64,000 nt of DNA from an uncultured Poribacteria bacterium. Lineage in GTDB: Bacteria > Poribacteria > WGA-4E > WGA-3G. Below are positions 1 through 64,000 of this stretch, piece after piece. The DNA is taken from NCBI GenBank assembly GCA_951828385.1, contig OX639973.1:2305561-2369560 (forward strand), in the 5' to 3' direction. The notes under the pieces are model-generated. The model did no database searches and was not told where the DNA came from. It saw nothing but the letters and a program-made list of their open reading frames with translations. The position numbers and the translations under genes were made by a program. How positions within the stretch are numbered: position 1 is the stretch's first letter; each line of letters opens with the position of its first letter.

Positions 1-1985
1 GTTTTGAAAATAACACCTATTGCTTCATCTTTTTCTCCCTTTGCTTCCTTACTTCCCATTGGAATAAAGGTGTCAAATTCAGTATAGAGTCCTTGGGTAA
101 GCCATGTCTGTCGTGAATCCGGTTGAACAGATTGCCACGGAACGCCGCCTATATGTTGACTTTCACCCAGGAAATCAAATTTCTGTTTTTTATCCCATAA
201 ATCATTGGTGCGATAATAGAAAATATAGGGTGATTCTGATGGATTCTCCTTTTTCTTCACAAACAAATTGATGCTCACACCGACACGTATCCCGAACACA
301 TTTGCATCTGTGACCTTTAACCCCTTCCGCGCATTGCCTCCTAAATCCAGAACATAGATTGTGTCGCAATCAGCTGCGAGGTGTTTCCGCATGCCATCAA
401 ACGCTACGCCACTGAGAAAACTGTTATTTGTTACGAAGGCGACAACACCTTCCTCTCCAATCCTGTCCAATGCCCACCGAATTGCTTTTATGTAGGGGTC
501 ATAGAGCGCAGTCCTGAGCGTTGCCTCAGAGTCCTTTACGTAGGTGTCCGCAATTCGCTGGTCCATCGTCTTATATTTCCGGTTTTTGTTGTTATCGTTC
601 TCGTTAACCTGTCCTATATTATAAGGCGGATTGCCGATGACGATGAACATATCGGTCTCTTTCTGTTTCTCAACGCGTGCTGTATTGTCAGCGGTGAAGA
701 GCGACATCTGCTGTCCTTCTGCCATCTCAAACGTATCTACCAAACATATCCCTTCGTAAGGCATATATCGGTGCGTTGTGCTGAAAAACGCATGCTCAAT
801 GTTCATGCTGGCGATATAGTAGGGTAGGAGCATCACCTCGTTGCACTGGAGTTCTGGCGGCTCCGCGGTATATTTCCGCTCCAACGAGATCGGATCGAGT
901 GCCTGCATGATGCGGACGATGAAGTTGCCGGTGCCGACGAACGGGTCAATGATATGCACACCGGTATCGGACATTGAACGGTCGAACTCGGTCTGTAAGA
1001 TGTGTTCAACGCTTTTCACCATGAAATCGACGATCGGTTGCGGTGTGTAGACGATGCCGTGCGTATCTGCGACTTTGACAGAGAAGCCTTGAAAGAACTG
1101 CTCGTAGACGGTATTGAGGAACCCCTGTTTTTGTGAGAAGTCCGTGATTGTGCTGGCGGTCTGCTCAATGGCGACGTAAAACGGATTCAAGGGACGGAGA
1201 AACTCGGAACGGTTCAATGTCCGTTCGGTGAGCGCATCGACAACGTTCTCGATTTCGCGGGCGATGATATTTCGGCGTGTGAAGTCGCGGTTATCAAAAA
1301 CTGTCGCGAAGATCCGTTCGGTTAGTAAATGCTGGATGAGCATCTCTTCAACGGCGGCGACAGAGAGGTTCGGGTTAATGGAGGCTTGGCACTGTTCGTG
1401 GAAATTGGTGAATACCTTCTGAAAATGCGTATTGTTCTGGCGTTCGGTTTCGATGAGTGCCGCCAATTTCTCGCCGAGTTCCGGCACAATCTCCCTGAAT
1501 TCAGCGACCGCGGTATGCCACACAGCGATGTTTTCTTCCTGATACGCGAAGAAGGTTTCGAGGACGTGGACAAGGTTTCTCGGATTGGTGATGTCTAAGT
1601 CGAGCTGCAGCTGCCCGTGTTGATAGAGGAGTGCATGTGTCGGGGATTGGACAACAATATTTTTTGAGGGGTAGCCTGCGGTGAACTTTTTGTCTGCTTC
1701 AACGTGGAGGTCGTCGTGTGTATCTTTTGCTTCCCAATAGCCGTGTGGTAAGCCGAAGCCGTCAACAACTTCACCGTCAGGGATTATCCGTCGTCTCTCC
1801 GGTGTGTAATGGCTTTTTTCGCAGAGGAGTGTAAGGTTGGATTGACCGCAGTAGTGTTGGAGGAGGTTTTGGAACGCAGCACGGACGGTGCCCTCGTTTT
1901 GCTCGCCGAGTTGTGCGTATTTTTCGAGTTCGGTGTAGTATGTTCTTATCGGTTTGTGTGTGGTTTTGATGTTGAGATTCGGCAT
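1..1985 (-). CDS. Single-chain nuclease-N6-adenine DNA methyltransferase (type ISP/IIG-like), C-terminus outside window
   Basis: Restriction-modification protein expected to methylate adenine and to cut DNA. The minus frame is open from ATG at 1985 to the left edge (about 661 codons) and continues beyond it. A PD-(D/E)XK-like motif (GYWEAKD) lies near residue 85, SAM-binding motif I (DPFVGTGNF) near residue 346 and the adenine-methylase motif IV (GNPPYN) near residue 451. The last visible part, with SPYIFYYRTND and GGVPWQSVQPDSR, resembles the region after the methylase domain in LlaGI/type ISP enzymes. No helicase separates nuclease and methylase, unlike classical type ISP enzymes. A MITE ends 5 bp upstream of the start and no Shine-Dalgarno is visible. 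Motifs are seen; the family is from memory; cleavage activity is inferred. Confidence 0.85.
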   Translation of the reverse strand, partial: MPNLNIKTTHKPIRTYYTELEKYAQLGEQNEGTVRAAFQNLLQHYCGQSNLTLLCEKSHYTPERRRIIPDGEVVDGFGLPHGYWEAKDTHDDLHVEADKKFTAGYPSKNIVVQSPTHALLYQHGQLQLDLDITNPRNLVHVLETFFAYQEENIAVWHTAVAEFREIVPELGEKLAALIETERQNNTHFQKVFTNFHEQCQASINPNLSVAAVEEMLIQHLLTERIFATVFDNRDFTRRNIIAREIENVVDALTERTLNRSEFLRPLNPFYVAIEQTASTITDFSQKQGFLNTVYEQFFQGFSVKVADTHGIVYTPQPIVDFMVKSVEHILQTEFDRSMSDTGVHIIDPFVGTGNFIVRIMQALDPISLERKYTAEPPELQCNEVMLLPYYIASMNIEHAFFSTTHRYMPYEGICLVDTFEMAEGQQMSLFTADNTARVEKQKETDMFIVIGNPPYNIGQVNENDNNKNRKYKTMDQRIADTYVKDSEATLRTALYDPYIKAIRWALDRIGEEGVVAFVTNNSFLSGVAFDGMRKHLAADCDTIYVLDLGGNARKGLKVTDANVFGIRVGVSINLFVKKKENPSESPYIFYYRTNDLWDKKQKFDFLGESQHIGGVPWQSVQPDSRQTWLTQGLYTEFDTFIPMGSKEAKGEKDEAIGVIFK

Positions 1986-1989
1986 GGTT

Positions 1990-2115
1990 TATAGTAAAGT
2001 TTAGAATTAATTGGGCACTCTCAAACAGTCTGAATACCTATAACAGGCATTCAGACTGGCACAAACTGGAAGTTTGTGGTACTAATGTGTCTATTTATTT
2101 TTGGGATTCACTATA
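1990..2115. mobile_element. MITE-like element, copy 1 (126 bp)
   Basis: A 126-bp element with imperfect terminal inverted repeats starting TATAGTAAA on the left and TATAGTGAA (complement) on the right. An internal hairpin with 13-base arms and one mismatch lies at 2026-2058. It matches the copy around 40888-41883, which is also 126 bp once its IS insertion is removed. It abuts the start of the methyltransferase gene. No coding capacity. Confidence 0.75.
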
Positions 2116-2119
2116 ATAG

Positions 2120-2143
2120 TTGTCAGTTATCAGTTGTCAGTTG
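2120..2143. repeat. Heptamer array (partial copy)
   Basis: Three tandem heptamers (TTGTCAG, TTATCAG, TTGTCAG) plus a partial fourth. This is a reduced copy of the heptamer elements found in six other spacers of the window. Confidence 0.7.
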
Positions 2144-2190
2144 TGCCTTTCCTCCGTTTCCAGTAGGGGTAGGGGGTCTACTTTGTGAAC

Positions 2191-2210
2191 GGCACGCGGC
2201 GCGTGCCTAC
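2191..2210. repeat. REP-like hairpin with CTAC tail
   Basis: Seven-base arms GGCACGC/GCGTGCC with a 3-nt loop, followed by CTAC. Read on the other strand this is GTAG followed by a hairpin, the layout of REP elements. Confidence 0.55.
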
Positions 2211-2299
2211 TCCCTTGCATTATATAGGGGTTGGCGGAGGAATGCAAGCGAAATTTTGTTGGAAAACCGAGATGTGCGGCGTTAATTGACGGCGCGTGG

Positions 2300-2420
2300 G
2301 AAAGAGAAAAAAGGGACCGGAAGCGATGTTCCTAAGAGGTTTTAAGGTTTCAGGGCCCCTAACCTAACGCAGGCAATATAGGCTTGCAAACTATGCTCTT
2401 TAGGAACTATGCTTCCGGCT
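2300..2420 (-). terminator. Candidate structured RNA / three-way-junction terminator downstream of rtcB
   Basis: The outer stem pairs 2317-2324 with 2411-2418 (CCGGAAGC/GCTTCCGG) and 2328-2335 with 2400-2407 (GTTCCTAA/TTAGGAAC), separated by a 3x3 internal loop. Two inner hairpins (2345-2365 and 2369-2387) make a three-way junction. On the minus strand the stem is followed by CCCTTTTTTCTC, a plausible U-tract, and it lies 3' of rtcB. It does not match 6S, SRP or RNase P signatures that I know. It could instead be a palindromic repeat copy. Confidence 0.45.
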
Positions 2421-2558
2421 TACCCAAGGAGGCTCACTTAAGATGTAAGCAATTTTTATGCCAATCGGAAAGTGTCTATTTTAGGCAACATTCTCGCGCG
2501 TATTGCCTATTTTTTCGACACACTCTGATAAAAAAATAGACATTTGTGCCTATGACTA

Positions 2559-4016
2559 TTAACCTTTTACGACTCCGATGGGACGGAGGCGCGCAACACG
2601 CCGCGAAAGTCCAGCTTTGTCAACGACACGGACGACCTCATCAACATCCTTGTAAGCCTCGGGGACCTCCTCTTGGAGGGTGCGTCTGCCTTCCGCGCGG
2701 ACGAAGATGCCTTGTGCTTCCAAATCCTTTTGGATAGAACGTCCCTTCGTTAAGGCGATCGCTTTCCGGCGTGAGAGGACTCTCCCGGCACCGTGGCAGG
2801 TGGTGCCCCATGTCTCCGCCATCGCGCCCGGATTGCCGACCAGCACGTAAGAAGCGGTTCCCATATCGCCGGGAATCAGCACGGGTTGCCCGACTTTCTG
2901 GTATTTGTCGGGAATCTCTGGATGTCCTGCTGGGAACGCACGGGTCGCGCCTTTGCGGTGGATAAAGAGTTCACGTTCTTTGCCGTCAACGGTGTGTTTC
3001 TCGAATTTTCCGATGTTATGTGCGACGTCGTAGACGAGTTCCAAACCGAGCTCGGTTTCTGTGGTATCAAAAAACTGCATGAAGGTCTGGCGGACGAGGT
3101 GCATAATACATTGCCGATTGTTCCACGCATAATTGGCACTACACGCCATCGCGGTGATGTAGTCCTGCCCCTCCGGTGAGTTAATCGGTGCGGAGGCGAG
3201 CTGCCGGTCAGGGAGTTTGATACCGTATCTTTCGGCGACTTTGACCCAGCTTTTGACGTGTTCATCGCAAATTTGATAACCGAAGCCGCGTGAACCGGTA
3301 TGAATCATGACGCAGATATTGCCTTCGCTTAAGCCCATCGCATCGGCGGCTTCTCGGTAGAAAATACGATCAACGGCTTGGACTTCAAGGAAATGGTTGC
3401 CGGAGCCGAGGGTGCCGAGTTGGTTTTTACCGCGTTCTAATGCGCGTTGGCTCGCAGCGTCGGCGTTGGCGTTTTGGAGGAAACCGGTGGCTTCGGTAAA
3501 GTTAAGGTCGTTTGGGTGTCCATATTCCCGATCAATTGACCACTGCGCGCCTTTTTCCAGCATCCGCCGCTCTTCTTGGACAGTGAGCCGAATGTTGCCG
3601 CTGGAGCCGACACCGCACGGGACATTCTCGAACAACTTGCCGATGAGTGCTTTCCGTTTTCCGTCAAGCTGCGTGACATCAAGGTTCGTCCGGATGAGGC
3701 GGACCCCGCAATTGATGTCATATCCGATGCCACCGGGAGAGACCACGCCGTCTGCTTTCGGATCCGTCGCAGCGACACCGCCGATGACGAAGCCATATCC
3801 CCAGTGTAAATCGGGCATTGCGAGCGAGTGTTTGACGATACCGGGGAGGTGTGCGACGTTTGCGACCTGTTGCAACGCCTCGCCGCTATTTGTCTGTTCG
3901 AGGAGTTTCTCGTTGGCATAGACGATGCCGTCAACGCGCATGCCTTTCATGTAACTTTTCGGGATACGCCAGCGGTATTCGTCGATTTTCTGGAGTGTTA
4001 TGTTTTGTTGTGCCAT
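2559..4016 (-). CDS. rtcB: RNA-splicing ligase RtcB
   Basis: Cytoplasmic GTP- and Mn2+-dependent ligase that joins RNA 2',3'-cyclic-phosphate or 3'-phosphate ends to 5'-OH ends, in tRNA splicing or RNA repair. At 485 aa it is in the normal size range. Visible signatures are AMPDLHWGYGFVIGG, the metal site GGIGYDINCGVR (Asp100, Cys103), GSGNHFLEVQ, HTGSRGFGYQ and TCHGAGRVLSR, whose His near residue 406 is the expected guanylylation site. The first Met fits the family's usual N-terminus, although the Shine-Dalgarno is weak. It lies 105 bp downstream of the selenoprotein-like thioredoxin gene on the same strand, with a heptamer element between them. No archease gene is nearby. Confidence 0.97.
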   Translation of the reverse strand: MAQQNITLQKIDEYRWRIPKSYMKGMRVDGIVYANEKLLEQTNSGEALQQVANVAHLPGIVKHSLAMPDLHWGYGFVIGGVAATDPKADGVVSPGGIGYDINCGVRLIRTNLDVTQLDGKRKALIGKLFENVPCGVGSSGNIRLTVQEERRMLEKGAQWSIDREYGHPNDLNFTEATGFLQNANADAASQRALERGKNQLGTLGSGNHFLEVQAVDRIFYREAADAMGLSEGNICVMIHTGSRGFGYQICDEHVKSWVKVAERYGIKLPDRQLASAPINSPEGQDYITAMACSANYAWNNRQCIMHLVRQTFMQFFDTTETELGLELVYDVAHNIGKFEKHTVDGKERELFIHRKGATRAFPAGHPEIPDKYQKVGQPVLIPGDMGTASYVLVGNPGAMAETWGTTCHGAGRVLSRRKAIALTKGRSIQKDLEAQGIFVRAEGRRTLQEEVPEAYKDVDEVVRVVDKAGLSRRVARLRPIGVVKG

Positions 4017-4023
4017 AGTATTG

Positions 4024-4124
4024 GTACGGTTTTCTGCGAAAACCTTTCGGTTAACAGTTGTCAGTACTCAGTTAAGAAATGCTGTGGTTAATCAGATCTC
4101 TCTTTAACTGACAACTGATAACTA
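4024..4124. repeat. Heptamer inverted-repeat spacer element E1
   Basis: Heptamers of TTRTCAG type point inward from both sides. A hairpin GGTTTTC-TGC-GAAAACC sits at 4028-4044. On the minus strand the first heptamer begins directly at the stop codon of the upstream gene (TAG then TTATCAG). Confidence 0.7.
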
Positions 4125-4601
4125 TTTGAGTATATCAAAGATTTTCTGGACAAACTCGGCTTGGGGCATTGCGCCTACGAATTTTCCGACGACTTCACCA
4201 TCACGGAAGACAATGTAAGCCGGAATCCCCTGTCCGCCGTACTCTGCAGCGGTTTCACGGTTTTTATCGATATCCAATTGTGCGGTGATAAAGGTTTCAC
4301 GATGTTCTGATGCAACTGCATCAACGGTCGGTTTCATTGACCGGCAGAAGCCTCACCACTCCGCGCCGAGTTCAAGCACGACGGGTAATTTAGCATCCAA
4401 CACAACGGCTTCAAAGGTCGCATCGGTGACTGTAATCGGTTTCCCATCGGTTGCAATGGGTTCAGAAGATTCTTCGCGGGCGGGTTCTGTGTTAAACGTT
4501 ACGGGGTCTATCTCCTGTTCAACATTTTCACCGCAGCCAGCAGTGTAGATTGCGACTAAACCGATGATCAGTAAAACACACGTTTTAAACAATGTTTTCA
4601 T
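4122..4601 (-). CDS. Membrane-anchored thioredoxin-like protein with in-frame UGA at the catalytic Cys (putative selenoprotein)
   Basis: Likely periplasmic thiol-redox protein. With UGA at 4353-4355 read through, one 159-codon frame results. It has a lipoprotein signal peptide (lipobox YTAGC, Cys near residue 23), a short acidic linker and a thioredoxin domain. The UGA falls between W and GFC, giving W-UGA-G-F-C where the fold has WCxxC; the paralogue at 9804-11081 has WCPFC at the aligned site. Downstream residues (RSMKP, DIDKNRETAAEYGGQGIPAYIVFRDGEVVGKFVGA, quoted in parts: DIDKNRE, GIPAYIVF, VGKFVGA) keep the thioredoxin pattern including cis-Pro. Shine-Dalgarno AAGGAGG precedes ATG at 4601, and a good promoter lies upstream. 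Selenocysteine is inferred from position; simple nonsense mutation is the alternative. Confidence 0.8.
4325..4343 (-). promoter_or_regulatory. Candidate bacterial SECIS hairpin after the UGA
   Basis: Nine bases after the UGA the minus strand forms CGGUC-(9-nt loop)-GACCG, extendable by UGC/GCA across a 5-nt bulge. Bacterial SECIS stem-loops sit about this far downstream within the coding sequence. The loop does not clearly match the E. coli consensus, so this is a positional match only. Confidence 0.4.
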
Positions 4602-4624
4602 GAGGTGCCTCCTTAATATTTAGC

Positions 4625-4680
4625 GGAACATTCTGTTCCACTGTAATTGCTATTATATCACGGTTTGCAGTAGGGTGCAA
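4625..4680 (-). promoter_or_regulatory. Sigma70-type promoter with operator-like palindrome for the thioredoxin gene
   Basis: Minus strand: -35 TTGCAC (4680-4675), a 17-bp spacer, then -10 TATAAT (4657-4652). A perfect inverted repeat GGAACA-TTC-TGTTCC at 4625-4639 lies just after the expected start site, where a repressor would block initiation. Translation starts at 4601. This suggests the thioredoxin can be transcribed separately from the upstream lipoprotein gene. Confidence 0.6.
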
Positions 4681-4752
4681 GGATAGAAGCAGCAGAATGC
4701 GGGGCTATTCAATAAACCGCGCCTACCGAACGCAACAGATGTTTATGTATAC

Positions 4753-5472
4753 TTATTTTTCATAAATATAACTGGCAGCGGTTTCGGGATAGAAGATGAC
4801 AAGGAGTCTGCCGTCCCATGTATACGTGCTGATGTCGGGTGACGTGCTTCCCGTAGGGAACCAATGGATTGTTCCGCTGCTCTCATCAAACGGTTCAATA
4901 AATCTATACGTACCGGTGATGAACTGCGTCGGTGCTTGGACCTCCGCTTCAGGATTCGACTGTATTTCCCGTGTATATGTCGTGGGTGTGAGCCGCAGCG
5001 TACTCGTCTCTGCCACCGGGTCGCCGTTGACCTGCTTGGAGATCAGTGTATAGGTGCCGCTGAAGAATTGCGCAATTTTATAGGGTTTGGAGAAGACCGT
5101 AATAGATGCCATTTTGTGGACATCTTCTTCGCCGCCATCGCGTACGTAGAGATAGACGGTTACGACTTTCGGCGGGACGATCTCCTCCGGTGGCAGTTCG
5201 GGGGCGGTCCACTGGACTTGGGGTCCGGCTTCGCCCGCCAAAGTGCCATCGGATACCTCCCACGTATACCTCAACGGATCGTCTTCCGGGTCAAAGACTC
5301 TGGCTCTAAACTCGACGGTTTCACCGTATTCAACTTCATTCGGGACAGTGAAAGTGGTTATTTTGGGCGGGTCGTTGGTGAGTTCTTCATATTGTGCACA
5401 TCCAGTTAGGATAACGGCTTGGAGGCTGAACAGGATGACCAAACCCATCTGGATTGGCTTAAAGATATTCAT
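4753..5472 (-). CDS. Lipoprotein with Ig/PKD-like domain
   Basis: Exported lipoprotein of 239 aa. The signal peptide ends in lipobox LTGC (Cys near residue 25). Next comes an Ig/PKD-like domain (EVEYGETVEFRARVFDPEDD, YTWEVSDGTL, VTVYLYVRDGG), then a C-terminal beta-rich domain resembling lipocalin-like folds (FSGTYTL, TFTWDGRLL-type pattern). It is a close paralogue of the N-terminal half of the 9804-11081 protein, which carries a thioredoxin domain on the same chain. Here the thioredoxin is a separate gene 151 bp downstream on the same strand, which suggests that the two act together in the cell envelope. Function unknown. Confidence 0.8.
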   Translation of the reverse strand: MNIFKPIQMGLVILFSLQAVILTGCAQYEELTNDPPKITTFTVPNEVEYGETVEFRARVFDPEDDPLRYTWEVSDGTLAGEAGPQVQWTAPELPPEEIVPPKVVTVYLYVRDGGEEDVHKMASITVFSKPYKIAQFFSGTYTLISKQVNGDPVAETSTLRLTPTTYTREIQSNPEAEVQAPTQFITGTYRFIEPFDESSGTIHWFPTGSTSPDISTYTWDGRLLVIFYPETAASYIYEK

Positions 5473-5494
5473 TGAATATGCTCCTTTGTGAGAA

Positions 5495-5601
5495 TAGTTA
5501 TCAGTACGATTTTTCTGCGAAAAATCTTTCAGTATTCAGTTGTCAGTTAAGAGGCGTTCTGGTAAATTAAACCTCAATTTAACTAAGCACTCAGTACTGA
5601 T
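5495..5601. repeat. Heptamer inverted-repeat spacer element E2
   Basis: Heptamers flank the hairpin GATTTTTC-TGC-GAAAAATC at 5508-5526, with CAGTTGTCAGTTAAGAGG-type sequence downstream. The element fills the spacer between the WD40 gene and the lipoprotein gene. Confidence 0.7.
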
Positions 5602-8600
5602 TCACTTGCGTATGAGCATTTTTCGGGTGGCGTTAAAATCGCCTGCCGTTAATGTGTAGAAATACACGCCGCTTGCGACGAGTTCGCCTACCTCGTTTTT
5701 GCCATCCCAATAGGCTGCCCGGCTACGGGATTGATAGACACCTATTGCTTGATGTCCTAACGCTAAACGCCGCACCAAATTGCCATTGATCGCATAGATA
5801 CGCACCGTTACATCCGATGGCGATGACAACTGATAGGGTATCCACGTCTCCGGATTGAACGGGTTCGGGTAGTTTGGCAAGAGTGTCGTTTCCGTTGGTG
5901 TCTCCATGGCAGTGACATGTAGCACTGGTGATGCGAGAACACCCGTGTCAACCGTGCTTCGGAAGTAATCATAGTCAACCGTTAAAGTGCCTGTCCCTGC
6001 GGCAACACCCGCATAGATACCCAACTGTAGCGGGGGTGTCAGCGGAAAATTGGCAACGCCAATCTCTATCCAAGAATCCGCTTCGCGAGTCTTATACCAC
6101 CCTGTATAGGTGTCTCCCTGCTTACGGAGCCGTAAAAACAGTTCCGTCGCCCCGAGTTCAGGTCGCCATGCTGGGTCCGCGACTAAACCTCGTCCTCTGG
6201 TTTGATACTGGATTTGCCCTTTCGCACCGGCATCCCGCGACCAAAACTTTATTGTCACCCAGTTATTGTCCGCTGGACTCTTCACGACCAATCCATTGAC
6301 ACCCGAAGCGGTATCCCATCTGGTGAAAAAGTGGGTTTCCACGTCAAATGCGTCGGCATCGGTTGCCTGATAAAGAAAATGTGAGGCATCTGATGCCCAG
6401 AGATTCCGATTCGTTTCAGCGTTGATATGGAGGAAACCGTCTCTTGTTTCCCCGAGATCCCAATTCTCGGGTTCATTCTGCCACCGCCAATTCGGGTTTT
6501 GCAGCGCGGCACCTTCAAAGGAGTCGCCAAAGGTATCTGTAGCATTTGCGATAGGCGCGCTCTTGACGTGAACCGAGATACGCTGCGTGACAAGCAATTT
6601 ACCATCGCTCGCCGTCACCGCCACGCTTGCACTGCCTACCCCTCTCGGTCCGATTGTTATCTCAGTTCCAGAGAGGCGCACCCCCACGACTCTTGTGTTA
6701 TTTGATTCGGCCTTATAACTTAAAACATCACCGTCTGGATCGCTGAAGTAAGGCGATATGTTAAGCGTCGTAGCACTGCCGCCGAGTGTCAAATTTTGGT
6801 CAGGAATCGTGCCGACGGCTACCGGAGACCGATTTGATGTAATATCCTCTCCTTTCGATGTAATATCCCCTCCCTTCAGCGAAAATGTCTGTCTTGTAAT
6901 GTTTCCTGTGCTATCAACAACTTGAAGCGTTACTTCGCTATCAGACGGCACAGCTGCATCGGTCGTGAGAAACGCAACTGTCTGATTTCTGTCGTTCAAG
7001 GACTTGCAGCTATGTAGTTTGGTGCCTTGGGCGGGATCGGTGGCAGCTGCTGGAATAATCAACTGCGCCTGATGGAGGCCATCAGTATCGGTCAGTTTAA
7101 ACTGTAGGCGAAGCCCCCCCGGGGCGGATGCCTGAGACGGGTGCATAGCAATCGTTGTAGTTTCATTAAGTGCGGTTGGATCGTTGTTGAAGAACCGGTG
7201 TGCATCCAGCCATTCAGCGGCACAGTGTGATAAGCGTTCTTGTGTGCCGTAAGCCATGAGATACGCATCGTCCCGAAAGTCGTGTTCTAATCCGAAGACG
7301 TGTCCGAGTTCATGCGCGGTGATACTCGGGTTAATGCAGACCCCGGAGGCAGGGATAACCGCCGTTCCGCCAAAATCTCGCCGCCAGCGTTCATTATCAT
7401 AGGACTGCCAACCGCCGCCCCCTATCCCACAGGTGCCTTCATTGTTAATGAATTCGCTACTCACGTCCACCGCGATAAGAAAGACATCCCTTGAGGTATC
7501 AAACTGTTCAGCGACCTCTTTCACCACTTTGTCGTAGGTATCACTGTGATAATAGGTATCCGTGAACTTTCCGGTAACATGATGGACTCGTGCGTGCCCG
7601 GTAGCATCGGTTTCAAAAGCAAATGTTTTTCTCCCGTAGTTTTGCATCTGTTCTGCGAAGAAATATTGTGACCAGCGTATCAATGTGTCTAACTCTGTAT
7701 TGATACCTTGTCGCGAGGGACGGTCGCTTGGGCGGAAGTAGATTAATCGTACCCTCTCGCGTTCATACCGCTGTATACCTGTATCCTGTTGGACGCGTTG
7801 TGTGTCTATGTCTCCTTGGGGCTGCTCTATGTCTGTATCCTGTTGGGCGTGTTGTGGGACGAAGGCGGTAACATCCCACAAAAACACGATGCCACTTTTA
7901 CCTATGCTAGCCAGCGTGCGCTCGTCGGGTCCGAACGCAATCTGACGGATCCCACTCTTATGCCCTATAAGGTTTCCCAGTTCTTTGCCTCCTACAATAT
8001 CCCACAGCCGCATCCTGCCGAAGTGATCCGAAAGTATGAGTGTGTTGTTATCGAAGATAAAGGCAGCATCAGATAAACGGCAGCCAATTAGGAGCGTGGC
8101 TTTGGGTTTTCCGGTGTGTGCATCCCATAACTGCACTGTGGTCCCTGAATGGCCACTTGCGAGCGTTCTGCCATCCGGACTGAACGACACACTGAAGACC
8201 TGACGATCCCCTACGAGAGTGGCTTTGAGTTGGAAGGTAGCAACATCCCACAACCGCACTGTGCCGTCCCAACTGCCACTTGCGAGCGTCCTGCCATCAG
8301 GGCTGAACACAACTCTCCAGACAGGATTCGTATGTCCTATGAGAGTGGCTTTGGGTTGGAGAGTGGCAACATCCCACAGCAACACCTTGTTATCGTTAGT
8401 GCCACTTGCGAGCGTCCTGCCATCTGGACTAAACGCTATGTCCCAGACCCATCCGGTATGTTTAAGGGTAGCTTTGTGTTGATCGTTCACCACATCCCAT
8501 AACCGCACTGTATTGTTGACACTCACACCTGCGAGCGTCCTGCCATCAGGGCTGAACACCATGCTCTCAAGATGCTCCGTATCCTTTATAAGTGTAGTTT

Positions 8601-9765
8601 TGTACTTTCCAGTGTGTGCATCCCACAGCGACACCCCGTAGTTAAAACTGGTGGCAAGCGTCTGTCTATCTGGACTGAACGCTATGCTATTGAGAATCGT
8701 TATCTGGAATAAGATAGTTCTGTACTGCCTACTGTCCACATCCCATAGATGCACACCGCGCGAATTAACACCAGCAAGCGTCTGCCCATCTGGTCTGAAC
8801 GCAATCCGATCAATTCCGCTTAAAATATTGTATTTAATCCCATCGCTCCAGAGTGCATGTTGATGTTCAAGGGTGGTTTCGTGCTGGATTGTGTCCACAT
8901 TCCATAGATGCACACCGCGCGAACCGCTACTTGCGAGCGTGTTTCCATCCGGACTGAACGATATACTGTTAACAGTATCTTTATCCTTATGTGTCAGAGT
9001 GGCTTTGGGCTGACCACTATCCACATTCCACAGTCGCACCGTTCTGTCCATACAGCCACTTGCGAGCGTGTTTCCATCCGGACTGAACGATATACTGTTA
9101 ACAGTGTTCTCATGCATCAGAGTGGCTTTGGGCTGGCTACTGTTCACATCCCACAGTCGCACTGTGTCGGCACTTGCACTTGCGAGCGTTCGTCCGTCTG
9201 GACTGAACGATACACTCTCTACAGGCTCCGTATGCCCCCAGAGGGAAGTTTTGTACTGACCACTGTCCACATCCCACAACCTCACCTCGGAAAAAACTGA
9301 GCTACTTGCGAGCGTTCTGCCATCCGGACTGAACGACACACTCAGAACATTGCTGGTATGTCCTGTGAGGGTGGTTTTGTGCTGTGTATTCACTGCATCC
9401 CATAACTGCACCTGATATCCACCAGCAATGGCAAGTATGCGGCCGTTGGGAGAGTACGCGAGATCCCGAACTTCCGGTATTTCCTTCACAAGCAGCGGGT
9501 CAAGTCCTTCATCCGTCTCATTTACCGTAAGCAGGTCAAGTTCTTCGCCCGTATCCGCATCGTATAGCCACACCCCGATTGCAGTCGCGACAGCGAACTG
9601 TGTGCCATCCGGGGAATACTGAACATCCGTTGGTGTTCCTTTGCCGAGGCGAGCGATAATTCGCTCAGGTAGGTGCCATTGTGGAGAGTCTTCTGCGACA
9701 CTGTTCGGCACTAAGGTACGCGTTATAAATATGAGGGTCAAAATCGAAAACACGGACATCTTCAT
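5602..9765 (-). CDS. Secreted WD40-repeat/metzincin-like protease with C-terminal sorting domain
   Basis: Secreted multidomain protein of 1387 aa. It has a signal peptide (about 1-24), then about a dozen WD40 repeats up to about residue 640 (recurring FSPDGRTLAS...VRLWDV). A metalloprotease-like region follows with HELGHVFGLEHD near residue 817, a zinc-binding HExxHxxGxxHD motif. A cadherin/Ig-like segment (about 960-1080) and a concanavalin/LamG-like segment come next. The protein ends in a FlgD-like sorting domain (NYPNPFNPETWIPYQL ... YFYTLTAG ... RKMLIRK) shared with three other proteins here. Shine-Dalgarno GGAGG precedes the start. Domain calls are by motif; the substrate is unknown. 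Confidence 0.88.
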   Translation of the reverse strand: MKMSVFSILTLIFITRTLVPNSVAEDSPQWHLPERIIARLGKGTPTDVQYSPDGTQFAVATAIGVWLYDADTGEELDLLTVNETDEGLDPLLVKEIPEVRDLAYSPNGRILAIAGGYQVQLWDAVNTQHKTTLTGHTSNVLSVSFSPDGRTLASSSVFSEVRLWDVDSGQYKTSLWGHTEPVESVSFSPDGRTLASASADTVRLWDVNSSQPKATLMHENTVNSISFSPDGNTLASGCMDRTVRLWNVDSGQPKATLTHKDKDTVNSISFSPDGNTLASSGSRGVHLWNVDTIQHETTLEHQHALWSDGIKYNILSGIDRIAFRPDGQTLAGVNSRGVHLWDVDSRQYRTILFQITILNSIAFSPDRQTLATSFNYGVSLWDAHTGKYKTTLIKDTEHLESMVFSPDGRTLAGVSVNNTVRLWDVVNDQHKATLKHTGWVWDIAFSPDGRTLASGTNDNKVLLWDVATLQPKATLIGHTNPVWRVVFSPDGRTLASGSWDGTVRLWDVATFQLKATLVGDRQVFSVSFSPDGRTLASGHSGTTVQLWDAHTGKPKATLLIGCRLSDAAFIFDNNTLILSDHFGRMRLWDIVGGKELGNLIGHKSGIRQIAFGPDERTLASIGKSGIVFLWDVTAFVPQHAQQDTDIEQPQGDIDTQRVQQDTGIQRYERERVRLIYFRPSDRPSRQGINTELDTLIRWSQYFFAEQMQNYGRKTFAFETDATGHARVHHVTGKFTDTYYHSDTYDKVVKEVAEQFDTSRDVFLIAVDVSSEFINNEGTCGIGGGGWQSYDNERWRRDFGGTAVIPASGVCINPSITAHELGHVFGLEHDFRDDAYLMAYGTQERLSHCAAEWLDAHRFFNNDPTALNETTTIAMHPSQASAPGGLRLQFKLTDTDGLHQAQLIIPAAATDPAQGTKLHSCKSLNDRNQTVAFLTTDAAVPSDSEVTLQVVDSTGNITRQTFSLKGGDITSKGEDITSNRSPVAVGTIPDQNLTLGGSATTLNISPYFSDPDGDVLSYKAESNNTRVVGVRLSGTEITIGPRGVGSASVAVTASDGKLLVTQRISVHVKSAPIANATDTFGDSFEGAALQNPNWRWQNEPENWDLGETRDGFLHINAETNRNLWASDASHFLYQATDADAFDVETHFFTRWDTASGVNGLVVKSPADNNWVTIKFWSRDAGAKGQIQYQTRGRGLVADPAWRPELGATELFLRLRKQGDTYTGWYKTREADSWIEIGVANFPLTPPLQLGIYAGVAAGTGTLTVDYDYFRSTVDTGVLASPVLHVTAMETPTETTLLPNYPNPFNPETWIPYQLSSPSDVTVRIYAINGNLVRRLALGHQAIGVYQSRSRAAYWDGKNEVGELVASGVYFYTLTAGDFNATRKMLIRK

Positions 9766-9803
9766 CGGAAATCTCCTCCTTTAACATATATCCACGAGAG
9801 AAT

Positions 9804-11081
9804 CTATTGCAGTGCCTTCAAGATTTGCTGGATAAAGCGTTCTTTAGGCATAGCACCTGCGAACCTTGCGACCTCTGCCCCGTTTCGGAATACAATATAC
9901 GCTGGGATCCCCCTAACTTTATATGCCTCTGTCGTCCGCCGGTTTTCGTCGATATCCAATTTTCCAATGATGAAAGTGTTCCGGTGTTCCAACGCGACCG
10001 ACGCAACAATTGGCTTCATTTGTCTGCAGAAAGGACACCAATCGGCTTCAAATTCAAGCACAACCGGCAATTCAGCATCCAATACCTCGGCATTGAACGT
10101 TGCATCGGTAATGACAACGGGTTTCCCATCGGTATTCACCGGATCCGGGTTAACCTCATCTTCGAGTTCTTCAACGGGTTCGGGATCAATGGGTTCCGGT
10201 TCGACATCTTCTTCAACGGGTTCGGGATCAATGGGTTCCGGTTCGATATCTTCTTCAATGGGTTCGGGATCAATGGGTTCCGGTTCGATATCTTCTTCAA
10301 TGGGTTCGGGATCAATCGGTTCCGGCTCCGCATCATCGGTTTCGACAACTTCGGGGTCCGGGCCTGCACGGTTGTAGATATACTGCGTGGAATCTGCGCG
10401 AAAAACCAAAGCCAAGAAGCGTCCATCCCAAGTATATGTACCTACAGAAGGCCTGGGGTCTCCCTGCGTGAACCAGTGGATTGTCCCGTTGCTTTGGGCA
10501 AACGGCCTGATGAGTTTGTAGGAACCGGTGACAAACTGTTTCAGGGATTGTGCTTCGCCTTCTAAGATCTCCTGGAACTCCTGTGTGAACGTTGTAGGTG
10601 TGAGGCGCAGAGTGCCTGTCACTTGAACAGGGTCGCCGTGAACACTTTTGGAAACAAGCCTATAGGTGCCGCTGAGCACCTCGGCGACTCTGTAGGGTTT
10701 GGAGTAGACGAGGATCGTTGCTGTTTTGGAGGCATCTTTCTCGCTACCGTCTCGGACATAAACATTAACGGTTACGACTTTCGATGGCACCATTTTTTCG
10801 GATGATTCTGGGGCAGTCCACTGAACTTGGGGCCCCGTGTCGTTGGCTAATGTGCCTTCGGAGACATCCCATATATAGGTTAGAGAATCGTCATTCGCAT
10901 CAAAAGCCCTAATTCGGAGTTGAACGGTTTCGCCGTATTCGACCTCCACTGGAACAGTGAGGTTGGTGATTTCAGGTGGATCATTAGTGAATTCCTCGTA
11001 CTGATCGCAACCGCTGAAGATAGCGATCTGAAGCACTAACAGGATGACCACACCTATCTGAACTGGCTTAAAAACATTCAT
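9804..11081 (-). CDS. Lipoprotein-thioredoxin fusion protein (WCPFC)
   Basis: Envelope lipoprotein of 425 aa. The signal peptide has lipobox FSGC. The first ~230 residues are paralogous to the lipoprotein at 4753-5472. An acidic linker of tandem 14-residue units (EPEPIDPEPIEEDI type) follows. The protein ends in a thioredoxin domain with active site WCPFC, followed by DIDENRR and GIPAYIVF. It is the single-chain version of the two adjacent genes at 4122-5472, whose thioredoxin has UGA in place of the first active-site Cys. It likely acts as a tethered periplasmic disulfide oxidoreductase; the client is unknown. Confidence 0.88.
   Translation of the reverse strand: MNVFKPVQIGVVILLVLQIAIFSGCDQYEEFTNDPPEITNLTVPVEVEYGETVQLRIRAFDANDDSLTYIWDVSEGTLANDTGPQVQWTAPESSEKMVPSKVVTVNVYVRDGSEKDASKTATILVYSKPYRVAEVLSGTYRLVSKSVHGDPVQVTGTLRLTPTTFTQEFQEILEGEAQSLKQFVTGSYKLIRPFAQSNGTIHWFTQGDPRPSVGTYTWDGRFLALVFRADSTQYIYNRAGPDPEVVETDDAEPEPIDPEPIEEDIEPEPIDPEPIEEDIEPEPIDPEPVEEDVEPEPIDPEPVEELEDEVNPDPVNTDGKPVVITDATFNAEVLDAELPVVLEFEADWCPFCRQMKPIVASVALEHRNTFIIGKLDIDENRRTTEAYKVRGIPAYIVFRNGAEVARFAGAMPKERFIQQILKALQ
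10150..10325. repeat. 42-bp coding tandem repeat (about four units)
   Basis: Unit of 42 bp encoding 14 acidic, proline-rich residues, nearly identical at DNA level, inside the linker of the lipoprotein-thioredoxin fusion. Unit number is probably variable by slippage. Confidence 0.85.
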
Positions 11082-11103
11082 AGAATATGCTCCTTTGTTG
11101 AAA

Positions 11104-11230
11104 TAGTTATCAGTTGCCAGTTATCAGTTACAAGAGATTTTGGTAATCCGAACGCACCGTTCTGATAACTGAAAGATTTTTTCGGAGAAAAAATCGTACT
11201 GATAACTGATAACTATTAAAACTGACAACT
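11104..11230. repeat. Heptamer inverted-repeat spacer element E3
   Basis: Inverted heptamer arrays flank the hairpin GATTTTTTC-GGA-GAAAAAATC at 11175-11195. The element runs into the 3' end of the next gene and supplies its last codons (SCQF) and stop. Confidence 0.7.
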
Positions 11231-12355
11231 GCGTACTCGCTTACTTATAGTTTGTATCAACATTTTTCGGGTTGCTGTAAAGTCGCCTGCTGTGAGTGTG
11301 TAGAAATAGACACCACTTGCAACGGGTTCACCGAGTTTGTTTTTGCCGTCCCAATACGCTGCACGATTACGACTTTGATACACGCCGACACCCTTATGTC
11401 CTAACGATAAGGTTCGGACTAAACTGCCGTCTACCGCGTGGATGCGTAGCGTCACATCTGCTGGGTTTGCCAACTGATAGGGTATCCATGTCTCTGGGTT
11501 GAACGGGTTTGGATAGTTGGCAAGCAGTGCCGTCTCTTTCGGGGTCAATGTCAACAGCAGCTGCTCAAGGAAACGGATACCGCGTTGCGAAGTCGCATCT
11601 GTGAGGTTGAATTGCTTAGCATCAGAAAGCCATTGGTGCACGGTCTTTGCGGAGAGGTTGGCTGCAGATGGCGCGCTGGCGGCTGTTTCCCCGAGGGCGG
11701 CGGCGGCGGCGACGAGGTCTTGAATATTGACGACACCATCACCGTTGACATCGGCAGGATCTCCTTCTTCAGGAACTTGCTGCCCAAATGCACCCGCAAC
11801 CCTTACCAAATCTTGGATGTTGACTTGTCCATCGCCGTTGACGTCCGCCGCGAGGCGTGGGGGTTCTGGGGTCTCCGGGGCGGTGTCCCATAGCAGAATT
11901 GCGCCATAAGAACCTCCACTTGCTAATGTCAAACCATCCGGACTGAACGATACACTCGCGACCTCGTCCGTATGCCCGGTGAGTTCGGTTTTCAGACTGC
12001 CCGTCGCTACGTCCCACAGACGCACCGTTTCGTCCCAACTCCCACTGGCAAGCGTTGAACCATTCGGACTGAACGATACACTCGCGACATCACCCGTATG
12101 CCCGGTGAGCAGGGCAAGCTCCTGGAGCGTTTCGGTATTATACAGCCAGATACCGACGCTACTTACTACGGCAAGCAACGCACCATCTGGTGAATACGCT
12201 ATTTCATTTAGGCGACCTTTACCGAGGCGTGCCTTGGCACCTTCGGGTAAACTGAGTTGCGTGTACGGCTCATATTGCCCAAAACAGGGCAGAATACTGA
12301 GGCTTGAAATTATGAGCAGTGTTAAGATCAAAAATAGCCTTGTTTTCATTTTCAT
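11216..12355 (-). CDS. Secreted WD40-dockerin protein with C-terminal sorting domain
   Basis: Exported protein of 379 aa. It has a signal peptide (about 1-26), three or four WD40 repeats (about 40-160, SVSFSPDGLTLASG, VRLWDVATG), and a dockerin-like pair of calcium-binding repeats (DVNGDGQVNIQDLVRVAG and DVNGDGVVNIQDLVAAAA). The protein ends in the FlgD-like sorting domain (NYPNPFNPETWIPYQL). After the usual RKMLI end, an extra tail TISKRVRSCQF is encoded by the invading heptamer element. It is a small relative of the 5602-9765 protein. Likely a surface-displayed scaffold protein. Confidence 0.87.
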   Translation of the reverse strand: MKMKTRLFLILTLLIISSLSILPCFGQYEPYTQLSLPEGAKARLGKGRLNEIAYSPDGALLAVVSSVGIWLYNTETLQELALLTGHTGDVASVSFSPNGSTLASGSWDETVRLWDVATGSLKTELTGHTDEVASVSFSPDGLTLASGGSYGAILLWDTAPETPEPPRLAADVNGDGQVNIQDLVRVAGAFGQQVPEEGDPADVNGDGVVNIQDLVAAAAALGETAASAPSAANLSAKTVHQWLSDAKQFNLTDATSQRGIRFLEQLLLTLTPKETALLANYPNPFNPETWIPYQLANPADVTLRIHAVDGSLVRTLSLGHKGVGVYQSRNRAAYWDGKNKLGEPVASGVYFYTLTAGDFTATRKMLIQTISKRVRSCQF

Positions 12356-12691
12356 AGACGCGTGTCTCCTTTAAATGTTATTACAAACGTGAGTTTGATA
12401 AATGTTGGACTTATGTCGCGCGCCTGTTAATTTCTGTCCTATACTGCACAAACTGGGAAGTTTGTGCTACAATTCACGGTTGTGTGATACGAAAATAGAG
12501 CTGCGACATATCCGAAATGATTAATCAAACTGGCGTTATTACAAAGACTAGACAAAATCCTCTTCTATTACTATACATCTGTCGCCCCGCTGGCGTTAAA
12601 TAGGAAACCCCGCCAGCGAAGAGTTTACGTGCGATGAATCGCACGACTACAAACCGGGTTTACCCTTCATTTGAAGGTTGACAGAACACTA
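12356..12691. other. Spacer with two REP-like hairpins
   Basis: No gene. Hairpin GCACAAACT/AGTTTGTGC followed by CTAC at 12446-12470, and hairpin GTGCGA-TGAA-TCGCAC followed by GACTAC at 12629-12650. A third short segment near 12600 (CCCCGCCAGCG) resembles another dispersed repeat type. Confidence 0.55.
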
Positions 12692-15154
12692 CTACGGCTC
12701 CAGCGATTCTTTAAAGTTGCTATTCAACTCGGTTGCCCACCGAATAATTGCCTCATGTCTATCAACATCGTTTCGCTTCTGATACCAATTGGCGAGCTGC
12801 TTACCGGTCTCAATGAGCAGGTCTCTCGATTTTGGTGCGTACGGTTTCACCGCTAACGCCTGTTCGTATTTCTCCATCGCATTTTTCGGCTCTTTTCGGT
12901 TCATTAAACAGCGCACGAGCGCACATTGCACGCGAGTCAACTTCTCTGCGGTCGGGTCGGAAGTGTCTGGTGCTGTCCCAGGGTTTGGAGCAGCCTCGCC
13001 GGTGCCGGGTGTTGGCGAGGCTGCGGCTCTCGCTTTACTCAGCATTACATCGAGTTGCGATTCAAGCGAGAGCAGATTTTGATATGCGACAGCATTCTTC
13101 GGGCGTTTCGCGAGGACGGTCTCAAAAGTTGTCAACGCTTTGAGGTGTTCATCCTGCACGAGATAGAGATAGCCGATCATGTTGTGCATATCTATAGTTT
13201 TCTCAGATGCCGGAATCCGTTCAAAAACAGCGAGCGCGGCTGCGTATTTCTTCTGATTCATCAAGGTATTTCCACGGCGGACCTGGATGTTCACGAGTTC
13301 TATCTTCGCGTTTTTGTGATTGGGCGAACGCGCTAAAATCCATTCCAATTCAGCACTCGCCTGTTCATATTTGCCGACATGTTGATACGCTTGCGATAGA
13401 TTCAAACGGAGATTGATGTCATCCGGAAAGAGTGCTGCTGCTTTCTGGAGTTGTTCGAGTGCAGCGGCGTAATCTCTTCGGTTCCGCAAAGTTTTTGCGT
13501 ATTGCTGATACGCGGCGATGAGGTTCTTTTTCGCTTGTTTGTCGGTGGGTTGTGTCGTGTAAACCTTATGAAACGCCGAGATCGCCGCCGGATAATCACG
13601 CCCCTTAAGAAGGTATAATTCACCGATCAGACTGGCGATAGTTGTATCGTCTGGTTGCAGCTTTTGCAATTCGAGGTAGGTCTTGATTGTCTCATCAGTG
13701 TGTCCGGCTTGCCGCTGGGCGTTCGCCTTTTGTGAGAGTGCGTCAATCAAGTTTGCTTTGGCGATTTGATAGGTCGGTTGCAATGCCAAAGCGTCGCGAT
13801 AGGCGCGAATCGCGGCATCCCATTCGCCTCTGTTCCTAAGCACCACACCGTGGTTCGTATAAGTGAGTGCAAGGTTCTTCTGCGTCTCAGCATCGTCTGG
13901 GGCGAGCTCGAGTGCTTTTTGGTAGTGTGTAATCGCTTGGGCGAACTCGGAAACGAGTGCATATCCGTCTCCCATGACACGATAGGTGATAGCGTTCTCC
14001 GGATCAAGACGGATGGCTTTCTGAAAATATGTGGTGCCTTCGTCAAAAGCGCGGCGTTTCAAAGCGTTGAACGCTTTTTGACGGTAGAGTTGGTTTAGGT
14101 TCTGTTTCGCGGTTTTATGGTGCGGTGATCGTTTAAGTGCTTTCTCGAATGCCTCTATCGCCTTGTCCGTATCGCCTTGTCGGTAATAGAGGGTCCCGAG
14201 GCGGTTATAGGAATCAGCACTTTCACGGAATGAGCGGGTTCCTTGAGGGCTTTTCACACGCTGTTCAATGAGATGGGTTGCTTGGTTCGACTGTCCTGTT
14301 TTTTGATAAGCCTGAATCAGTTTCTCCTTCGCCGGTTCATAGTTTGGATCAACACCGAGACAGTTCTGAAAGTTGGTAATCGCCGATGTCATATCGCCTT
14401 TGTCGAAGTAGACAGCACCGAGGAGATAATGCGGACGCGGGAGTCTAGGAGTCATTTGGACCTCTTTTTTTAAGAGATCGATAGCAATGTCGTGCTGCGG
14501 CGTATGGAGCGGTGTGTCGTAAAGTTTTAGGAGCGTGTTGATGTCGCGCGGGGTCGGGTGCTGCGCTGTCGCTGTTGCGTGGCAGGCATCATCTGTGTCT
14601 GGACTGTGCCCCCAGATTCCGATGGCGTGTCCCAATTCGTGGAGACAGACCGTCCGCATCTCTTCTTCTGAGAGTTCACCGATGGTGCCATCGCCCTCTA
14701 ACATGAGAACAATTTCTACGGTGAAGTCGATTGTCGTGCTTGAACGTTGAGCAGTGGTGGATGTGCCTTGTGAAAGCCTCGTTAATTTCGCACTGCCGAG
14801 TCGTGTGTCCAAGAACGCTAAGCGACCGCTGTAGGTTGGGTTAACGCGGATGTCTGCCTGTTCCGGGGTTTCGGTTTCTTGGAACCGGATTTTGCCACCG
14901 GTGGCGGATTCCCATGTGTTCATGGCATAGCGTATCTCGTTTAGATAGGGGAGTGCTTTGAGGGTTGGCGAGATATGCACACGAATCGGCATCTGTGTAA
15001 AGCGCGTGATTCTTCCACCGGCAAAGAGTGTAACCTGCTCGAAATAATCTGTCGCTGTCGTATCATCGGCGGTGTTCTGTGCTGCGCCGTGTATTACGAA
15101 CATAGCGGTTATCCATGCCAGAATAAAAAAGGGATAAAATTTTTTTATTTGCAT
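12692..15154 (-). CDS. Exported matrixin-like metalloprotease with TPR array
   Basis: About 820-residue exported protein. It has an N-terminal signal or anchor segment (FYPFFILAWITAMFVIHGAA) and a matrixin-type protease domain with the zinc signature HELGHAIGIWGH near residue 180. About ten to twelve tetratricopeptide repeats follow from residue ~240 to the end (for example PHYLLGAVYFDKGDMTSAI, YNRLGTLYYRQGDTDKAIEA). I chose ATG at 15154 over the TTG two codons upstream. TPRs usually bind proteins, so a substrate- or partner-binding role is inferred. No sorting domain is seen at the C-terminus. Confidence 0.85.
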   Translation of the reverse strand: MQIKKFYPFFILAWITAMFVIHGAAQNTADDTTATDYFEQVTLFAGGRITRFTQMPIRVHISPTLKALPYLNEIRYAMNTWESATGGKIRFQETETPEQADIRVNPTYSGRLAFLDTRLGSAKLTRLSQGTSTTAQRSSTTIDFTVEIVLMLEGDGTIGELSEEEMRTVCLHELGHAIGIWGHSPDTDDACHATATAQHPTPRDINTLLKLYDTPLHTPQHDIAIDLLKKEVQMTPRLPRPHYLLGAVYFDKGDMTSAITNFQNCLGVDPNYEPAKEKLIQAYQKTGQSNQATHLIEQRVKSPQGTRSFRESADSYNRLGTLYYRQGDTDKAIEAFEKALKRSPHHKTAKQNLNQLYRQKAFNALKRRAFDEGTTYFQKAIRLDPENAITYRVMGDGYALVSEFAQAITHYQKALELAPDDAETQKNLALTYTNHGVVLRNRGEWDAAIRAYRDALALQPTYQIAKANLIDALSQKANAQRQAGHTDETIKTYLELQKLQPDDTTIASLIGELYLLKGRDYPAAISAFHKVYTTQPTDKQAKKNLIAAYQQYAKTLRNRRDYAAALEQLQKAAALFPDDINLRLNLSQAYQHVGKYEQASAELEWILARSPNHKNAKIELVNIQVRRGNTLMNQKKYAAALAVFERIPASEKTIDMHNMIGYLYLVQDEHLKALTTFETVLAKRPKNAVAYQNLLSLESQLDVMLSKARAAASPTPGTGEAAPNPGTAPDTSDPTAEKLTRVQCALVRCLMNRKEPKNAMEKYEQALAVKPYAPKSRDLLIETGKQLANWYQKRNDVDRHEAIIRWATELNSNFKESLEP

Positions 15155-15695
15155 AAGCAATTTTCAGTATTAAAACTTCAGTTCTGATCTCCATATGGAT
15201 TGGACGATAGGAAGCGTGAAAGCAAGTAAATAGAAGGTTCATTCCATATTGACTTGTTTTCAAATCTTCCTCAAAACTTGAAACTTATTATTTAATATTG
15301 CTTAACGCTGGACCTCGCATTCCTTCTGTCGTAGAATCTGTTAGATCACCTTTGGCTGCCCGCAAACTAACAGTTTACGGTACAAAAACGCCATGATTAA
15401 TGAACCACCGTCAGTTAATTCCCAATAGGGTCAGATGATCACTACATAGTGACAACTTAGATGATATGATTATAAGTCGAATTTAAATATTATGCCAATT
15501 AAAATAAAAATTGTGTATTAATAATTCCTGTCTAACCCAACTGACTATTACGAAAGGCTGGACAGTTTGGGTCGGTTAGTATAAATGGCCCTGAACAGTT
15601 TCAGTTTTCAGTACTTAGACCGAATTATGTCCGCCTCTCTGCTGGTGTGATTTGGAACGCACCATGGGCATCAATTTAAGCAACGTCTCGCTTCT
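15155..15695. other. Gene-free spacer
   Basis: About 540 bp, AT-rich, no convincing frame. A decayed REP-like hairpin (GCAAACT...AGTTTAC) lies near 15366, and CACTA-CA-TAGTG near 15441. Otherwise nothing recognised. Confidence 0.5.
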
Positions 15696-15726
15696 TAAAA
15701 AAATAGGCGCAGTTTGCAACTGCGCC
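15696..15726 (-). terminator. Intrinsic terminator of the oxidoreductase gene
   Basis: Perfect 9-bp stem GGCGCAGTT/AACTGCGCC with a 3-nt loop at 15706-15726, followed on the minus strand by TATTTTTTT. It lies 38 bp past the stop codon of the gene ending at 15764. Confidence 0.8.
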
Positions 15727-15763
15727 GGAACTTAGCCATATTCGTATTTTTCGACGAATGTCT

Positions 15764-16933
15764 CTATAGTGCTGCTAACTCTGGCAATTCTACCCACTTG
15801 CGGGTCTGCCACGATTCCATGCCCTTTTCTGCCAACTGCACACCCTTTGCACCAGCGAGGAGCGTCCACGGAAACGGCTCATCAACGACGACATGTCGGA
15901 GGAACAACTCCCACTGCGCCCGGAATGCGTTCTCGTAAGTTTCCTGCTCTGGGACCTTGAGCCATCCATCAAAGAATTTGATCGGTTGTTCGATGTCCGG
16001 GTTCCAAACAGGACGTGGTGTGCCAGAGAGCGGTTGAATCCAACAATCTCTCAAGCCAACAACAGCGGATCCGTTTAAGCCGTCTACCTGTATCGTTAGT
16101 AGGTCGTCACGACGGACCCTGACCGCCCAAGATGAATTAAAATGCGCGATGATCCCGTTCTCCAATTCAAAAGTTGCATAAGCGGCATCTTCAGCGGTGC
16201 AGCGATAGGGTTTGTTTTCTTCATCCCACCGTTGTGGGAGGTGTGTGGCAGCGATACAAGAGACACCTTTGACCGCGCCGAACAGGTTGTCAATGACGTA
16301 TCGCCAGTGGCTAAACATATCAAGGATAATGCCGCCGCCGTCTTCGGTACGGTAGTTCCACGAGGGCCGTTGGGTCGGAATCGCGTCGCCTTGGAAGACC
16401 CAATAGCCGAACTCGCCGCGGACAGCGATAATCTGTCCGAAAAAGTCAGCATCTATCAAACGTTTGAGTTTCTGGATACCGGGCAGCCAGAGTTTATCCT
16501 GAACGACTCCGTTTTTGAGTCCTGCTTTTGCCGCTTGTTCATAGAGGCGATAGGCATCCGCAGTGGCAGTCGCGGTCGGTTTTTCACAATAGATGTGTTT
16601 GCCGGCTGCTATTGCGGCTTCGACTGCATCGACGCGGCGTGAGGTAACCTGTGCGTCGAAATAGACGCTATAATCTTCATCGGCGAGGGCGGTGTCAAGG
16701 TCTGTTGTCCATTTTTCAACACCGGTGGTTTCGGAGAGTTTCTCCAGTTTCGCGGGGTTCCGTCCGACGAGATACGGATCGGGCATGATAACTTCACCAT
16801 CACCGATCGGGATGCCGCCTTCTTCTGCGATTGCCAAGATGGAGCGGATGAGGTGTTGGTTTGTTCCCATCCTGCCGGTGACACCGTTCATGATGATACC
16901 GATGCGGTGTGTTTTTGGGGTATGATTGGTCAT
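15764..16933 (-). CDS. Gfo/Idh/MocA family oxidoreductase
   Basis: NAD(P)-dependent dehydrogenase-like protein of 389 aa, probably acting on a sugar or polyol. The N-terminal Rossmann segment IIMNGVTGRMGTNQH is a variant of the usual GxGxxG motif. The family EKP motif appears in IYCEKPTATATADAY (Lys contacts the nicotinamide side in the family), and the C-terminal alpha/beta substrate domain includes GGIILDMFSHWRY, with a conserved His. The cupin gene ends 31 bp upstream on the same strand, so the two are probably co-transcribed and share a carbohydrate pathway. The substrate cannot be predicted. Confidence 0.9.
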   Translation of the reverse strand: MTNHTPKTHRIGIIMNGVTGRMGTNQHLIRSILAIAEEGGIPIGDGEVIMPDPYLVGRNPAKLEKLSETTGVEKWTTDLDTALADEDYSVYFDAQVTSRRVDAVEAAIAAGKHIYCEKPTATATADAYRLYEQAAKAGLKNGVVQDKLWLPGIQKLKRLIDADFFGQIIAVRGEFGYWVFQGDAIPTQRPSWNYRTEDGGGIILDMFSHWRYVIDNLFGAVKGVSCIAATHLPQRWDEENKPYRCTAEDAAYATFELENGIIAHFNSSWAVRVRRDDLLTIQVDGLNGSAVVGLRDCWIQPLSGTPRPVWNPDIEQPIKFFDGWLKVPEQETYENAFRAQWELFLRHVVVDEPFPWTLLAGAKGVQLAEKGMESWQTRKWVELPELAAL

Positions 16934-16964
16934 GAATAGTCCTTATTTGAACAGATGCGAAGGT

Positions 16965-17417
16965 CTACGAAGACTCCGCGGGTTCAGTGCATTGGGGGGC
17001 TGCGCCTTCAGGGAGTGGTGGTGCTTCAACACCGGCTTTTGGGAGCGTGCCGGCGAGTTCTTGTTTCCAATGCGCCACATCGCCTGCGGGTCCATAGCAA
17101 TAGACCATCTGCATCGGTGTGTCACCGGTGTTCGTCAACTGGTGGAAGACCCATGAGGGGATAAAGACGGTCTGACCCGCTGAGAGGGTTTGCCGCTCTT
17201 CACCGAGGCACATTTCGCCTTCACCTTCAACGATGAAGTAGATTTCTTCCTGTTCGTGGTTGTGCCACGGCACTTGCCCACCGTTGGGCTCTAAGGTAAC
17301 GAACCCCATACAGAATTCGCCTATCTGGATCGGAGACGCGCCACCGACAAGATTTTTGGTGCATCTACGGGCAGGATAAGTACGCCCTTCAATTTCGTTT
17401 AAATCTGCGATTAACAT
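16965..17417 (-). CDS. Cupin domain protein
   Basis: Single-domain cupin of 150 aa. Motif 1 is PWHNHEQEEIYFIVEGEGEM (His, His and Glu ligands) and motif 2 is PSWVFHQLTNTG (His ligand), giving a complete metal site. Such proteins are isomerases, dioxygenases or small-molecule binders; nothing here decides which. It lies just upstream of the Gfo/Idh/MocA gene, so a role in the same sugar pathway is likely. The C-terminal tail after about residue 115 is Pro/Glu-rich and not part of the barrel. Confidence 0.88.
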   Translation of the reverse strand: MLIADLNEIEGRTYPARRCTKNLVGGASPIQIGEFCMGFVTLEPNGGQVPWHNHEQEEIYFIVEGEGEMCLGEERQTLSAGQTVFIPSWVFHQLTNTGDTPMQMVYCYGPAGDVAHWKQELAGTLPKAGVEAPPLPEGAAPQCTEPAESS

Positions 17418-17443
17418 GATGTGATGTCCTTTCCAATGCTGAC

Positions 17444-17466
17444 GGCACAGGGACTGTGCCTACTAC
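17444..17466. repeat. REP-like hairpin with CTACTAC tail
   Basis: GGCACAG-GGA-CTGTGCC followed by CTACTAC, lying 7 bp beyond the 3' end of the Uma2 gene. Confidence 0.6.
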
Positions 17467-17472
17467 TTTGCA

Positions 17473-18072
17473 CTACTCAAAAAGATCTGCCACCTGACAA
17501 GAAAATCCTTCAACGACATTCTCACCGGTGAGGGTATCATTCCGCGTGAGGAGTGTAATGTCCGTTTCCGAACGATAGACTGTTACCGTTTTGGATCGCG
17601 GTTTAAGCACCCATACTAACTGTGTGCCTGCCTCAAGATAGGTAAACGCTTTCTCCTCAACCCGATATAACACATCTGTTGGAGAAACGACTTCAACGGC
17701 GAGGTCTGGTGGGATGGGAGATGCTTTACTGAGATTATCAGGTATCCGTGCGTTTGCAAGAAACGCGATATCTGGTATCAATACCTGTTCACCAACTCGG
17801 AAGCCTGTATCCGATATGATAACACGCCCCAATTGCTTTTCACGCACATACAAGTGTAGCAGAGAACTTAGGTTCGCACTAATGTAGCCGTGTTCTACTG
17901 ACGTTGGTGGCATCGGTATTAATTCTCCTTTAGCGTATTCATACCGTTCTAAATCGCTTTCAAGGAATTCCTCCAACGTCATCTTGATAGGTTTAAGAGG
18001 GAGCCCTTCTTGCGAGAGTAGGGCATCGGAGTTTGCGTCCGGAGGTAGTGCACCAAATTCTTGTGCGTTCAT
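17473..18072 (-). CDS. Uma2 family (DUF820) PD-(D/E)XK nuclease-like protein
   Basis: 199-aa protein of the Uma2 family, a restriction-endonuclease fold abundant in cyanobacteria and several uncultured phyla. Visible family features are MTLEEFLESDLERYEYAKGE near residue 32 (quoted to 20), VEHGYISANLSSLL, the acidic residue in LIPDIAFL, then DLAVEVVSP and EEKAFTYLEAGTQLVWVL, which carry the E-x-K-like active-site residues. The biological role of the family is not established. It stands alone between the cupin and ppdK genes on the same strand. Confidence 0.88.
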   Translation of the reverse strand: MNAQEFGALPPDANSDALLSQEGLPLKPIKMTLEEFLESDLERYEYAKGELIPMPPTSVEHGYISANLSSLLHLYVREKQLGRVIISDTGFRVGEQVLIPDIAFLANARIPDNLSKASPIPPDLAVEVVSPTDVLYRVEEKAFTYLEAGTQLVWVLKPRSKTVTVYRSETDITLLTRNDTLTGENVVEGFSCQVADLFE

Positions 18073-18137
18073 GTTTTCACCTCACGATGCGTTTAGGAGC
18101 GTTGTCGAACGTGTGTGAAGCTTTAAAAATTAATACT

Positions 18138-18164
18138 GCAGGCGGGATTTCAAACCCCGCCTGC
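18138..18164. repeat. Hairpin GCAGGCGGG/CCCGCCTGC
   Basis: Nine-base perfect arms and a 9-nt loop, 23 bp past the end of ppdK. The minus strand continues with a weak U-rich stretch, so it may terminate ppdK transcription. A similar hairpin (GGCGAGG/CCCCGCC) lies at 33896-33916, so it is also a dispersed repeat. Confidence 0.5.
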
Positions 18165-18186
18165 AAAGGGTTTACGTAGGTCCAGA

Positions 18187-20823
18187 CTAATCTTCTGCCT
18201 CAATGACAGCCTGCGCTGCGGCGAGACGCGCGATCGGGACGCGGAACGGGGAACACGATACGTAGTCGAACCCTAATCCGTAGCAGAACTTCACGGAACT
18301 CGGTTCGCCGCCGTGTTCACCACAGATGCCGACCTTCAGATCGGGCCGTGCCGAGCGACCTTTTTCAGCACCGATTTGTAATAGAGTGCCGACCCCTTCT
18401 TGGTCGAGGACCTGGAACGGATCGTATTCAAGCACACCGTTTTTGACATAATCGTCAAGGAATTTCGCGGCATCGTCCCGGCTCATACCGAAGGTTGTCT
18501 GCGTGAGATCGTTGGTGCCGTAGGAGAAGAATTCGGCTTCAGCGGCGATTTTGTCAGCCGTGAGTGCTGCGCGAGGCAGCTCAATCATCGTTCCGACAAG
18601 GTACTCGACCCGTGTGCGAGTTTCTTTAAAGACGGCTTCGGCGGTATCAACGACGACTTTGCGCTGTAGCGAGAATTCGTTGATATGCCCGACAAGCGGA
18701 ATCATAATCTCTGGTAGCACGGTAATCCCGCGTTTGGCGACATCAACAGCGGCTTCAAAGATCGCGCGCGCTTGCATCTCGGTTATCTCTGGATAAACGA
18801 TACCGAGTCTGCATCCACGGTGTCCGAGCATCGGGTTAAATTCGTGCAATTCCTCAACACGCTCACCGAGTTTCCGCGGTTCGACGTTAATTCGCTCTGC
18901 GAGTTCGTGGATTTCGGCTTCGTTTTTCGGTAAGAACTCGTGAAGCGGCGGATCCAGCGTACGGATCGTGACAGGATAGCCAGCCATCGCCTCGAAGATT
19001 CCGATGAAATCTGAACGTTGATGCGGGAGCAATTTCGCCAATGCCGCTTCGCGTTCTGCGGTTTCATCCGCGAGAATCATCTCACGAACTGCGTCAATCC
19101 CAGTGCCAAAGAACATGTGCTCGGTTCGGCAGAGTCCGATCCCTTCCGCCCCAAATTGCCTTGCATTTTTGGCATCTTCGGGTGTATCCGCATTCGTGCG
19201 CACATCCAATGAACGTGCTTCGTCTGCCCACTCCATAAGCACCCCGAATTGCCCGCTAAGTTCAGGTTGGATGAGTGCGACCTGTCCATTGAGGACATCG
19301 CCTGTGGAGCCGTTGAGCGTGATGAAATCGCCTTCGGCGTAGCGTTTCCCCTCAGCATAAAATTCTAATGCATCTTCATTGATAAAGAGTGCGGAGCAAC
19401 CAGCGACACAACATTTTCCCATGCCACGCGCGACGACAGCAGCGTGGCTCGTCATACCGCCGCGCGCCGTGAGGATCCCCTCTGCGGCATCCATACCGCC
19501 GATGTCTTCTGGCGACGTTTCGGTACGGACGAGGATCACCTTCTCTCCGGCAGCTGCGAGTTCCTCGGCGTGGAGCGCGGTAAAGACGACTTTACCGACA
19601 GCGGCACCCGGAGAAGCAGGTAACCCTTGCGCGATCACCTCGACCTGCGCATCCGGGTCAACGCTCGGATGCAATAACTGATCGAGATCGTTTGCTGGCA
19701 CACGCGTCAAGGCGGTCTGTTTATCAATCAAACCTTCTTCAACCATCTCAACAGCGATGCGGACAGCCGCCTGCCCTGTACGTTTTCCGTTCCGCGTCTG
19801 GAGCATGAAGAGCGTGCCGTCTTGAATGGTAAACTCCACATCCTGCATATCGCGATAATGCTTCTCAAGTCTCAAACCGATATCAACCAATTCATTGTAT
19901 GCATCGGGCAAGATATTTCTCAATTCGATGACCGGAAGTGGCGTGCGGATACCAGCGACCACGTCTTCACCTTGGGCGTTAATGAGGAATTCGCCGTAAA
20001 ATTGGTTTGCGCCGGTCGAAGGGTTCCGCGTGAAAGCGACGCCTGATCCGGAAGTTCCGCCCATATTTCCGAACACCATTGCTTGGACGTTGACAGCCGT
20101 CCGTCCCATTTCTTCGGAAATATCGTTGAGCCGCCGATAGGTAATCGCGCGGGGGTTGCCGGAAGATTCAAAAACGGCATCCCGTGCCATGTCTAATTGT
20201 TGACGCGGGTCATCCGGAAAATCGTTGCCTGTCTGCTGTTTGACGGCACTTTTAAATTCCTCAACGAGTACCGCTAAATCACCGGCTTCTAATTCGGTAT
20301 CTAATTCAACACCTTTCGCCTTTTTCTTTTCTTCGAGTAAATGCTCAAATTCATCGTGATCAACATTGAGCACAACATTCCCGAACATCTGGACGAAGCG
20401 TCGGTATGAATCGTAAGCGAAACGTTCGTTTCCAGATCTGGCGATAAGTCCTTTGACGGCGTTATCATTCAAGCCGAGGTTGAGAATGGTGTCCATCATA
20501 CCGGGCATTGAGACTGCAGCACCGGAACGGACAGACAGTAAGAGTGGATTTTCGGTATCACCGAATTTCACGCCGAGTGCAGCTTCTAATTTCTCTAAAT
20601 TCTCGTCAATCTGTTCGTCAAGTCTGGCGGGATATTGCTTGTCGTTTTCGTAGTATAATTTACAGACTTCAGTGGAGATAGTGAATCCTGGCGGGACTGG
20701 CACGCCGAGATTGCTCATCTCCGCGAGGTTTGCCCCTTTTCCGCCAAGTAGCGTTCGCATCGTGGCGTTGCCATCGCTTTCACCGCCTCCAAAGAAGTAG
20801 ACGTACTTTGGTTGTGGCATCAA
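18187..20823 (-). CDS. ppdK: Pyruvate, phosphate dikinase
   Basis: Interconverts pyruvate + ATP + Pi and PEP + AMP + PPi, linking glycolysis and gluconeogenesis. Full-length at 878 aa. The N-terminal ATP-grasp domain starts [20 protein letters not shown] and contains [10 protein letters not shown]. The central phosphohistidine domain has [16 protein letters not shown] with the catalytic His near residue 457. The C-terminal PEP-binding TIM barrel includes [21 protein letters not shown], and [15 protein letters not shown] with its catalytic Cys-Gly-Glu-His. It appears monocistronic, with heptamer element E4 separating it from pafA upstream. Confidence 0.97.
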
Positions 20824-20845
20824 AAGCCTCCTGTTATTGGTTTTT

Positions 20846-21001
20846 AGTTGTCAGTACGATTTTTCTGCGAAAAATCTTTCAGTACTCAGTTAACACATTG
20901 TGGTGGTTGTCTTTCCTGCTACTGCCACAATATACCTCTTTAACTGATAACTAAAAGCGTAGCGTACTGAGTACTGATAACCAGTACTCTGACAACTGTT
21001 A
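20846..21001. repeat. Heptamer inverted-repeat spacer element E4
   Basis: Contains the same hairpin GATTTTTC-TGC-GAAAAATC as E2 (20858-20876), heptamers on both sides, and an inner stem-forming pair (ACATTGTGG/TGCCACAAT). It begins at the pafA stop codon (TAA then CAGTTGTCAG). Confidence 0.7.
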
Positions 21002-22357
21002 AATTGAATAAATCGTGCGACTTGCCTCGTCAAATTCTGGCTTAAATGGATCCGTTGAGAGGTAAAGAATTTGGTAGGGTTCATAAAGTTGGATGTAACT
21101 CCAATTGACACCACATAAGATTTTCCCCTCATTGACTTTCTTGATGAATTTACCGCGGAATTTTGCGCGGGTCCGTTCAGGCGGAAAGTGCTCAGCATGC
21201 CGAATCTGCTCATTTTTGACGATCCGCTCGACCTCCGATCGGTTCTCAAGGGTATAGTAAAGACTTTCCTCCTGTCGCACATTATGGTATTTCAAATCGA
21301 GGTGCTTCACTTGCGGCGCGTCCCACTCAAATCCACGCTTAGAGAGGTAAGTTTGCAGCCATTTCCACTTAATGACCCAATCCAATTCCCGGTCCAACTG
21401 CATCGGATCACTTTCCAAGCAGGTGAGCACATACTCCCAACGCGCCATAATCTGGGTCGTTGTTGCATCAGATTCGGCTTGCTCAAGGTAACGCTTTGCA
21501 CATTCGAGGTATTGCCACTGCAGTTCGACTGCGGAGAGGCGTTTCCCGTTTTGGAGTTCGATGAGGTGCTTGCATGTGACATCGTCCGAAATATCTCGGA
21601 TGGCTTTGACAGGATTACGGAGCGCGAAGCGTTGCTGAATGAAGTTGTCTTCAATCATACGGAGAATAATCCCGGTGGTGCCTACCTTCAAAAAAGTCGA
21701 AAATTCGGACATATTGGAATCACCGACGATGACGTGTAAACGTCTATATTTTTCTCGGTCGGCATGGGGTTCATCGCGCGTGTTAATAATGCCGCGTGCC
21801 GTCGTTGTTCCGATAGAAATTTCCTCTCGGATATGCTCTGCCCGTTGTGAGATGGCATAATACCCGCGATGGCTCGGCTTGATTTTTCCAGCACCTGCGA
21901 AGACCTGACGCGTGACAAAGAACGGGATGAGTTGTGATGCTAATTGACGGAAATCGACGTGCCGTTCCATGAGATAGTTCTCGTGGCATCCATAAGTATT
22001 TCCGGGGGTATCCAAGTTGTTTTTGAAAATGGAGATTTTTCCGTAGAACCCGTCATTTCGCATGCGCCGTTCTGCGGTACTCGCGAGACGTGTGATAATG
22101 CGTTCGCCGGCTTTATCATGAGCGACGAGTTCGGCAACATCATCGCATTCTGGCGTTGCATATTCCGGATGGCATCCGATGTCTTGGTAAAACCTCGCGC
22201 CGTTTTCAAGGAAGACATCCGGGTACATTCTCCCCGCTACGATTTCTCGGAAGAGGTACATCACAACGTTCTGAACAGTGAGCGTCTTTCTATGCGCCAC
22301 ATCTGGTGTCCAGATGATTCCGAACTCAGTTTCCAGTCCATAAATTCTGCGCTTCAT
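20999..22357 (-). CDS. pafA: Pup-protein ligase PafA
   Basis: Carboxylate-amine ligase of the glutamine-synthetase fold. It uses ATP to couple the C-terminal Glu of Pup to substrate lysines. The true start is taken as ATG 22357, giving MKRRIYGLETEFGI and 452 aa, the same length as the mycobacterial enzyme and 4 bp after prcA. A longer frame opens upstream, but its extra 25 residues overlap prcA and look non-native. Visible features are the ATP/Mg site near GLETEFG, the catalytic Asp region FYQDIGCHPEYATPECD, and NTRDEPHAD with HVIVGDSNMSEF. It is the last gene of the proteasome operon. Confidence 0.95.
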   Translation of the reverse strand: MKRRIYGLETEFGIIWTPDVAHRKTLTVQNVVMYLFREIVAGRMYPDVFLENGARFYQDIGCHPEYATPECDDVAELVAHDKAGERIITRLASTAERRMRNDGFYGKISIFKNNLDTPGNTYGCHENYLMERHVDFRQLASQLIPFFVTRQVFAGAGKIKPSHRGYYAISQRAEHIREEISIGTTTARGIINTRDEPHADREKYRRLHVIVGDSNMSEFSTFLKVGTTGIILRMIEDNFIQQRFALRNPVKAIRDISDDVTCKHLIELQNGKRLSAVELQWQYLECAKRYLEQAESDATTTQIMARWEYVLTCLESDPMQLDRELDWVIKWKWLQTYLSKRGFEWDAPQVKHLDLKYHNVRQEESLYYTLENRSEVERIVKNEQIRHAEHFPPERTRAKFRGKFIKKVNEGKILCGVNWSYIQLYEPYQILYLSTDPFKPEFDEASRTIYSI

Positions 22358-22361
22358 ATTT

Positions 22362-23081
22362 TTAATCCAAAAGTGTCGTAACTTCGTCCGTAGAGAGTCG
22401 CCGGAATTTTCGGCGTTCAGCGGTCTGCTCAAGGCACGCGACTTCTATTGTCTGCGGGTTTATTTGATAATCGTCTGCGGCATCCGCTTCAATAGTCCGA
22501 AAGGTCTGCGTTACGAGTTGGAGTGCTGCTGACATCTCTAACCCATCTGTGTAACGCTGCTCCAGAATTTCTGTTATCGCTGTGGCACGCCCGCCGATAA
22601 CGGCATACTTTTCCTCTTCCGAATAGATACCGTCAAAAGCAATATGGTAAATCTGATTGTTTCGTAGCTCCGAGTTCGCAGGCGCGTCCGTTACACCTAA
22701 TTCACAGACAAGGAGTTCTATCTCCAAGGGTTTGGCATCCCATGCCTGTGCGACTGCGCCCATGTGCTGCGAATAGAGATTGGTTAGCCATTTTGCGGTA
22801 ACATCTTCACGGTAGTAGCGAAAGCCTTTAACTTCAGATTCACGGATACCGACGACACGGAGTATCTCATATTCAGCAATTCTACCGGCTGCTGCGAGGG
22901 CGATCCTGTCATAAATTTCAGAAATTTTAAAGGTAGTTTTGCGCGGATTCTCAGCAACCATCAGGAGTCCGTCTCGGTATTCTAAGACGACGACCTCCTT
23001 CGCCTGTGCGATGCCGCGACTGACGAAATCCTCTTTATCCTGACGAATTTGCTCCGGTGAAACATAATAGGGTGTGGACAT
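22362..23081 (-). CDS. prcA: Proteasome alpha subunit PrcA
   Basis: Structural alpha subunit of the bacterial 20S proteasome; seven copies form each gate ring. The 239-aa chain starts MSTPYYVSPEQIRQDKEDFV with the usual YYVSPEQ gate region, followed by GIAQAKEVVVLEY and ENPRKTTFKISEIYDRIALA, which matches the canonical alpha pattern. No catalytic Thr is expected. It starts 12 bp after prcB and its stop lies 4 bp before the pafA start, so translation is probably coupled. Confidence 0.95.
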   Translation of the reverse strand: MSTPYYVSPEQIRQDKEDFVSRGIAQAKEVVVLEYRDGLLMVAENPRKTTFKISEIYDRIALAAAGRIAEYEILRVVGIRESEVKGFRYYREDVTAKWLTNLYSQHMGAVAQAWDAKPLEIELLVCELGVTDAPANSELRNNQIYHIAFDGIYSEEEKYAVIGGRATAITEILEQRYTDGLEMSAALQLVTQTFRTIEADAADDYQINPQTIEVACLEQTAERRKFRRLSTDEVTTLLD

Positions 23082-23093
23082 GTCTGTATTCTG

Positions 23094-23888
23094 CTATAGA
23101 CGCGAGATAAGGTCGTTATAGAGCACCTCAACAGCGGTCTCAGGAACTTCGGCGACTCCTTCTTCAGTAACAGTGTAAAGTGTTGGGAAAATTTTCCGGA
23201 TAAGATCGGGGCCGCCAGTGGCGATATCCTCATCGGCAGCATCCCAGATAGCTTCTGCGACGATTTCTAAGGCACGTTGGCGGTCGATCTCTGGTGTGTA
23301 GCGTTTCTTAAGGGTCGTACGGGCATCTTTACCGCCGGAACCGATTGCATAATAGTCATCTTCCTCATAACGCCCGCCGATCGCATCATATTTAAAAATC
23401 CTACCGCGTTGCCGCTTCAGATCATAACCGGCAAAGAGTGGTAAGACGATTAATCCCTGCATTGCGAGTCCGAGGTTTGAACGGACCAAGTGTGAAAGGA
23501 AGTTTGCCTGTCCTTCGAGGCTGAGGCTCACGCCTTCCGTCTTTTCGTAAAATTCGATTTCAACTTGGAAGAGTTTTGCCATTTCAATACAAGGGCCGGC
23601 GGCACCCGCAACAGCAATTGCGGAGTGCCGATCAACTGGATAGACCTTCTGAATTCGCCGCTCGCCGACCTGATAGCCCTCTGTTGCTTGCCGGTCGCCT
23701 GCCATAACGACGCCAGCGTTGTAGACGACCGCGAGGACAGTTGTCGCTTCATAGTGCCGGAATGACGCTTCTGTTACTGGGGCATTTGAGGCGCCATCGG
23801 ACGCAGTGAACGTCGCGAGTAATTCGGGGTGGCGACGTTTAAGGATTTGGAAAAAGCCGGAGGTGCCATAATCGCTGAGGTCGAGCAC
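23094..23888 (-). CDS. prcB: Proteasome beta subunit PrcB
   Basis: Catalytic beta subunit of the 20S proteasome. Of 264 aa, about 48 form a propeptide. The mature enzyme should begin at Thr49 in the sequence YEA/TTVLAVVYNAGVVMAGDR (slash marks cleavage), with conserved Asp in AGDR and Lys in IQKVY completing the threonine-protease site. The residue before Thr1 is Ala, where mycobacterial PrcB has Gly. The remaining sequence (ANFLSHLVRSNLGLAMQGL, AGYDLKRQRGRIFKYDAIGG in 20) is typical. It starts 2 bp after pup. Confidence 0.95.
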   Translation of the reverse strand: MLDLSDYGTSGFFQILKRRHPELLATFTASDGASNAPVTEASFRHYEATTVLAVVYNAGVVMAGDRQATEGYQVGERRIQKVYPVDRHSAIAVAGAAGPCIEMAKLFQVEIEFYEKTEGVSLSLEGQANFLSHLVRSNLGLAMQGLIVLPLFAGYDLKRQRGRIFKYDAIGGRYEEDDYYAIGSGGKDARTTLKKRYTPEIDRQRALEIVAEAIWDAADEDIATGGPDLIRKIFPTLYTVTEEGVAEVPETAVEVLYNDLISRL

Positions 23889-23890
23889 AC

Positions 23891-24088
23891 CTACTGCCCT
23901 CCCCGTTGGATATAGTTTTCGACAAATTCCTGTGAATCTTCTTCCAAAATCTCATCAATTTCGTCAAGCAGCGTGTCTAAATCTTCGACGAACTCCTCAT
24001 CCATTTCGCCATTTCCAACATCCGGTTGCATATCTTCGGTTTCATCAACATGGCGTTTGAGGTGTTCCTGTTGTTTTTCAGTCGACAT
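23891..24088 (-). CDS. pup: Prokaryotic ubiquitin-like protein Pup
   Basis: 65-residue, highly acidic protein tag. It ends in GGQ, so Dop must deamidate the C-terminal Gln to Glu before PafA can ligate it. The centre (about residues 28-52, rich in Glu, Asp and Leu, with FVEDLDTLLDEIDEILEED) is the segment that forms a helix on the Mpa coiled coil. A strong Shine-Dalgarno (AAAGGAG) precedes ATG 24088. It sits between dop and prcB, the conserved position in actinobacterial loci. Confidence 0.96.
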   Translation of the reverse strand: MSTEKQQEHLKRHVDETEDMQPDVGNGEMDEEFVEDLDTLLDEIDEILEEDSQEFVENYIQRGGQ

Positions 24089-24106
24089 TGTTTTCTCCTT
24101 TAATAG

Positions 24107-24262
24107 TTGTCAGTTTTAATAGTTGTCAGTTGTCAGTACGGTTTTTTTTTCAAAAAAACCTGTCAGTTGTCAGAAAGAGAGTTGGGATCCTCCGAAAACC
24201 TCTTAACTGATAACTGATAACTGATAACTGACAACCATTCCTCTGACAACTGATAACTATCT
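24107..24262. repeat. Heptamer inverted-repeat spacer element E5
   Basis: Hairpin GGTTTTTTT-TTC-AAAAAAACC at 24133-24153, flanked by heptamers. The far arm holds at least four consecutive TTATCAG-type units and starts on the dop stop codon (TAG then TTATCAG). Confidence 0.75.
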
Positions 24263-25768
24263 TGATGCATTGCCTCGGATTTCCTGAACGAGTTCCTCTG
24301 CTGTACAGTTGTTCAGCAGATCGCCAACAATCTTTTGTGTGCCGAAGTGGGGACGGTCCATCATAATTTTGTCAAGTCCCCCCGATTTACCGATAAAAAT
24401 CATCGAATTCCAACTTGCACTATAAATGTGCTTTGGAAATCTCCGTAAACAGGTGCCGCGAAAATAGGCACGTGTGTCTACAGGTGGATAGTGCATTGCG
24501 TGCACAATTTCTTCATGGCTCAGTAAGCGTTTAACATGCCCATTTTTGAGTAACCTGATATAAAGTCCTTTATCCGGGCGAATATCATGGTACTGCAAGT
24601 CAAGCATCCGGACATGTGCGTCGTCCCATTGGTATCCGTGCCGTTTTCGGTATGCGTCGATCAACTTCTTTTTCATCACCCAGTCAAGATAACGACTGAG
24701 CCGCGCTGGGTCTATTTCTAAGTTATCCAGTACGAATTGCCATTTTTTGAGGACATCTTCAACGACTGGGGTCCGTTCCTCAGGCGTGAGGTGCTGTTGC
24801 GCGAGTTTGAGATATGCGCGTTGCACCTCTATCGGGGACCACAGTTGTCCATCTGCAAGTTCTATCTGTTCTTTGCAAGATAGGTCGCGCGAGATACTTT
24901 TTATCGCTGCGACGGGGTCCTTCAAGTTGAATTGCTTTTCGACAACACCTTTTTCGATTAACTGGAGCGCGATAGACGTGATACCTGCTTTGAGATAGAT
25001 GCTGAATTCAGACATGTTCGAGTCGCCGACGATAACGTGTAAACGTCGATAGAGTTTGTCATCAGCATGCGGTTCATCACGCGTGTTAATGAGCGGTCGG
25101 TTCACCATAGTGCTAAGCCCGACCTCTTTTTCAAAGAAATCGGCGCGTTGGGAGATTTGATAATCCGACGCTTGCCCGCCATTTTCAGCCCCGACTTTGC
25201 CACTCCCCGTGATGATAATCCGCGTAACGAGGAAAGGCATTAACCCATCAACGATGGCATCAAACGGGACTTTACGGGACATGAGATAGTTTTCATGTGC
25301 CCCGTAACTATGCCCCTTGTAATCGGTGTTGTTTTTATATATGATAATTTCTTGATTGTCAAGTAGGAGCCGTTCAGCTGCGAGCCTACTGACTTCTAAT
25401 ATTAATTCGCCTGCCTTTTCATATAGCAGGAGATCGCGCGCATTTGCACATTCCGGCGTACAATACTCAGGATGTGCGTGATCAACGTAATAACGCCCGC
25501 CGTTGATCAAAATGTCATTAACAGCACTGCTGGTGTCCGCCTCGGAAACCGGTGTTTCTGTCTCTGCGAGAAACCCGCGCGCATCCATTAATGGACTTTC
25601 CTGATCGTAATCCCATGTGACAGAAGTAGCGGTACTTGGAACATCGCCTCTACAAGTCTTATAAGCGTTGACCACCAAAGTAGAGGCAGCGACCGGATCT
25701 TGCTCACGTGCATTTTTGACTGAGATGCCGTACTCAGTCTCTGTTCCCATTATTATTGGTATTTCCAT
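24257..25768 (-). CDS. dop: Deamidase/depupylase Dop
   Basis: Deamidates the C-terminal Gln of Pup and removes Pup from conjugates; paralogue of PafA. Its 503 aa match the usual ~500. It starts MEIPIIMGTETEYGISV. It carries the extra loop after the first strand (about residues 40-80, with SPLMDARGFLAETETPVS) that distinguishes Dop from PafA. Shared motifs are YVDHAHPEYCTPECANARDL with the catalytic Asp region, NTRDEPHADDKLYRRLH and VGDSNMSEF. It lies between mpa and pup in the usual order. Confidence 0.95.
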   Translation of the reverse strand: MEIPIIMGTETEYGISVKNAREQDPVAASTLVVNAYKTCRGDVPSTATSVTWDYDQESPLMDARGFLAETETPVSEADTSSAVNDILINGGRYYVDHAHPEYCTPECANARDLLLYEKAGELILEVSRLAAERLLLDNQEIIIYKNNTDYKGHSYGAHENYLMSRKVPFDAIVDGLMPFLVTRIIITGSGKVGAENGGQASDYQISQRADFFEKEVGLSTMVNRPLINTRDEPHADDKLYRRLHVIVGDSNMSEFSIYLKAGITSIALQLIEKGVVEKQFNLKDPVAAIKSISRDLSCKEQIELADGQLWSPIEVQRAYLKLAQQHLTPEERTPVVEDVLKKWQFVLDNLEIDPARLSRYLDWVMKKKLIDAYRKRHGYQWDDAHVRMLDLQYHDIRPDKGLYIRLLKNGHVKRLLSHEEIVHAMHYPPVDTRAYFRGTCLRRFPKHIYSASWNSMIFIGKSGGLDKIMMDRPHFGTQKIVGDLLNNCTAEELVQEIRGNASR

Positions 25769-25782
25769 CTTAATAGTTGCTG

Positions 25783-25918
25783 GTCATTAGTTATAAGTTT
25801 TTAGTTAAGAGGTCTCCGCGGGTTTCGTCCTTCTTAGTAGCCATTGTTTCCCCATTGAAATGGAAAGGTAACAAAGAGGCGTGAGTATCAGAAACCAGAC
25901 TTATAACTTATAACTATT
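25783..25918. repeat. Heptamer spacer element, TTATAAG variant (E6)
   Basis: Same layout as the other elements but built from TTATAAG/CTTATAA units on both arms (AGTTATAAGTTTTTAGTTAAGAGG-like left arm in parts, and CTTATAACTTATAACTA on the right). Both arms carry the same substitution, so the pairing is kept. Confidence 0.6.
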
Positions 25919-25936
25919 GTTCTGACGGCTCTGCGT

Positions 25937-27721
25937 TTAGAGAAATGTTCCGCCTCGGGTGACTCGGGTATCCTGTTTTTTATCGCGTGCGGGTTCATTA
26001 ATCAATGCACGAATATTGACAATTTTTTCGCCTTTACGCCCTGAAATTTTTGCCCAATCGTCAGGATTCGTCGTGTTCGGCAGATCCTCATTTTCGTGAT
26101 ATTCTTCCCTGATGGCCGCCTTGAGATCCTCAAGACACATCCCTTTGTCTGTTCCATTAGAGCCGATAAAGCGTTTGATCGCTGCTTTTTTCGCGCGTGA
26201 AACGATGTTTTCAATCATTGCGCCACTGACGAAGTCTTTGAAAAAGAGAGTTTCACGTTCACCGCGGGCATAAGTCACCTCAATAAACCGATTTTCATCC
26301 GTGGTCGCGTACATTTCACGGACGGCTTCATCAATGAAGTGGTCAGCGAGTGCCTGTGTATCACCAGCGAATTGCTGACAACTATTCTTAGCGAACGGCA
26401 GCTCCGGTGTCAGATATATTGCGAAAATGTCTTTAGCACCCTTTTGGTTGGGCCGATCGATTTTAATTTTAATATCAAGTCTGCCGGGTCGTAAAACCGC
26501 TGGGTCAAGCAGATCTTGCCGATTGCTCGCTCCAATGACAATGACATCGCGTAAGTTTTCAACGCCATCTATTTCGGAGAGAAACTGCGGCACGAGTGTC
26601 GATTCCATATCCGATGAGATCCCCATGCCTCTGGAACGGAAGAGTGAATCCATCTCATCGAAAAAGATAATAACAGGAAACCCTTCCTTCGACTTATCAC
26701 GCGCTTTTTGGAAAACTTCTCGGATCTTACGTTCCGTTTCGCCGACATATTTATTTAGGAGTTCAGGTCCCTTAATGTTGATGAAATAACCGCGAACTTC
26801 ATCGTTGCCGCTCTCTTTTCGGACGCGTTCGGCGATACTACTTGCCACGGCTCGGGCGATCAAGGTTTTACCACATCCGGGGGGGCCGTACAGGAGGACC
26901 CCCTTGGGCGGTGAGAGGTTAAACTCCTCATACTCTTTCGGGTAGAGGTATGGCAGCTCAATCGCATCGCGAATCGCTTCTATCTGTGTATCAAGCCCAC
27001 CGATATCCGTATAACCGATATCTGGGACTTCCTCAAGCAGCAAATCTTCAACTTCCCGTTTCGGGAGCTTTTCCATCAGCATACTTGTCGTATGGTTGAG
27101 GAGTACATTATCACCGGTTTTCAGGGGCTCCTCTTTGAGAGATTCAGCAATTCTAACGACGCGTTCTTCATCGGTGCGGAGGCTCACAATAGCGAGTTCA
27201 TCTTCAATGCGCTCTTTAATTTTCACAACGTCGCCGTGTCTCTCAGCACTTTTAAGAGCGACAACGTTCATTCCGCTATTGACAATAACCTCTTGTCCGA
27301 CTGCAAGCGGTTTCCCCTTGAGGGCAGGATCCATATTGACGCGCCATTTTCTGCCGCTGATGTCGATATCGACAGTACCATCTTCGTTCGCGCCGAGGAA
27401 GACTCCGTAGTTATTGGGGGGTGCACTGAGTTGAGCGACTTTTTCTTTCAGGATTTGCAGCTTCTCCTTCGCTTCTTGCAAGGTACTCGTCAACCGCTTG
27501 TTGCGTCGTTCCGCCGCCATCAACTCACGTTGCGTCTCATAGAGCTGTGTTTCAAGTTCCTTGACATGGACAACTCGCTGCTGCTGCCGCATGCTTTCGA
27601 GTTCCGCCTCAAGCATGTCAATTGTCCCTTGAAGTGCACGCATCTGCTGCTGATACCAGACAACATCGAGCGTTTTTTGCTCTTCAAAGGCGTCCTCGGA
27701 ATTTCCTCTTTTGATAGCCAT
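25937..27721 (-). CDS. mpa: Proteasome-associated AAA+ ATPase Mpa/ARC
   Basis: Hexameric unfoldase that recognises pupylated proteins and feeds them to the 20S proteasome. The 594 aa comprise an N-terminal coiled coil (about 20-95, Pup-binding in the family), tandem OB folds (about 100-240), and one AAA+ module with Walker A GPPGCGKT (near 280), Walker B IIFFDEMDS and the second-region ASNRQDLLDPAVLRPGRLD. The last residues are GGTFL, an aromatic-Leu ending comparable to the QYL ending that docks mycobacterial Mpa into the alpha ring. It is the first gene of the operon, followed by dop. Confidence 0.96.
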   Translation of the reverse strand: MAIKRGNSEDAFEEQKTLDVVWYQQQMRALQGTIDMLEAELESMRQQQRVVHVKELETQLYETQRELMAAERRNKRLTSTLQEAKEKLQILKEKVAQLSAPPNNYGVFLGANEDGTVDIDISGRKWRVNMDPALKGKPLAVGQEVIVNSGMNVVALKSAERHGDVVKIKERIEDELAIVSLRTDEERVVRIAESLKEEPLKTGDNVLLNHTTSMLMEKLPKREVEDLLLEEVPDIGYTDIGGLDTQIEAIRDAIELPYLYPKEYEEFNLSPPKGVLLYGPPGCGKTLIARAVASSIAERVRKESGNDEVRGYFINIKGPELLNKYVGETERKIREVFQKARDKSKEGFPVIIFFDEMDSLFRSRGMGISSDMESTLVPQFLSEIDGVENLRDVIVIGASNRQDLLDPAVLRPGRLDIKIKIDRPNQKGAKDIFAIYLTPELPFAKNSCQQFAGDTQALADHFIDEAVREMYATTDENRFIEVTYARGERETLFFKDFVSGAMIENIVSRAKKAAIKRFIGSNGTDKGMCLEDLKAAIREEYHENEDLPNTTNPDDWAKISGRKGEKIVNIRALINEPARDKKQDTRVTRGGTFL

Positions 27722-27885
27722 ACGTCAAGTTCTCACTTTCCAAAACGATTTTTCCGACCTCACTCGTGATGGTAAAGTCAGGTTCGCGGATCATCGGATT
27801 CGGTCGAGTTTCAGATTCAAACCCAACACTTTTATTAGAGTATAGCACTTTGAAAAAATAGTGTCAAGAAAAACATCAACAAATA

Positions 27886-28620
27886 CTACAATCGCCGCTT
27901 GATTTTTCCCCAAGTGGTCGCGAGTTTGTCTGAAGCGGAGACCGCCTGAGGTTTGCCAGCCGTTTCGCCCTCACCGTCTCCCATTTCAATATCATCAATA
28001 TAATTAGTCAGAGCCTCGGGGTGGTCCCAACCGAAGAAGATCCAGCTGAGTTCGGGATTCACGCCGCCTTTGCCACCCTCACCTCTAAAACCGAAATCAT
28101 CGGCGACTTGTTCGTCATCGACGTAAAAATCATAAGCTCTCTCCTTAAAGTCGAGCACGATGCGGAAATGATGCCATTCACCAAATTTCCCCTGCGCTAC
28201 TTGTTGTCCAGTAGTGCCGTCGAGCGCATGGATAGTGGCATCCGCCTGAAAATTAAATACGGCAGCCCCGCCCCACTTGATGGCATCTCCACCGATATAA
28301 AACAGCATTAGACCTGCGCCTTTTTCCCGCTGCGTGAATAATGAAACATACTGAATTCCATCATGGGTACCTTCAAAACTTCTGGTGACCATTGTGTTTT
28401 CTGTGACCAGAATGCTTTTACCCGTTTCACCGCGTTTCACGTTGCTTCCAATTTGGCAAGTTTTCTGGTTCATTACCGTTTTCCATTCATCTTGTCCGGC
28501 AATGTCACCCTCTTTGAAGTTGTCAAAATTCTCACTGTACCACACATCACCAAACGCATTGACACCGAAAAAAAACAAGAGTCCACAACTGAATGCCAAA
28601 CTTCGCTTTAACATCATCAT
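27886..28620 (-). CDS. Secreted concanavalin/LamG-like domain protein
   Basis: 244-aa secreted protein. ATG 28620 is chosen because AGGAGG lies just upstream and the signal peptide then begins MMMLKRSLAFSCGLLFFFG, ending near NAFGD. The rest resembles a concanavalin-type beta-sandwich seen in sugar-binding or hydrolase-associated domains (WYSENFDNFKEGDIAGQDEW, HHFRIVLDFKERAYDFYVDD). Function unknown; carbohydrate binding is a guess from the fold. It sits alone between mpa and recA. Confidence 0.75.
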   Translation of the reverse strand: MMMLKRSLAFSCGLLFFFGVNAFGDVWYSENFDNFKEGDIAGQDEWKTVMNQKTCQIGSNVKRGETGKSILVTENTMVTRSFEGTHDGIQYVSLFTQREKGAGLMLFYIGGDAIKWGGAAVFNFQADATIHALDGTTGQQVAQGKFGEWHHFRIVLDFKERAYDFYVDDEQVADDFGFRGEGGKGGVNPELSWIFFGWDHPEALTNYIDDIEMGDGEGETAGKPQAVSASDKLATTWGKIKRRL

Positions 28621-28726
28621 CACAAGCCTCCTGAAAGTTTTGTTATTATAACCCAAGTTGCTACGGACAAGATTTTGATCTGCAAACATCATTTTTCGAG
28701 ATAGGTCGGTTATTTGCGGGAATTTC

Positions 28727-28750
28727 GTAGCATAGACTGTTAGTCTGCAT
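28727..28750. repeat. REP-like hairpin preceded by GTAG
   Basis: GTAG at 28727-28730 followed by the hairpin AGACT-GTT-AGTCT. Confidence 0.45.
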
Positions 28751-28811
28751 CATAAAGGGAAACCCAATTTAACAGATTTGCGGCGTACCCGCCCAGATGC
28801 GACGTGCATCA

Positions 28812-28849
28812 TGCTACCAAGATAGTAACTTGCTACCAAGATAGTAACT
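28812..28849. repeat. 19-bp tandem duplication
   Basis: TGCTACCAAGATAGTAACT occurs twice in direct tandem. Confidence 0.9.
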
Positions 28850-28932
28850 TGGGTTATTCTACGAGAATTTCTGACTAAAGTCAAACGTTTTTCTAAATAG
28901 GACTTACGCAATTCCTGGGTAGGTGCGGTTCT

Positions 28933-28962
28933 GTATAGCAAGGCACAAAGACCTTGCTATAC
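28933..28962. terminator. Hairpin downstream of recA
   Basis: Perfect 11-bp arms GTATAGCAAGG/CCTTGCTATAC with an 8-nt loop, 13 bp past the recA stop. No clear U-tract on the minus strand, so it may be a terminator or only a repeat. Confidence 0.45.
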
Positions 28963-28974
28963 CAAATTTTGGTC

Positions 28975-30027
28975 CTATTCCACGTCCTCAACCGTCTCAT
29001 CTGCCTCTTCGGGAATCGCGCCGGCACCAGCGTCTAAAGATATACTCATTGCTTCACGGACCTTCGCCTCAACTTCTGCCGCGATGTCAGGGTTATCCGC
29101 TAAATATTTCTTGGCATTTGTCCTGCCTTGCCCAATGCGTTCACCGTTGTAGGCAAACCAAGACCCACTTTTCTGGATAAACTCGTTGTCAACGGCAATA
29201 TCTAAGAGATTTCCCTCTTTAGAGATGCCCTGTCCGAAGGTAACGTCATATTCTCCCTCCTTGAAAGGCGGTGCCACCTTATTTTTTGCCACTTTGAAAC
29301 GTACACTGCTGCCAAGAATCTCATTACCATCTTTAATCTGAGTGCCGCGGCGGAGTTCTAATCGGACGGAGGCATGGAACTTAAGCGCAAGTCCACCGGG
29401 TGTAGTATCCGGGTTGCCGAACATAATCCCGATTTTTTGCCGAATCTGGTTGGTAAAGATAACACACGTCTGAGACTTATTGGTAACACCGGACAACTTT
29501 CGGAGTGCCTTGGACATCAGACGCGGTAACAATCCGACGTGCGCGTCACCCATTTCACCCTCAATCTCGGCTTGCGGTGTCAATGCCGCCACAGAATCAA
29601 TGACTACCAAGTCAATAGCCCCACTCCGGATGAGCGTCTCAACAATCTCTAACGCCTGTTCGCCTGCATCGGGTTGCGCAATCAACAGGTTTTCCATATT
29701 GACCCCGATATTCCGAGCATAGGTGGTGTCAAGTGCGTGTTCAACATCAACGAATACAGCCGTGCCACCTAATTTTTGTACTTCGGCGACGATATGAAGT
29801 GCCAAAGTCGTCTTACCGGTACCTTCATGGCCGAAAACTTCAATGATTCTACCGCGCGGTACACCCCCTATACCGAGGGCAAGGTCCAGCGAGAGCGCGC
29901 CGGTCGGGATCGCTTCGACAGGGACAACCTGACTGTCCGTCAAGCGCATAATAGCCCCTTTACCGAATTCACGCTCCACTTGTGAGATCGCCTGGTCGAT
30001 AGCTTTCTGTTTTTGTTCATCTAACAT
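28975..30027 (-). CDS. recA: Recombinase RecA
   Basis: DNA-strand-exchange ATPase and SOS co-protease. Full length at 350 aa. Walker A at residues 66-73 reads GHEGTGKT; most RecAs have GPESSGKT. Walker B is in [13 protein letters not shown], loop L1 in [20 protein letters not shown] (20), loop L2 in [20 protein letters not shown] (20). The acidic C-terminal tail [11 protein letters not shown] is normal. No LexA box was recognised upstream. Confidence 0.97.
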
Positions 30028-30073
30028 GTTCTAAAGTTTCTCCTTTATTTTTTTGCGGGAGCGGTTTCTAACC

Positions 30074-30709
30074 TCAATTTCGCGTCGAAAAATGGCATAC
30101 GTTTAAAGGCTTATAAATCGCTCCATTAGGGTGAAGTTGGCTTTGCATGACAGTGATTTCATTAACACGCACCGTTGCCTCATCAATTGTATCATATTTA
30201 CGTAGAACGCTTTTTAGCGGTTGAAGATTTATCGGACTTCTGAGCCGTCCGAGTGTCAGATGCGGATGAAAGCGATTGTCCGTTGGAAAACCGAGAGGCT
30301 TCAGTTCAAGATTCACGGTTTTCGCGAGGTGTGAGACAATCGCTGCGCCGTGTTTGATCCCGACCCATATAACCCGCGGACGCGCCAGTGAGGGAAACGC
30401 GCCGATCCCACCGAATTGAATAGAAAATGGAGACTGTGTCGCAGCGATGTTCTGAACTGCTTCGCTCACAGCACCCACCGCTTCAGAATGGACATCACCG
30501 AGGAACTTTAAGGTAAGATGAAAGTTACCGGATTTTGTCCATGAAGCTTTGCGAATCGGCGAAAGCACGCCATCACGATGGGACGCTCCAGCGGACTTTC
30601 CCAAGGATTGGAGGTGTGTCTGTACAGGCTTCAACAACGCCTGTATCGGTTTTGGTATTTCGATGGCGACAAAACAACGAACACTCGTACCTTTAACTGT
30701 GGACATCAC
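30074..30709 (-). CDS. thpR: RNA 2',3'-cyclic phosphodiesterase (2H family)
   Basis: 2H phosphoesterase/2'-5' RNA ligase family, which opens 2',3'-cyclic phosphates on RNA. 211 aa with the two catalytic HxT motifs, NFHLTLKFLGDV and FHPHLTLGRLR, at the usual spacing. The N-terminus VRCFVAIEIPKPIQALL is typical. The start overlaps the pgsA stop by 4 bp, so the two genes are translationally coupled. With rtcB in the same window, this genome can both ligate and open cyclic-phosphate RNA ends. Confidence 0.92.
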   Translation of the reverse strand: MMSTVKGTSVRCFVAIEIPKPIQALLKPVQTHLQSLGKSAGASHRDGVLSPIRKASWTKSGNFHLTLKFLGDVHSEAVGAVSEAVQNIAATQSPFSIQFGGIGAFPSLARPRVIWVGIKHGAAIVSHLAKTVNLELKPLGFPTDNRFHPHLTLGRLRSPINLQPLKSVLRKYDTIDEATVRVNEITVMQSQLHPNGAIYKPLNVCHFSTRN

Positions 30710-31326
30710 GCACCTGCTTCTGGATCGTAACCGGTTGAAAAAATCAGTGCGGATAAAGCTTTGCGGTTATTAACGAAGAACTCCACACCAGACCCGACTG
30801 TGAGTACCAAGGGTAGATACATCATAAAATAGATCGGCCCCCGGGTTTTCAATACAAATGTGGCGGTCTGCTCGTTCTGGACCGCAAGCAAAACTAAACC
30901 GACAGCAATCACAATGAGTTGTGAGGTCATTTTGTATTTCCCCCACTGGCTTGCGGAGACCACCTGCCCGTACTTCGCGATGAAAACAACCCGCAAAAGT
31001 GTAACAAGGACTTCACGCCCCATAATGACAACAACCATCCACATCGGAATAAGTCCACCACCGATGCCGTCAAAGAAGGTTAAACAGATTAAGGCGGCAC
31101 CGATCAACAATTTATCCGCGAGTGGGTCCATGAATTTCCCGAAGCTGGTGACACCTTGTCTCCGCGCGATTTTTCCATCAATATTGTCTGTTAGCGCAGC
31201 GAGCGCAAAAATAAGGAAGGCAGGGACCATCATATCTGCTTGAAAACAGAAAATGAAAGGCGGTATCAGGAATAGCCGTAAAAGCGTCAGGAGATTTGCC
31301 AACCGAAAAAGGGTACCGAAATCCAT
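30706..31326 (-). CDS. pgsA: CDP-diacylglycerol-glycerol-3-phosphate 3-phosphatidyltransferase
   Basis: Integral membrane enzyme for the committed step of phosphatidylglycerol synthesis. The CDP-alcohol phosphotransferase motif is complete: DNIDGKIARRQ, then GKFMDPLADK (D-G-x2-A-R-x8-G-x3-D-x3-D). Several hydrophobic segments follow. I chose ATG 31326, where MDFGTLFRLANLLTLLRLFL matches the family's usual start; a GTG at 31359 is possible, and neither has a clear Shine-Dalgarno. Predicted 206 aa. It lies between lolA and thpR, all on the minus strand. Confidence 0.92.
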   Translation of the reverse strand: MDFGTLFRLANLLTLLRLFLIPPFIFCFQADMMVPAFLIFALAALTDNIDGKIARRQGVTSFGKFMDPLADKLLIGAALICLTFFDGIGGGLIPMWMVVVIMGREVLVTLLRVVFIAKYGQVVSASQWGKYKMTSQLIVIAVGLVLLAVQNEQTATFVLKTRGPIYFMMYLPLVLTVGSGVEFFVNNRKALSALIFSTGYDPEAGA

Positions 31327-31376
31327 AATGTATAGTGCCGACACATCAGAGAGTCTCACATCATTGGAGAGCGTCT

Positions 31377-32111
31377 CTAATTTTCGGAAAGATTGATGAC
31401 CTCGGCATCTTCAGGCACCACAAACTTGAAAAGGTCCGGTGCGAGTTTTTTATCGCGTTTAATTTCCGAGAACTTAACAATCGCGCTTTGACGAGACCCG
31501 TCTTCAAGTTCAATTTCGTGGCCAACTTGAACAGGGAGCCACCCATCGGACTGTACCCAGATTTGAAACTTCTCCTTCACAGCCGGATTCGCTAAGCCCT
31601 TTTTAGGGGTCAACTCAATGTTGTGTATCCCTTTCGGATTCGCAAATTCGTCAGGGACAAGTGCCATATCATACATCTTTTCAAAATCATCAAGTGATGC
31701 CCCGATGCCCGGAAACAACTGACCTTTCGGGTTGTCCAATTTCATCTTATTCACTTGGTTGAGCGTCGGCGTATACGTCCAACCGTACTCCCCATCAAAA
31801 ACAGTCATTTGGATGACTTTAGAGGCATCTTTTTTTCCTACGTACTCCCTACGGAGTAAATTCGGTTTCCTAAAAACAATCCGCCCGCGAGCGACGCTTT
31901 TGGTATTCGCAAACAACGTTGTCTCCTCAAAACTCGCGCTGAAATTATCAGACTTGTCATAAGCTTGTTTGAAATTCTGAAAAATTTCATCAACATTTTG
32001 CGAATACGCACTGCTAACAAACATCAAAGAAAGGAGCGGTACTGCTAATAGAAATTTTTGGAATCCCACAGATTTCCGCAACACAGGACGCCAATCGGTT
32101 CGTCGGATCAT
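31377..32111 (-). CDS. lolA: Outer-membrane lipoprotein carrier LolA
   Basis: Periplasmic chaperone that carries lipoproteins from the inner to the outer membrane. 244 aa with an N-terminal signal peptide (about residues 14-37, FLLAVPLLSLMFVSSAYS). The LolA beta-sheet pattern follows (ARGRIVFRKPNLLRREYVG, FDGEYGWTYTPTLNQVNKM). It shows that the cell has an outer membrane, which fits the many lipoproteins encoded in this window. It is directly upstream of pgsA. Confidence 0.88.
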   Translation of the reverse strand: MIRRTDWRPVLRKSVGFQKFLLAVPLLSLMFVSSAYSQNVDEIFQNFKQAYDKSDNFSASFEETTLFANTKSVARGRIVFRKPNLLRREYVGKKDASKVIQMTVFDGEYGWTYTPTLNQVNKMKLDNPKGQLFPGIGASLDDFEKMYDMALVPDEFANPKGIHNIELTPKKGLANPAVKEKFQIWVQSDGWLPVQVGHEIELEDGSRQSAIVKFSEIKRDKKLAPDLFKFVVPEDAEVINLSEN

Positions 32112-32199
32112 TGCTATCTCCTATTTTTCCAAATCGTGTTTTGGAAACTGATTTTCACCTAATATTATACCTGTTTTATTTTTCGATGTCAACGCTTTT

Positions 32200-32430
32200 T
32201 CACCAAATTCAGTGTCATTTAATTTTCTGTTTTCAATGGCGGATAGACCGGCTGATTCTCCACAACCAGCGCACATACATCATTGAGATGAAGATATGGG
32301 AGGCGGACAGATGTTATCAAGCCGGCAAAGTGCAGCTGGCAGCATATCTCAAATTAGAAGGGGCACGAGAAGGGTGCTATGTCGTCTGCAACCACCACCA
32401 ACGTCCAGAGTCGCGGAAGGTATTAAGCGT
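32200..32430 (+). pseudogene. Fragment of an ATPase-associated PD-(D/E)XK nuclease domain
   Basis: About 60 in-frame residues (from WRIDRLILHNQRTYIIEMKI to GCYVVCNHH) match the C-terminal nuclease part of bacterial AAA-ATPase/PD-(D/E)XK proteins: D...IIEMK, then Q-AAYL and EG-YVV. The N-terminal ATPase part is missing and the frame runs into the antisense FGE-like gene. It looks like a decayed remnant. Confidence 0.55.
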
Positions 32431-32437
32431 TAAAATG

Positions 32438-33346
32438 TTACTTGTCCCTCACACACCGAAAACCGTAACTGTAGAAAGTGAACCAGGGCAAAACGCCGTC
32501 GCGGCTGGCGACACGCACGAAGAAGGCTGAATTGACCCATGTGCCACCGCGCAAGACGCGAGGCCCCAGCCGATTAACTTCTTTAAAGTTATTCATTACC
32601 CCGTCCACACTGTTCGCATCCGACAGCGGATTACGCGCAACTCTATCTCGCGGAAATGTAGAATAGAAATCCGCTTCATATATATCCAAACACCATTCCG
32701 ACACATTACCCGTCATATCATATAACTTGTAGCCATTCGCAGGATATTTACGCACTGGCGTGGTATCCCCAACATTCCGCCCATAGTTCGCATCCCGTGG
32801 GGTGATCGTATTCCCATTCGGATATTTTTTACCCGCCAAGCCACCCCGGGCAGCGTATTCCCATTCCGCCTCCGTCGGCAGACGCTTCCCTGACCACTCG
32901 GCGTAAGCCATCGCCGCATACCAACTCACGTAGACCACCGGATGGTTGCCTCTCCCACTTGGATAGTCAGTTCCATTCCAATGTTTGAGGTAATTTGCAT
33001 TCACAAATTCAGCATTAACGCGCCCCTTTTGCCACTGTGGATTTTCAAGTAAGAACGCCTTATATTGTGTGTTGGTAACTTCAGTTTCATCCATATAGAA
33101 AGCGTCAACAGACACAGTGCGTACCGGCTGTTCGTCCTTGCGCACACCAGCATCGTTGCTGCCCATCTGAAACTCGCCTGCGGGGATGAGAACCATGCCT
33201 TTAGGGGCCGGATCAGAAGCATCGGTGTCATCGGTCAGTACAGGCGCGTCATCCGCCCACGTGAAGTTGGAGACCTCCATACCGCCGAGGAGAACGGTGA
33301 AGAAACAGAAGGATGCAAGAATGAAAAAATTGATATGGGTTTTCAC
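32438..33346 (-). CDS. Exported FGE/SUMF1-fold protein lacking catalytic cysteines
   Basis: 302-aa protein of the formylglycine-generating-enzyme/C-type-lectin fold with a signal peptide (about 1-30). Family motifs are LIPAGEFQMGSNDAG, DETEVTNTQYKAF, NHPVVYVSWYAAMAYAEWSG, RLPTEAEWEYAARGG, LYDMTGNVSEWCLD and RVLRGGTW...GFRCVRDK. In true FGE two cysteines follow the GGS-type motif; here that stretch is WVNSAFFVRVASRD with none, so sulfatase activation is unlikely. Several binding-site positions are aromatic (FF, WF, FY, Y). Ligand binding at the cell surface is inferred. Confidence 0.85.
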   Translation of the reverse strand: MKTHINFFILASFCFFTVLLGGMEVSNFTWADDAPVLTDDTDASDPAPKGMVLIPAGEFQMGSNDAGVRKDEQPVRTVSVDAFYMDETEVTNTQYKAFLLENPQWQKGRVNAEFVNANYLKHWNGTDYPSGRGNHPVVYVSWYAAMAYAEWSGKRLPTEAEWEYAARGGLAGKKYPNGNTITPRDANYGRNVGDTTPVRKYPANGYKLYDMTGNVSEWCLDIYEADFYSTFPRDRVARNPLSDANSVDGVMNNFKEVNRLGPRVLRGGTWVNSAFFVRVASRDGVLPWFTFYSYGFRCVRDK

Positions 33347-33445
33347 AAAAAATCGCCTATAGCACTTTGTACGGCTGGTTGAAGATTGCGTTAATTTAGC
33401 ATACCTTTCTATTATCAGTCAATCGATTTATCAGGATCGCCGCTT

Positions 33446-33826
33446 TCAATTCGCTATGCGCGTCCAATCCGTCAGAATAACTTCAGCATCGTTGGGTTCA
33501 TCTAAAGCGTGCGCGACGAGACGTTCTAAAACTTCGGCGACGGAGGGTTCTCGGAATATCGCCTGAAACCAGTTGCCGAAAGTTTTAATCGCATCCGGGG
33601 ATTCGGAACACACCCAGAAAACCACCCGACAGAAGTCGAGGCCTTCGTCTACCCACTTCTCAGAAATCCAGACATCTTGCGGGAAACCGTGAATGACTGG
33701 TAAAAGATCCGCGATTAAGAGCACTAAATCTTGATTGAGATAGGAAATTTCTGGCAATATATCAAAATGAACAGCATATTTATGGGAATGTGGTGAACGT
33801 TGAAGTTCTTCGCTTCGGTTTGGCAT
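33446..33826 (-). CDS. Hypothetical protein
   Basis: 126-aa frame with an acidic, well-mixed composition (LLIADLLPVIHGFPQDVWIS, VFWVCSESPDAIKTFGNWF) that looks like a real globular protein. No family recognised and no good Shine-Dalgarno. DUF6931-like small proteins are possible, but I cannot support a match. Confidence 0.5.
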   Translation of the reverse strand: MPNRSEELQRSPHSHKYAVHFDILPEISYLNQDLVLLIADLLPVIHGFPQDVWISEKWVDEGLDFCRVVFWVCSESPDAIKTFGNWFQAIFREPSVAEVLERLVAHALDEPNDAEVILTDWTRIAN

Positions 33827-33958
33827 AGGAGGTTTTACACGGAGTCCTTCAGTTTCAGATGTGTGGATCGTGGATTGTGCTGATTATTCTGCTAAGGCGA
33901 GGTTTTAAACCCCGCCTGCAGTGAGTGATAAGGAGTTCACTTCCGCCGTTTTGTTGCT

Positions 33959-36900
33959 TTACTTCCGGATTAGCATTTTTCGTGTGGATGTGAACTCGCT
34001 TGTGGTGAGGGTGTAAAAATAGACACCACTGGCGACGGGTTCACCGAAGGCATTTTTACCATCCCAATAGGCGGCACGAGTTCGGGTTTGATAGATGCCT
34101 GCTGGTTGATGTCCAAGTGCTAACGTGCGAACCAATTCTCCGTTTATAGCATAGATACGTAGCGTGACTTCAGTAGGTTCGGCGAGTTGATACGGTATCC
34201 AGGTCTCTGGGTTGAACGGGTTCGGGTAGTTTGCTAACAGTGCTGTTTCTTTTGGCATCAACGCTGCCAGCAGCTGCTCCAAGTTTGCGATTGCGCGCTG
34301 GAAGGCAAGGGATCCGTCATTCTGCGTCCGTAAGAGATCCAGCACCTGCTGAAGTGTTTCCGGTGTCAGATGTTCTGGCAACGCAACAAAGGCGGGTGCT
34401 GCAGCGCCCGCTGTTTCACCGAAGTGTGTCGCAACGAGGACGAGGTCTTGGATATTAACTGTCCCGTCCCCATTGACATCAAGGCGCGGGTTCTCAGGCG
34501 AATGGGCACCGAGTGCTGTCGCCACCAAAACCAGATCGATGATATCCGTTTTACCATCTTCGTTGACATCCGATGCAGGTATCGTCGTGGCGGTCTCGGT
34601 TTTTAGGCGGATGCGGAATTCGGGTGAAGTCGTGTGGATTGGTTGGCCGTTGCTATCTCCGGCTTTGAGGTTTCGGAGTCGGACTCGGGTGTTCATCGCT
34701 TTTTTGAGCGTGAAGTTGATTGCGAGAAGCGTCCCGTCTCCGTCTACGCCGCCGCTGGTGAGCCGTGCGGCACTTATCCCTGTAATTCTGCCGGTTGTAT
34801 TGTCGATGGTGCCTCTGCGGAAGTAGGTCTGTCCATTTCCCTGTTTGAGGAAGTTGCCTTCGGTGATACTGTTCGCTTTTAGGACGGCTGGGTCGAAGAG
34901 GATATCTGTCTGCCATCCGGCTAAGTCTTCCATATTTGCGGCGTTGAGACGGATAACGAATGCGGAGTCGGTTTGGAATTCCGTTGTGTCTGAGGTGAGA
35001 GAGAAGCGGGCACCGGGTGAGAGGACAATGTATTCGGCATCTGAAGTGAACCCGAAAAATCCGCTCCAGCCACCACCTCTCTCGTAAACGGCGACCAGTA
35101 GGACGTTTTTTCCTGTTTTTAGGGTGACAGGGGCCCGATCTTGATAATTGGAACTCCCTCGATCTACAGGGTTGTAGTGAACTAATTCGCCGTTGAGCCA
35201 GACTTTCACGGCATCGTCGCTGCCGATAAGCATCGTTGTCTGTTGTTCTCTGGGTGATTCCAAGGCAAGAGACCCGTAAGCGACGTGGTTATCTATATCA
35301 CCTGTCCCCAAGCCAATGGCGTTTGCCATGGCGTTAAGGTTATCACCGCCCGTGGTTGCCAATTCTCCGATTGTCCAGACTTTGCTCCCGACAGGATTGC
35401 CTTCGGTTGTGCCGTCCGTAGCGACCTTAAGTTCGGTTACTTCACCGTCACTGGCGCGTGCGAGGAAATCCACGCCGGATCGTGCAGCACTTGCCCCGCC
35501 ATTATTGCCAGTGGAGACGATCATCCATAACCACGGTCCCGTTATTTTCGGCGTGCTGCTGTCTATAAAAGTTCCTGGATTATCTTGCGCGTGTATCGTT
35601 GTTCCGGGTAAACTCTCCAGGGGCGAGAAATCGGATATAGCGTTGTTCCTTAGGTTCACTTCCTTTAGGTTTGTTAATCCTGAGAGCGGAGAGATGTCGG
35701 CAATCTGATTGTTATCCAACCGTAGTTCAATCAACTTTTTTAGATTTGAGAGGGACGATATATCTGATATCAAGTTTCCTTCCAGATTAAGTTCTTTGAG
35801 CTGCGTCAGTTCTGCAAGTCCGGAGATGTCCGAGATATTTGTACCCGTGATTTCTAAACGTCTGAGTGTTTTTATGCCTGTTAGCGAGGGCAGTGTTGAT
35901 ATGGTAGGATCATTACCGAATTCTATCCATTGGAGTATCCGTAAGTTTGCTAAGGGTGAGAAATCGGTGATACGTGTATTCCGTGCGGCTATGCCTTCGA
36001 GGCTAATCAGTCCGGCGAGGGGAGACACATTGGTTACTGGGTTCCCTGAGATACCGATGCCGTTCAACTTCTTGAGGTTTTGGAGGGGGGTTAGGTCGGT
36101 TATCTGGTTTTCTTCGAGCCCCATCCATTCTACGTTGAAGTGTCTTGCAAGCGGTGCAATATCGGTTATCTGATTTCCACGGAGTTTGATGTTATTCAAC
36201 TTCGTAAGGTTTGTGAGTGGGGTTAGGTCGCTGATGGCGTTGTGCCGGAATTCTATGCGTTCGAGGTTGATGGCGTATTCCAGGCCTGTTAGGTCTTGGA
36301 TGCCGTTTTCATCTGCCTCAATCCGATTTAATCTTTCCATATCTTCTGGGGTAATAGCGGCCCCATTTTCTTTTCCGAGCAGCCGTTCAATCACACTTCT
36401 CAAATTCGGGTCAGGTATACGGACGGTTCCGCTCGGTGTGGGTTGAACCGGATGGACAGTGCTCGGTGTAGTCGTAACTGGGGTGTCCGGTGAATTTAGA
36501 GCCGTGATGATCTCCGAGAATTGTTGTGTCCACGCGTCCCGTTTCACATTACTACCGCTTGTCAGTCCTGTGAGCCCGAGGTTTTGGAGGCTTGACTTCA
36601 CACGGATTTGTGAGAGGAAGTTCTCGGTTTGTAAGCCGACGGCTGCTGCTGCGTCGGGTGCCTCTAAAGCGTCTTGGAACGCTTCATGGAAACGGTGAAC
36701 GGGTTCAATGCCGCCGAACACGCCGCCGGTTTTCTCTAATGCGATTTTGTAGCGTGCGGTATCCTCGGCAAGCAGCGCGTCCATCCGGTCTTGTGTTACA
36801 TACAGCAGCAAAGCGTAGTTTTTATCAAAGGGTGGGTTCGCCGTCTGCTCAATAGCGGTCCGGACTTGGTCCGTAAACGTTTTCATGCCTTCAGTGTGGC

Positions 36901-38122
36901 AACCGATACATGACAATCCGTTGTGAACGGCTGGGTCTTTTGCAGCGGGGTCGGAGACGATCTCGGTGGGTGCGACATTTATTCGGGTCCCTGATTTATC
37001 TGCGATATAGTACGCTTGTAAACCGTTGGGGAGATTGAAGATAGCTTCGCCGCCATCGCGTTCAAAAGAGAGTGGATGTGTGAAGATATTCTGTGCGTCT
37101 GCACTACCAGCAAAGTCGTGGCTTTTCCAATAGGCACCGTAGCGTGCGGTGTGTCGTTCTATGACGCGGTTGTGATTTGAGACACCTGAGTCGTTTGTAC
37201 CTGCGCGCCATACGCGTCGCCCCGGGTCTCTCTGGAGATTTCGGTCGGCATCCACGCCTAACTCCCGTTCAAGTTCGCGTTCTGTTTCGGGGAGTTGAAG
37301 AATATTGTGGTAGAGCGGTGGCAACGAGGCGGTGGCGAGGAACCAATCTACATGTACGAACGGCACCTCACACTCCATTGTCTGTTGGAGATTCGTGAGT
37401 TTCGCGTGGTGCCCGGCTTGTGTCTCTGCATCAAAGGCAACAGCGTAGGGGTAGACGTTTTCGATCTGTGTCCATGCGTCTCGGAGGTCCCAGTCGTAGT
37501 TACGTAGGTCAATGTAGAAGAGGGTCTCGGCGTCATCAATCGGGTGTGGGTTGTGTATGTCAAATCCCCAGGAGAGGCTGTTGACGAGTTTCGCGAGTGC
37601 GATTTTATAGGCGTTGCGTGCTTCGGGACTTTTACCGGCGTTATAGAGATGCGTCATCGTGAAGTAGCGCGCGAAGGGTTGGTCGAAGGGGTTGAGTGTC
37701 TGGATGTGTTGTTGTATTGCAGTGAGCATGGCATCTGTCGGTATGAATGTCACGTCGTGTTGTGTTTCCCAATTGGGTGCGCCTGCTGCGATCCAGTCGC
37801 TAATAACCTGAAGGGATGCGTCATCGAGTGGGGGTTGTCCGAGTGGCATGCGTTTGGTATTATCGGTTGTGATGAGGCGTGCGTATAGGTTAGAGTTGAG
37901 CGGTTGCCCTCGAACGACGGCTCCGGTACTCACCAATCCTGAAGCGGAGTCGATAACGAGGTTCTCCGTGAAGGTGCCGTGGGGGCCATGGCAGTCAAGG
38001 CATTTGGTTTGCAAGATGAGATATGCCTGTTGTGCGAGTTCCTGTTGTGCGGATGCTGTGTGTATAAATCCGAGTGCGATGATTGTTAAGAAAATGCGGT
38101 AAAAGTATTTGCTCTGTTTCAT
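33959..38122 (-). CDS. Secreted c-haem/leucine-rich-repeat/cohesin/dockerin protein with sorting domain
   Basis: About 1387-aa surface protein. ATG 38122 has AAGGAGC upstream and gives a clean signal peptide (FLTIIALGFIHTASAQ). The N-terminus has a cytochrome-c motif CLDCH (41-45), and a second, CIGCH, lies near residue 404. Leucine-rich repeats of internalin type run about 585-850 (NLKKLIELRLDNNQIADISP). A PA14-like segment is followed by a cohesin-like domain (FQTDSAFVIRLNAANMEDLA, WQTDILFDPAVLKAN). A dockerin pair follows (DVNEDGKTDIIDLVLVA, DVNGDGTVNIQDLVLVA). The FlgD-like sorting domain NYPNPFNPETWIPYQL ends the chain. Role in adhesion or electron transfer is unresolved. Confidence 0.88.
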   Translation of the reverse strand: MKQSKYFYRIFLTIIALGFIHTASAQQELAQQAYLILQTKCLDCHGPHGTFTENLVIDSASGLVSTGAVVRGQPLNSNLYARLITTDNTKRMPLGQPPLDDASLQVISDWIAAGAPNWETQHDVTFIPTDAMLTAIQQHIQTLNPFDQPFARYFTMTHLYNAGKSPEARNAYKIALAKLVNSLSWGFDIHNPHPIDDAETLFYIDLRNYDWDLRDAWTQIENVYPYAVAFDAETQAGHHAKLTNLQQTMECEVPFVHVDWFLATASLPPLYHNILQLPETERELERELGVDADRNLQRDPGRRVWRAGTNDSGVSNHNRVIERHTARYGAYWKSHDFAGSADAQNIFTHPLSFERDGGEAIFNLPNGLQAYYIADKSGTRINVAPTEIVSDPAAKDPAVHNGLSCIGCHTEGMKTFTDQVRTAIEQTANPPFDKNYALLLYVTQDRMDALLAEDTARYKIALEKTGGVFGGIEPVHRFHEAFQDALEAPDAAAAVGLQTENFLSQIRVKSSLQNLGLTGLTSGSNVKRDAWTQQFSEIITALNSPDTPVTTTPSTVHPVQPTPSGTVRIPDPNLRSVIERLLGKENGAAITPEDMERLNRIEADENGIQDLTGLEYAINLERIEFRHNAISDLTPLTNLTKLNNIKLRGNQITDIAPLARHFNVEWMGLEENQITDLTPLQNLKKLNGIGISGNPVTNVSPLAGLISLEGIAARNTRITDFSPLANLRILQWIEFGNDPTISTLPSLTGIKTLRRLEITGTNISDISGLAELTQLKELNLEGNLISDISSLSNLKKLIELRLDNNQIADISPLSGLTNLKEVNLRNNAISDFSPLESLPGTTIHAQDNPGTFIDSSTPKITGPWLWMIVSTGNNGGASAARSGVDFLARASDGEVTELKVATDGTTEGNPVGSKVWTIGELATTGGDNLNAMANAIGLGTGDIDNHVAYGSLALESPREQQTTMLIGSDDAVKVWLNGELVHYNPVDRGSSNYQDRAPVTLKTGKNVLLVAVYERGGGWSGFFGFTSDAEYIVLSPGARFSLTSDTTEFQTDSAFVIRLNAANMEDLAGWQTDILFDPAVLKANSITEGNFLKQGNGQTYFRRGTIDNTTGRITGISAARLTSGGVDGDGTLLAINFTLKKAMNTRVRLRNLKAGDSNGQPIHTTSPEFRIRLKTETATTIPASDVNEDGKTDIIDLVLVATALGAHSPENPRLDVNGDGTVNIQDLVLVATHFGETAGAAAPAFVALPEHLTPETLQQVLDLLRTQNDGSLAFQRAIANLEQLLAALMPKETALLANYPNPFNPETWIPYQLAEPTEVTLRIYAINGELVRTLALGHQPAGIYQTRTRAAYWDGKNAFGEPVASGVYFYTLTTSEFTSTRKMLIRK

Positions 38123-38298
38123 CGTTATTTGCTCCTTAAATGCTTCATGGCAAAATGTCATTTCCCGTATAAACACAAGTCGTCTTTACCGATTAACCCA
38201 ACCTACAGAACTGCGGTAGGCACCCCTTCCCTGTAACAGGTGGATGGCTTCGGTTACAAACCCCGACTGCGAAAGGTTTGGTGTCTGTCCTGATAGTA

Positions 38299-40509
38299 TT
38301 ATTTCGTGATTAGCATTTTTCGGGTGGCGTTAAAATCGCCTGCTGTGAGTGTGTAGAAATAGATGCCGCTTGCGACGGGTTCACCGAGTGCGTTTTTACC
38401 ATCCCAATAGGCGGCACGGGTTCGGTTTTGATAGATACCTGCGGGTTGATGTCCGAGTGTTAGGGTGCGAACCGCTTCTCCCTTTATCGCATAGATACGC
38501 AGCGTAACTTCGGCGGGTTCAGCGAGTTGATACGGTATCCACGTCTCTGGGTTGAACGGGTTTGGATAGTTCGGTAGCAACGCGGTTTCTTCGGGTGCCA
38601 ATAGTGTTAGCAGTTTCTGAAGGTTGGCTATGCCTTTTTGGAAGGCGTAGGAGCCGTCGTTTTCGGCATGTGCTTGGGTGATCCATGCTTGTAGGAGGGT
38701 TGGCGACATTCGGCTTGCAGTAAGGATTTGGTTTAGGAAGGGTGCAGCCGCGGGACCGCTGAGTTCTCCGAGGTGTGAGGCGACAAGGACGAGGTCTTGT
38801 ATATTGCGTGTTCCGTCGCTGTTTACGTCGGTTCGGAGGTGAGTGCCGCTGGTTTTTCCGATGTCTTGCGCGACGAGGATAAGGTCGAAGATATTGACTT
38901 CGCCGTCTTTATTGACATCCCATTTCGGGACAGTGATGACGAATTTTTTGTTGATGGGGTTAACGGTATAGTTTGTCCCGTTTGCGAACCCGAAGAACCC
39001 GCTGAATGCGCCGTGTCCCCAGTTATCAACGGCGACGAGGAGGACGTTTACCCCAGTTTTGAGTGTTACGGGGAAAGCGTCTTGAAAATCCCCTGCGCCG
39101 CGTTTTATAGGGTTGTAGTGGACCATCTCGCCGTTGAGCCAGACTTTTACGGAGTCGTTGCTGCCGACGAGCATGGTTGTTTCCTGTTTTTGAGGTGAAT
39201 TGAGGGTAACCGACCCGTAGACGACGTGGTCGTATATATCGGAGCCGAAGCCCCATCCGAGTGCGTCTGTCATTTCGTTGATGTTATCACCACCAGTAGG
39301 TGCAAGTGTATGTGCCTCCCATTCACTATCGCCGACGGCTTTCCCTTCGGTTGCCCCGAAGGTGGAGATTTTGATTTCAGTCGCTGCGCCGCCGGTTGCT
39401 TTCGCGATGCGGTCGGTATCCTTGTCACTTAGTGTGCCAGGGACGATTACCCAGAGCCAGGGCCCTTCGATTTTGGGACCGGCTTCTGGGAATGTGGTAT
39501 TCACGAAATTAGAGTGTGTGATGGTTGTGTGTTCCGCGAACCTGTCGAAGACGGTTTCGTCCGGTATGGTATTGCCGGTAAGCCCGATCCAGTTGAGGTT
39601 GTCCAAATTCGCGAGGGGTGATGGATCTGTTATGCGATTATCGCTGAGGTCTATCCATGTGAGCCCCTGAATTTCAGCGAGGGGTGAGACATCCGAGATA
39701 GCGTTTTCTGACAGGTCTGCCCACGTCAGGTTCGTTAGGTTTTCGAGGTGCGATATATCGGAGATTTGGTTGTTGTGGAAATTGATGCGTCTGAGGTTGG
39801 TTAACCCTGCTATTGGTGAAAGGTCTGTTACCTGGCTACTAACGATATAGAGTTCTGTTAAACTTTTTGCTTTTGCTAAGGGTGAGAGGTCTGATATTTC
39901 TGATCCGCACACGTTTAGGTGGCGAAATTTGGGGAGTTCTGCGATGCCTTCAAGGTTTATGACAGGTGTTCCCCATCCGTGAAAGTTTCGGAGGCTAATC
40001 AACCCGGAGAGGGGGGCAAGGTCGGCGAGTGGATTGTCCGACATCCCTATGACTTCGAGTCTTATGAGTCCGGCGAGAGGGGATAAATCCGATACGAGGT
40101 TGTGATGAATGCCTATCTCTCTTAGGTCGGTAAGGGATGCAAGCGGTGATATGTCAAGTATTGCATTGTTGTTTAGGGCAAGCTGTGTTAAGCGTGTGAG
40201 GCTTTCAAGGGGTGTAAGGTCGGATATCAAGTTGTCCCGCAGTGCTAAATCTCGGAGGTTTGTTGCGGTTTCGAGTCCGGTCAAATCAGTAATCTCTCTG
40301 TTATCGGCAAACAGTTCGGTCAGTGTCAGCATCTCTTCGTGTGTGATGCGTGCGTTTTCGGGTTTACCGAGGGCTTCGTTAATAGCGGCGCGTAGGTTGA
40401 CATCTGGGATGCTGACAACTTGTGCGGATGCGGTTAGCGGTGCCAAGAAGAGTGCGGTGGAAAGCGCGATTATACTTAAGAAAATGTGTTGTTTATTGGC
40501 AATTTGCAT
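38299..40509 (-). CDS. Secreted leucine-rich-repeat/dockerin protein with sorting domain
   Basis: 736 aa. It has a signal peptide (LSIIALSTALFLAPLTASA). About twelve internalin-type leucine-rich repeats (about 55-330, NLRRINFHNNQISDISHLEN) follow. A PA14-like segment (VKVWLNGEMVHYNP) and a dockerin pair (DVNKDGEVNIFDLILVAQ, DVNSDGTRNIQDLVLVASHL) come next. The FlgD-like sorting domain ends RKMLITK. It is a close paralogue of the preceding gene product minus the haem and cohesin parts, so the pair is probably a tandem duplication. Confidence 0.9.
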   Translation of the reverse strand: MQIANKQHIFLSIIALSTALFLAPLTASAQVVSIPDVNLRAAINEALGKPENARITHEEMLTLTELFADNREITDLTGLETATNLRDLALRDNLISDLTPLESLTRLTQLALNNNAILDISPLASLTDLREIGIHHNLVSDLSPLAGLIRLEVIGMSDNPLADLAPLSGLISLRNFHGWGTPVINLEGIAELPKFRHLNVCGSEISDLSPLAKAKSLTELYIVSSQVTDLSPIAGLTNLRRINFHNNQISDISHLENLTNLTWADLSENAISDVSPLAEIQGLTWIDLSDNRITDPSPLANLDNLNWIGLTGNTIPDETVFDRFAEHTTITHSNFVNTTFPEAGPKIEGPWLWVIVPGTLSDKDTDRIAKATGGAATEIKISTFGATEGKAVGDSEWEAHTLAPTGGDNINEMTDALGWGFGSDIYDHVVYGSVTLNSPQKQETTMLVGSNDSVKVWLNGEMVHYNPIKRGAGDFQDAFPVTLKTGVNVLLVAVDNWGHGAFSGFFGFANGTNYTVNPINKKFVITVPKWDVNKDGEVNIFDLILVAQDIGKTSGTHLRTDVNSDGTRNIQDLVLVASHLGELSGPAAAPFLNQILTASRMSPTLLQAWITQAHAENDGSYAFQKGIANLQKLLTLLAPEETALLPNYPNPFNPETWIPYQLAEPAEVTLRIYAIKGEAVRTLTLGHQPAGIYQNRTRAAYWDGKNALGEPVASGIYFYTLTAGDFNATRKMLITK

Positions 40510-40887
40510 TGTGTTGTGTCTCCGTATTATGCGGATTTTTCGTCATAAACTTTGTATCGAGTGTGAAGCCTCTGTTTTTTCAAATTTTAACAAATCTAAC
40601 GAGAATCGTCAACTAAAAAACAGGATTATTTATCGTTGATTTTTGCGAAAAATTCGGCGTGTTCCCTGTTTCCCTTGCACAACCTAACAGCTTATGCTAC
40701 AAAGTGGTAACTTAGATTCGTTGAAAGTGGTGCCTAAATATTCTTGTAGGGGTGTTTTTGCTTGGGTGTTTCCACCAGGTCTCCCAACCCGTAAGATGAA
40801 CGGATAGCAGATCTGCCAGAGAGCGAGGGAACCTCGCCCTACGATGGTGGCATATCCTAACGTTTGGAATAATGAACCACCTTCAAC
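40510..40887. other. Spacer with REP-like hairpin
   Basis: No gene. REP-like hairpin GCGAGG-GAA-CCTCGC followed by CCTACGA at 40823-40842. A decayed relative lies near 40674-40700 (GCACAACCT...ATGCTAC). Confidence 0.55.
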
Positions 40888-40992
40888 TATAGTAAAACCT
40901 ATAATTAATTGGGCACTTCCAAACAGTCTGAATGCCTATGACAGGCATTCAGACTGGCACAAACTGGAAGTTTATGCTACAAAGATGTCTAC

Positions 40993-41858
40993 GTAGTGTT
41001 TACATTTTTTTGGCAGTAATGAGTACAGCTGCGAAATAGACGAAACCGAGGTAGCGACGGGCGTATTTATCATAACGTGTAGCCACCCGACGATACTGCT
41101 TCAACCGATGAAAAAAACGTTCGATAACATTACGAAGTTTATACAAGTCTTTATCATAAGGGCGATCTTCAAGACGGTTCTTCCGGGGACGGATCACCGG
41201 AACACTTCCTTGATCAACGATCTCTGCTCTCAAAGCATCCGAGTCATAGGCAGCATCGGCAATGACAGCGTCGCAGGTGTAGCCAGCAATCAACGCAGGC
41301 GCTTGTGTCACATCGTGACGCGCACCTGCCGTCAAGATAAAGCGTAATGGCAGAAAGGTATCACTTACAGCCGCATGGAGTTTCGTGGTAAAGCCACCAT
41401 GACTTCGCCCGAGGGCTTCACCGGCTTGTCCTTCATTTTTTTTTTAGGGGCACCGGCTGCAGAGGAATGCGCCCGAATGACCGTTGAATCCACGAGGAGC
41501 GCAGAGATCTCACCGGCATCATGGAAATGTTCATGGAGTTTTTCAAAGACCCCAGCATCACACCATCTGCCGAAACGTCTATAGATAGTATTCCAATAAC
41601 CATAAACTTTCGGCAGCGCACGCCAAGTGGCTCCCTGTTTTGTTATCCAGACGATTGCCGAGAGAAAACGTCTACAGTCTTCGGGTTTACCGACATAAAC
41701 GTTTCCTAACGTTTTCAGAAACGGGTGGATGCTCTGCCAAGCAGCATCACTAATCATCATAGGAAAATCTTGAGTGTTATCTATCTTTTGAGTTTTCATA
41801 GAAAATAGTCTACCAATCCATGCTCAAAATGTCAATAACTTCTAAATGTAAACACTAC
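40993..41858 (-). mobile_element. IS5-family insertion sequence (866 bp)
   Basis: Perfect 15-bp terminal inverted repeats GTAGTGTTTACATTT (40993-41007 and complement 41844-41858), flanked by the direct repeat CTAC on both sides (40989-40992 and 41859-41862). The target lies within a MITE. It carries one two-frame transposase. Confidence 0.92.
41000..41799 (-). CDS. IS5-family transposase, two frames joined by predicted -1 frameshift
   Basis: DDE transposase. The first frame (41799 to about 41437) has the N-terminal helix-turn-helix region (MMISDAAWQSIHPFL, GATWRALPKVYGYWNTIYRR) and the first Asp in LLVDSTVIRAH. At 41436-41445 the minus strand reads ten A residues. Slipping back one base there joins the second frame, NEGQAGEALGRSHGGFTTKLHA (in parts), which continues to ADAAYDSD and ends RNVIERFFHRLKQYRRVATRYDK (in parts), carrying the remaining Asp and Glu. 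The joined product is about 266 aa, normal for this group. Without slippage the first frame stops 22 codons later. Confidence 0.88.
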
Positions 41859-41941
41859 CTACTTATTTTTAGGATTCACTATAAATAGCCCTGGAGGTTC
41901 ACAGGCTTTAAATGGACATAGTGGTCTCATGTACGGTATAC

Positions 41942-41947
41942 TATAAT
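41942..41947 (+). promoter_or_regulatory. Possible -10 box of metH
   Basis: TATAAT within GTATACTATAATGC, 54 bp before the metH start. The best -35-like hexamer (TGGACA, 41913-41918) is 23 bp away, too far, so the promoter call is weak. No cobalamin or SAM riboswitch pattern fits in the 117 bp available. Confidence 0.35.
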
Positions 41948-42000
41948 GCACGATGTCCGTATCACTTGAGGACTTCTAAAAGGAGAAAAAAATATACCGT

Positions 42001-45000
42001 ATGGCAAATTCTGAACGGATAACATATCTTAAAAACGAACTGGAGAAACGGATTCTGATTCTTGACGGTGCGATGGGATCGCTGTTGCAGACCTATCGGC
42101 TCACAGAAGCAGATTTTCGTGGCGACCCGTTTGCAGATCACCCGTGCGACCTCAAAGGTTATAACGACCTACTCTCTATAACCCAGCCGCACATTGTCCG
42201 AGAAATACACGCAAACTATTGTAGTGCTGGCGCGGACATCATCGAAACCAATACCTTTACGAGTACGTCTGTCTCAATGGCGGATTATCAACTCCAAGAT
42301 ATCGCGTATCAGGTGAACTATGCGGCTGCGTGCATTGCTCGTGAAGTTGCAGATAAATGGACATCGCCCAATAAACCGCGTTTCGTTGCCGGAAGCATGG
42401 GACCGACGAATCGCAGCTGCACTATCTCGCCGAACGTCAACGACCCCGGCTATCGAAATATCACGTTTTCACAACTCGTTTCTGCCTACACAACGCAAGC
42501 AGAAGGCTTAATTGACGGTGGTGTTGATCTCCTCCTCGTCGAAACCGTCATGGACACGCTCAATTGTAAAGCCGCGCTCTTTGCGATACAAACGCTTGCG
42601 GAGACGCGAGACATTGACATCCCGCTTATCGTCTCCTCTGACAGAAGTGGTGGCGGTGGACGCAACCTTTCAGGGCAAACGGTTGAAGCGTTTTGGAACT
42701 CTGTTCGGCATGCCAACCTGCTTGCTGTCGGATTGAATTGCGGGTTTGGTGCACAACAAATCCGTCCCTACCTCGCAGAGATGGCAAAGATGGCGGACAT
42801 ACCCGTTATCTGTTATCCGAACGCTGGACTCCCCAACGAACTCGGCCAGTATACACAAACGCCAGCGGAAATGGGAGATTGGATGCATGAATTCGCGCAA
42901 AACGGCTTCGTCAATATCGTCGGTGGATGTTGCGGAAGTCAACCTGAACACATCGAAACGATTGCGAAAGTCGCCGCTGAATACCCGCCACGTCAACCTA
43001 CGCCACAGGAACGCGCCTGCCGTCTGAGCGGTTTAGAGGCGTTCAACATCACGCAGGATTCTCTCTTTGTTAACGTTGGTGAACGGACAAACGTAACAGG
43101 ATCCCGCCGATTTGCGACGCTCATTAAAAACGAGGACTACGAAACCGCTTTAGAGGTAGCCCGCGACCAAGTGGAAAATGGTGCACAACTTATCGATATT
43201 AATATGGATGCCGGGATGTTAGATGCGAAAACCGCAATCGTTAAGTTCTTGAACCTCATTGCCGCTGAACCCGACATTAGTCGTGTGCCGATCATGCTGG
43301 ATTCGAGTCGGTGGGAGGTGATAGAAGCAGGATTGGCGTGCGTTCAGGGGAAAGGGATCGTCAACTCAATTAGCTTGAAAGAGGGTGAGGCAGATTTCTT
43401 AGCGAAAGCGCGACTGATCCGTCGATACGGTGCCGCCGTTATCGTCATGGCGTTCGATGAAAAAGGACAAGCAGACACCTACGAACGGAAGGTGGAGATC
43501 TGCCGTCGGGCGTACCGACTCTTGACAGAAGCGGTCAGGTTTCCACCAGAGGACATTATCTTCGATCCGAACATCTTCGCCGTTGCAACCGGCATTGAGG
43601 AACACAACACATACGCGAAGGCATTTATTGAGGCGTGTGAGAAGATTAAAGCCATCTGTCCGGACGCGTTGGTGAGCGGGGGCGTTAGCAATATCTCTTT
43701 CGCCTTCCGTGGCAACGATACGGTACGAGAGGCGATGCACGCAGCGTTCCTCTACCACGCCATCAATGCCGGTATGGACATGGGAATCGTCAATGCCGGG
43801 CAACTCGCGGTCTATGACGATCTCCCTAAAACGCTTTTGGAAGCAGTGGAGGATGTCCTGTTCAACCGGAGGGAAGATGCCACAGATAGGCTTGTCACGC
43901 TCGCTGGCACGCTGCAAGGGAAAGGTAAAAAGAAGCGTGTGAGTCGAAAATGGCGGAAACTGCCGGTTGAAAAACGGCTCAGTCACGCGCTTGTCGAAGG
44001 GATTATCGAATACATCAAAGATGATACAGAAGAAGCACGCCTTACATACGAACGTCCAATACGGGTAATTGAAGGCCCCTTGATGGACGGTATGAACCGT
44101 GTCGGTGAACTTTTTGGCGACGGCAAAATGTTCCTACCGCAAGTGGTCAAAAGTGCGCGCGTGATGAAAAAGGCGGTCGCGCATCTCATACCCTTTATTG
44201 AAAAGGAACAGGCGGAAGGGGCTATCCGATCAAGAGGCAAGATCGTGATGGCGACGGTGAAAGGCGATGTACACGACATCGGTAAGAATATCGTCGGTGT
44301 TGTACTGGGGTGCAACAATTACGAAGTTATCGATCTTGGGGTGATGGTGCCAGCCGAAGATATTCTGGAGACGGCACGGCAAGAGAACGCCGATATTATC
44401 GGATTAAGTGGACTCATCACGCCATCGTTAGACGAGATGGTACATGTCGCTGAAGAGATGGAACGGGAAGGCTTCCGTATCCCACTCCTCATCGGCGGCG
44501 CGACGACTTCCAAGATACATACTGCTGTCCAAATTGAACCTGCCTACAACGGCTCAACGATCCACGTCAAAGATGCATCCCGGAGTGTTGGGGTTGTCAG
44601 CGATTTGATGAGCAGTGAAAGACAGGGGGCGCTCACCGAACAGATCCGTGAAGAATATACAGAAATCCGGGAACACCGTGCGAAAAATCGGAAACAGGCG
44701 AACTTGCTTGCCTTCGGTGTGGCACAAGAGCGAAAGTTCATGCCGGACTGGCAGCATTACCGACCCTCTAAGCCTTCGACGATGGGCGTTACGGTCTTTG
44801 ATGACTACGCTTTGGAGAAACTCGTTGACTATATCGACTGGAGTCCGTTCTTTATGACTTGGGGCCTCCGTGGTAAGTATCCAAATATATTGGAGAATCC
44901 GGAGGTCGGTGAGGAGGCGCGCAAACTCCTAAAAGATGCCGAAGCACTCCTCCGCATCATCGTTGAAGAAAAAAGGGTTCAGGCACGCGCTGCCGTTGGA

Positions 45001-45678
45001 CTTTTCCCCGCCAACGGTGTCGGTGAAGACACTGAAATCTATGCCGACGCAGCGCGGACGGCACCCATCGCTACACTGCACCACCTACGCCAACAGACGG
45101 AACAGCCGTTCACGCGACCGAATCTCAGCCTCGGTGATTTCATTGCACCAAAAACGACATCAGTGCCTGACTATATCGGGGCGTTTGCGGTGACAACGGG
45201 CATCGGTGTCTCTGAATTCTGTGCCGAATTTGAGCAGCAGCAGGACGATTATAACAGCATTATGGCGAAGGCGTTGGCAGACCGGCTCGCAGAGGCTTTC
45301 GCGGAGAAGATGCATCAGCACGTCCGCACAAAAATTTGGGGGTATGCCGTTGATGAAGCATTGGATAACGATGCCTTAATCGCCGAAAAATACCGCGGGA
45401 TTCGTCCGGCACCCGGTTATCCGGCATGTCCCGACCATAACCAAAAACGGGTGTTGTTTGATGTGTTGAATGCAACAGAAAACACGGGTATCTCTCTCAC
45501 TGAGAGTCTGGCGATGTTCCCTGCAGCGTCTGTGAGTGGGTGGTATTATTCGCATCCAGAGGCGCGGTATTTCAGCATCGGTAGGATCGGGGAGGATCAG
45601 GTCGCGGATTATGCGGAACGCACCGGCATGGACATCGAAACAGCAAGACGGTGGCTGAAGCCCTTGCTTACGTCATAG
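42001..45678 (+). CDS. metH: Cobalamin-dependent methionine synthase
   Basis: Transfers methyl from methyltetrahydrofolate via cobalamin to homocysteine. Full length, 1225 aa. The homocysteine domain has zinc ligands in VGLNCGFG (near 246) and GGCCGSQ (near 309). The pterin-binding domain begins around [15 protein letters not shown]. The cap and B12 domain has [15 protein letters not shown], with the cobalt-ligating His near 757, followed by LSGLITPS. The C-terminal reactivation domain includes [16 protein letters not shown] and a SAM site near [12 protein letters not shown]. Shine-Dalgarno AGGAG is 15 bp before ATG. A tnpB element sits on the last codons and provides the current stop; the C-terminus is a few residues shorter than in E. 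coli. Confidence 0.97.
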
Positions 45679-47075
45679 GTACCCACTACCTAAAGGTAGG
45701 GGCTTGTGCTTCCTCGCGACTGCGGTTTTCTCAGAGAGTCCACCGTCTGACTGTCGCTCCACTTTAGGCGGCCAAGCCCGCCCGTTTGATATTGATAGCA
45801 GCGTTGATGTCTCGGTCGTGGTGTGAACCACATCTTGGACATGTCCACTGTCTATCTGAAAGAGTGAGTTCTTGATTATGGTATCCACAATCACTGCAAG
45901 GCTTTGTTGTCGCAGTCCATTGACTGATTTGCACAAGTTTTTTACCGTGCTTTGCACACTTCTGTTCCAATATCTGTATGAACTGATAGAAGGCGTGGTC
46001 AGAGACTTTACGTCCCCAAAGGCGTTTCATACCGTCAAGATTCAGCGTTTCAAAACAGAGTATATCAAACTCCGTGCAAAGTTGGGTGGCAAGTTTCCAC
46101 TGCCAATCTTCTCTTTGCCGGGCGACTTTTCTGTGGTGCCTTGCCAAAGCACGAACACAACGCCACCAATTATTAGAACCTTTGACTTTACGACTCAGGG
46201 CTTTGCTCAGGGATCGCAACGTTTTCAGGGATTGTTTGAAAAACTGCGGAGATTCTATCTGAGTGCCTTCGTCGCTTGTGAGGAATGTTTTGTTTCCGTA
46301 ATCAAACCCTGCGCTCTTACCCGTCTTGAGTTTCGGTTCGGAAGCGTCAACATTCTCGCACGAAAAGCATATCCAATAGTCACCGCATCTGTCACGTTTG
46401 AGTGTGATCGTCTTGATTAGACCTTTGATCTCACGGTGTTTGTGAAAGGAAAACCATGTATTTATACAGTTGATTTTGATACGATTGTTTTCAAGTTTAT
46501 AGCCCGCTTGTGTAAACGTCATAGAACTATATTTATGACGCGGTTTGATCTTCGGTCTACCGACTCTGCGTCTTGTTTTACCCGCTTTACGGTCTTCTAT
46601 ATTTTCAAAGAAAGCGTCCTGTGATTTACCATAACGTAACACAACGTCTTGCACAACTTGACTCGGTAAATCCGCCCAATGCGGTTTTGTCCGCTTTTTG
46701 AGTTTCGCAATGTGTGCCTTTATCCGATATGCCGATAGGTTTTTTCCAAATATACGGTAATACCTACGAGCCAATAGCATGATATGCACGTGTATCTGCC
46801 ACATATCGTCAAGCATGTTGCCGATTTTGACTGTGTTTGATTGATTTTGAATCTTGAACTTGTATGACTTTCTCACCGGATACCAAGTATCAAGTCTTTA
46901 ACCCCTGTGAAGTGGGTAGGAAACCGACACACAACCAAGCAGTTGTGCTTCACATGTCTGCCAACTTGATACTATCATTATACAACATTTCTGTGTGAAT
47001 TCCAAGGTTATTTTCGGTTTTCACACCCTACGCCGTCTACATCCCCTACCTAAAGGCAGGGGGTTGACGGGGGAG
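45673..47075 (-). mobile_element. IS200/IS605-type solitary tnpB element 1 (approximate ends)
   Basis: tnpB plus flanking end sequences. The end near metH forms a hairpin (ACTACC-TAAA-GGTAG, about 45685-45700), and the far end a similar one (CCCCTACC...GGCAGGGG, about 47043-47062). Ends are placed by alignment with element 2. No tnpA. The minus-strand RNA reading out of the metH-side end would carry a guide complementary to the last metH codons. Confidence 0.65.
45764..46876 (-). CDS. tnpB: RNA-guided transposon endonuclease TnpB
   Basis: 370-aa TnpB, the RNA-guided nuclease ancestral to Cas12. The RuvC-like triad is intact: Asp192 (GFDYGNKTFLT), Glu276 (CFETLNLDGM), Asp356 (HHDRDINAAIN). 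The zinc ribbon uses Cys327, Cys330, Cys346 and Cys349 (CSDCG, CPRCG). The N-terminal wedge region has GRPKIKPRHKY. It is about 40% similar to the second copy at 49096-50214 by eye. No TnpA transposase partner in the window, so mobility would need one in trans. Confidence 0.93.
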   Translation of the reverse strand: MRKSYKFKIQNQSNTVKIGNMLDDMWQIHVHIMLLARRYYRIFGKNLSAYRIKAHIAKLKKRTKPHWADLPSQVVQDVVLRYGKSQDAFFENIEDRKAGKTRRRVGRPKIKPRHKYSSMTFTQAGYKLENNRIKINCINTWFSFHKHREIKGLIKTITLKRDRCGDYWICFSCENVDASEPKLKTGKSAGFDYGNKTFLTSDEGTQIESPQFFKQSLKTLRSLSKALSRKVKGSNNWWRCVRALARHHRKVARQREDWQWKLATQLCTEFDILCFETLNLDGMKRLWGRKVSDHAFYQFIQILEQKCAKHGKKLVQISQWTATTKPCSDCGYHNQELTLSDRQWTCPRCGSHHDRDINAAINIKRAGLAA

Positions 47076-47196
47076 TGCTAAGATTGTCTCTGCCAGAAAA
47101 AACAGGACGGTGAAATTCAATTCAGCGTCCTGTTTCTGTGAGTACTTGCGTTAAAGCTGCGATTCAGATTGGGGCAAACGCAGCGGGTTCTGATCT
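47076..47196. other. Short spacer
   Basis: Right flank of tnpB element 1. It contains TGCTAA next to the element end, which could be the original metH-side target. An inverted pair AACAGGACG...CGTCCTGTT (near 47102-47133) looks like a terminator stem between the converging sides. Confidence 0.4.
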
Positions 47197-47562
47197 TTAC
47201 GCCTCAGGTTTATACAAACCGACACAGTTCCCGCTTGGGTCAAGGAACATAGCAAAAGCACCATTACCTCCCGGAATAACTTGAGGAGGTACACAGGTCT
47301 TGCCACCGAGACTTTTTGCCTTGTCAAGCGATGCCTGAAGGTCGTCAACCTGAACATAAATTGAGACATAGTTAGAAACAGGCATGTCATCGGTTGTCGG
47401 GAGTATGTGTCCACATACCTTGTTTTCGGCTTCCGGTTCCAATCCGTAAACACCACCAAGAATCTGGCCGGCTGCATTCCAATCAAACAGCGAACTATAG
47501 AATTCGCTCAATGATTCCGCATCCTTTCCGGCTATTTCAAAATGTACGACGGGATTTCCCAT
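47197..47562 (-). CDS. VOC family (glyoxalase/bleomycin-resistance fold) protein
   Basis: 121-aa VOC protein starting MGNPVVHFEIAGKDAESLSE. Paired beta-alpha-beta-beta-beta units include EFYSSLFDWNAAG and the C-terminal FLDPSGNCVGLYKPE. Metal-site positions are His7 and a late Glu/Asp pattern; the enzymatic role is undefined for this subgroup. It lies 76 bp downstream of a lipoprotein gene on the same strand. A disrupted paralogue surrounds tnpB element 2. Confidence 0.88.
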   Translation of the reverse strand: MGNPVVHFEIAGKDAESLSEFYSSLFDWNAAGQILGGVYGLEPEAENKVCGHILPTTDDMPVSNYVSIYVQVDDLQASLDKAKSLGGKTCVPPQVIPGGNGAFAMFLDPSGNCVGLYKPEA

Positions 47563-47638
47563 TGGAATTAATTCCTTCCTTTACACAAAATTATTTTATA
47601 TTAAGTAATTATACATTAATATGCATTAAAAAGCAAAT

Positions 47639-48487
47639 TTATTTTTCCATGGGGAACAGAACGGCTTTAGATAAAAGATAGTTTATGATTATCTCCGCTG
47701 CAACCTGTCCTTTCGGATTATCTCCATGATGCGTTTGGTAGACCATCGCCAATCTACCACGAATTCCATCCCGAAGAATAATTGGATCTGCTAATGTCGC
47801 TTCAATACTACCCGTATCACTTGCATATATTTTTTCAGCGTACCACTCAGATTTGAGTTGCTCCAAGGGGAAGGGTCTGTTAGATTTAAAATTGACTAAA
47901 CTTGGTGCTACCGTTTTTCCATCTCCTGTGACCAGCATATTCAGGTTCTCAATTTCCTCAACATTTATATCAACATGTGGGAGATCCATAAGGTTTTGTA
48001 GAGGTGCTTTGTTATTTGGTGTGGCATCTGAACTGTAATACCCCAAGTAATCTGCATGATTCAGAATCGTATCACCATCGGTTGTTTCGATCCAGTTTTC
48101 TGCTACAGATCCATCAGGCTGGGTATTCCCTGCGGCATAGATTGATGCGGGTAAAACGCCATAAAGGACGCAGACATTCACGGCACCGTTTGCTGTTGTT
48201 TCAACCATCCAGTTTTTAAGATATCCCTCATTTTCTGTAATCGCCGCACGGATTCCATTGGATTCCAAAAGTTTTTTTGTCGTTTTTGCTGCAACTGTCG
48301 CATTTTCCAATGTTATCCACGAGGCACTACCCGTATAAATCAATACATCCATCGGAGGATCTACCTCGCCTGTATCCGATACACCAGATACAATAGCTGT
48401 TGACTTTTTCTGCACTTTCGTGCAACTCGCAAAGGAAACCGTACAACCGATTAGAGCGATAATAACTATCCATCGGTATTTCCGCAT
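47639..48487 (-). CDS. Lipoprotein of unknown function
   Basis: 282-aa exported lipoprotein. The signal peptide ends in lipobox SFASC (Cys near residue 22). The mature part begins with a Rossmann-like strand (DVLIYTGSASWITLENATVA) followed by ATKKLLESNG-type helix, resembling glutamine-amidotransferase-like folds (for example ThuA-like), but no catalytic triad is evident. HADYLGYYSSDATPNNKAPL and GRLAMVYQTHHGDNPKGQVA suggest a full domain. A MITE lies 31 bp upstream. The last ~10 codons and the spacer are duplicated at 48689-48786. Confidence 0.7.
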   Translation of the reverse strand: MRKYRWIVIIALIGCTVSFASCTKVQKKSTAIVSGVSDTGEVDPPMDVLIYTGSASWITLENATVAAKTTKKLLESNGIRAAITENEGYLKNWMVETTANGAVNVCVLYGVLPASIYAAGNTQPDGSVAENWIETTDGDTILNHADYLGYYSSDATPNNKAPLQNLMDLPHVDINVEEIENLNMLVTGDGKTVAPSLVNFKSNRPFPLEQLKSEWYAEKIYASDTGSIEATLADPIILRDGIRGRLAMVYQTHHGDNPKGQVAAEIIINYLLSKAVLFPMEK

Positions 48488-48518
48488 TTATAGTTCTCCT
48501 TCAAGTGTAACGTGATTT

Positions 48519-48684
48519 TATAGTAGATTCTGTAATTACTTATACACTCAGCATCGGTGCGGTTGGAATGCAGGTCGCATTTGGGCGAGTACGCCGCGAT
48601 GCACTTCGCATCTGGGCGTGTACGCCGCAAAAACCGAACCTACCGGGGGTTGAAAGTGTGTATTTATTTTTGGAATTTACTATA
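48519..48684. mobile_element. MITE-like element, copy 3 (166 bp)
   Basis: Ends TATAGTAGATTC and TATAGTAAATTCC (complement), same termini as copies 1 and 2, with a longer interior containing near-repeats of GCGTGTACGCCGC-type sequence. Confidence 0.65.
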
Positions 48685-48688
48685 ATTT

Positions 48689-48786
48689 CTTTCTTTACAC
48701 AAAATTGTTTTATATTAAGTAATTATACATTAATATACATTAAAAAGCAAATTTATTTTTCCATTGGGAACAGAACCGCTTTAGAT
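48689..48786. repeat. 98-bp duplicate of 47575-47672
   Basis: Nearly identical copy, offset by 1114 bp, covering the last codons of the lipoprotein gene (SKAVLFPMEK and stop) plus the following AT-rich spacer. Confidence 0.9.
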
Positions 48787-48791
48787 CCAGT

Positions 48792-48861
48792 TTATCGCTC
48801 TGCTTCCGCGTTAATCCTTCGATTTCTTATGTCGTTAATATTCCAACCAAATATGGAACTG
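48792..48861 (-). pseudogene. Disrupted VOC gene, 3' part
   Basis: Reads YHSSIFGWNINDIRN-type sequence to a stop at 48792. It joins in frame to the 5' part at 50439-50506 when the tnpB element is removed. After GWNINDI it no longer resembles the intact VOC gene, so the 3' end was also lost. Confidence 0.75.
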
Positions 48862-50438
48862 TGATAGCACCCACTACCTAAAGGCAGGGGCTTCGGTTTC
48901 ATAGCGACTGCGGTTTTCTCATGAATGGTTATTGGTTGTTGGTTGTTGGTTATTGGAAAGAGAGGAAACACCCTATCAAAAACACCTCTTTCTTAACCAA
49001 TTACTATTAACTATTAACCAACCACTAAAAAACCGTCTTATTTTCGCTCCACCCGCGGGCGTTTCCCTGGAGTCTCCTACACTACAGGCATATCGTCAGA
49101 TAACGGCTATCCCTGCCCGCAAAATGTTTATCGCAGCGTTTATGTCTCTATCGTGGTGTGAACCACATTCAGGACATGTCCACTGCCTATCGTCCAATGT
49201 TAGGGTTTCGTTATGAAAACCGCAATCACTACAAGGTTTTGTTGTAGCCGTCCATTGTCCGACTTGTTTGAAATGACGCTTATGTTTTTGACACTTATAT
49301 GCCAATATCTCAACAAACTGATAGAAGGCGAGGTCAGAGACTTTACGACCCCACAAGCGTTTCATACCGTCAAGGTTTAACGTCTCGATGAAAATCCTAT
49401 CAAACTTTTTACAAAGTTTAGAGGCAAGTTGCCAATGAAAGTCTTTGCGTTGATTGCTGATTTTCCGATAAAGCCGTGCGAGCTGTCTCACGCAACGCCA
49501 CCAACCGTTAGAACCTTTTTGCTTACGGCTAAGGTCTTTATTGAGAGACCGAAGTTTGTTCAAGGAGTGCTTCAAAGGTTGTGGGTGTTGGATTTTCTCA
49601 CCCGTGCTCAGTGTCAAATAAGCGTCTTTCATACCGAAATCTGCCCCAACGCTCTTACCTGTTGTCGGCAGTGGTTTGAAATCTGTGTAGGTTGTTGTTA
49701 TGCACAACCAATAGTCGCCACAACTATCACGTTTGATTGTGATATATCTGAGAGTCCCATGCCATTGGCGGTGTTTATGAAACGTATATGGCACTTTATC
49801 AAGTTGCCACTTCCGTGTCTTTGGATTCCATTTGCGAAACGTCAACGTGATACGATTATTTTTCAGAGACCACCCCGATTCTCCGGGGTAGGTGATAGAC
49901 TTAAACTTGTGTCTCGGTTTAATTTTCGGTCTACCGCCAAGTTTCTTGAAAAATCTATCGTATGCCCTATCAATGCGTCTCAGTTCCTGTTGGATCGCTT
50001 GACTCGGCAATGCCTTCCAATGCGGGTGCGTCGTCCCTTTCAAAACTTTCACGTGGTCGCACATACCCTCAAAGTTGACGGACGGCAACCCGTCTTTATG
50101 GCGTTGACGCTGCCACTCATGGAAGTAGACATGCACCTGCCACATATCGTCAAGCAAGTTACCAATTCGTATCGTGTTAGATTGTTTCCCAAGCGGGTAT
50201 TTATAGGTTTTCATGGACTATCAAGTCTCAAGTCTTTAACCCCTAAACAGTGGGTAGGCAGACACATTGCCTTGCGACAACGCTGTTTATGTCTGCCAAC
50301 TTGATACTATCATTATACAACATTTTTAGGTGAATGTCAAATCTTTTTTGACACAAACCCTTTGCCCGCCTACATCCCGGGGTCCCCACCCGTTACTGGG
50401 AAGGGGCAAGCTAAAGCATGGGGTCTTGGCGGGAAAAT
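48862..50438 (-). mobile_element. IS200/IS605-type solitary tnpB element 2 (1577 bp)
   Basis: Inserted in a VOC gene. Deleting 48862-50438 restores a continuous reading frame (SDFY then HSSIFGWN). TATCA occurs at both junctions on the minus strand, consistent with IS605 cleavage rules and a TAM of that kind. End hairpins resemble element 1. No tnpA. Confidence 0.8.
49096..50214 (-). CDS. tnpB: RNA-guided transposon endonuclease TnpB (second copy)
   Basis: 372-aa TnpB. The RuvC-like residues are intact: Asp192 (GADFGMKDAYL), Glu277 (IETLNLDGM) and Asp357 (HHDRDINAAINI). The zinc ribbon CSDCG/CPECG is present. The central GSNGWWRCVRQLARLYRK and MKRLWGRKVSD match copy 1. It differs in the N-terminal helical part, so the two elements are distinct lineages of one family. 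Its non-coding end RNA would be produced from the minus strand towards 48862, with a guide matching the VOC gene. Confidence 0.93.
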   Translation of the reverse strand: MKTYKYPLGKQSNTIRIGNLLDDMWQVHVYFHEWQRQRHKDGLPSVNFEGMCDHVKVLKGTTHPHWKALPSQAIQQELRRIDRAYDRFFKKLGGRPKIKPRHKFKSITYPGESGWSLKNNRITLTFRKWNPKTRKWQLDKVPYTFHKHRQWHGTLRYITIKRDSCGDYWLCITTTYTDFKPLPTTGKSVGADFGMKDAYLTLSTGEKIQHPQPLKHSLNKLRSLNKDLSRKQKGSNGWWRCVRQLARLYRKISNQRKDFHWQLASKLCKKFDRIFIETLNLDGMKRLWGRKVSDLAFYQFVEILAYKCQKHKRHFKQVGQWTATTKPCSDCGFHNETLTLDDRQWTCPECGSHHDRDINAAINILRAGIAVI

Positions 50439-50506
50439 TGATAAAAATCGCTTAACTTTTTACCATCCCTGCCCGATATTTCAAAATGTACGACTGGATT
50501 TCCCAT
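50439..50506 (-). pseudogene. Disrupted VOC gene, 5' part
   Basis: ATG at 50506, then MGNPVVHFEISGRDGKKLSD and FY, clearly paralogous to the intact VOC at 47197-47562. Interrupted by tnpB element 2. Confidence 0.8.
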
Positions 50507-50803
50507 AATATGTTCTCCCTCTCATCTTTTAGATTGTTATTCAACCAAAAAATAAAACGCAAAAACCGTCTTTGCGTTGCACCATTTCCCTGCAGTTCTG
50601 AAATTCAATTTTCCACATTTCTTATATTCGCTTGATATGTAGGCAGTTTTTTGTTATAATTGGATATAAGATTATGCTGTATCCAGTTTGAGTTTAAGAG
50701 TATCCCCGGTTCGTAGTAGGGCAATTCATTGCCCGTTTGTGCCGTTTATTACAAATCCACCCTAAAAATTTAAAGAAGATGAGGCATTAAGGAAGTAATA
50801 CAC
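50507..50803. other. Spacer with REP-like hairpin
   Basis: No gene. REP-like element at 50713-50734: GTAGTAG then GGGCAA-TTCA-TTGCCC. A possible promoter region for the downstream plus-strand cluster; TATAAT-like boxes occur near 50656-50670. Confidence 0.5.
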
Positions 50804-51061
50804 ATGAATTTAACGATTGAATTAACAACTGAACAGGTTATTGATTTGATTCAGCAGATGCCACCCAAGGAAAAGTTAACGGTTCTCAAGGCACTTGCAA
50901 AACAGGCTCGTAAGGGACGCCCTGAACGGATGAAATATGCCGAATCGAAGATTCGAGAAGTATGCACCGCACGCGGGTTGGATTGGGACGCGATGACCGA
51001 AGACAAACGCTTAGATTTCATCAACGATATTGTCCACGAGAATCGCGAAAGCAGCCAATAA
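50804..51061 (+). CDS. Small protein next to TA module (antitoxin-like)
   Basis: 85-aa, mostly helical, charged protein (VIDLIQQMPPKEKLTVLKAL, KYAESKIREVCTARGLDWDA). The first half resembles the short segment common in bacterial antitoxins and in DUF-type partners of toxins. It ends 13 bp before the DUF4258 gene and could be the first gene of a three-gene unit. No definite family. Confidence 0.65.
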   Translation: MNLTIELTTEQVIDLIQQMPPKEKLTVLKALAKQARKGRPERMKYAESKIREVCTARGLDWDAMTEDKRLDFINDIVHENRESSQ

Positions 51062-51073
51062 TTGTTAGGGAAC

Positions 51074-51355
51074 ATGTTTAGTCAAATCCTCCAGGAAATT
51101 CAGGAAAAAGTCCGCAACCAAGAATACGTTTTAACACTCCACGCCGAAGATGAGATGGCTCAGGATAACCTCACAAGTTTTGACGTAGAGAATGTCCTCT
51201 TCACGGGTAAAATCGTTGGTAGGCAAAGAGATCTACATAGAGGCGAATGGAAATATGTTGTAGAAGGTCAAACACACGGTTCAGAAATTGCTGTTGTCGT
51301 AACAAAGTTGACCTTTAGCAGAAAATTGGTTATTATTACTGTTTATGTGAAATAA
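51074..51355 (+). CDS. DUF4258 domain protein (toxin-like)
   Basis: 93 aa from ATG 51074, preceded by TAGGGAAC; an earlier TTG is rejected. DUF4258 features are TLHAEDEMAQDNLTSFDVEN (20), then GKIVGRQRD, GEWKYVVEGQTHGSEIAVVV and a final LVIITVYVK. The family shares the RelE/BrnT-like toxin outline and is usually paired with a YgiT-type zinc protein, as here. mRNA cleavage is inferred, not shown. Confidence 0.78.
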   Translation: MFSQILQEIQEKVRNQEYVLTLHAEDEMAQDNLTSFDVENVLFTGKIVGRQRDLHRGEWKYVVEGQTHGSEIAVVVTKLTFSRKLVIITVYVK

Positions 51356-51375
51356 AATCACAAGGAGTTAAACTA

Positions 51376-51603
51376 ATGAAGTGTGATATTTGCGGAAAAG
51401 AGGGTGCGCGCCAACGTTACATCTCCCGAAGTTATGGCAAAGGCGAGTCCCTCCTCGTCATCGAAAATGTGCCTACGATCCATTGTCCAAATTGTGGTGA
51501 GGGTTACCTAACTGCACAGACCTTAAAAGCAATCGAACGTATTAAGCGGAATCAGCAAACCGTTGCGTCAAAACGCCCGGTATCAGTCGCAGTTTTCAAC
51601 TAA
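51376..51603 (+). CDS. YgiT-type zinc-finger antitoxin-like protein
   Basis: 75 aa with two CxxC pairs (MKCDICGKEG and IHCPNCGEGY) forming the MqsA-N/YgiT zinc finger. No HTH domain follows, so it is the short type. It sits 20 bp after the DUF4258 gene, with AAGGAG upstream. This pairing is a common predicted toxin-antitoxin arrangement. Confidence 0.85.
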   Translation: MKCDICGKEGARQRYISRSYGKGESLLVIENVPTIHCPNCGEGYLTAQTLKAIERIKRNQQTVASKRPVSVAVFN

Positions 51604-51620
51604 TTTGGGTAAAGAAAAAC

Positions 51621-52511
51621 ATGCAAACATCTCATAAATATTTAGATCCGGTCGCCCTCTCTCGGATTGGCGGTATGGAACTTGTTGCACGCCTTGTCGT
51701 TGAAGGGTTTGTCACGGGTTTGCACAAAAGTCCGTATCAAGGGTTCAGCGTCGAATTCGCGGAACACCGGCAGTATATGCCCGGCGATGAAATCCGCTAT
51801 ATTGATTGGAAGGTCTTCGGAAAATCTGACCGGTATTACGTCAAAAAGTTTGAAGAGGAGACGAACCTGCGTGCCTATATTCTGCTCGACACGAGCGCGT
51901 CAATGAACTATAAACACGCAGAGGAAGGATTGACGAAGTTTGAATACGGCTGTTACCTCGCGGCAACGCTCACTTACCTCATGCTGAAACAACGCGATTC
52001 GGTTGGATTGGCACTCTTTGATACGGATATTACGCAATACATTCCACCAAGGGGTGCAGCAACACATCTTCAAGCGATTATGTCTGCCTTGGAGAACGCG
52101 ACCCCCGGTCAGGAAACCAAGTTGAGCAGCCTTTTTCACGAACTTGCTAAACGGATTGTACGACGCGGTTTGGTTATCGTGATCTCGGATCTGCTCGATG
52201 AACCCTCACAAGTCATCTCAGCGTTGAAACACCTCCGCCACCAAAAACACGAGGTGATCGTCTTTCACCTGCTCGATCCTGCCGAACTTACCTTCCCTTA
52301 TACCGGCTCTGTCGTTTTTCGGGATATGGAAACCGGAGAGACCCTTTCAACACAAGCCGACACCCTGAAAACGGACTACCTTGAGAAACTGAACGGGTTT
52401 ATCCAGAGTTATCGTCGTGGGTGCGGCGCAAGTCAGATTGATTATGTGCAGATGGATACTGAGACACCGTTCGACTACGCGCTATCTGAGTATCTGTCCC
52501 GCCGAAAGTAG
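51621..52511 (+). CDS. DUF58 domain (vWA-like) protein
   Basis: 296-aa DUF58 protein. It has the conserved [40 protein letters not shown] core and a von Willebrand-like MIDAS motif DTSASMN. The family is usually linked to a MoxR AAA ATPase and acts as a chaperone-like assembly factor. No MoxR gene is adjacent here. It starts 17 bp after the zinc-finger gene, so it may be read through from the TA cluster. Confidence 0.9.
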   Translation: [296 protein letters not shown]

Positions 52512-52528
52512 ATACCCCAATTTTTTTT

Positions 52529-52549
52529 GTAGGAGCGACCTCTGGTCGC
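52529..52549. repeat. REP-like hairpin preceded by GTAG
   Basis: GTAGGA then GCGACC-TCT-GGTCGC, preceded by a run of eight T. It may also terminate the DUF58 transcript. Confidence 0.55.
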
Positions 52550-52656
52550 GATTTCTGACGACTGACCCCTGATAGCCAAACAAGACACCGTTGACCGATT
52601 AAACAAAGCGTGCTACAATAACCCCATCAACGATTCAGACAGGTGGAGGAAATACG

Positions 52657-53808
52657 ATGAAAACATATCGGATCGGAATTTTGGGATGTAGAGGCCGCGG
52701 GACCGCAGCCGCACGGGCATATCATGCACATCCACGCACAGAGATCGTCGCGCTCTGCGATCTGATTGAAGAACGTCTAAACACCTTGGGTGAAGAAGTC
52801 AACGTCACGGCACGGTTCACGGATTTAGATGAGATGATCCAACAGACGCAACCCGACATCGTCGCGATTCCTACCGGCACGGAGTTCCACTACGATCTGT
52901 GTATGCGTGTACTGGAACACGGTGTTCACATTGAGGTGGAAAAACCGATGTGCGTAGACCTGGCGCAAGCGGATGCTGTTATCGCCAAAGCGGAAGAGAA
53001 GGGCGTACAGGTTGCGGTGCATCATCAAGGAAGAGTTGGCGCATCTATGCAGGCACTTGCACGTGCTTTTAATGCCGGGAAAATCGGTGAATTGCGCTAT
53101 ATGTACGGCAGCGGGAAAGGCTACTACGGCGGTTACGGACTGATGAACATCGGCACACACATGCTCAATAACATGCTGCACTTCGGGAAACGCTGCACAA
53201 GCGTCGTAGCGCACCTGACGACGGGTGAAAAGTCTATTACACCTACAGATGTCGTGCCATCACCGAGCGGTATGGGAACGATCGCGGGCGAATACATCAC
53301 CGCAACATTACAATATGAAGGTCACGTCACCGGCACGCTGCTCCAACACCGGTTTCATAAGATGGATACGGATGCGTATTCTATGGAACTCTACGGGACT
53401 GAAGGGCGACTTTTATGGAAGATCGGCGGCGCATGGTGGCTACCCACACCGCACTATCTCCCAGACGGAACGCACGACCGGTGGGAAGCGTTAGATCTCA
53501 TCTACCCGGAGCATTACGATTCCAAAAGTAGCGCGTCGGAAATGGATTACTGGTTCGTGGAGGACTACGTCAATGCTTTAGATGAAGGTAGACCGCATAC
53601 ATGCAGCGGCACCGAGGGACGGCATATCATTGAGATGATGATGGGGATTTTTGAATCGGCGGCGTACGGGACCCGTGTTGACCTTCCACAACCCGATCGG
53701 CGGCATCCGTTGTTAAGATGGCGCGAAGAATCAGGATTAGAACCGCCTGCAGAGATGCCAAGAGCCTATGGAGACTGGCTAACGCTGGAATCTGAACGGA
53801 TTGGCTAA
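52657..53808 (+). CDS. Gfo/Idh/MocA family oxidoreductase
   Basis: 383-aa NAD(P)-dependent oxidoreductase. The Rossmann motif is RIGILGCRGRGTAAARAYHA, the EKP motif is in EVEKPMCVDLAQADAV, and the likely catalytic-region His is in MNIGTHMLNNMLHFG. Complete C-terminus after the substrate domain (GIFESAAYGTRVDLP). A good Shine-Dalgarno (GGAGG) precedes ATG. Substrate unknown. The next oxidoreductase converges on it across a tandem repeat array. Confidence 0.92.
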   Translation: MKTYRIGILGCRGRGTAAARAYHAHPRTEIVALCDLIEERLNTLGEEVNVTARFTDLDEMIQQTQPDIVAIPTGTEFHYDLCMRVLEHGVHIEVEKPMCVDLAQADAVIAKAEEKGVQVAVHHQGRVGASMQALARAFNAGKIGELRYMYGSGKGYYGGYGLMNIGTHMLNNMLHFGKRCTSVVAHLTTGEKSITPTDVVPSPSGMGTIAGEYITATLQYEGHVTGTLLQHRFHKMDTDAYSMELYGTEGRLLWKIGGAWWLPTPHYLPDGTHDRWEALDLIYPEHYDSKSSASEMDYWFVEDYVNALDEGRPHTCSGTEGRHIIEMMMGIFESAAYGTRVDLPQPDRRHPLLRWREESGLEPPAEMPRAYGDWLTLESERIG

Positions 53809-53824
53809 ACCAAACGAAAACTCT

Positions 53825-54360
53825 GGCGCGCTTACAAAAAAATAAAATCAATTCGGTAATTGACGGGCGATGAATCGCCCTACTACGAACATATTGGCTT
53901 GTAGTAGTGCTATTTATAGCACGTTCGGAAGTTACACGATTAAATTACTTTATCAAGGCGCGCTTACAAAAAAATAAAATCAATTCGGTAATTGACGGGC
54001 GATGAATCGCCCTACTACGAACATATTGGCTTGTAGTAGTGCTATTTATAGCACGTTCGGAAGTTACACGATTAAATTACTTTATCAAGGCGCGCTTACA
54101 AAAAAATAAAATCAATTCGGTAATTGACGGGCGATGAATCGCCCTACTACGAACATATTGGCTTGTAGTAGTGCTATTTATAGCACGTTCGGAAGTTACA
54201 CGATTAAATTACTTTATCAAGGCGCGCTTACAAAAAAATAAAATCAATTCGGTAATTGACGGGCGATGAATCGCCCTACTACGAACATATTGGCTTGTAG
54301 TAGTGCTATTTATAGCACGTTCGGAAGTTACACGATTAAATTACTTTATCAAGGCGCGCC
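53825..54360. repeat. Four perfect 132-bp tandem repeats
   Basis: Units begin at 53825, 53957, 54089 and 54221 (GGCGCGCTTACAAAAAAAT) and read as identical. A fifth begins at 54353 and stops after GGCGCGC. Each unit holds a REP-like hairpin (GGGCGA-TGAA-TCGCCC then CTACTAC) and a second palindrome GTGCTATTTATAGCAC. Stop codons occur in all frames. The last base overlaps the stop codon of the gene on the right. Confidence 0.95.
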
Positions 54361-55322
54361 TAGATTAGCTGCGCAATAACAGCGTTCGTCTGCAAGCCTG
54401 CCTCACCGGAACACCGGATCGGTTCACCCGTCTTGAGATGATTGATAAAATCTTCTACAAGCCCAGTATGCGTGTGCGGTAACGGGGTCTGGTGCAGTTC
54501 AACCAATCCTTCTGACTTCGTTTCAAGCGTCAGGTTCCCCGAATTCAGCGGCAAACACCGCAAACACCCGCCCGTGCCGTAGACCTCAACATCGTCGATC
54601 GAGACCCCGATATTCCAATTGATGTTCGCAACGGCATGTACCCCACTCTCAAAACGGAGCGTAAACACGGCGGAATCATCCACTTCTATATCCAAGTGGA
54701 CGGTCTCCGCATAGCCTTGCACAGATTCGACATCCCCCATCAAATACTGAAGCAGTGAGATGCGGTGGCTACCGAGATCCATCAGCACCCCGCCACCACT
54801 GATTTTGGGGTCCACCCGCCAGCTGCTCAGATCGTGTCGATTCGGATTATAGAAACCGGTATGATTCACCTTTGCAAGCACCACCTCACCGATAGCACCT
54901 TCACTCATCAACGCCTTCATCTTCACAATATTCGGATAGAAGTTCCGGTAATAGGCGAGCATCAAGGTAACGCCGGCATCTCGGCAGGCATCCACCATCC
55001 GTTGACACTCTTCAACCGTCATCGCCATCGGTTTTTCGCAGAGGACGTGCTTACCGGCTTCCGCTGTGCGGATAACGTGTTCACAGTGGAGATATGGCGG
55101 CGTTGCGACGTAGATTGCATTGAGTGCGTCATCTGCGAGGAGCGCGCCAACATCGGTATAGACGCGTTTCGCGCCGTGTCGCTCGGCGAAGTCTTCCGCT
55201 TTGGCGCGGTCGCGCCGCATCACAGCGATGAGTTCTGAGTCATCAACGCTATAAAGCGGCGGTCCACCTTTATATTCAGCGACATCACCACAACCGAGTA
55301 TGCCCCATCTGACCGTTGCCAT
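54360..55322 (-). CDS. Gfo/Idh/MocA family oxidoreductase, C-terminus probably shortened
   Basis: Start taken at ATG 55322 (MATVRWGILGCGDVAEYKGG) with AGGAG upstream; earlier in-frame codons look non-native. 320 aa. It has the Rossmann GILGCGDVAE, EKP motif VLCEKPMAMTVEECQ and HDLSSWRVDPKISGGGVLMD with LGSH. It ends NAVIAQLI, about 10-15 residues before the usual end (family members continue with an Ala-rich helix and a final strand). Its stop codon lies on the edge of the 132-bp repeat array, which suggests the array cut the 3' end. Confidence 0.88.
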   Translation of the reverse strand: MATVRWGILGCGDVAEYKGGPPLYSVDDSELIAVMRRDRAKAEDFAERHGAKRVYTDVGALLADDALNAIYVATPPYLHCEHVIRTAEAGKHVLCEKPMAMTVEECQRMVDACRDAGVTLMLAYYRNFYPNIVKMKALMSEGAIGEVVLAKVNHTGFYNPNRHDLSSWRVDPKISGGGVLMDLGSHRISLLQYLMGDVESVQGYAETVHLDIEVDDSAVFTLRFESGVHAVANINWNIGVSIDDVEVYGTGGCLRCLPLNSGNLTLETKSEGLVELHQTPLPHTHTGLVEDFINHLKTGEPIRCSGEAGLQTNAVIAQLI

Positions 55323-55408
55323 GAAAAATACTCCTCTTCCTGTAGGATTCTCACTGCCAAGCACTCTCGGTCGCGATACGCAAACCAGAAATTTAGATGG
55401 ACAAACGA

Positions 55409-56221
55409 CTAAGATGAACCGTTAGCATCAACGGCCTCGCTTAAACTTAAAGTTTGCTCAAATGCCTCAAGGCTCGGTGTCTGTAATGCTTCGCGGCGCA
55501 ACTGTCTGAGATGCTGCACTGCGTCAATGCGCTCAAGCACTGATGCCACTGTTTGCAAGTCGCGTGCGTTGAAACGCACCTCCAAATTTTCAAGGATGCC
55601 CTCAATAAGGCTTTCTCGTGTTCCGCGTTCAATGCCTTGTTGTAGGAAATGTTGAATAACCGATGATTCTTGCATGATCGTCTCCATTATAGTCTCACGA
55701 ATGGTTGGATAATCAAATACTAACCCGCCCAAAATCGCTAAATCTGCCAAATAATCCGCCTTTGCTATATCATCCTGTGGTACGGCATTGGCAGCCTCAA
55801 CGCATTGCCGGATCCACTCCTTAGGTTCCATATTTTCAGGGTGTTTCATCAACGGCGTAAAAGGTATCAAGCCTTTCATCCCTGCTTCCAGAAACGAGGA
55901 ACCTTCCAAATCGTACAGCCGGATCACCTTGTATCGGATGCGAATCTCATAGTCTTGCATCTCTTGAATATATTCACCGGGGTCCGTCCTGCCCGCCCGC
56001 GGGTGCAGGTAGATAACATGTGAATAAACAGGTAACTGAAAAGACTCAATCCCTCTACCAGCATAACCTGCCATCCTATACGGCATCGGTACCTCTCTGC
56101 TGTCGTGCGTTTGCATCTCCAAATGCACAATAACTTCTTTGCCGTGGACGTTCGCGCGTATAAAACTATCAGCACGATTGGATTTAACAGTAGGCTGCTC
56201 GGTTTCAAGCACCTCAATCAC
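55409..56221 (-). CDS. Rpn-like PD-(D/E)XK nuclease family protein, start unclear
   Basis: At least 270 aa. It resembles the Rpn/putative-transposase nuclease family: nuclease core EVIVHLEMQTHDSREVPMPY (20) with the E-x-Q pattern, RMAGYAGRG and a C-terminal helical segment with IERGTRESLIEGILENLEVR. The first canonical start is GTG 56221, but a homologous N-terminus (QYDTVSKVLIHQNPGDWLRF) continues in frame upstream to a stop at 56333-56335 without any ATG, GTG or TTG. The 5' end may be damaged. Confidence 0.7.
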   Translation of the reverse strand: MIEVLETEQPTVKSNRADSFIRANVHGKEVIVHLEMQTHDSREVPMPYRMAGYAGRGIESFQLPVYSHVIYLHPRAGRTDPGEYIQEMQDYEIRIRYKVIRLYDLEGSSFLEAGMKGLIPFTPLMKHPENMEPKEWIRQCVEAANAVPQDDIAKADYLADLAILGGLVFDYPTIRETIMETIMQESSVIQHFLQQGIERGTRESLIEGILENLEVRFNARDLQTVASVLERIDAVQHLRQLRREALQTPSLEAFEQTLSLSEAVDANGSS

Positions 56222-56489
56222 CTCTGCTCCCGGGATGCCGAGGCTAAACCTTAACCAGTCCCCAGGGTTTTGGTGAATCAGTACTTTTGAAACAGTATCA
56301 TATTGTCCGCGCGCGTTGGAAGCTGAAAGTTCCTATTTTCTTGCCATATCGGATACACTTATTGCGGATGCAATGTCTGCACTGTTCTCTCCATTCGCGT
56401 TAATACGTCGCTGTTGCAGTTTACCATACATCGACCGTGAGTGTCAAATAATTTTGGGTTCCTGCAGAGTTATTTATGTTCGGGCAATT

Positions 56490-56563
56490 GTGACGTTTGA
56501 ATGTGACGTGTTTAAACGTCACTGTGACGTGCAGATGTCAAGCGGCCCGTGGGAATGTGACGT
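56490..56563. promoter_or_regulatory. Cluster of five GTGACGT motifs
   Basis: GTGACGT at 56490, 56503, 56524 and 56557, and its complement at 56516. The second and third form an inverted pair (GTGACGT, 6 bp, ACGTCAC). The first three start 13 bp apart. The array looks like a multi-site operator; the regulator is unknown. Confidence 0.5.
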
Positions 56564-56655
56564 TTTTTGCTATTTTTTCCGTGTGAGGTGTTCGCTTGAT
56601 TCAATTTTAACTTTTAGTTATGAATACACTTTAATTATATAACGTTCTCGTTAAA

Positions 56656-56679
56656 AAATGTTACACCAGTGTAACATTT
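56656..56679. promoter_or_regulatory. Operator-like palindrome TGTTACAC-CA-GTGTAACA
   Basis: Inverted repeat with perfect 11-bp arms and a 2-bp centre, typical of a dimeric repressor site. A half-site (GTGTAACATTTT) recurs near 56772, closer to the VOC start. Confidence 0.6.
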
Positions 56680-56940
56680 GGCGTACAGGGCATATCGGCA
56701 GAGAATCCAGTGGATATAAGGGTTCATAGTCGTTTTATTTTCCGATTTTCCGCGGTGAAAAAAATAATTTGGTGTAACATTTTGGATCCTGTGAACAGCA
56801 TCAGGGTCAAACATGAATCCTATTTCCTGTATAGTATAATTATATCATGTATTTGTGCAGGTGTCAAGTTTTTTACTTTCTTGAATATTGGTGGAAAATC
56901 TGTTAGGATATTGGAGAAAGAAAAAACAGGAGGATGGACG

Positions 56941-57336
56941 ATGGCAAACAATGCAACACTTGAGAGAATCTACCCATTTTTTATCGTTAAAAACCTTGCG
57001 GAGTCAATAGACTTCTACAATCAAAAACTCGGTTTCGAGACAGATATGCTTATCCCAGAAGATGATCCATTTTTCGCGATCGTGTCTCGCGATAACGTGC
57101 GGATACTCCTCAAACATATCACTGAAGATATTCATCCAGTACCGAACCACACACGGCACGAGTGGGCAAGATGGGATGCGTTCATTCTGGTTTCTGATCC
57201 TGACGCGTTGTTTGCTGAGTTTCAGTCTCGTGGATTGGCGTTCCACGAACCGCTTGCGGACACCGACGACGGTCTCCGTGCTTTTGAACTCAAGGATCGT
57301 GATGGGTATGTTTTGTGTTTTGGGAGATCGCTTTGA
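56941..57336 (+). CDS. VOC family (glyoxalase/bleomycin-resistance fold) protein
   Basis: 131 aa from ATG 56941, with AGGAGG upstream; a longer frame starting at 56710 is rejected. Typical VOC sequence: LERIYPFFIVKNLAESIDFY, NQKLGFETDM, then LLKHITEDIHPVPNHTRHEW, FHEPLADTDDGLRAFELKDR (20) and a last strand ending GYVLCFGRSL. The C-terminal Glu of FELKDRDG is a likely metal ligand. Upstream palindromes suggest specific repression. Its 3' end is duplicated twice downstream. Confidence 0.9.
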   Translation: MANNATLERIYPFFIVKNLAESIDFYNQKLGFETDMLIPEDDPFFAIVSRDNVRILLKHITEDIHPVPNHTRHEWARWDAFILVSDPDALFAEFQSRGLAFHEPLADTDDGLRAFELKDRDGYVLCFGRSL

Positions 57337-57530
57337 GCGGAGAATTATCTGAATCGCGGATTACACGGATTACGCAGATTTACGCGGAAGGAGTTCTCTC
57401 GCTCCAGCGGAGCAACATGTCTATAGCCAAAACGTCTAACAAGGCCGGCACTCCAGCGGAGTGTTATGTTTGAGAAATTTCCAAAGTTGGGTATAAACAA
57501 AAGGCAGGACTGTTTGCCTGCCAATGATTA
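57337..57530. repeat. Conserved flank downstream of VOC 3' end (copy A)
   Basis: About 165 bp after the VOC stop, containing GGATTACACGGATTACGCAG and short palindromes around CTCCAGCGGAG. Nearly identical sequence follows VOC fragment B at 57970-58130. The last ~25 bp (GGCAGG...CCTGCC) form a hairpin next to the small minus-strand gene. Confidence 0.75.
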
Positions 57531-57533
57531 GCA

Positions 57534-57737
57534 TTATTTTGACCGGCTGAATCTTTTCACAGCATCATTGAGTGCTTTGATGTATGCTGCCTGTGCTTTC
57601 TTTACTTTAGATGTATGACTCCTATTTGAAACACGAACTGCTTCCTGAACCGCATCAATTGCCCTACGAACTGCTTCACTATCAGCTCCACTTTTTCTGA
57701 CAGTAGAGAATATATAGTCAGTTTTCATACGAGACAT
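57534..57737 (-). CDS. Small basic hypothetical protein
   Basis: 67 aa, very basic, largely helical (SEAVRRAIDAVQEAVRVSNR, SKVKKAQAAYIKALNDAVKR). A strong Shine-Dalgarno (AGGAGG) precedes ATG. It lies between two copies of the VOC 3' end, in the opposite orientation. No family recognised; nucleic-acid binding would fit the charge but is only a guess. Confidence 0.65.
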   Translation of the reverse strand: MSRMKTDYIFSTVRKSGADSEAVRRAIDAVQEAVRVSNRSHTSKVKKAQAAYIKALNDAVKRFSRSK

Positions 57738-57819
57738 CAGTTTGTCCTCCTTGTTAGTAAAGACAATTTAAATTATATATCTGTTCGCAAAAAATTGCAA
57801 CTTAAATTTTTATTTTATC

Positions 57820-57969
57820 TGGGTTTCCGATCCCGACGCGCTGTTTGCTGAGTATCAGTCTCGTGGGTTGGAATTCCACGAACCCCTCGCAAATACCGAC
57901 GACGGTCTCCGCGCCTTTGAACTCAAGGATTATGACGGGTATGTTTTGTGTTTTGGGAGATCGCTTTGA
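57820..57969 (+). pseudogene. VOC gene 3' fragment B
   Basis: About 50 codons (from SDPDALFAEYQSRGLEFHEP to GYVLCFGRSL and stop) matching the 3' end of the VOC gene at 56941-57336, with no 5' part. Followed by the same 160-bp flank as the intact gene. Confidence 0.85.
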
Positions 57970-58130
57970 GCGGAGAATTGTCTGAATCGCGGATTACACG
58001 GATTACGCAGATTTACGCGGAAGGCGTTCTCTCGTTCCAGCGGAGCAACATGTCTATAGCCAATACGTCTAACAAGACCGGCACTCCAGCGGAGTGCTAT
58101 GTTTGAGAAATTTCCAAAGTTGGGTATAAA
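57970..58130. repeat. Conserved flank downstream of VOC fragment B
   Basis: Second copy of the 57337-57500 flank. It ends at GGGTATAAATGATGGGAAACC, where a few bases of a third VOC 3' end (GGGAAACCACTTTGA) follow. Confidence 0.8.
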
Positions 58131-58181
58131 TGATGGGAAACCACTTTGATAGGAGATGGAATGAAAATGGGCAATTCTATG

Positions 58182-58517
58182 CTAATTCTTTGTAGCATTT
58201 TGTGAGAGAAATACTGCTAAATCCTCACATTTACCCACATGAAAGTCAACACTGACCTGCTTCAGTATAGCGTCAAGTTTTCCCGCTTTTACGTCTTCCT
58301 TTAACTGCTTGTCCCACGCTTGCCAATCTGCTTCAAGAACTTGATAAAGCGTATTTTCAAGGGTTTCTAATAATACGGCTTGTGTATCTGCCTCATACTT
58401 CACCTTGGGATGTTCCTGTATCCATCCTATCCATCGCTTGCCATTTTTTTCGATTTTGGCGGTATAGATCTCGCCATCTTCCACATCATGAATTTTAACG
58501 GTTTGGATGTGGTCCAT
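58182..58517 (-). CDS. Small hypothetical protein, HicB/DUF1902-like outline
   Basis: 111 aa. The N-terminal strand-rich segment (DGEIYTAKIEKNGKRWIGWI) followed by a Thr/Gln-Ala-Val-LLETLENTL helix resembles the HicB-type antitoxin fold, with a helical C-terminal extension. A Shine-Dalgarno (GGAGGAG) precedes ATG. No HicA-like toxin is adjacent. It lies between VOC fragments B and C in the opposite orientation. Confidence 0.65.
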   Translation of the reverse strand: MDHIQTVKIHDVEDGEIYTAKIEKNGKRWIGWIQEHPKVKYEADTQAVLLETLENTLYQVLEADWQAWDKQLKEDVKAGKLDAILKQVSVDFHVGKCEDLAVFLSQNATKN

Positions 58518-58619
58518 GTTTTGCTCCTCCGATAAGGTCTACCTGCACGATATTTGGTAATACAGTATTATGTGATAATTGGGGTGAAAAGTCAAATTTA
58601 TTCTCAATGTCCAAGCGTA

Positions 58620-58748
58620 CCGTTTGCTGAGTTGCAGTCGCGTGAACTGGCGTTCCACGAACCGATCGCCGACACCGACGACGGTCTCCGCGCTTTTGAA
58701 CTCAAGGATCATGATGGATATGTGTTGTGTTTTGGGAAACCACTTTGA
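58620..58748 (+). pseudogene. VOC gene 3' fragment C
   Basis: About 42 codons (PFAELQSRELAFHEPIADTD ... GYVLCFGKPL, stop). It ends KPL, not RSL, so it derives from a slightly different VOC paralogue. No 5' part. Confidence 0.85.
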
Positions 58749-58786
58749 ATAGATAAGCGGTAAAATGGATAATAAAAATTCAAGGT

Positions 58787-61234
58787 TTAAGGAGCTAAGA
58801 GTTTTACACAACGGAATCCAGTAGTGTTACTCGTACGCACTGGTGAATCGCTGGAGCGATAAGCAATTCGCACGTAGTTTGCATTACTGGACCAGGAACC
58901 ACCACGCAATACACGGCTAGCGTTGAGATTCTTAAAATCACGAACAATACTATAAATACTCCCACCAGCAACGGGATTTCGACGCGCAGAGTTGGCATAA
59001 AAGCTGCTGCTATACGCGTCAAGACACCACTCCGATACATTTCCTACCATATCATATAGTCCATAAGGATTCGCTTGGTAATTGCCAATACGGGTGGCAC
59101 TACCAACATTCTGGTCATAGTTTGCTGTTTGGGAATTAACCAGATTACCCGACAGATAGTTGTTGACCAATCCACCACGCGCTGCCTTCTCCCATTCTGC
59201 TTCCGTTGGTAGGCGTTTCCCTTTCCACTGTGCATACGCCATAGCTGCATACCAGCTTACCCAAGTAACAGGGTGATTACCTTTCCCGTACGGATATCTA
59301 TTTCCAATCCAATGTTTCAAGTAATCACCATCATGGTATGCCTGAAGAATGCGATCTTTTCGCCACTGTGGATTGGCATCAACAAATTTTTTATAATCCT
59401 CATTAGTTACCTCATACTTGTCAATGTAAAATGAATTAACATAAACTGTATGCACTGGTTTCTCATCGGAATACGCAGCAGCATCGTTACTTCCTATACG
59501 AAAGTTGCCAGCAGGAATCAGAACCATTCCTGCTAATTCCATGGAATTGCGTGTTGGAAGTTGCAATGGACTAACCCTGGAAGTCGATCTTTGAATCTCT
59601 GTGTCCTTTTCAGCAAGCTGCCTTTTCAACTTTTTGTTTTCGCTATTAAGTGTCCTTTTTTCGTCTTCCAGCCTCTGAGAACCATCTTTCAGCGTTTGAA
59701 AGTTGCTCGAAAGTTGTTGAATTTCAATATCCTTGGCTTTAACTTTATGAAGAGCCGCGTTTTTTTCTTCTATTTGTGCTGCTAATACCGCAGCACAAAC
59801 GACTAAGACTATACCGAAGAAAAATGTAAGATACTGCCAAATATTAGTCTCAGACTTTGGTGTTGGTGCCACAGGGTCTGGTGTTGTTGGGCCAGGATTT
59901 GATATTGGATTAGGAGGTGATGGTTTCGTAAGAGACGGGGACACTGGCTTAGTCGACTTTGAAGGCACAAAATGTAACAGATTTATAGTGTCCAAAAGTT
60001 GACGGGCAGGCTGATAGTGTGGATCAATCCTTAAGGCTGCATTTGCCGCCACTGTCGCCCTGATGTTACTGCCCGATTTAAAATAGGCAAGACCCAACGC
60101 ATGGTGTGCTTCTTTATAGTTAGGCTCGTCTTTTATCAGTTGCTCAAACGTGTTAATGGCATCGGCATACCGTTTACTGTGTAAAAAAACACGCCCGATA
60201 CCGTAGCGTGCCTTCTCATAGTTGGGGTCAAGTGCTATCGCCTTTCGGAACTCTGCAAGTGCCTCGTTATACCGTTCATCGTTTAGAAGTACCTCCCCCC
60301 GATTGCTACAGGTATTGGCATTCGGTTTTGGCAATATCGCTTCCAAGGGTGCTAATTGATCAATAGAAGTTTTAGCACAAAAGTCCTTCAACGTTGCTGC
60401 CAACTGTTGAACGTCAGGCGATAACTTTTCAAGTTCTTGGAAAATGTCTGATTGGTCAGGATTTTCAAAATCCTCCTTTGAAAATAGTAAGCCTCTTTCG
60501 GTTTTATCTTTAACCCGATTCCAAAGTTCAGGTTTTTCTGCCAAACTCAGAAAGGAAAGGTAAATAACCAATTCCGAGAAATAGTCAACCTTTTCGTTGG
60601 CTTGACCACCACTTACCATTCTTGTCGGGTGTTGGTATTCCGGTAGTCCGACAATTTGTTCTGGCTGCCCTTGAAGCGTTGGAACAAACAAACCGTCATA
60701 GTCTATCAATTTGAGTTTGACATCAACCCCATTTTGTTTGATCAGGATATTTCCATCTTGCAAATCGCCGTGTGAAACCCCATGTTTATGAAGAATAGCA
60801 ACCATTTCCTGAAAATCATCTGCTATAACTTTAAAGATGTGAGGACTCTGCAAATTTTGTTCAATAGACTCACGGAGTGATACGCCCTCTACCCATTCCA
60901 TGCGTGTGATAGGGTGCTTTTTCCCCATCACCATAATGCCTTCAGGTTCATACCTAAAATCAACAAACCAAGGCAGGCTCACCTGTCGCAAATAATCTGA
61001 TATTTTTTCGTAGCGAATTTGTGCATCGTCAATACCTTTCGTCCAACAACGCAATGCCAAGGTTTTAGACGCTACATCAATAGGGAAAACGATTGAAAAT
61101 CCTCCTGCGTATGACAGCACGAAGTTGTCTTTCCCCACCTTAACTTTTCCACCTTTGAGGTTTGGATCTTGCAAACTTAAATGAGGATAGTTCCGCACTG
61201 CCGTAGTATATTCGGCGGGGCTTGGCCACTGCAT
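58787..61234 (-). CDS. Kinase-like/TPR/transmembrane protein with C-terminal FGE-fold sensor domain
   Basis: 815 aa. The N-terminal protein-kinase-like domain has catalytic loop HGDLQDGN (155-162) and LIDYDG (176-181, DFG equivalent); the strand-3 Lys seems replaced (LALRCW). Three TPRs span about 300-415. A Pro-rich linker is followed by one transmembrane helix (about 470-492, YLTFFFGIVLVVCAAVLAA) and a coiled coil to about 565. The C-terminal FGE/C-type-lectin-fold domain (LIPAGNFRIGSNDAAA ... GFRCVKLLAP) lacks the two FGE cysteines and is rich in Ser, Asn, Thr and Tyr in the usual binding stretch. Topology suggests an outside sensor and a cytoplasmic kinase. Last gene of a vWA-PP2C-kinase operon. 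Confidence 0.88.
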   Translation of the reverse strand: MQWPSPAEYTTAVRNYPHLSLQDPNLKGGKVKVGKDNFVLSYAGGFSIVFPIDVASKTLALRCWTKGIDDAQIRYEKISDYLRQVSLPWFVDFRYEPEGIMVMGKKHPITRMEWVEGVSLRESIEQNLQSPHIFKVIADDFQEMVAILHKHGVSHGDLQDGNILIKQNGVDVKLKLIDYDGLFVPTLQGQPEQIVGLPEYQHPTRMVSGGQANEKVDYFSELVIYLSFLSLAEKPELWNRVKDKTERGLLFSKEDFENPDQSDIFQELEKLSPDVQQLAATLKDFCAKTSIDQLAPLEAILPKPNANTCSNRGEVLLNDERYNEALAEFRKAIALDPNYEKARYGIGRVFLHSKRYADAINTFEQLIKDEPNYKEAHHALGLAYFKSGSNIRATVAANAALRIDPHYQPARQLLDTINLLHFVPSKSTKPVSPSLTKPSPPNPISNPGPTTPDPVAPTPKSETNIWQYLTFFFGIVLVVCAAVLAAQIEEKNAALHKVKAKDIEIQQLSSNFQTLKDGSQRLEDEKRTLNSENKKLKRQLAEKDTEIQRSTSRVSPLQLPTRNSMELAGMVLIPAGNFRIGSNDAAAYSDEKPVHTVYVNSFYIDKYEVTNEDYKKFVDANPQWRKDRILQAYHDGDYLKHWIGNRYPYGKGNHPVTWVSWYAAMAYAQWKGKRLPTEAEWEKAARGGLVNNYLSGNLVNSQTANYDQNVGSATRIGNYQANPYGLYDMVGNVSEWCLDAYSSSFYANSARRNPVAGGSIYSIVRDFKNLNASRVLRGGSWSSNANYVRIAYRSSDSPVRTSNTTGFRCVKLLAP

Positions 61235-61254
61235 CCTTTGCTCCTGTTATTTTA

Positions 61255-62178
61255 CTAACTTTTATTGAGTAAAATCAAGACGAGAATGATAGCTCCGACA
61301 ACAAATCCAAAAATTCCAGCCAGTATAACCCAAAAGACAAACGCTAAGTCATTAACAGGTGATTCAACATCTTCTGAAGTTTGTACTTCCAAAGAAAGCA
61401 CCTCCGCGTCTTCCTCGGTTTCAGGTGGCTCAGTTTCTTCAATCGAAATTAACATTAACGTTACATCGTCATTTACCAAACGAATATTTTCGTTATCACG
61501 TGCTAAATCGACGAAACTATAAAATTGCTCACTAGTTCTTATCCGTTTGAGATGATTCAGAGCTTCTTCTACTTGATCAGTTTCTTCATGTTGCACAATC
61601 CATTTCGCCAAAGCATCCGTTGCTAAGATAAACATATCTCCAGATTGGATTTCACCACCTACAAATTTCGGATTGTAGTGGTTCCTCTCAGGAAAGCTAG
61701 CAAAAGCCTCCGGATGATTTGTAAAATCCTCTGATCTTTCTATCAGATGACTCTTAAATCCAGAGTGACTCTTATGAAAGAGGCAGCTATCACCTATAAT
61801 TACTGCTTGCCATCTTCCTTCAGCTTTGTCAATTTCAAGCCCGATGAAAGTAGCAACAGCAGGCTCCCGGGCGTTAAATGAGTTTGTGAGATAAAATTGA
61901 TTCCGTGCTTTAACTCTTTTTTCAACTCGTTTGTACCATTCCTCTTGAATAGGAACCAACCACTCTTTCCAATTTTCTCCACTTAAAAATAGATCAGATC
62001 TCTCACAAAAATGTTTGACAAGGAGTTCCGCCCAGCATTTTGGAAAGAAAGAGCGGGTTGCACCATCTGCAACAGCATAACGGGAGTGCTCTTTGTTTAC
62101 CTCAAGAGCATCCTGGCAATCATCTAAACTTTCCGCTTTTTTATGTGTAATGAAGGGGTAGATAGTTAGATTCATCAT
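61255..62178 (-). CDS. Membrane-anchored PP2C-like phosphatase
   Basis: About 307 aa. PP2C motifs are visible: YAVADGATRSFFPKCWAELL (metal Asp), VIIGDSCLF, FILATDALAKW and NDDVTLMLI. A C-terminal transmembrane helix (FVFWVILAGIFGFVVGAIIL) follows a long acidic linker. ATG 62178 is chosen, 4 bp after the vWA gene stop; GTG 62181 is possible. The gene starts within a few bases of its neighbour and the kinase gene follows after 20 bp, so all three are translated as one unit. It would reverse phosphorylation by the kinase. Confidence 0.87.
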   Translation of the reverse strand: MMNLTIYPFITHKKAESLDDCQDALEVNKEHSRYAVADGATRSFFPKCWAELLVKHFCERSDLFLSGENWKEWLVPIQEEWYKRVEKRVKARNQFYLTNSFNAREPAVATFIGLEIDKAEGRWQAVIIGDSCLFHKSHSGFKSHLIERSEDFTNHPEAFASFPERNHYNPKFVGGEIQSGDMFILATDALAKWIVQHEETDQVEEALNHLKRIRTSEQFYSFVDLARDNENIRLVNDDVTLMLISIEETEPPETEEDAEVLSLEVQTSEDVESPVNDLAFVFWVILAGIFGFVVGAIILVLILLNKS

Positions 62179-62182
62179 CACT

Positions 62183-63424
62183 TTAGTCAGCAGGTGCGGG
62201 AAGAACTCGAACTCCCGTAAAACCCGTACTACCGAATTGCAAGAGTTGAATCATCAAAACTTCATCGGCATTATACACAAAACATCTCGCCCCTGGCTCC
62301 GGTGAAAATCCTGCTTCCTCCGCCGCTTTAAACAATTCTGGAGGTAAGGCACTAGAGATATCAAAGAGATATTCTGCCAATGGCTGACCTGAAAACTGAT
62401 CTGTGTTATGCGACAAAGGCTTTACTATATTGCCTTTGTTAGTAATATGAATATTAAAAACTAGAGAGGCTCCATCTGTGGTGCGGGAATTCATTATTTT
62501 TCTTGCCGCATCTGCTGCTAAATCGGGACGGGTAGCGGCACCATCCGTAATGTTGATGACTATTGGAGGAAAAGCGTCAGGCCTGTCAGAAATCCAATCC
62601 TCAATTATCTCTGCAGCACGTTCAAATGCCTTATGCATCGGTGTCTGACTATTTGCCTTAGGTTCTAACCATATTGGCACCTCACTTTCAATCTCAATTA
62701 CTCCCCCTGCTCCATCGGGTATAAGCTTTTTGACTTTCTTTATATCAATGATGGCTGAGACAATCTCCGATATCATACCATCAACAACACAATTGACGTT
62801 CTCGCCATAACCAATCACGGAAATATGACATCGTTCTCTAATTGTGTCTCCGCTTCGGCATGCTAAAACGATGTTTTCAATGACAGAATTGACTGCCTGT
62901 GTTGCCCGTTCTGCCTTGGTTCCATCTCCAAAGGATTCCGACATTGACCAAGATTGATCGACCAAGATGATGATACAACCTGGATTAGATGTTCCAATAG
63001 GCACATTGCTATATTCAGTTTTTGACGACGTTCCGATAGGAACAATGCTATCTGCCATTTCAGCGTCCTCTTTAAGAATGCCCTTCTCAAAATCAGAAGG
63101 GACGATTTGATGAAACCGATTATGCCGAAGATTCTCGAAAAAAATCCATGAATCGCGTTCGATCCTGGGTGCGAACACACCAAAAGATGTGTCGGTTGCA
63201 CTAAGATAACTTTTCAGTTGAGGAATCCCGTAATTTGCGCCGCCCGGCGATTTGCACTCTGCAATAGCGACGAATTTTCCATCAGCATCACGAAGTACAA
63301 TATCAGCTGCGCGATTATCCGTCCCCATCTGAATTTCGCATTCTTTGATAATAGAAAATTTCGAGAATTTCGGCTCAGAAAAATATGCAATGACTTCTTC
63401 TACCACTTTATCTTCTGGTTTCAT
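62183..63424 (-). CDS. Restriction-nuclease-like/vWA fusion protein
   Basis: 413 aa. The N-terminal ~115 residues match the HsdR-N/PD-(D/E)XK fold: RAADIVLRDADGKFVAIAEC followed by KS, giving the D-x14-E-x-K active site (Asp41, Glu56, Lys58). A vWA domain follows with MIDAS DQSWSMS (Asp156, Ser158, Ser160), a Thr around INITDGAATRPD and FNIHITNKGN. In TerY-type proteins vWA is a stand-alone adaptor; the nuclease fusion is unusual. A Shine-Dalgarno AGGAGG precedes the start. First gene of the operon. Confidence 0.85.
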   Translation of the reverse strand: MKPEDKVVEEVIAYFSEPKFSKFSIIKECEIQMGTDNRAADIVLRDADGKFVAIAECKSPGGANYGIPQLKSYLSATDTSFGVFAPRIERDSWIFFENLRHNRFHQIVPSDFEKGILKEDAEMADSIVPIGTSSKTEYSNVPIGTSNPGCIIILVDQSWSMSESFGDGTKAERATQAVNSVIENIVLACRSGDTIRERCHISVIGYGENVNCVVDGMISEIVSAIIDIKKVKKLIPDGAGGVIEIESEVPIWLEPKANSQTPMHKAFERAAEIIEDWISDRPDAFPPIVINITDGAATRPDLAADAARKIMNSRTTDGASLVFNIHITNKGNIVKPLSHNTDQFSGQPLAEYLFDISSALPPELFKAAEEAGFSPEPGARCFVYNADEVLMIQLLQFGSTGFTGVRVLPAPAD

Positions 63425-64000
63425 AAGCCTCCTGTTCTCCTGAGGTTTTGCTTTTTACCAAGTTGATTATATCACATATATGAATTATGTCAAGTTGTTT
63501 TTAAGCAAATTTTAGGGTATTAGTTCCGAAAATATAGGCGTAGTCAGCTGCTATACACATGCCGCCCTTACAGGGCTGAAGAGATAACAGGAACATTTTT
63601 CTATACACATGCCGTTCCTACGGAACTGGGGAGAATTATACTTCTGGCATTCAAGACAAGGCGATTTATAGTAAAGTTTAGAATTAATAGAACACTCCGT
63701 GCCGGTTCGGTTAGGAAACCGAACCATAGGTGTCAATTTAGTCAAAGTCAATCCGTCCAGACCCGATAATTTTCAAGTCCCGTAGGTTGGGTTGAACGGC
63801 GTTGAGAAGTGAGATATTGACATGCCAAGCACACCTGAAAGTCAATATCCTGCCATATCCATTCAAGAACGTAGTGAAACCCAACTTTACACCGTCAGCA
63901 CCCCGGAAACTTCCAAGCCAAAGCGTTGGGTTTCACTCGGTCTCTGATGGATGTGGTGTATCTGGAGATAGTTGTGTTTTTCTATGATTTTTCAGGGTTT
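63425..64000. other. Gene-free spacer with repeats
   Basis: No gene. CTATACACATGCCG occurs twice (about 63551 and 63601). A half MITE end TATAGTAAAG starts at 63667 with an inner hairpin GGTTCGGTT/AACCGAACC. A long stem GATATTGAC/GTCAATATC spans 63813-63849, flanked by the inverted pair TTGGGTT/AACCCAA. The AT-rich stretch 63455-63500 may hold the promoter of the vWA operon. Confidence 0.5.

Follow-up and report, generated by a model that had tools for sequence, protein, structure and literature searches.

Translation of the minus-strand gene at 4122-4601 either ends at the UGA that interrupts its frame or continues through it, and the locus raises the question of which. The window (the whole stretch of 64,000 nucleotides that was analyzed) is part of the genome of a Candidatus Poribacteria species, assembled as a single 6.66-Mb contig. 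Read from 4601 to 4122, the frame translates as MKTLFKTCVLLIIGLVAIYTAGCGENVEQ...LELGAEW-UGA-GFCRSMKP...FDILK*, with the UGA at 4355-4353 as its only in-frame stop and UAG as its terminal stop. On re-reading, we thus saw again the single UGA in an otherwise open frame that the initial annotation had described and had read as a probable selenocysteine (Sec). The codon specifies residue 83, between Trp and Gly-Phe-Cys. We favor the same reading, at a probability of about 0.95 on sequence evidence: the product of the gene is very probably a selenoprotein, namely a thioredoxin held in the envelope by a lipid anchor, with Sec inserted at UGA-83 to give a Trp-Sec-Gly-Phe-Cys active site. Four findings carry this reading, namely genes for SelA, SelB, SelC, and SelD in the genome, conservation of the UGA in relatives, selection on the coding sequence that follows it, and an RNA hairpin that is likewise conserved. 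The features of the gene itself are:

4122-4601, minus strand: lipoprotein thioredoxin gene, predicted product of 159 amino acids with Sec-83 (frame reading, PF00085, orthologue alignment, fold prediction and comparison).
4353-4355, minus strand: UGA codon, probably read as Sec, at the first (nucleophilic) position of W-U-G-F-C (frame reading, alignment, homologues).
4608-4613, minus strand: Shine-Dalgarno-like AGGAGG 5' of the ATG (direct reading).

The predicted 159-residue product has a hydrophobic N-terminus/putative signal peptide, a candidate lipobox cysteine (Cys-23), an acidic linker, and a thioredoxin domain at about residues 53-159, and it scores 79.0 bits against PF00085 (Pfam gathering score 23.5). 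The lipobox-like T-A-G-C-G near its N-terminus has Thr at position -3 in this copy rather than the usual Leu, Val, or Ile; Cys-23 and its flanking glycines (G-C-G, residues 22-24) are invariant across 14 aligned orthologues. Of the features first called intact, the ribosome site was seen again as the Shine-Dalgarno-like AGGAGG, but the promoter was not confirmed: when 3900-4900 was scanned with the consensus, sigma-70-like sites numbered 0, versus 1.3 expected. The predicted fold, modelled with Cys replacing Sec, is that of a thioredoxin (domain pLDDT mostly 82-96), with residue 83 just ahead of the active-site helix that starts at residue 84, and its closest match is E. coli thioredoxin (2TRX; TM-score 0.93 by target length, 36% identity).

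First, the UGA is conserved. The best matches to the 159-residue protein in 72 related genomes were 15 genes with 54-86% identity, each containing exactly one TGA. In the genus, 16 genomes yielded 17 close relatives of the lipoprotein type (this gene included), and all 17 have UGA as the first catalytic codon, in W-U-x-x-C; the codon is retained in related species that were assembled independently. Scanning the retrieved loci with a profile recovered 85 UGA-thioredoxin domains, every one with UGA at the first catalytic position; 19 are of the lipoprotein type (the 17 close relatives, again counting this gene, and two more distant ones), and 32 and 34 fall in two groups of secreted dockerin-thioredoxin proteins. 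That 85 related domains share UGA at exactly this residue strengthens the original argument that a stop at the catalytic cysteine is hard to explain by random decay, and no homologue had a stop elsewhere: each contains a single UGA, which falls on the first catalytic cysteine. Public relatives are all named Candidatus Poribacteria; outside this group the matches are ordinary thioredoxins only. A more distant lipoprotein-like UGA thioredoxin, with WUGAC, occurs in two relatives (L101, G018:C33:44700-45023; L100, G019:C99:18322-18645), and in another relative the lipoprotein UGA thioredoxin is present as two tandem copies (L046, G027:C540:10049-10964).

Family members with an ordinary cysteine are found close by, and the neighborhood of the gene is shared among relatives:

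9804-11081, minus strand: Cys-type paralogue with a lipoprotein domain, an acidic repeat linker, and a WCPFC thioredoxin, lacking the hairpin described below (translation, alignment, tree).
4753-5472, minus strand: upstream lipoprotein gene with a PKD-like domain (neighborhood reading).
2559-4016, minus strand: rtcB (RNA ligase), the downstream neighbor (neighborhood comparison).

The paralogue at 9804-11081 reads as EADWCPFCRQMKP and has WCPFC at the site of the UGA, as noted before. The product of 4753-5472 resembles the N-terminal part of this Cys-type fusion. Among relatives with contigs long enough to show it, nearly all have rtcB after the UGA thioredoxin, and in several relatives the Cys-type paralogue lies in the same neighborhood. 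In a tree computed after masking of the catalytic position, the 17 Sec genes of the lipoprotein type (support 96) stand beside the Cys-type fusion paralogues, their sister clade (joint support 94), and one dockerin Sec clade stands beside Cys forms of another genus (support 99), this dockerin-type clade having UGA in genus g1 and Cys in genus g2. These placements indicate that Sec and Cys alternate within one family, the Cys/UGA alternation among homologues that had been proposed as a check. The lipoprotein selenoprotein and the thioredoxin portion of the Cys-type fusion at 9804-11081 probably have a recent common ancestor.

Second, the sequence downstream of the UGA is constrained as a coding sequence. 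In pairwise comparisons among the lipoprotein-type genes, dN/dS was 0.241 on the 5' side of the UGA and 0.243 on the 3' side, with a downstream dS of about 1. Purifying selection of equal strength on both sides indicates that the tail is translated; such selection would be lost in a pseudogene or in a tail that is not translated. The same result weighs on the alternative that survives best, namely that termination is programmed, with the UGA mainly yielding an 82-residue anchored stub and readthrough serving as a selenium-dependent switch. Because Sec insertion is as a rule incomplete, part of the lipoprotein should be made in truncated form, and the presence of a Cys-type paralogue in the same neighborhood would also fit such a switch. 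Selection on the downstream part is as strong as on the upstream part, however, which argues that the full protein matters, and nothing points to a function of the stub on its own. We therefore regard programmed termination as improbable.

Third, the genome encodes the machinery for Sec insertion. A search for selA, selB, selC, and selD, which had been suggested as a check, found all four: selA (523.8 bits); selB (646 amino acids, 355 bits), directly upstream of tRNA-Sec on the same strand; selC, the tRNA-Sec gene, with anticodon UCA (76.4 bits); and selD (362.6 bits), which has one in-frame UGA of its own inside the KCAGUASK motif, at the SelD Sec site. SelD often carries Sec at this motif, and UxxK is listed in a review (PMC13188914). 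The selB and tRNA-Sec locus (L030:2506-8295, minus strand) is flanked by signal peptidase I-like genes and a lipoyl-synthase-like gene; selA and selD are located elsewhere in the genome. Across the genus, tRNA-Sec scored above the cut-off in most genomes and went undetected in four members (G024, G033, G034, and G030), among which G024 and G033 have selB at a contig edge and G034 is only 83% complete.

Typing of the tRNA genes and the use of UGA as a terminator bear on a second alternative, that UGA has been reassigned to Trp or Cys in this lineage and that selenium plays no part. In its favor, the UGA aligns with Cys and adjoins a Trp codon. Against it, the anticodon UCA was found in tRNA-Sec only, with Cys tRNA having GCA only and Trp tRNA having CCA only, and selA, selB, and selD are all in the genome. 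In addition, UGA still terminates mnmE, which ends FCVGK-UGA upstream of another UGA thioredoxin; C-x-G-K is the usual C-terminal end of MnmE. Several family relatives apparently also end on UGA, about 78-85 codons past the Sec UGA. Restriction of UCA to tRNA-Sec, together with UGA still ending genes, argues that there is no global reassignment; reading of UGA by a Cys- or Trp-tRNA is ruled out by the typing of the tRNAs found, and we consider this alternative very unlikely. Least credible of all is a pseudogene or assembly error, with the UGA arising lately by nonsense mutation, or through a miscalled base, in a gene that used to encode Cys. A single in-frame stop does commonly mark a decaying gene, and an intact Cys paralogue is located a short distance away; but every one of the 17 genes of the lipoprotein type has the UGA, as do another 68 related domains in separate assemblies, and dN/dS is equal on its two sides, which together rule this out.

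Finally, decoding of UGA-83 as Sec would call for a SECIS element, and two candidates lie downstream of the codon:

4308-4323, minus strand: conserved hairpin UGAUGC-AGUU-GCAUCA, the best SECIS candidate (pairing, covariation, synonymous conservation, folding).
4325-4343, minus strand: 5-bp stem-loop CGGUC...GACCG of the initial annotation (folding present here, pairing in relatives).

The 4308-4323 hairpin has a 6-bp stem (6-7 bp), an AGUU loop with G at loop position 2, and lies 32-47 nt past the UGA, with 35 nt from the UGA to the loop. Among related genes it is 96% paired, with two compensated pairs (A-U to C-G and U-A to G-C) and covariation that exceeds column shuffles. Among 84 windows, synonymous conservation peaks at codons 11-16 past the UGA (0.94, against a mean of 0.66); the same codons score 0.59 in Cys paralogues, and the hairpin formed in none of 10 Cys paralogues. 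When synonymous codons were resampled, 0 of 2000 runs reached the observed pairing. The published bacterial SECIS model has a loop of 3-9 nt, a stem of 4-16 bp, a G in the first two loop positions, and a spacing of 16-37 nt (PMC13188914); the hairpin falls within it for all four properties, its 35-nt spacing being near the upper limit of 37. Its folding energy is borderline, at -7.1 kcal/mol alone and -7.9 kcal/mol with neighboring bases (-17.5 kcal/mol for the 60-mer), against a published limit of -7.5 (PMC13188914). In the isolated 60-mer, the fold with this hairpin lies 0.5 kcal/mol above the minimum-energy fold; when the first six bases of the 60-mer are unavailable, as they would be if masked by a ribosome stopped at the UGA, the best fold includes it.

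The stem-loop at 4325-4343, first put forward as the SECIS because it begins 9 nt past the UGA, is present in this sequence, but across 18 distinct related sequences only 72% of cells pair and covariation does not exceed shuffles. Given its lack of conservation in orthologues we reject it as the SECIS, and it is probably not the recognized element; the conserved hairpin is instead that at 4308-4323. The identity of the SECIS hairpin is the main correction to the first reading. The long dockerin group has a conserved hairpin of its own with the same AGUU loop, located 12 nt closer to the UGA; one of its pairs covaries strongly, and synonymous conservation is 0.99. selD has a hairpin with a GGG loop. 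In the L101 and L100 genes, the AGUU hairpin is altered yet still paired.

From established biology, SelB would bring Sec-tRNA to a UGA that is accompanied by the hairpin. Export across the inner membrane would be directed by the signal peptide and lipobox, with anchoring via Cys-23. Sec-83 would then act as the nucleophile that attacks a disulfide, and Cys-86 would resolve the selenenylsulfide. The role is most likely that of a periplasmic disulfide reductase or isomerase. A single DsbD is encoded in the genome; it contains a CxxC thioredoxin domain itself and is a plausible donor that perhaps supplies the electrons.

Other UGA thioredoxins and possible partners occur in the genome. Two tandem genes for secreted dockerin-thioredoxins, one with Ig-like repeats (L029:5392-7695, plus strand; L015:1237-1842, plus strand), have one UGA each, at the catalytic Cys, and most members of the genus have comparable pairs. 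A fourth UGA thioredoxin-like gene, 3' of mnmE (L172:1354-2295, plus strand), has the motif YTDWUGAC, a signal peptide, and a TPR-like C-terminal part. The genome has 13 cohesin matches, one of them close to selA, and within the window a cohesin-domain match lies at 34679-34990 (minus strand) in a long open frame; extracellular dockerin-cohesin pairing is thus possible. Tentatively, and with the odds against it, these proteins might form a selenium-based thiol redox system of the Poribacteria envelope and extracellular space, an adaptation to life in marine sponges in which lipid-anchored UxxC thioredoxins work alongside secreted dockerin-thioredoxins docked on cohesin-bearing surface proteins. 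The genomes of sponge symbionts are reported to be enriched in SelA and SelB (PMC5649159), and the UGA thioredoxins are candidate products that fit this enrichment. An uncultured sponge-associated lineage would thus maintain several thioredoxins that are selenoproteins and bear export signals, and standard annotation would call every one of their genes truncated. Linked Sec and Cys paralogues in one neighborhood, with and without the hairpin, also offer a clean natural comparison for working out the requirements of a SECIS and the reasons for retaining Sec.

How does the predicted protein compare with known systems? It shares with E. coli TrxA (2TRX) the fold, the Trp ahead of the motif, and the cis-Pro loop; it differs in having Sec for Cys-32, in having Glu for the buried Asp (by alignment with a TrxA-like paralogue), and in being predicted to be exported and anchored, whereas TrxA is cytoplasmic. 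With the thiol:disulfide interchange protein (PF13098, UxxC) and TlpA/redoxin-type selenoproteins it shares a UxxC oxidoreductase site and a thioredoxin-like fold, but it scores 79 bits against PF00085 versus 35 against PF13098, and no TlpA, ResA, or DsbE model matched it at cut-off. The NCBIfam selenoprotein models (PDO_seleno_TRX, TsoB, HUIPC thioredoxin-like) show weak thioredoxin-domain similarity, with scores well short of the curated cut-offs, and this Poribacteria family is therefore covered by none of the curated selenoprotein models. The literature searched, which lacked most subscription journals, yielded no report of Poribacteria selenoproteins or of dockerin-thioredoxin selenoproteins. 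Sec thioredoxins (PF00085, UxxC) are a known family (PMC13188914, PMC1088965, PMC2398784), and the Poribacteria protein shares with them (PMC13188914, Table 1) the thioredoxin domain, Sec for the nucleophilic Cys of CxxC, a SECIS-like hairpin inside the coding region, and Cys homologues. It differs in its predicted lipid anchor and acidic linker, in forming a distinct clade, and in having a candidate SECIS hairpin whose spacing is close to the permitted maximum. By the features tested, the predicted protein belongs to this known family, and the dockerin-thioredoxin fusions are the more unusual part of the finding.

Follow-up and report, generated by a model that had tools for sequence, protein, structure and literature searches.

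We found that three adjacent minus-strand genes at the right end of the analysed window (the whole stretch of 64,000 nt, taken from a genome, G000, that forms a single contig of 6.66 Mb) encode the core of a TerY-P system whose TerY protein carries an N-terminal PD-(D/E)XK nuclease module (NUC). With a probability of roughly 55%, we read the locus as an anti-phage variant of TerY-P in which a captured nuclease sits on the vWA protein, the OB part of the kinase has been swapped for a membrane-anchored TPR/coiled-coil/FGE arm, and signalling controls the nuclease. The genes follow the order nuclease-vWA, PP2C, kinase, with gaps of 1 base and then 20 bases, so they are almost contiguous, as a preliminary description had stated; the three open reading frames and the domain architecture it gave also agree with Pfam and the ORF coordinates (Table 1). 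A promoter-like site ends 42 bases ahead of the fusion-gene start, and its score is unique among the 17 promoter-like sites in positions 57300-64000 (13.6 expected from shuffling).

Table 1. Features of the triad and of the adjoining hotspot edge (window positions)
Feature	Position	Strand	Basis or remark
Nuclease-vWA (NUC-TerY fusion) gene	63424..62183	-	413 aa
PP2C gene	62181..61255	-	308 aa, GTG start
Kinase gene	61234..58787	-	815 aa
Promoter-like site TTGACA-16-TATAAT, extended -10 TG	63466..63493	-	12/12 match, sigma-70-like
AGGAGG ribosome-binding site of fusion gene	63428..63433	-	Sequence
PD-(D/E)XK (HSDR_N_2) module, fusion residues 1-118	63071..63424	-	Pfam above cut-off; D41, E56, K58, Q69/Y73
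Relict TerY ribosome site (GAGG) and start ATG (M123) within fusion	63056..63070	-	Putative internal start, free TerY
TerY-type vWA domain, full MIDAS, fusion residues 137-413	62183..63016	-	PADLOC TerY 1.5e-47
PP2C phosphatase, C-terminal TM helix (residues 285-303)	61255..62181	-	Pfam PP2C_2; PADLOC PP2C 2.6e-25
STK_OB-type kinase domain, residues 1-300 of 815	60335..61234	-	PADLOC STK_OB 1.1e-64
TPR region of kinase protein	59915..60334	-	Pfam
Kinase TM helix (468-486)	59777..59833	-	TM prediction
Coiled-coil-like region of kinase protein	59555..59767	-	Sequence; weak coiled-coil family matches
FGE/C-type-lectin-fold domain without catalytic cysteines	58787..59554	-	Pfam FGE-sulfatase 1.8e-60
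VOC gene 3' end, reference copy at hotspot edge	57210..57336	+	
Duplicated VOC 3' end, copy 2 (89%)	57843..57969	+	
Duplicated VOC 3' end, copy 3 (89%), abuts kinase gene end	58622..58748	+	

The TerY-P core and its distribution

The TerY-P profiles of PADLOC match all three proteins (values in Table 1), and the catalytic features are intact throughout: the MIDAS of the vWA domain (DQSWS, T261, D294), whose Pfam score falls just below the cut-off, the acid residues of the PP2C and the kinase motifs (HGDLQDGN...IDYD). On sequence grounds, the assignment of the core to TerY-P is well tested. The preliminary description, which held that the trio recalls TerY-P, was right about the likeness but understated it. 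A sequence search of the PDB with TerY and PP2C returned no match.

We counted the TerY and PP2C proteins of this clade in 84 Poribacteria genomes. TerYs occur in 7 of the 84 and PP2Cs in the identical 7, a coincidence expected about once in 4.5 billion if the two were independent (calculated by hand, relatedness ignored). These genomes hold eight loci (two in G077), and TerY, PP2C and kinase genes are contiguous at all eight, with the kinase gene adjoining TerY/PP2C in 8/8; the co-occurrence on which the preliminary description depended is therefore regular rather than rare. At the G063 locus one extra kinase-TerY fusion sits between TerY and PP2C. The distribution is patchy and spans four genera. 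Triads are also present on two cyanobacterial plasmids, from Acaryochloris and Calothrix, the only plasmid TerYs found; both are without nuclease, and the Calothrix triad has a full STK_OB kinase. Spread by phage was considered and rejected, since the fusion has no match in annotated phages and neither NUC nor TerY has one in viral contigs.

The nuclease module and its fusion to TerY

Pfam matches to HSDR_N_2/HSDR_N lie above the cut-off at fusion residues 11-84. The nuclease residues rank among the most conserved positions of the module (D41 in 38, E56 in 38 and K58 in 36 of 39 subfamily copies), and some of their losses are in tandem pairs, where the second copy has degenerated. The complete nuclease motif that had been read from this one sequence is thus conserved in its homologues. 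All 16 NUC copies tested match HSDR_N_2, a family found in 73/84 Poribacteria genomes. In a weak match (E 0.083), the NUC profile places D41/E56/K58 on the D...ExK region of Card1, a CRISPR-associated nuclease. A structure model of the nuclease built from a two-row alignment reached a pLDDT of 37, too poor for a fold. A dN/dS of about 0.09-0.13 indicates purifying selection on NUC; the ratios of TerY, PP2C and kinase are about 0.10-0.15. Two large proteins (L051 2702-9472 and L049 6562-9117) contain two tandem NUC copies, the second without catalytic residues.

Partners of NUC include TPR, HHH, OB, TM/coiled-coil, DNA methylase and HigA-like parts, and the module is a widespread, mobile and shuffled add-on that lies outside the conserved TerY-P system. 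The idea that the nuclease belongs to a conserved triad had to be abandoned: the other TerYs of the clade start near fusion residue 137 without NUC, which is shuffled genus-wide. Its many unlike partners in the genus (HHH, OB, TPR, coiled coil, HigA-like) would also befit a general adaptor, and the module could accordingly bind DNA or act as a tether, carrying TerY as a scaffold to the DNA with no cutting, a role that tandem second copies devoid of the motif would suit. We regard this as improbable, because D/E/K and QxxxY are kept in nearly all first copies and a binding-only domain is not expected to retain K58.

At the fusion junction the module end, DFEKGILK, runs into EDAE-MADSIVPIGTSSKTEYSNVPIGTS. 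NUC modules elsewhere end DFEKxIL(K/E), which is the fusion point, and all other TerYs of the clade begin MAYSNVPIGTS or similar, from gene starts of the form GGAGG-N7-ATGGC. The junction GAGG-N8-ATG resembles TerY's own ribosome site and start, and a small duplication lies 3' of this ATG (21/25 bases alike). The simplest history these sequences suggest is that the NUC gene ran on into TerY. Because the old ribosome site and start codon are kept, free TerY may also be translated from M123. One of the nine TerYs in the phylum bears the fusion. In G002 a NUC that is 86% identical has the same start and adjoins the same DUF6785-PPS genes; its contig stops at residue 87, and neither TerY nor PP2C was found in that assembly (86% complete), so the fusion is known from one genome.

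The main rival of a nuclease output starts from this junction. It holds that a neighbouring NUC gene lost its stop and reads into TerY, while M123 yields a normal TerY, leaving an ordinary TerY-P system with the nuclease as a passenger or an independent protein. The residues EDAE-M-ADS would then be a translated relict GAGG site followed by the TerY start, and the module ending exactly where it is fused, the different beginning of the relatives and the restriction to one genome would all be expected, as would NUC and TerY-P filling the same hotspot in different genomes. However, a strong promoter-like site and a ribosome site precede the fusion start, the frame is open and the catalytic residues are intact. 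NUC is also under purifying selection relative to the G002 copy (dN/dS 0.09; that copy may be unfused), and a NUC gene lies just downstream of one of the G077 triads. We consider incidental fusion possible but doubtful.

The kinase arm and the genomic hotspot

The kinase covers positions 1-293 of the 562 in the STK_OB profile, so that the OB half is absent. The FGE domain at its other end lacks the catalytic cysteine pair (LC..YC) of true formylglycine-generating enzymes (RVLRGGSW---SSNANYV versus RVLRGGSYLCHDSYCNR), as the preliminary description had observed. The arm ends in FGE at four loci (G000, G063, G077a, G077b) and in TPRs at four (G007, G008, G043, G045), with the first TPR block missing in G008. 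Transmembrane helices of kinase and PP2C are concordant, both present or both absent, at 7/8 loci; the exception is G007, where the PP2C tail is broken by stops. This agreement points to one common compartment for kinase and phosphatase. The architecture described for the present locus is right, with kinase TM, PP2C TM and FGE all found, but an outside FGE sensor is not general: at G077a both the kinase-TPR-FGE protein and the PP2C are without TM, and half of the relatives have TPRs. In G063 a single kinase-TPR-TerY chain with a degenerate MIDAS (L063 8231-10234) stands beside separate intact TerY, PP2C and kinase-FGE proteins, which supports contact between kinase and TerY. Relatives differ at the C-terminus of the FGE, the position of such regions in targets of diversity-generating retroelements, but a target of this kind was rejected; the genome contains no template repeat, and its only RT gene lies at a distance of about 1.9 Mb.

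The triad has a VOC gene on one side and DUF6785-PPS genes on the other; the hotspot so bounded holds variable cargo of 2-14 kb, including restriction-modification, HigB, methylase-HNH and TerY-P genes. Measured by hand, the distance between PPS and the oxidoreductase gene beyond VOC ranges from 2.0 kb (G033, G065) up to 14.2 kb in this genome. TerY-P is the cargo in G000, G008 and G063, and methylase-HNH in G000 and G005; G001 has a methylase with HSDR_N and a specificity subunit (look-alikes in G024, G035 and G007) as well as a HigB toxin and HigA-TPR-NUC; and NUC is found in G028 and G029, so that alternative cargo carries NUC at the same hotspot in three genomes (G001, G028, G029). Other copies of the hotspot are empty or hold non-defence genes. 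At occupied loci the VOC 3' end is found duplicated in G000 (three copies), G020, G029 and G035, a pattern that repeated entry of cargo at this site would produce. Elsewhere, the G007 triad comes after cas6 and type III-D RAMP genes, and the triads of G043 and G045 lie among metabolic genes. The nearness to defence genes that an anti-phage role had led the preliminary description to look for is thus borne out by the restriction-modification, toxin-antitoxin and TerY-P cargo and by the G007 neighbourhood.

Several further elements in and around the hotspot were recorded. An N4/N6 DNA methylase-HNH fusion (L038 9770-11191, about window 64209-65630 and thus past the window end) is encoded upstream of the triad, on its strand, and a 95% identical copy occupies the same hotspot of G005, where the triad is absent. 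In G001 (L043 4555-5991) the gene after HigB encodes a HigA-like N-terminus (judged by eye), TPR and PD-(D/E)XK; the pair seems to be a toxin-antitoxin system whose antitoxin carries a nuclease. A conserved 111-aa ORF at 58182-58517, from a family without assignment, is found again at the hotspots of G018, G029 and G035. Directly after the oxidoreductase gene, 53825-54359 is a 132-bp tandem repeat with 4.1 perfect copies.

With kinase and phosphatase membrane-anchored in most loci and FGE or TPR arms predicted outside, the system could instead be a switch that responds to membrane stress or to contact (by sensing metals or the envelope, the role first suggested for Ter systems) and not a phage defence; its FGE arm would then bind an extracellular ligand. 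The two triads among metabolic genes would accord with such a switch, but the patchy 7/84 distribution, the restriction-modification and toxin-antitoxin cargo of the hotspot and the CRISPR neighbour speak against it, and the TM-free kinase and PP2C of G077a show that an outside sensor is not general. A stress switch is distinctly unlikely in our estimate.

Under the anti-phage reading, phosphorylation at the membrane would be kept in balance by the membrane-bound kinase and PP2C until infection, sensed by the TPR/FGE arm or by some interacting protein, tips this balance. The phosphorylated, MIDAS-bearing TerY scaffold would then release or recruit its fused nuclease, leading to DNA cutting. 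Three points are inferred here, namely NUC-TerY as the phospho-target, DNA cutting by NUC and phage as the trigger; the sensor-to-nuclease signalling proposed in the preliminary description, and with it nuclease control and phage defence by the Poribacteria triad, would follow this path. The recurrence of NUC near TerY-P counts in favour of the anti-phage reading (fused here, beside a G077 triad, as cargo of the same hotspot, and in G002 beside DUF6785-PPS). Counting against it are the singleton nature of the fusion, the possible translation from M123, the metabolic surroundings of the G043 and G045 triads and the poor structure model.

Relation to known systems

Gao et al. 2020 described TerY-P as an anti-phage system. 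It is active against T7-like phages, which it blocks while most cells survive, and it also defends in P. aeruginosa, where it has been tested (PMC7699616, PMC10889362). The final target of the kinase/phosphatase pair is not stated in this defence literature (PMC7699616, PMC10889362), and TerY-P accompanies nucleases in CoCoNuTs (PMC11090510). A tentative and rather doubtful generalization would be that TerY-P triads provide phosphorylation-gated control of separate or fused nucleases, the present one being a restriction enzyme under a phospho-switch, equipped with an FGE sensor arm that faces the envelope. If this were true, the genome would show the missing TerY-P effector within one chain.

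The type II/III-A CoCoNuT and GAP1-N2 GTPase systems contain the same vWA, PP2C and kinase triad with a variable kinase C-terminus (zinc ribbon, TM helices; PMC11090510, PMC7159879), and the TerY-P kinases of GAP1-N2 triads likewise vary there (PMC7159879). Unlike these systems, the Poribacteria triad had no McrB/CnuE or GAP1-N2 GTPase partner noticed in the surrounding 20 kb, and its kinase has neither a zinc ribbon match nor an OB fold, both features of described TerY-P subtypes. In the vWA-MoxR-VMAP ternary conflict systems, vWA components can bear REase-fold or FGE (FGS) fusions (PMC7159879), but here the vWA is TerY-type, the FGE is on the kinase, no MoxR/VMAP gene was noticed and there is no diversity-generating template. 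HsdR N-terminal domain (HSDR_N_2) proteins share with NUC the Pfam match above cut-off, the D-E-x-K residues and QxxxY, whereas NUC is without helicase and forms a free-standing module fused to TerY.

Canonical TerY-P (PADLOC TerY, PP2C and STK_OB) is the system with the same gene order and likewise intact MIDAS, PP2C and kinase residues, and the kinase Arg in the ALRCW/AIRCF motif is common to the Poribacteria triad and the canonical Calothrix STK_OB. In contrast to it, the Poribacteria kinase replaces the OB half with TPR-TM-coiled coil-FGE, the PP2C has a C-terminal TM and TerY has the N-terminal PD-(D/E)XK fusion. Together with the NUC genes found beside or in place of triads, this fusion points to a concrete candidate for the TerY-P output step, one that would be cheap to test.
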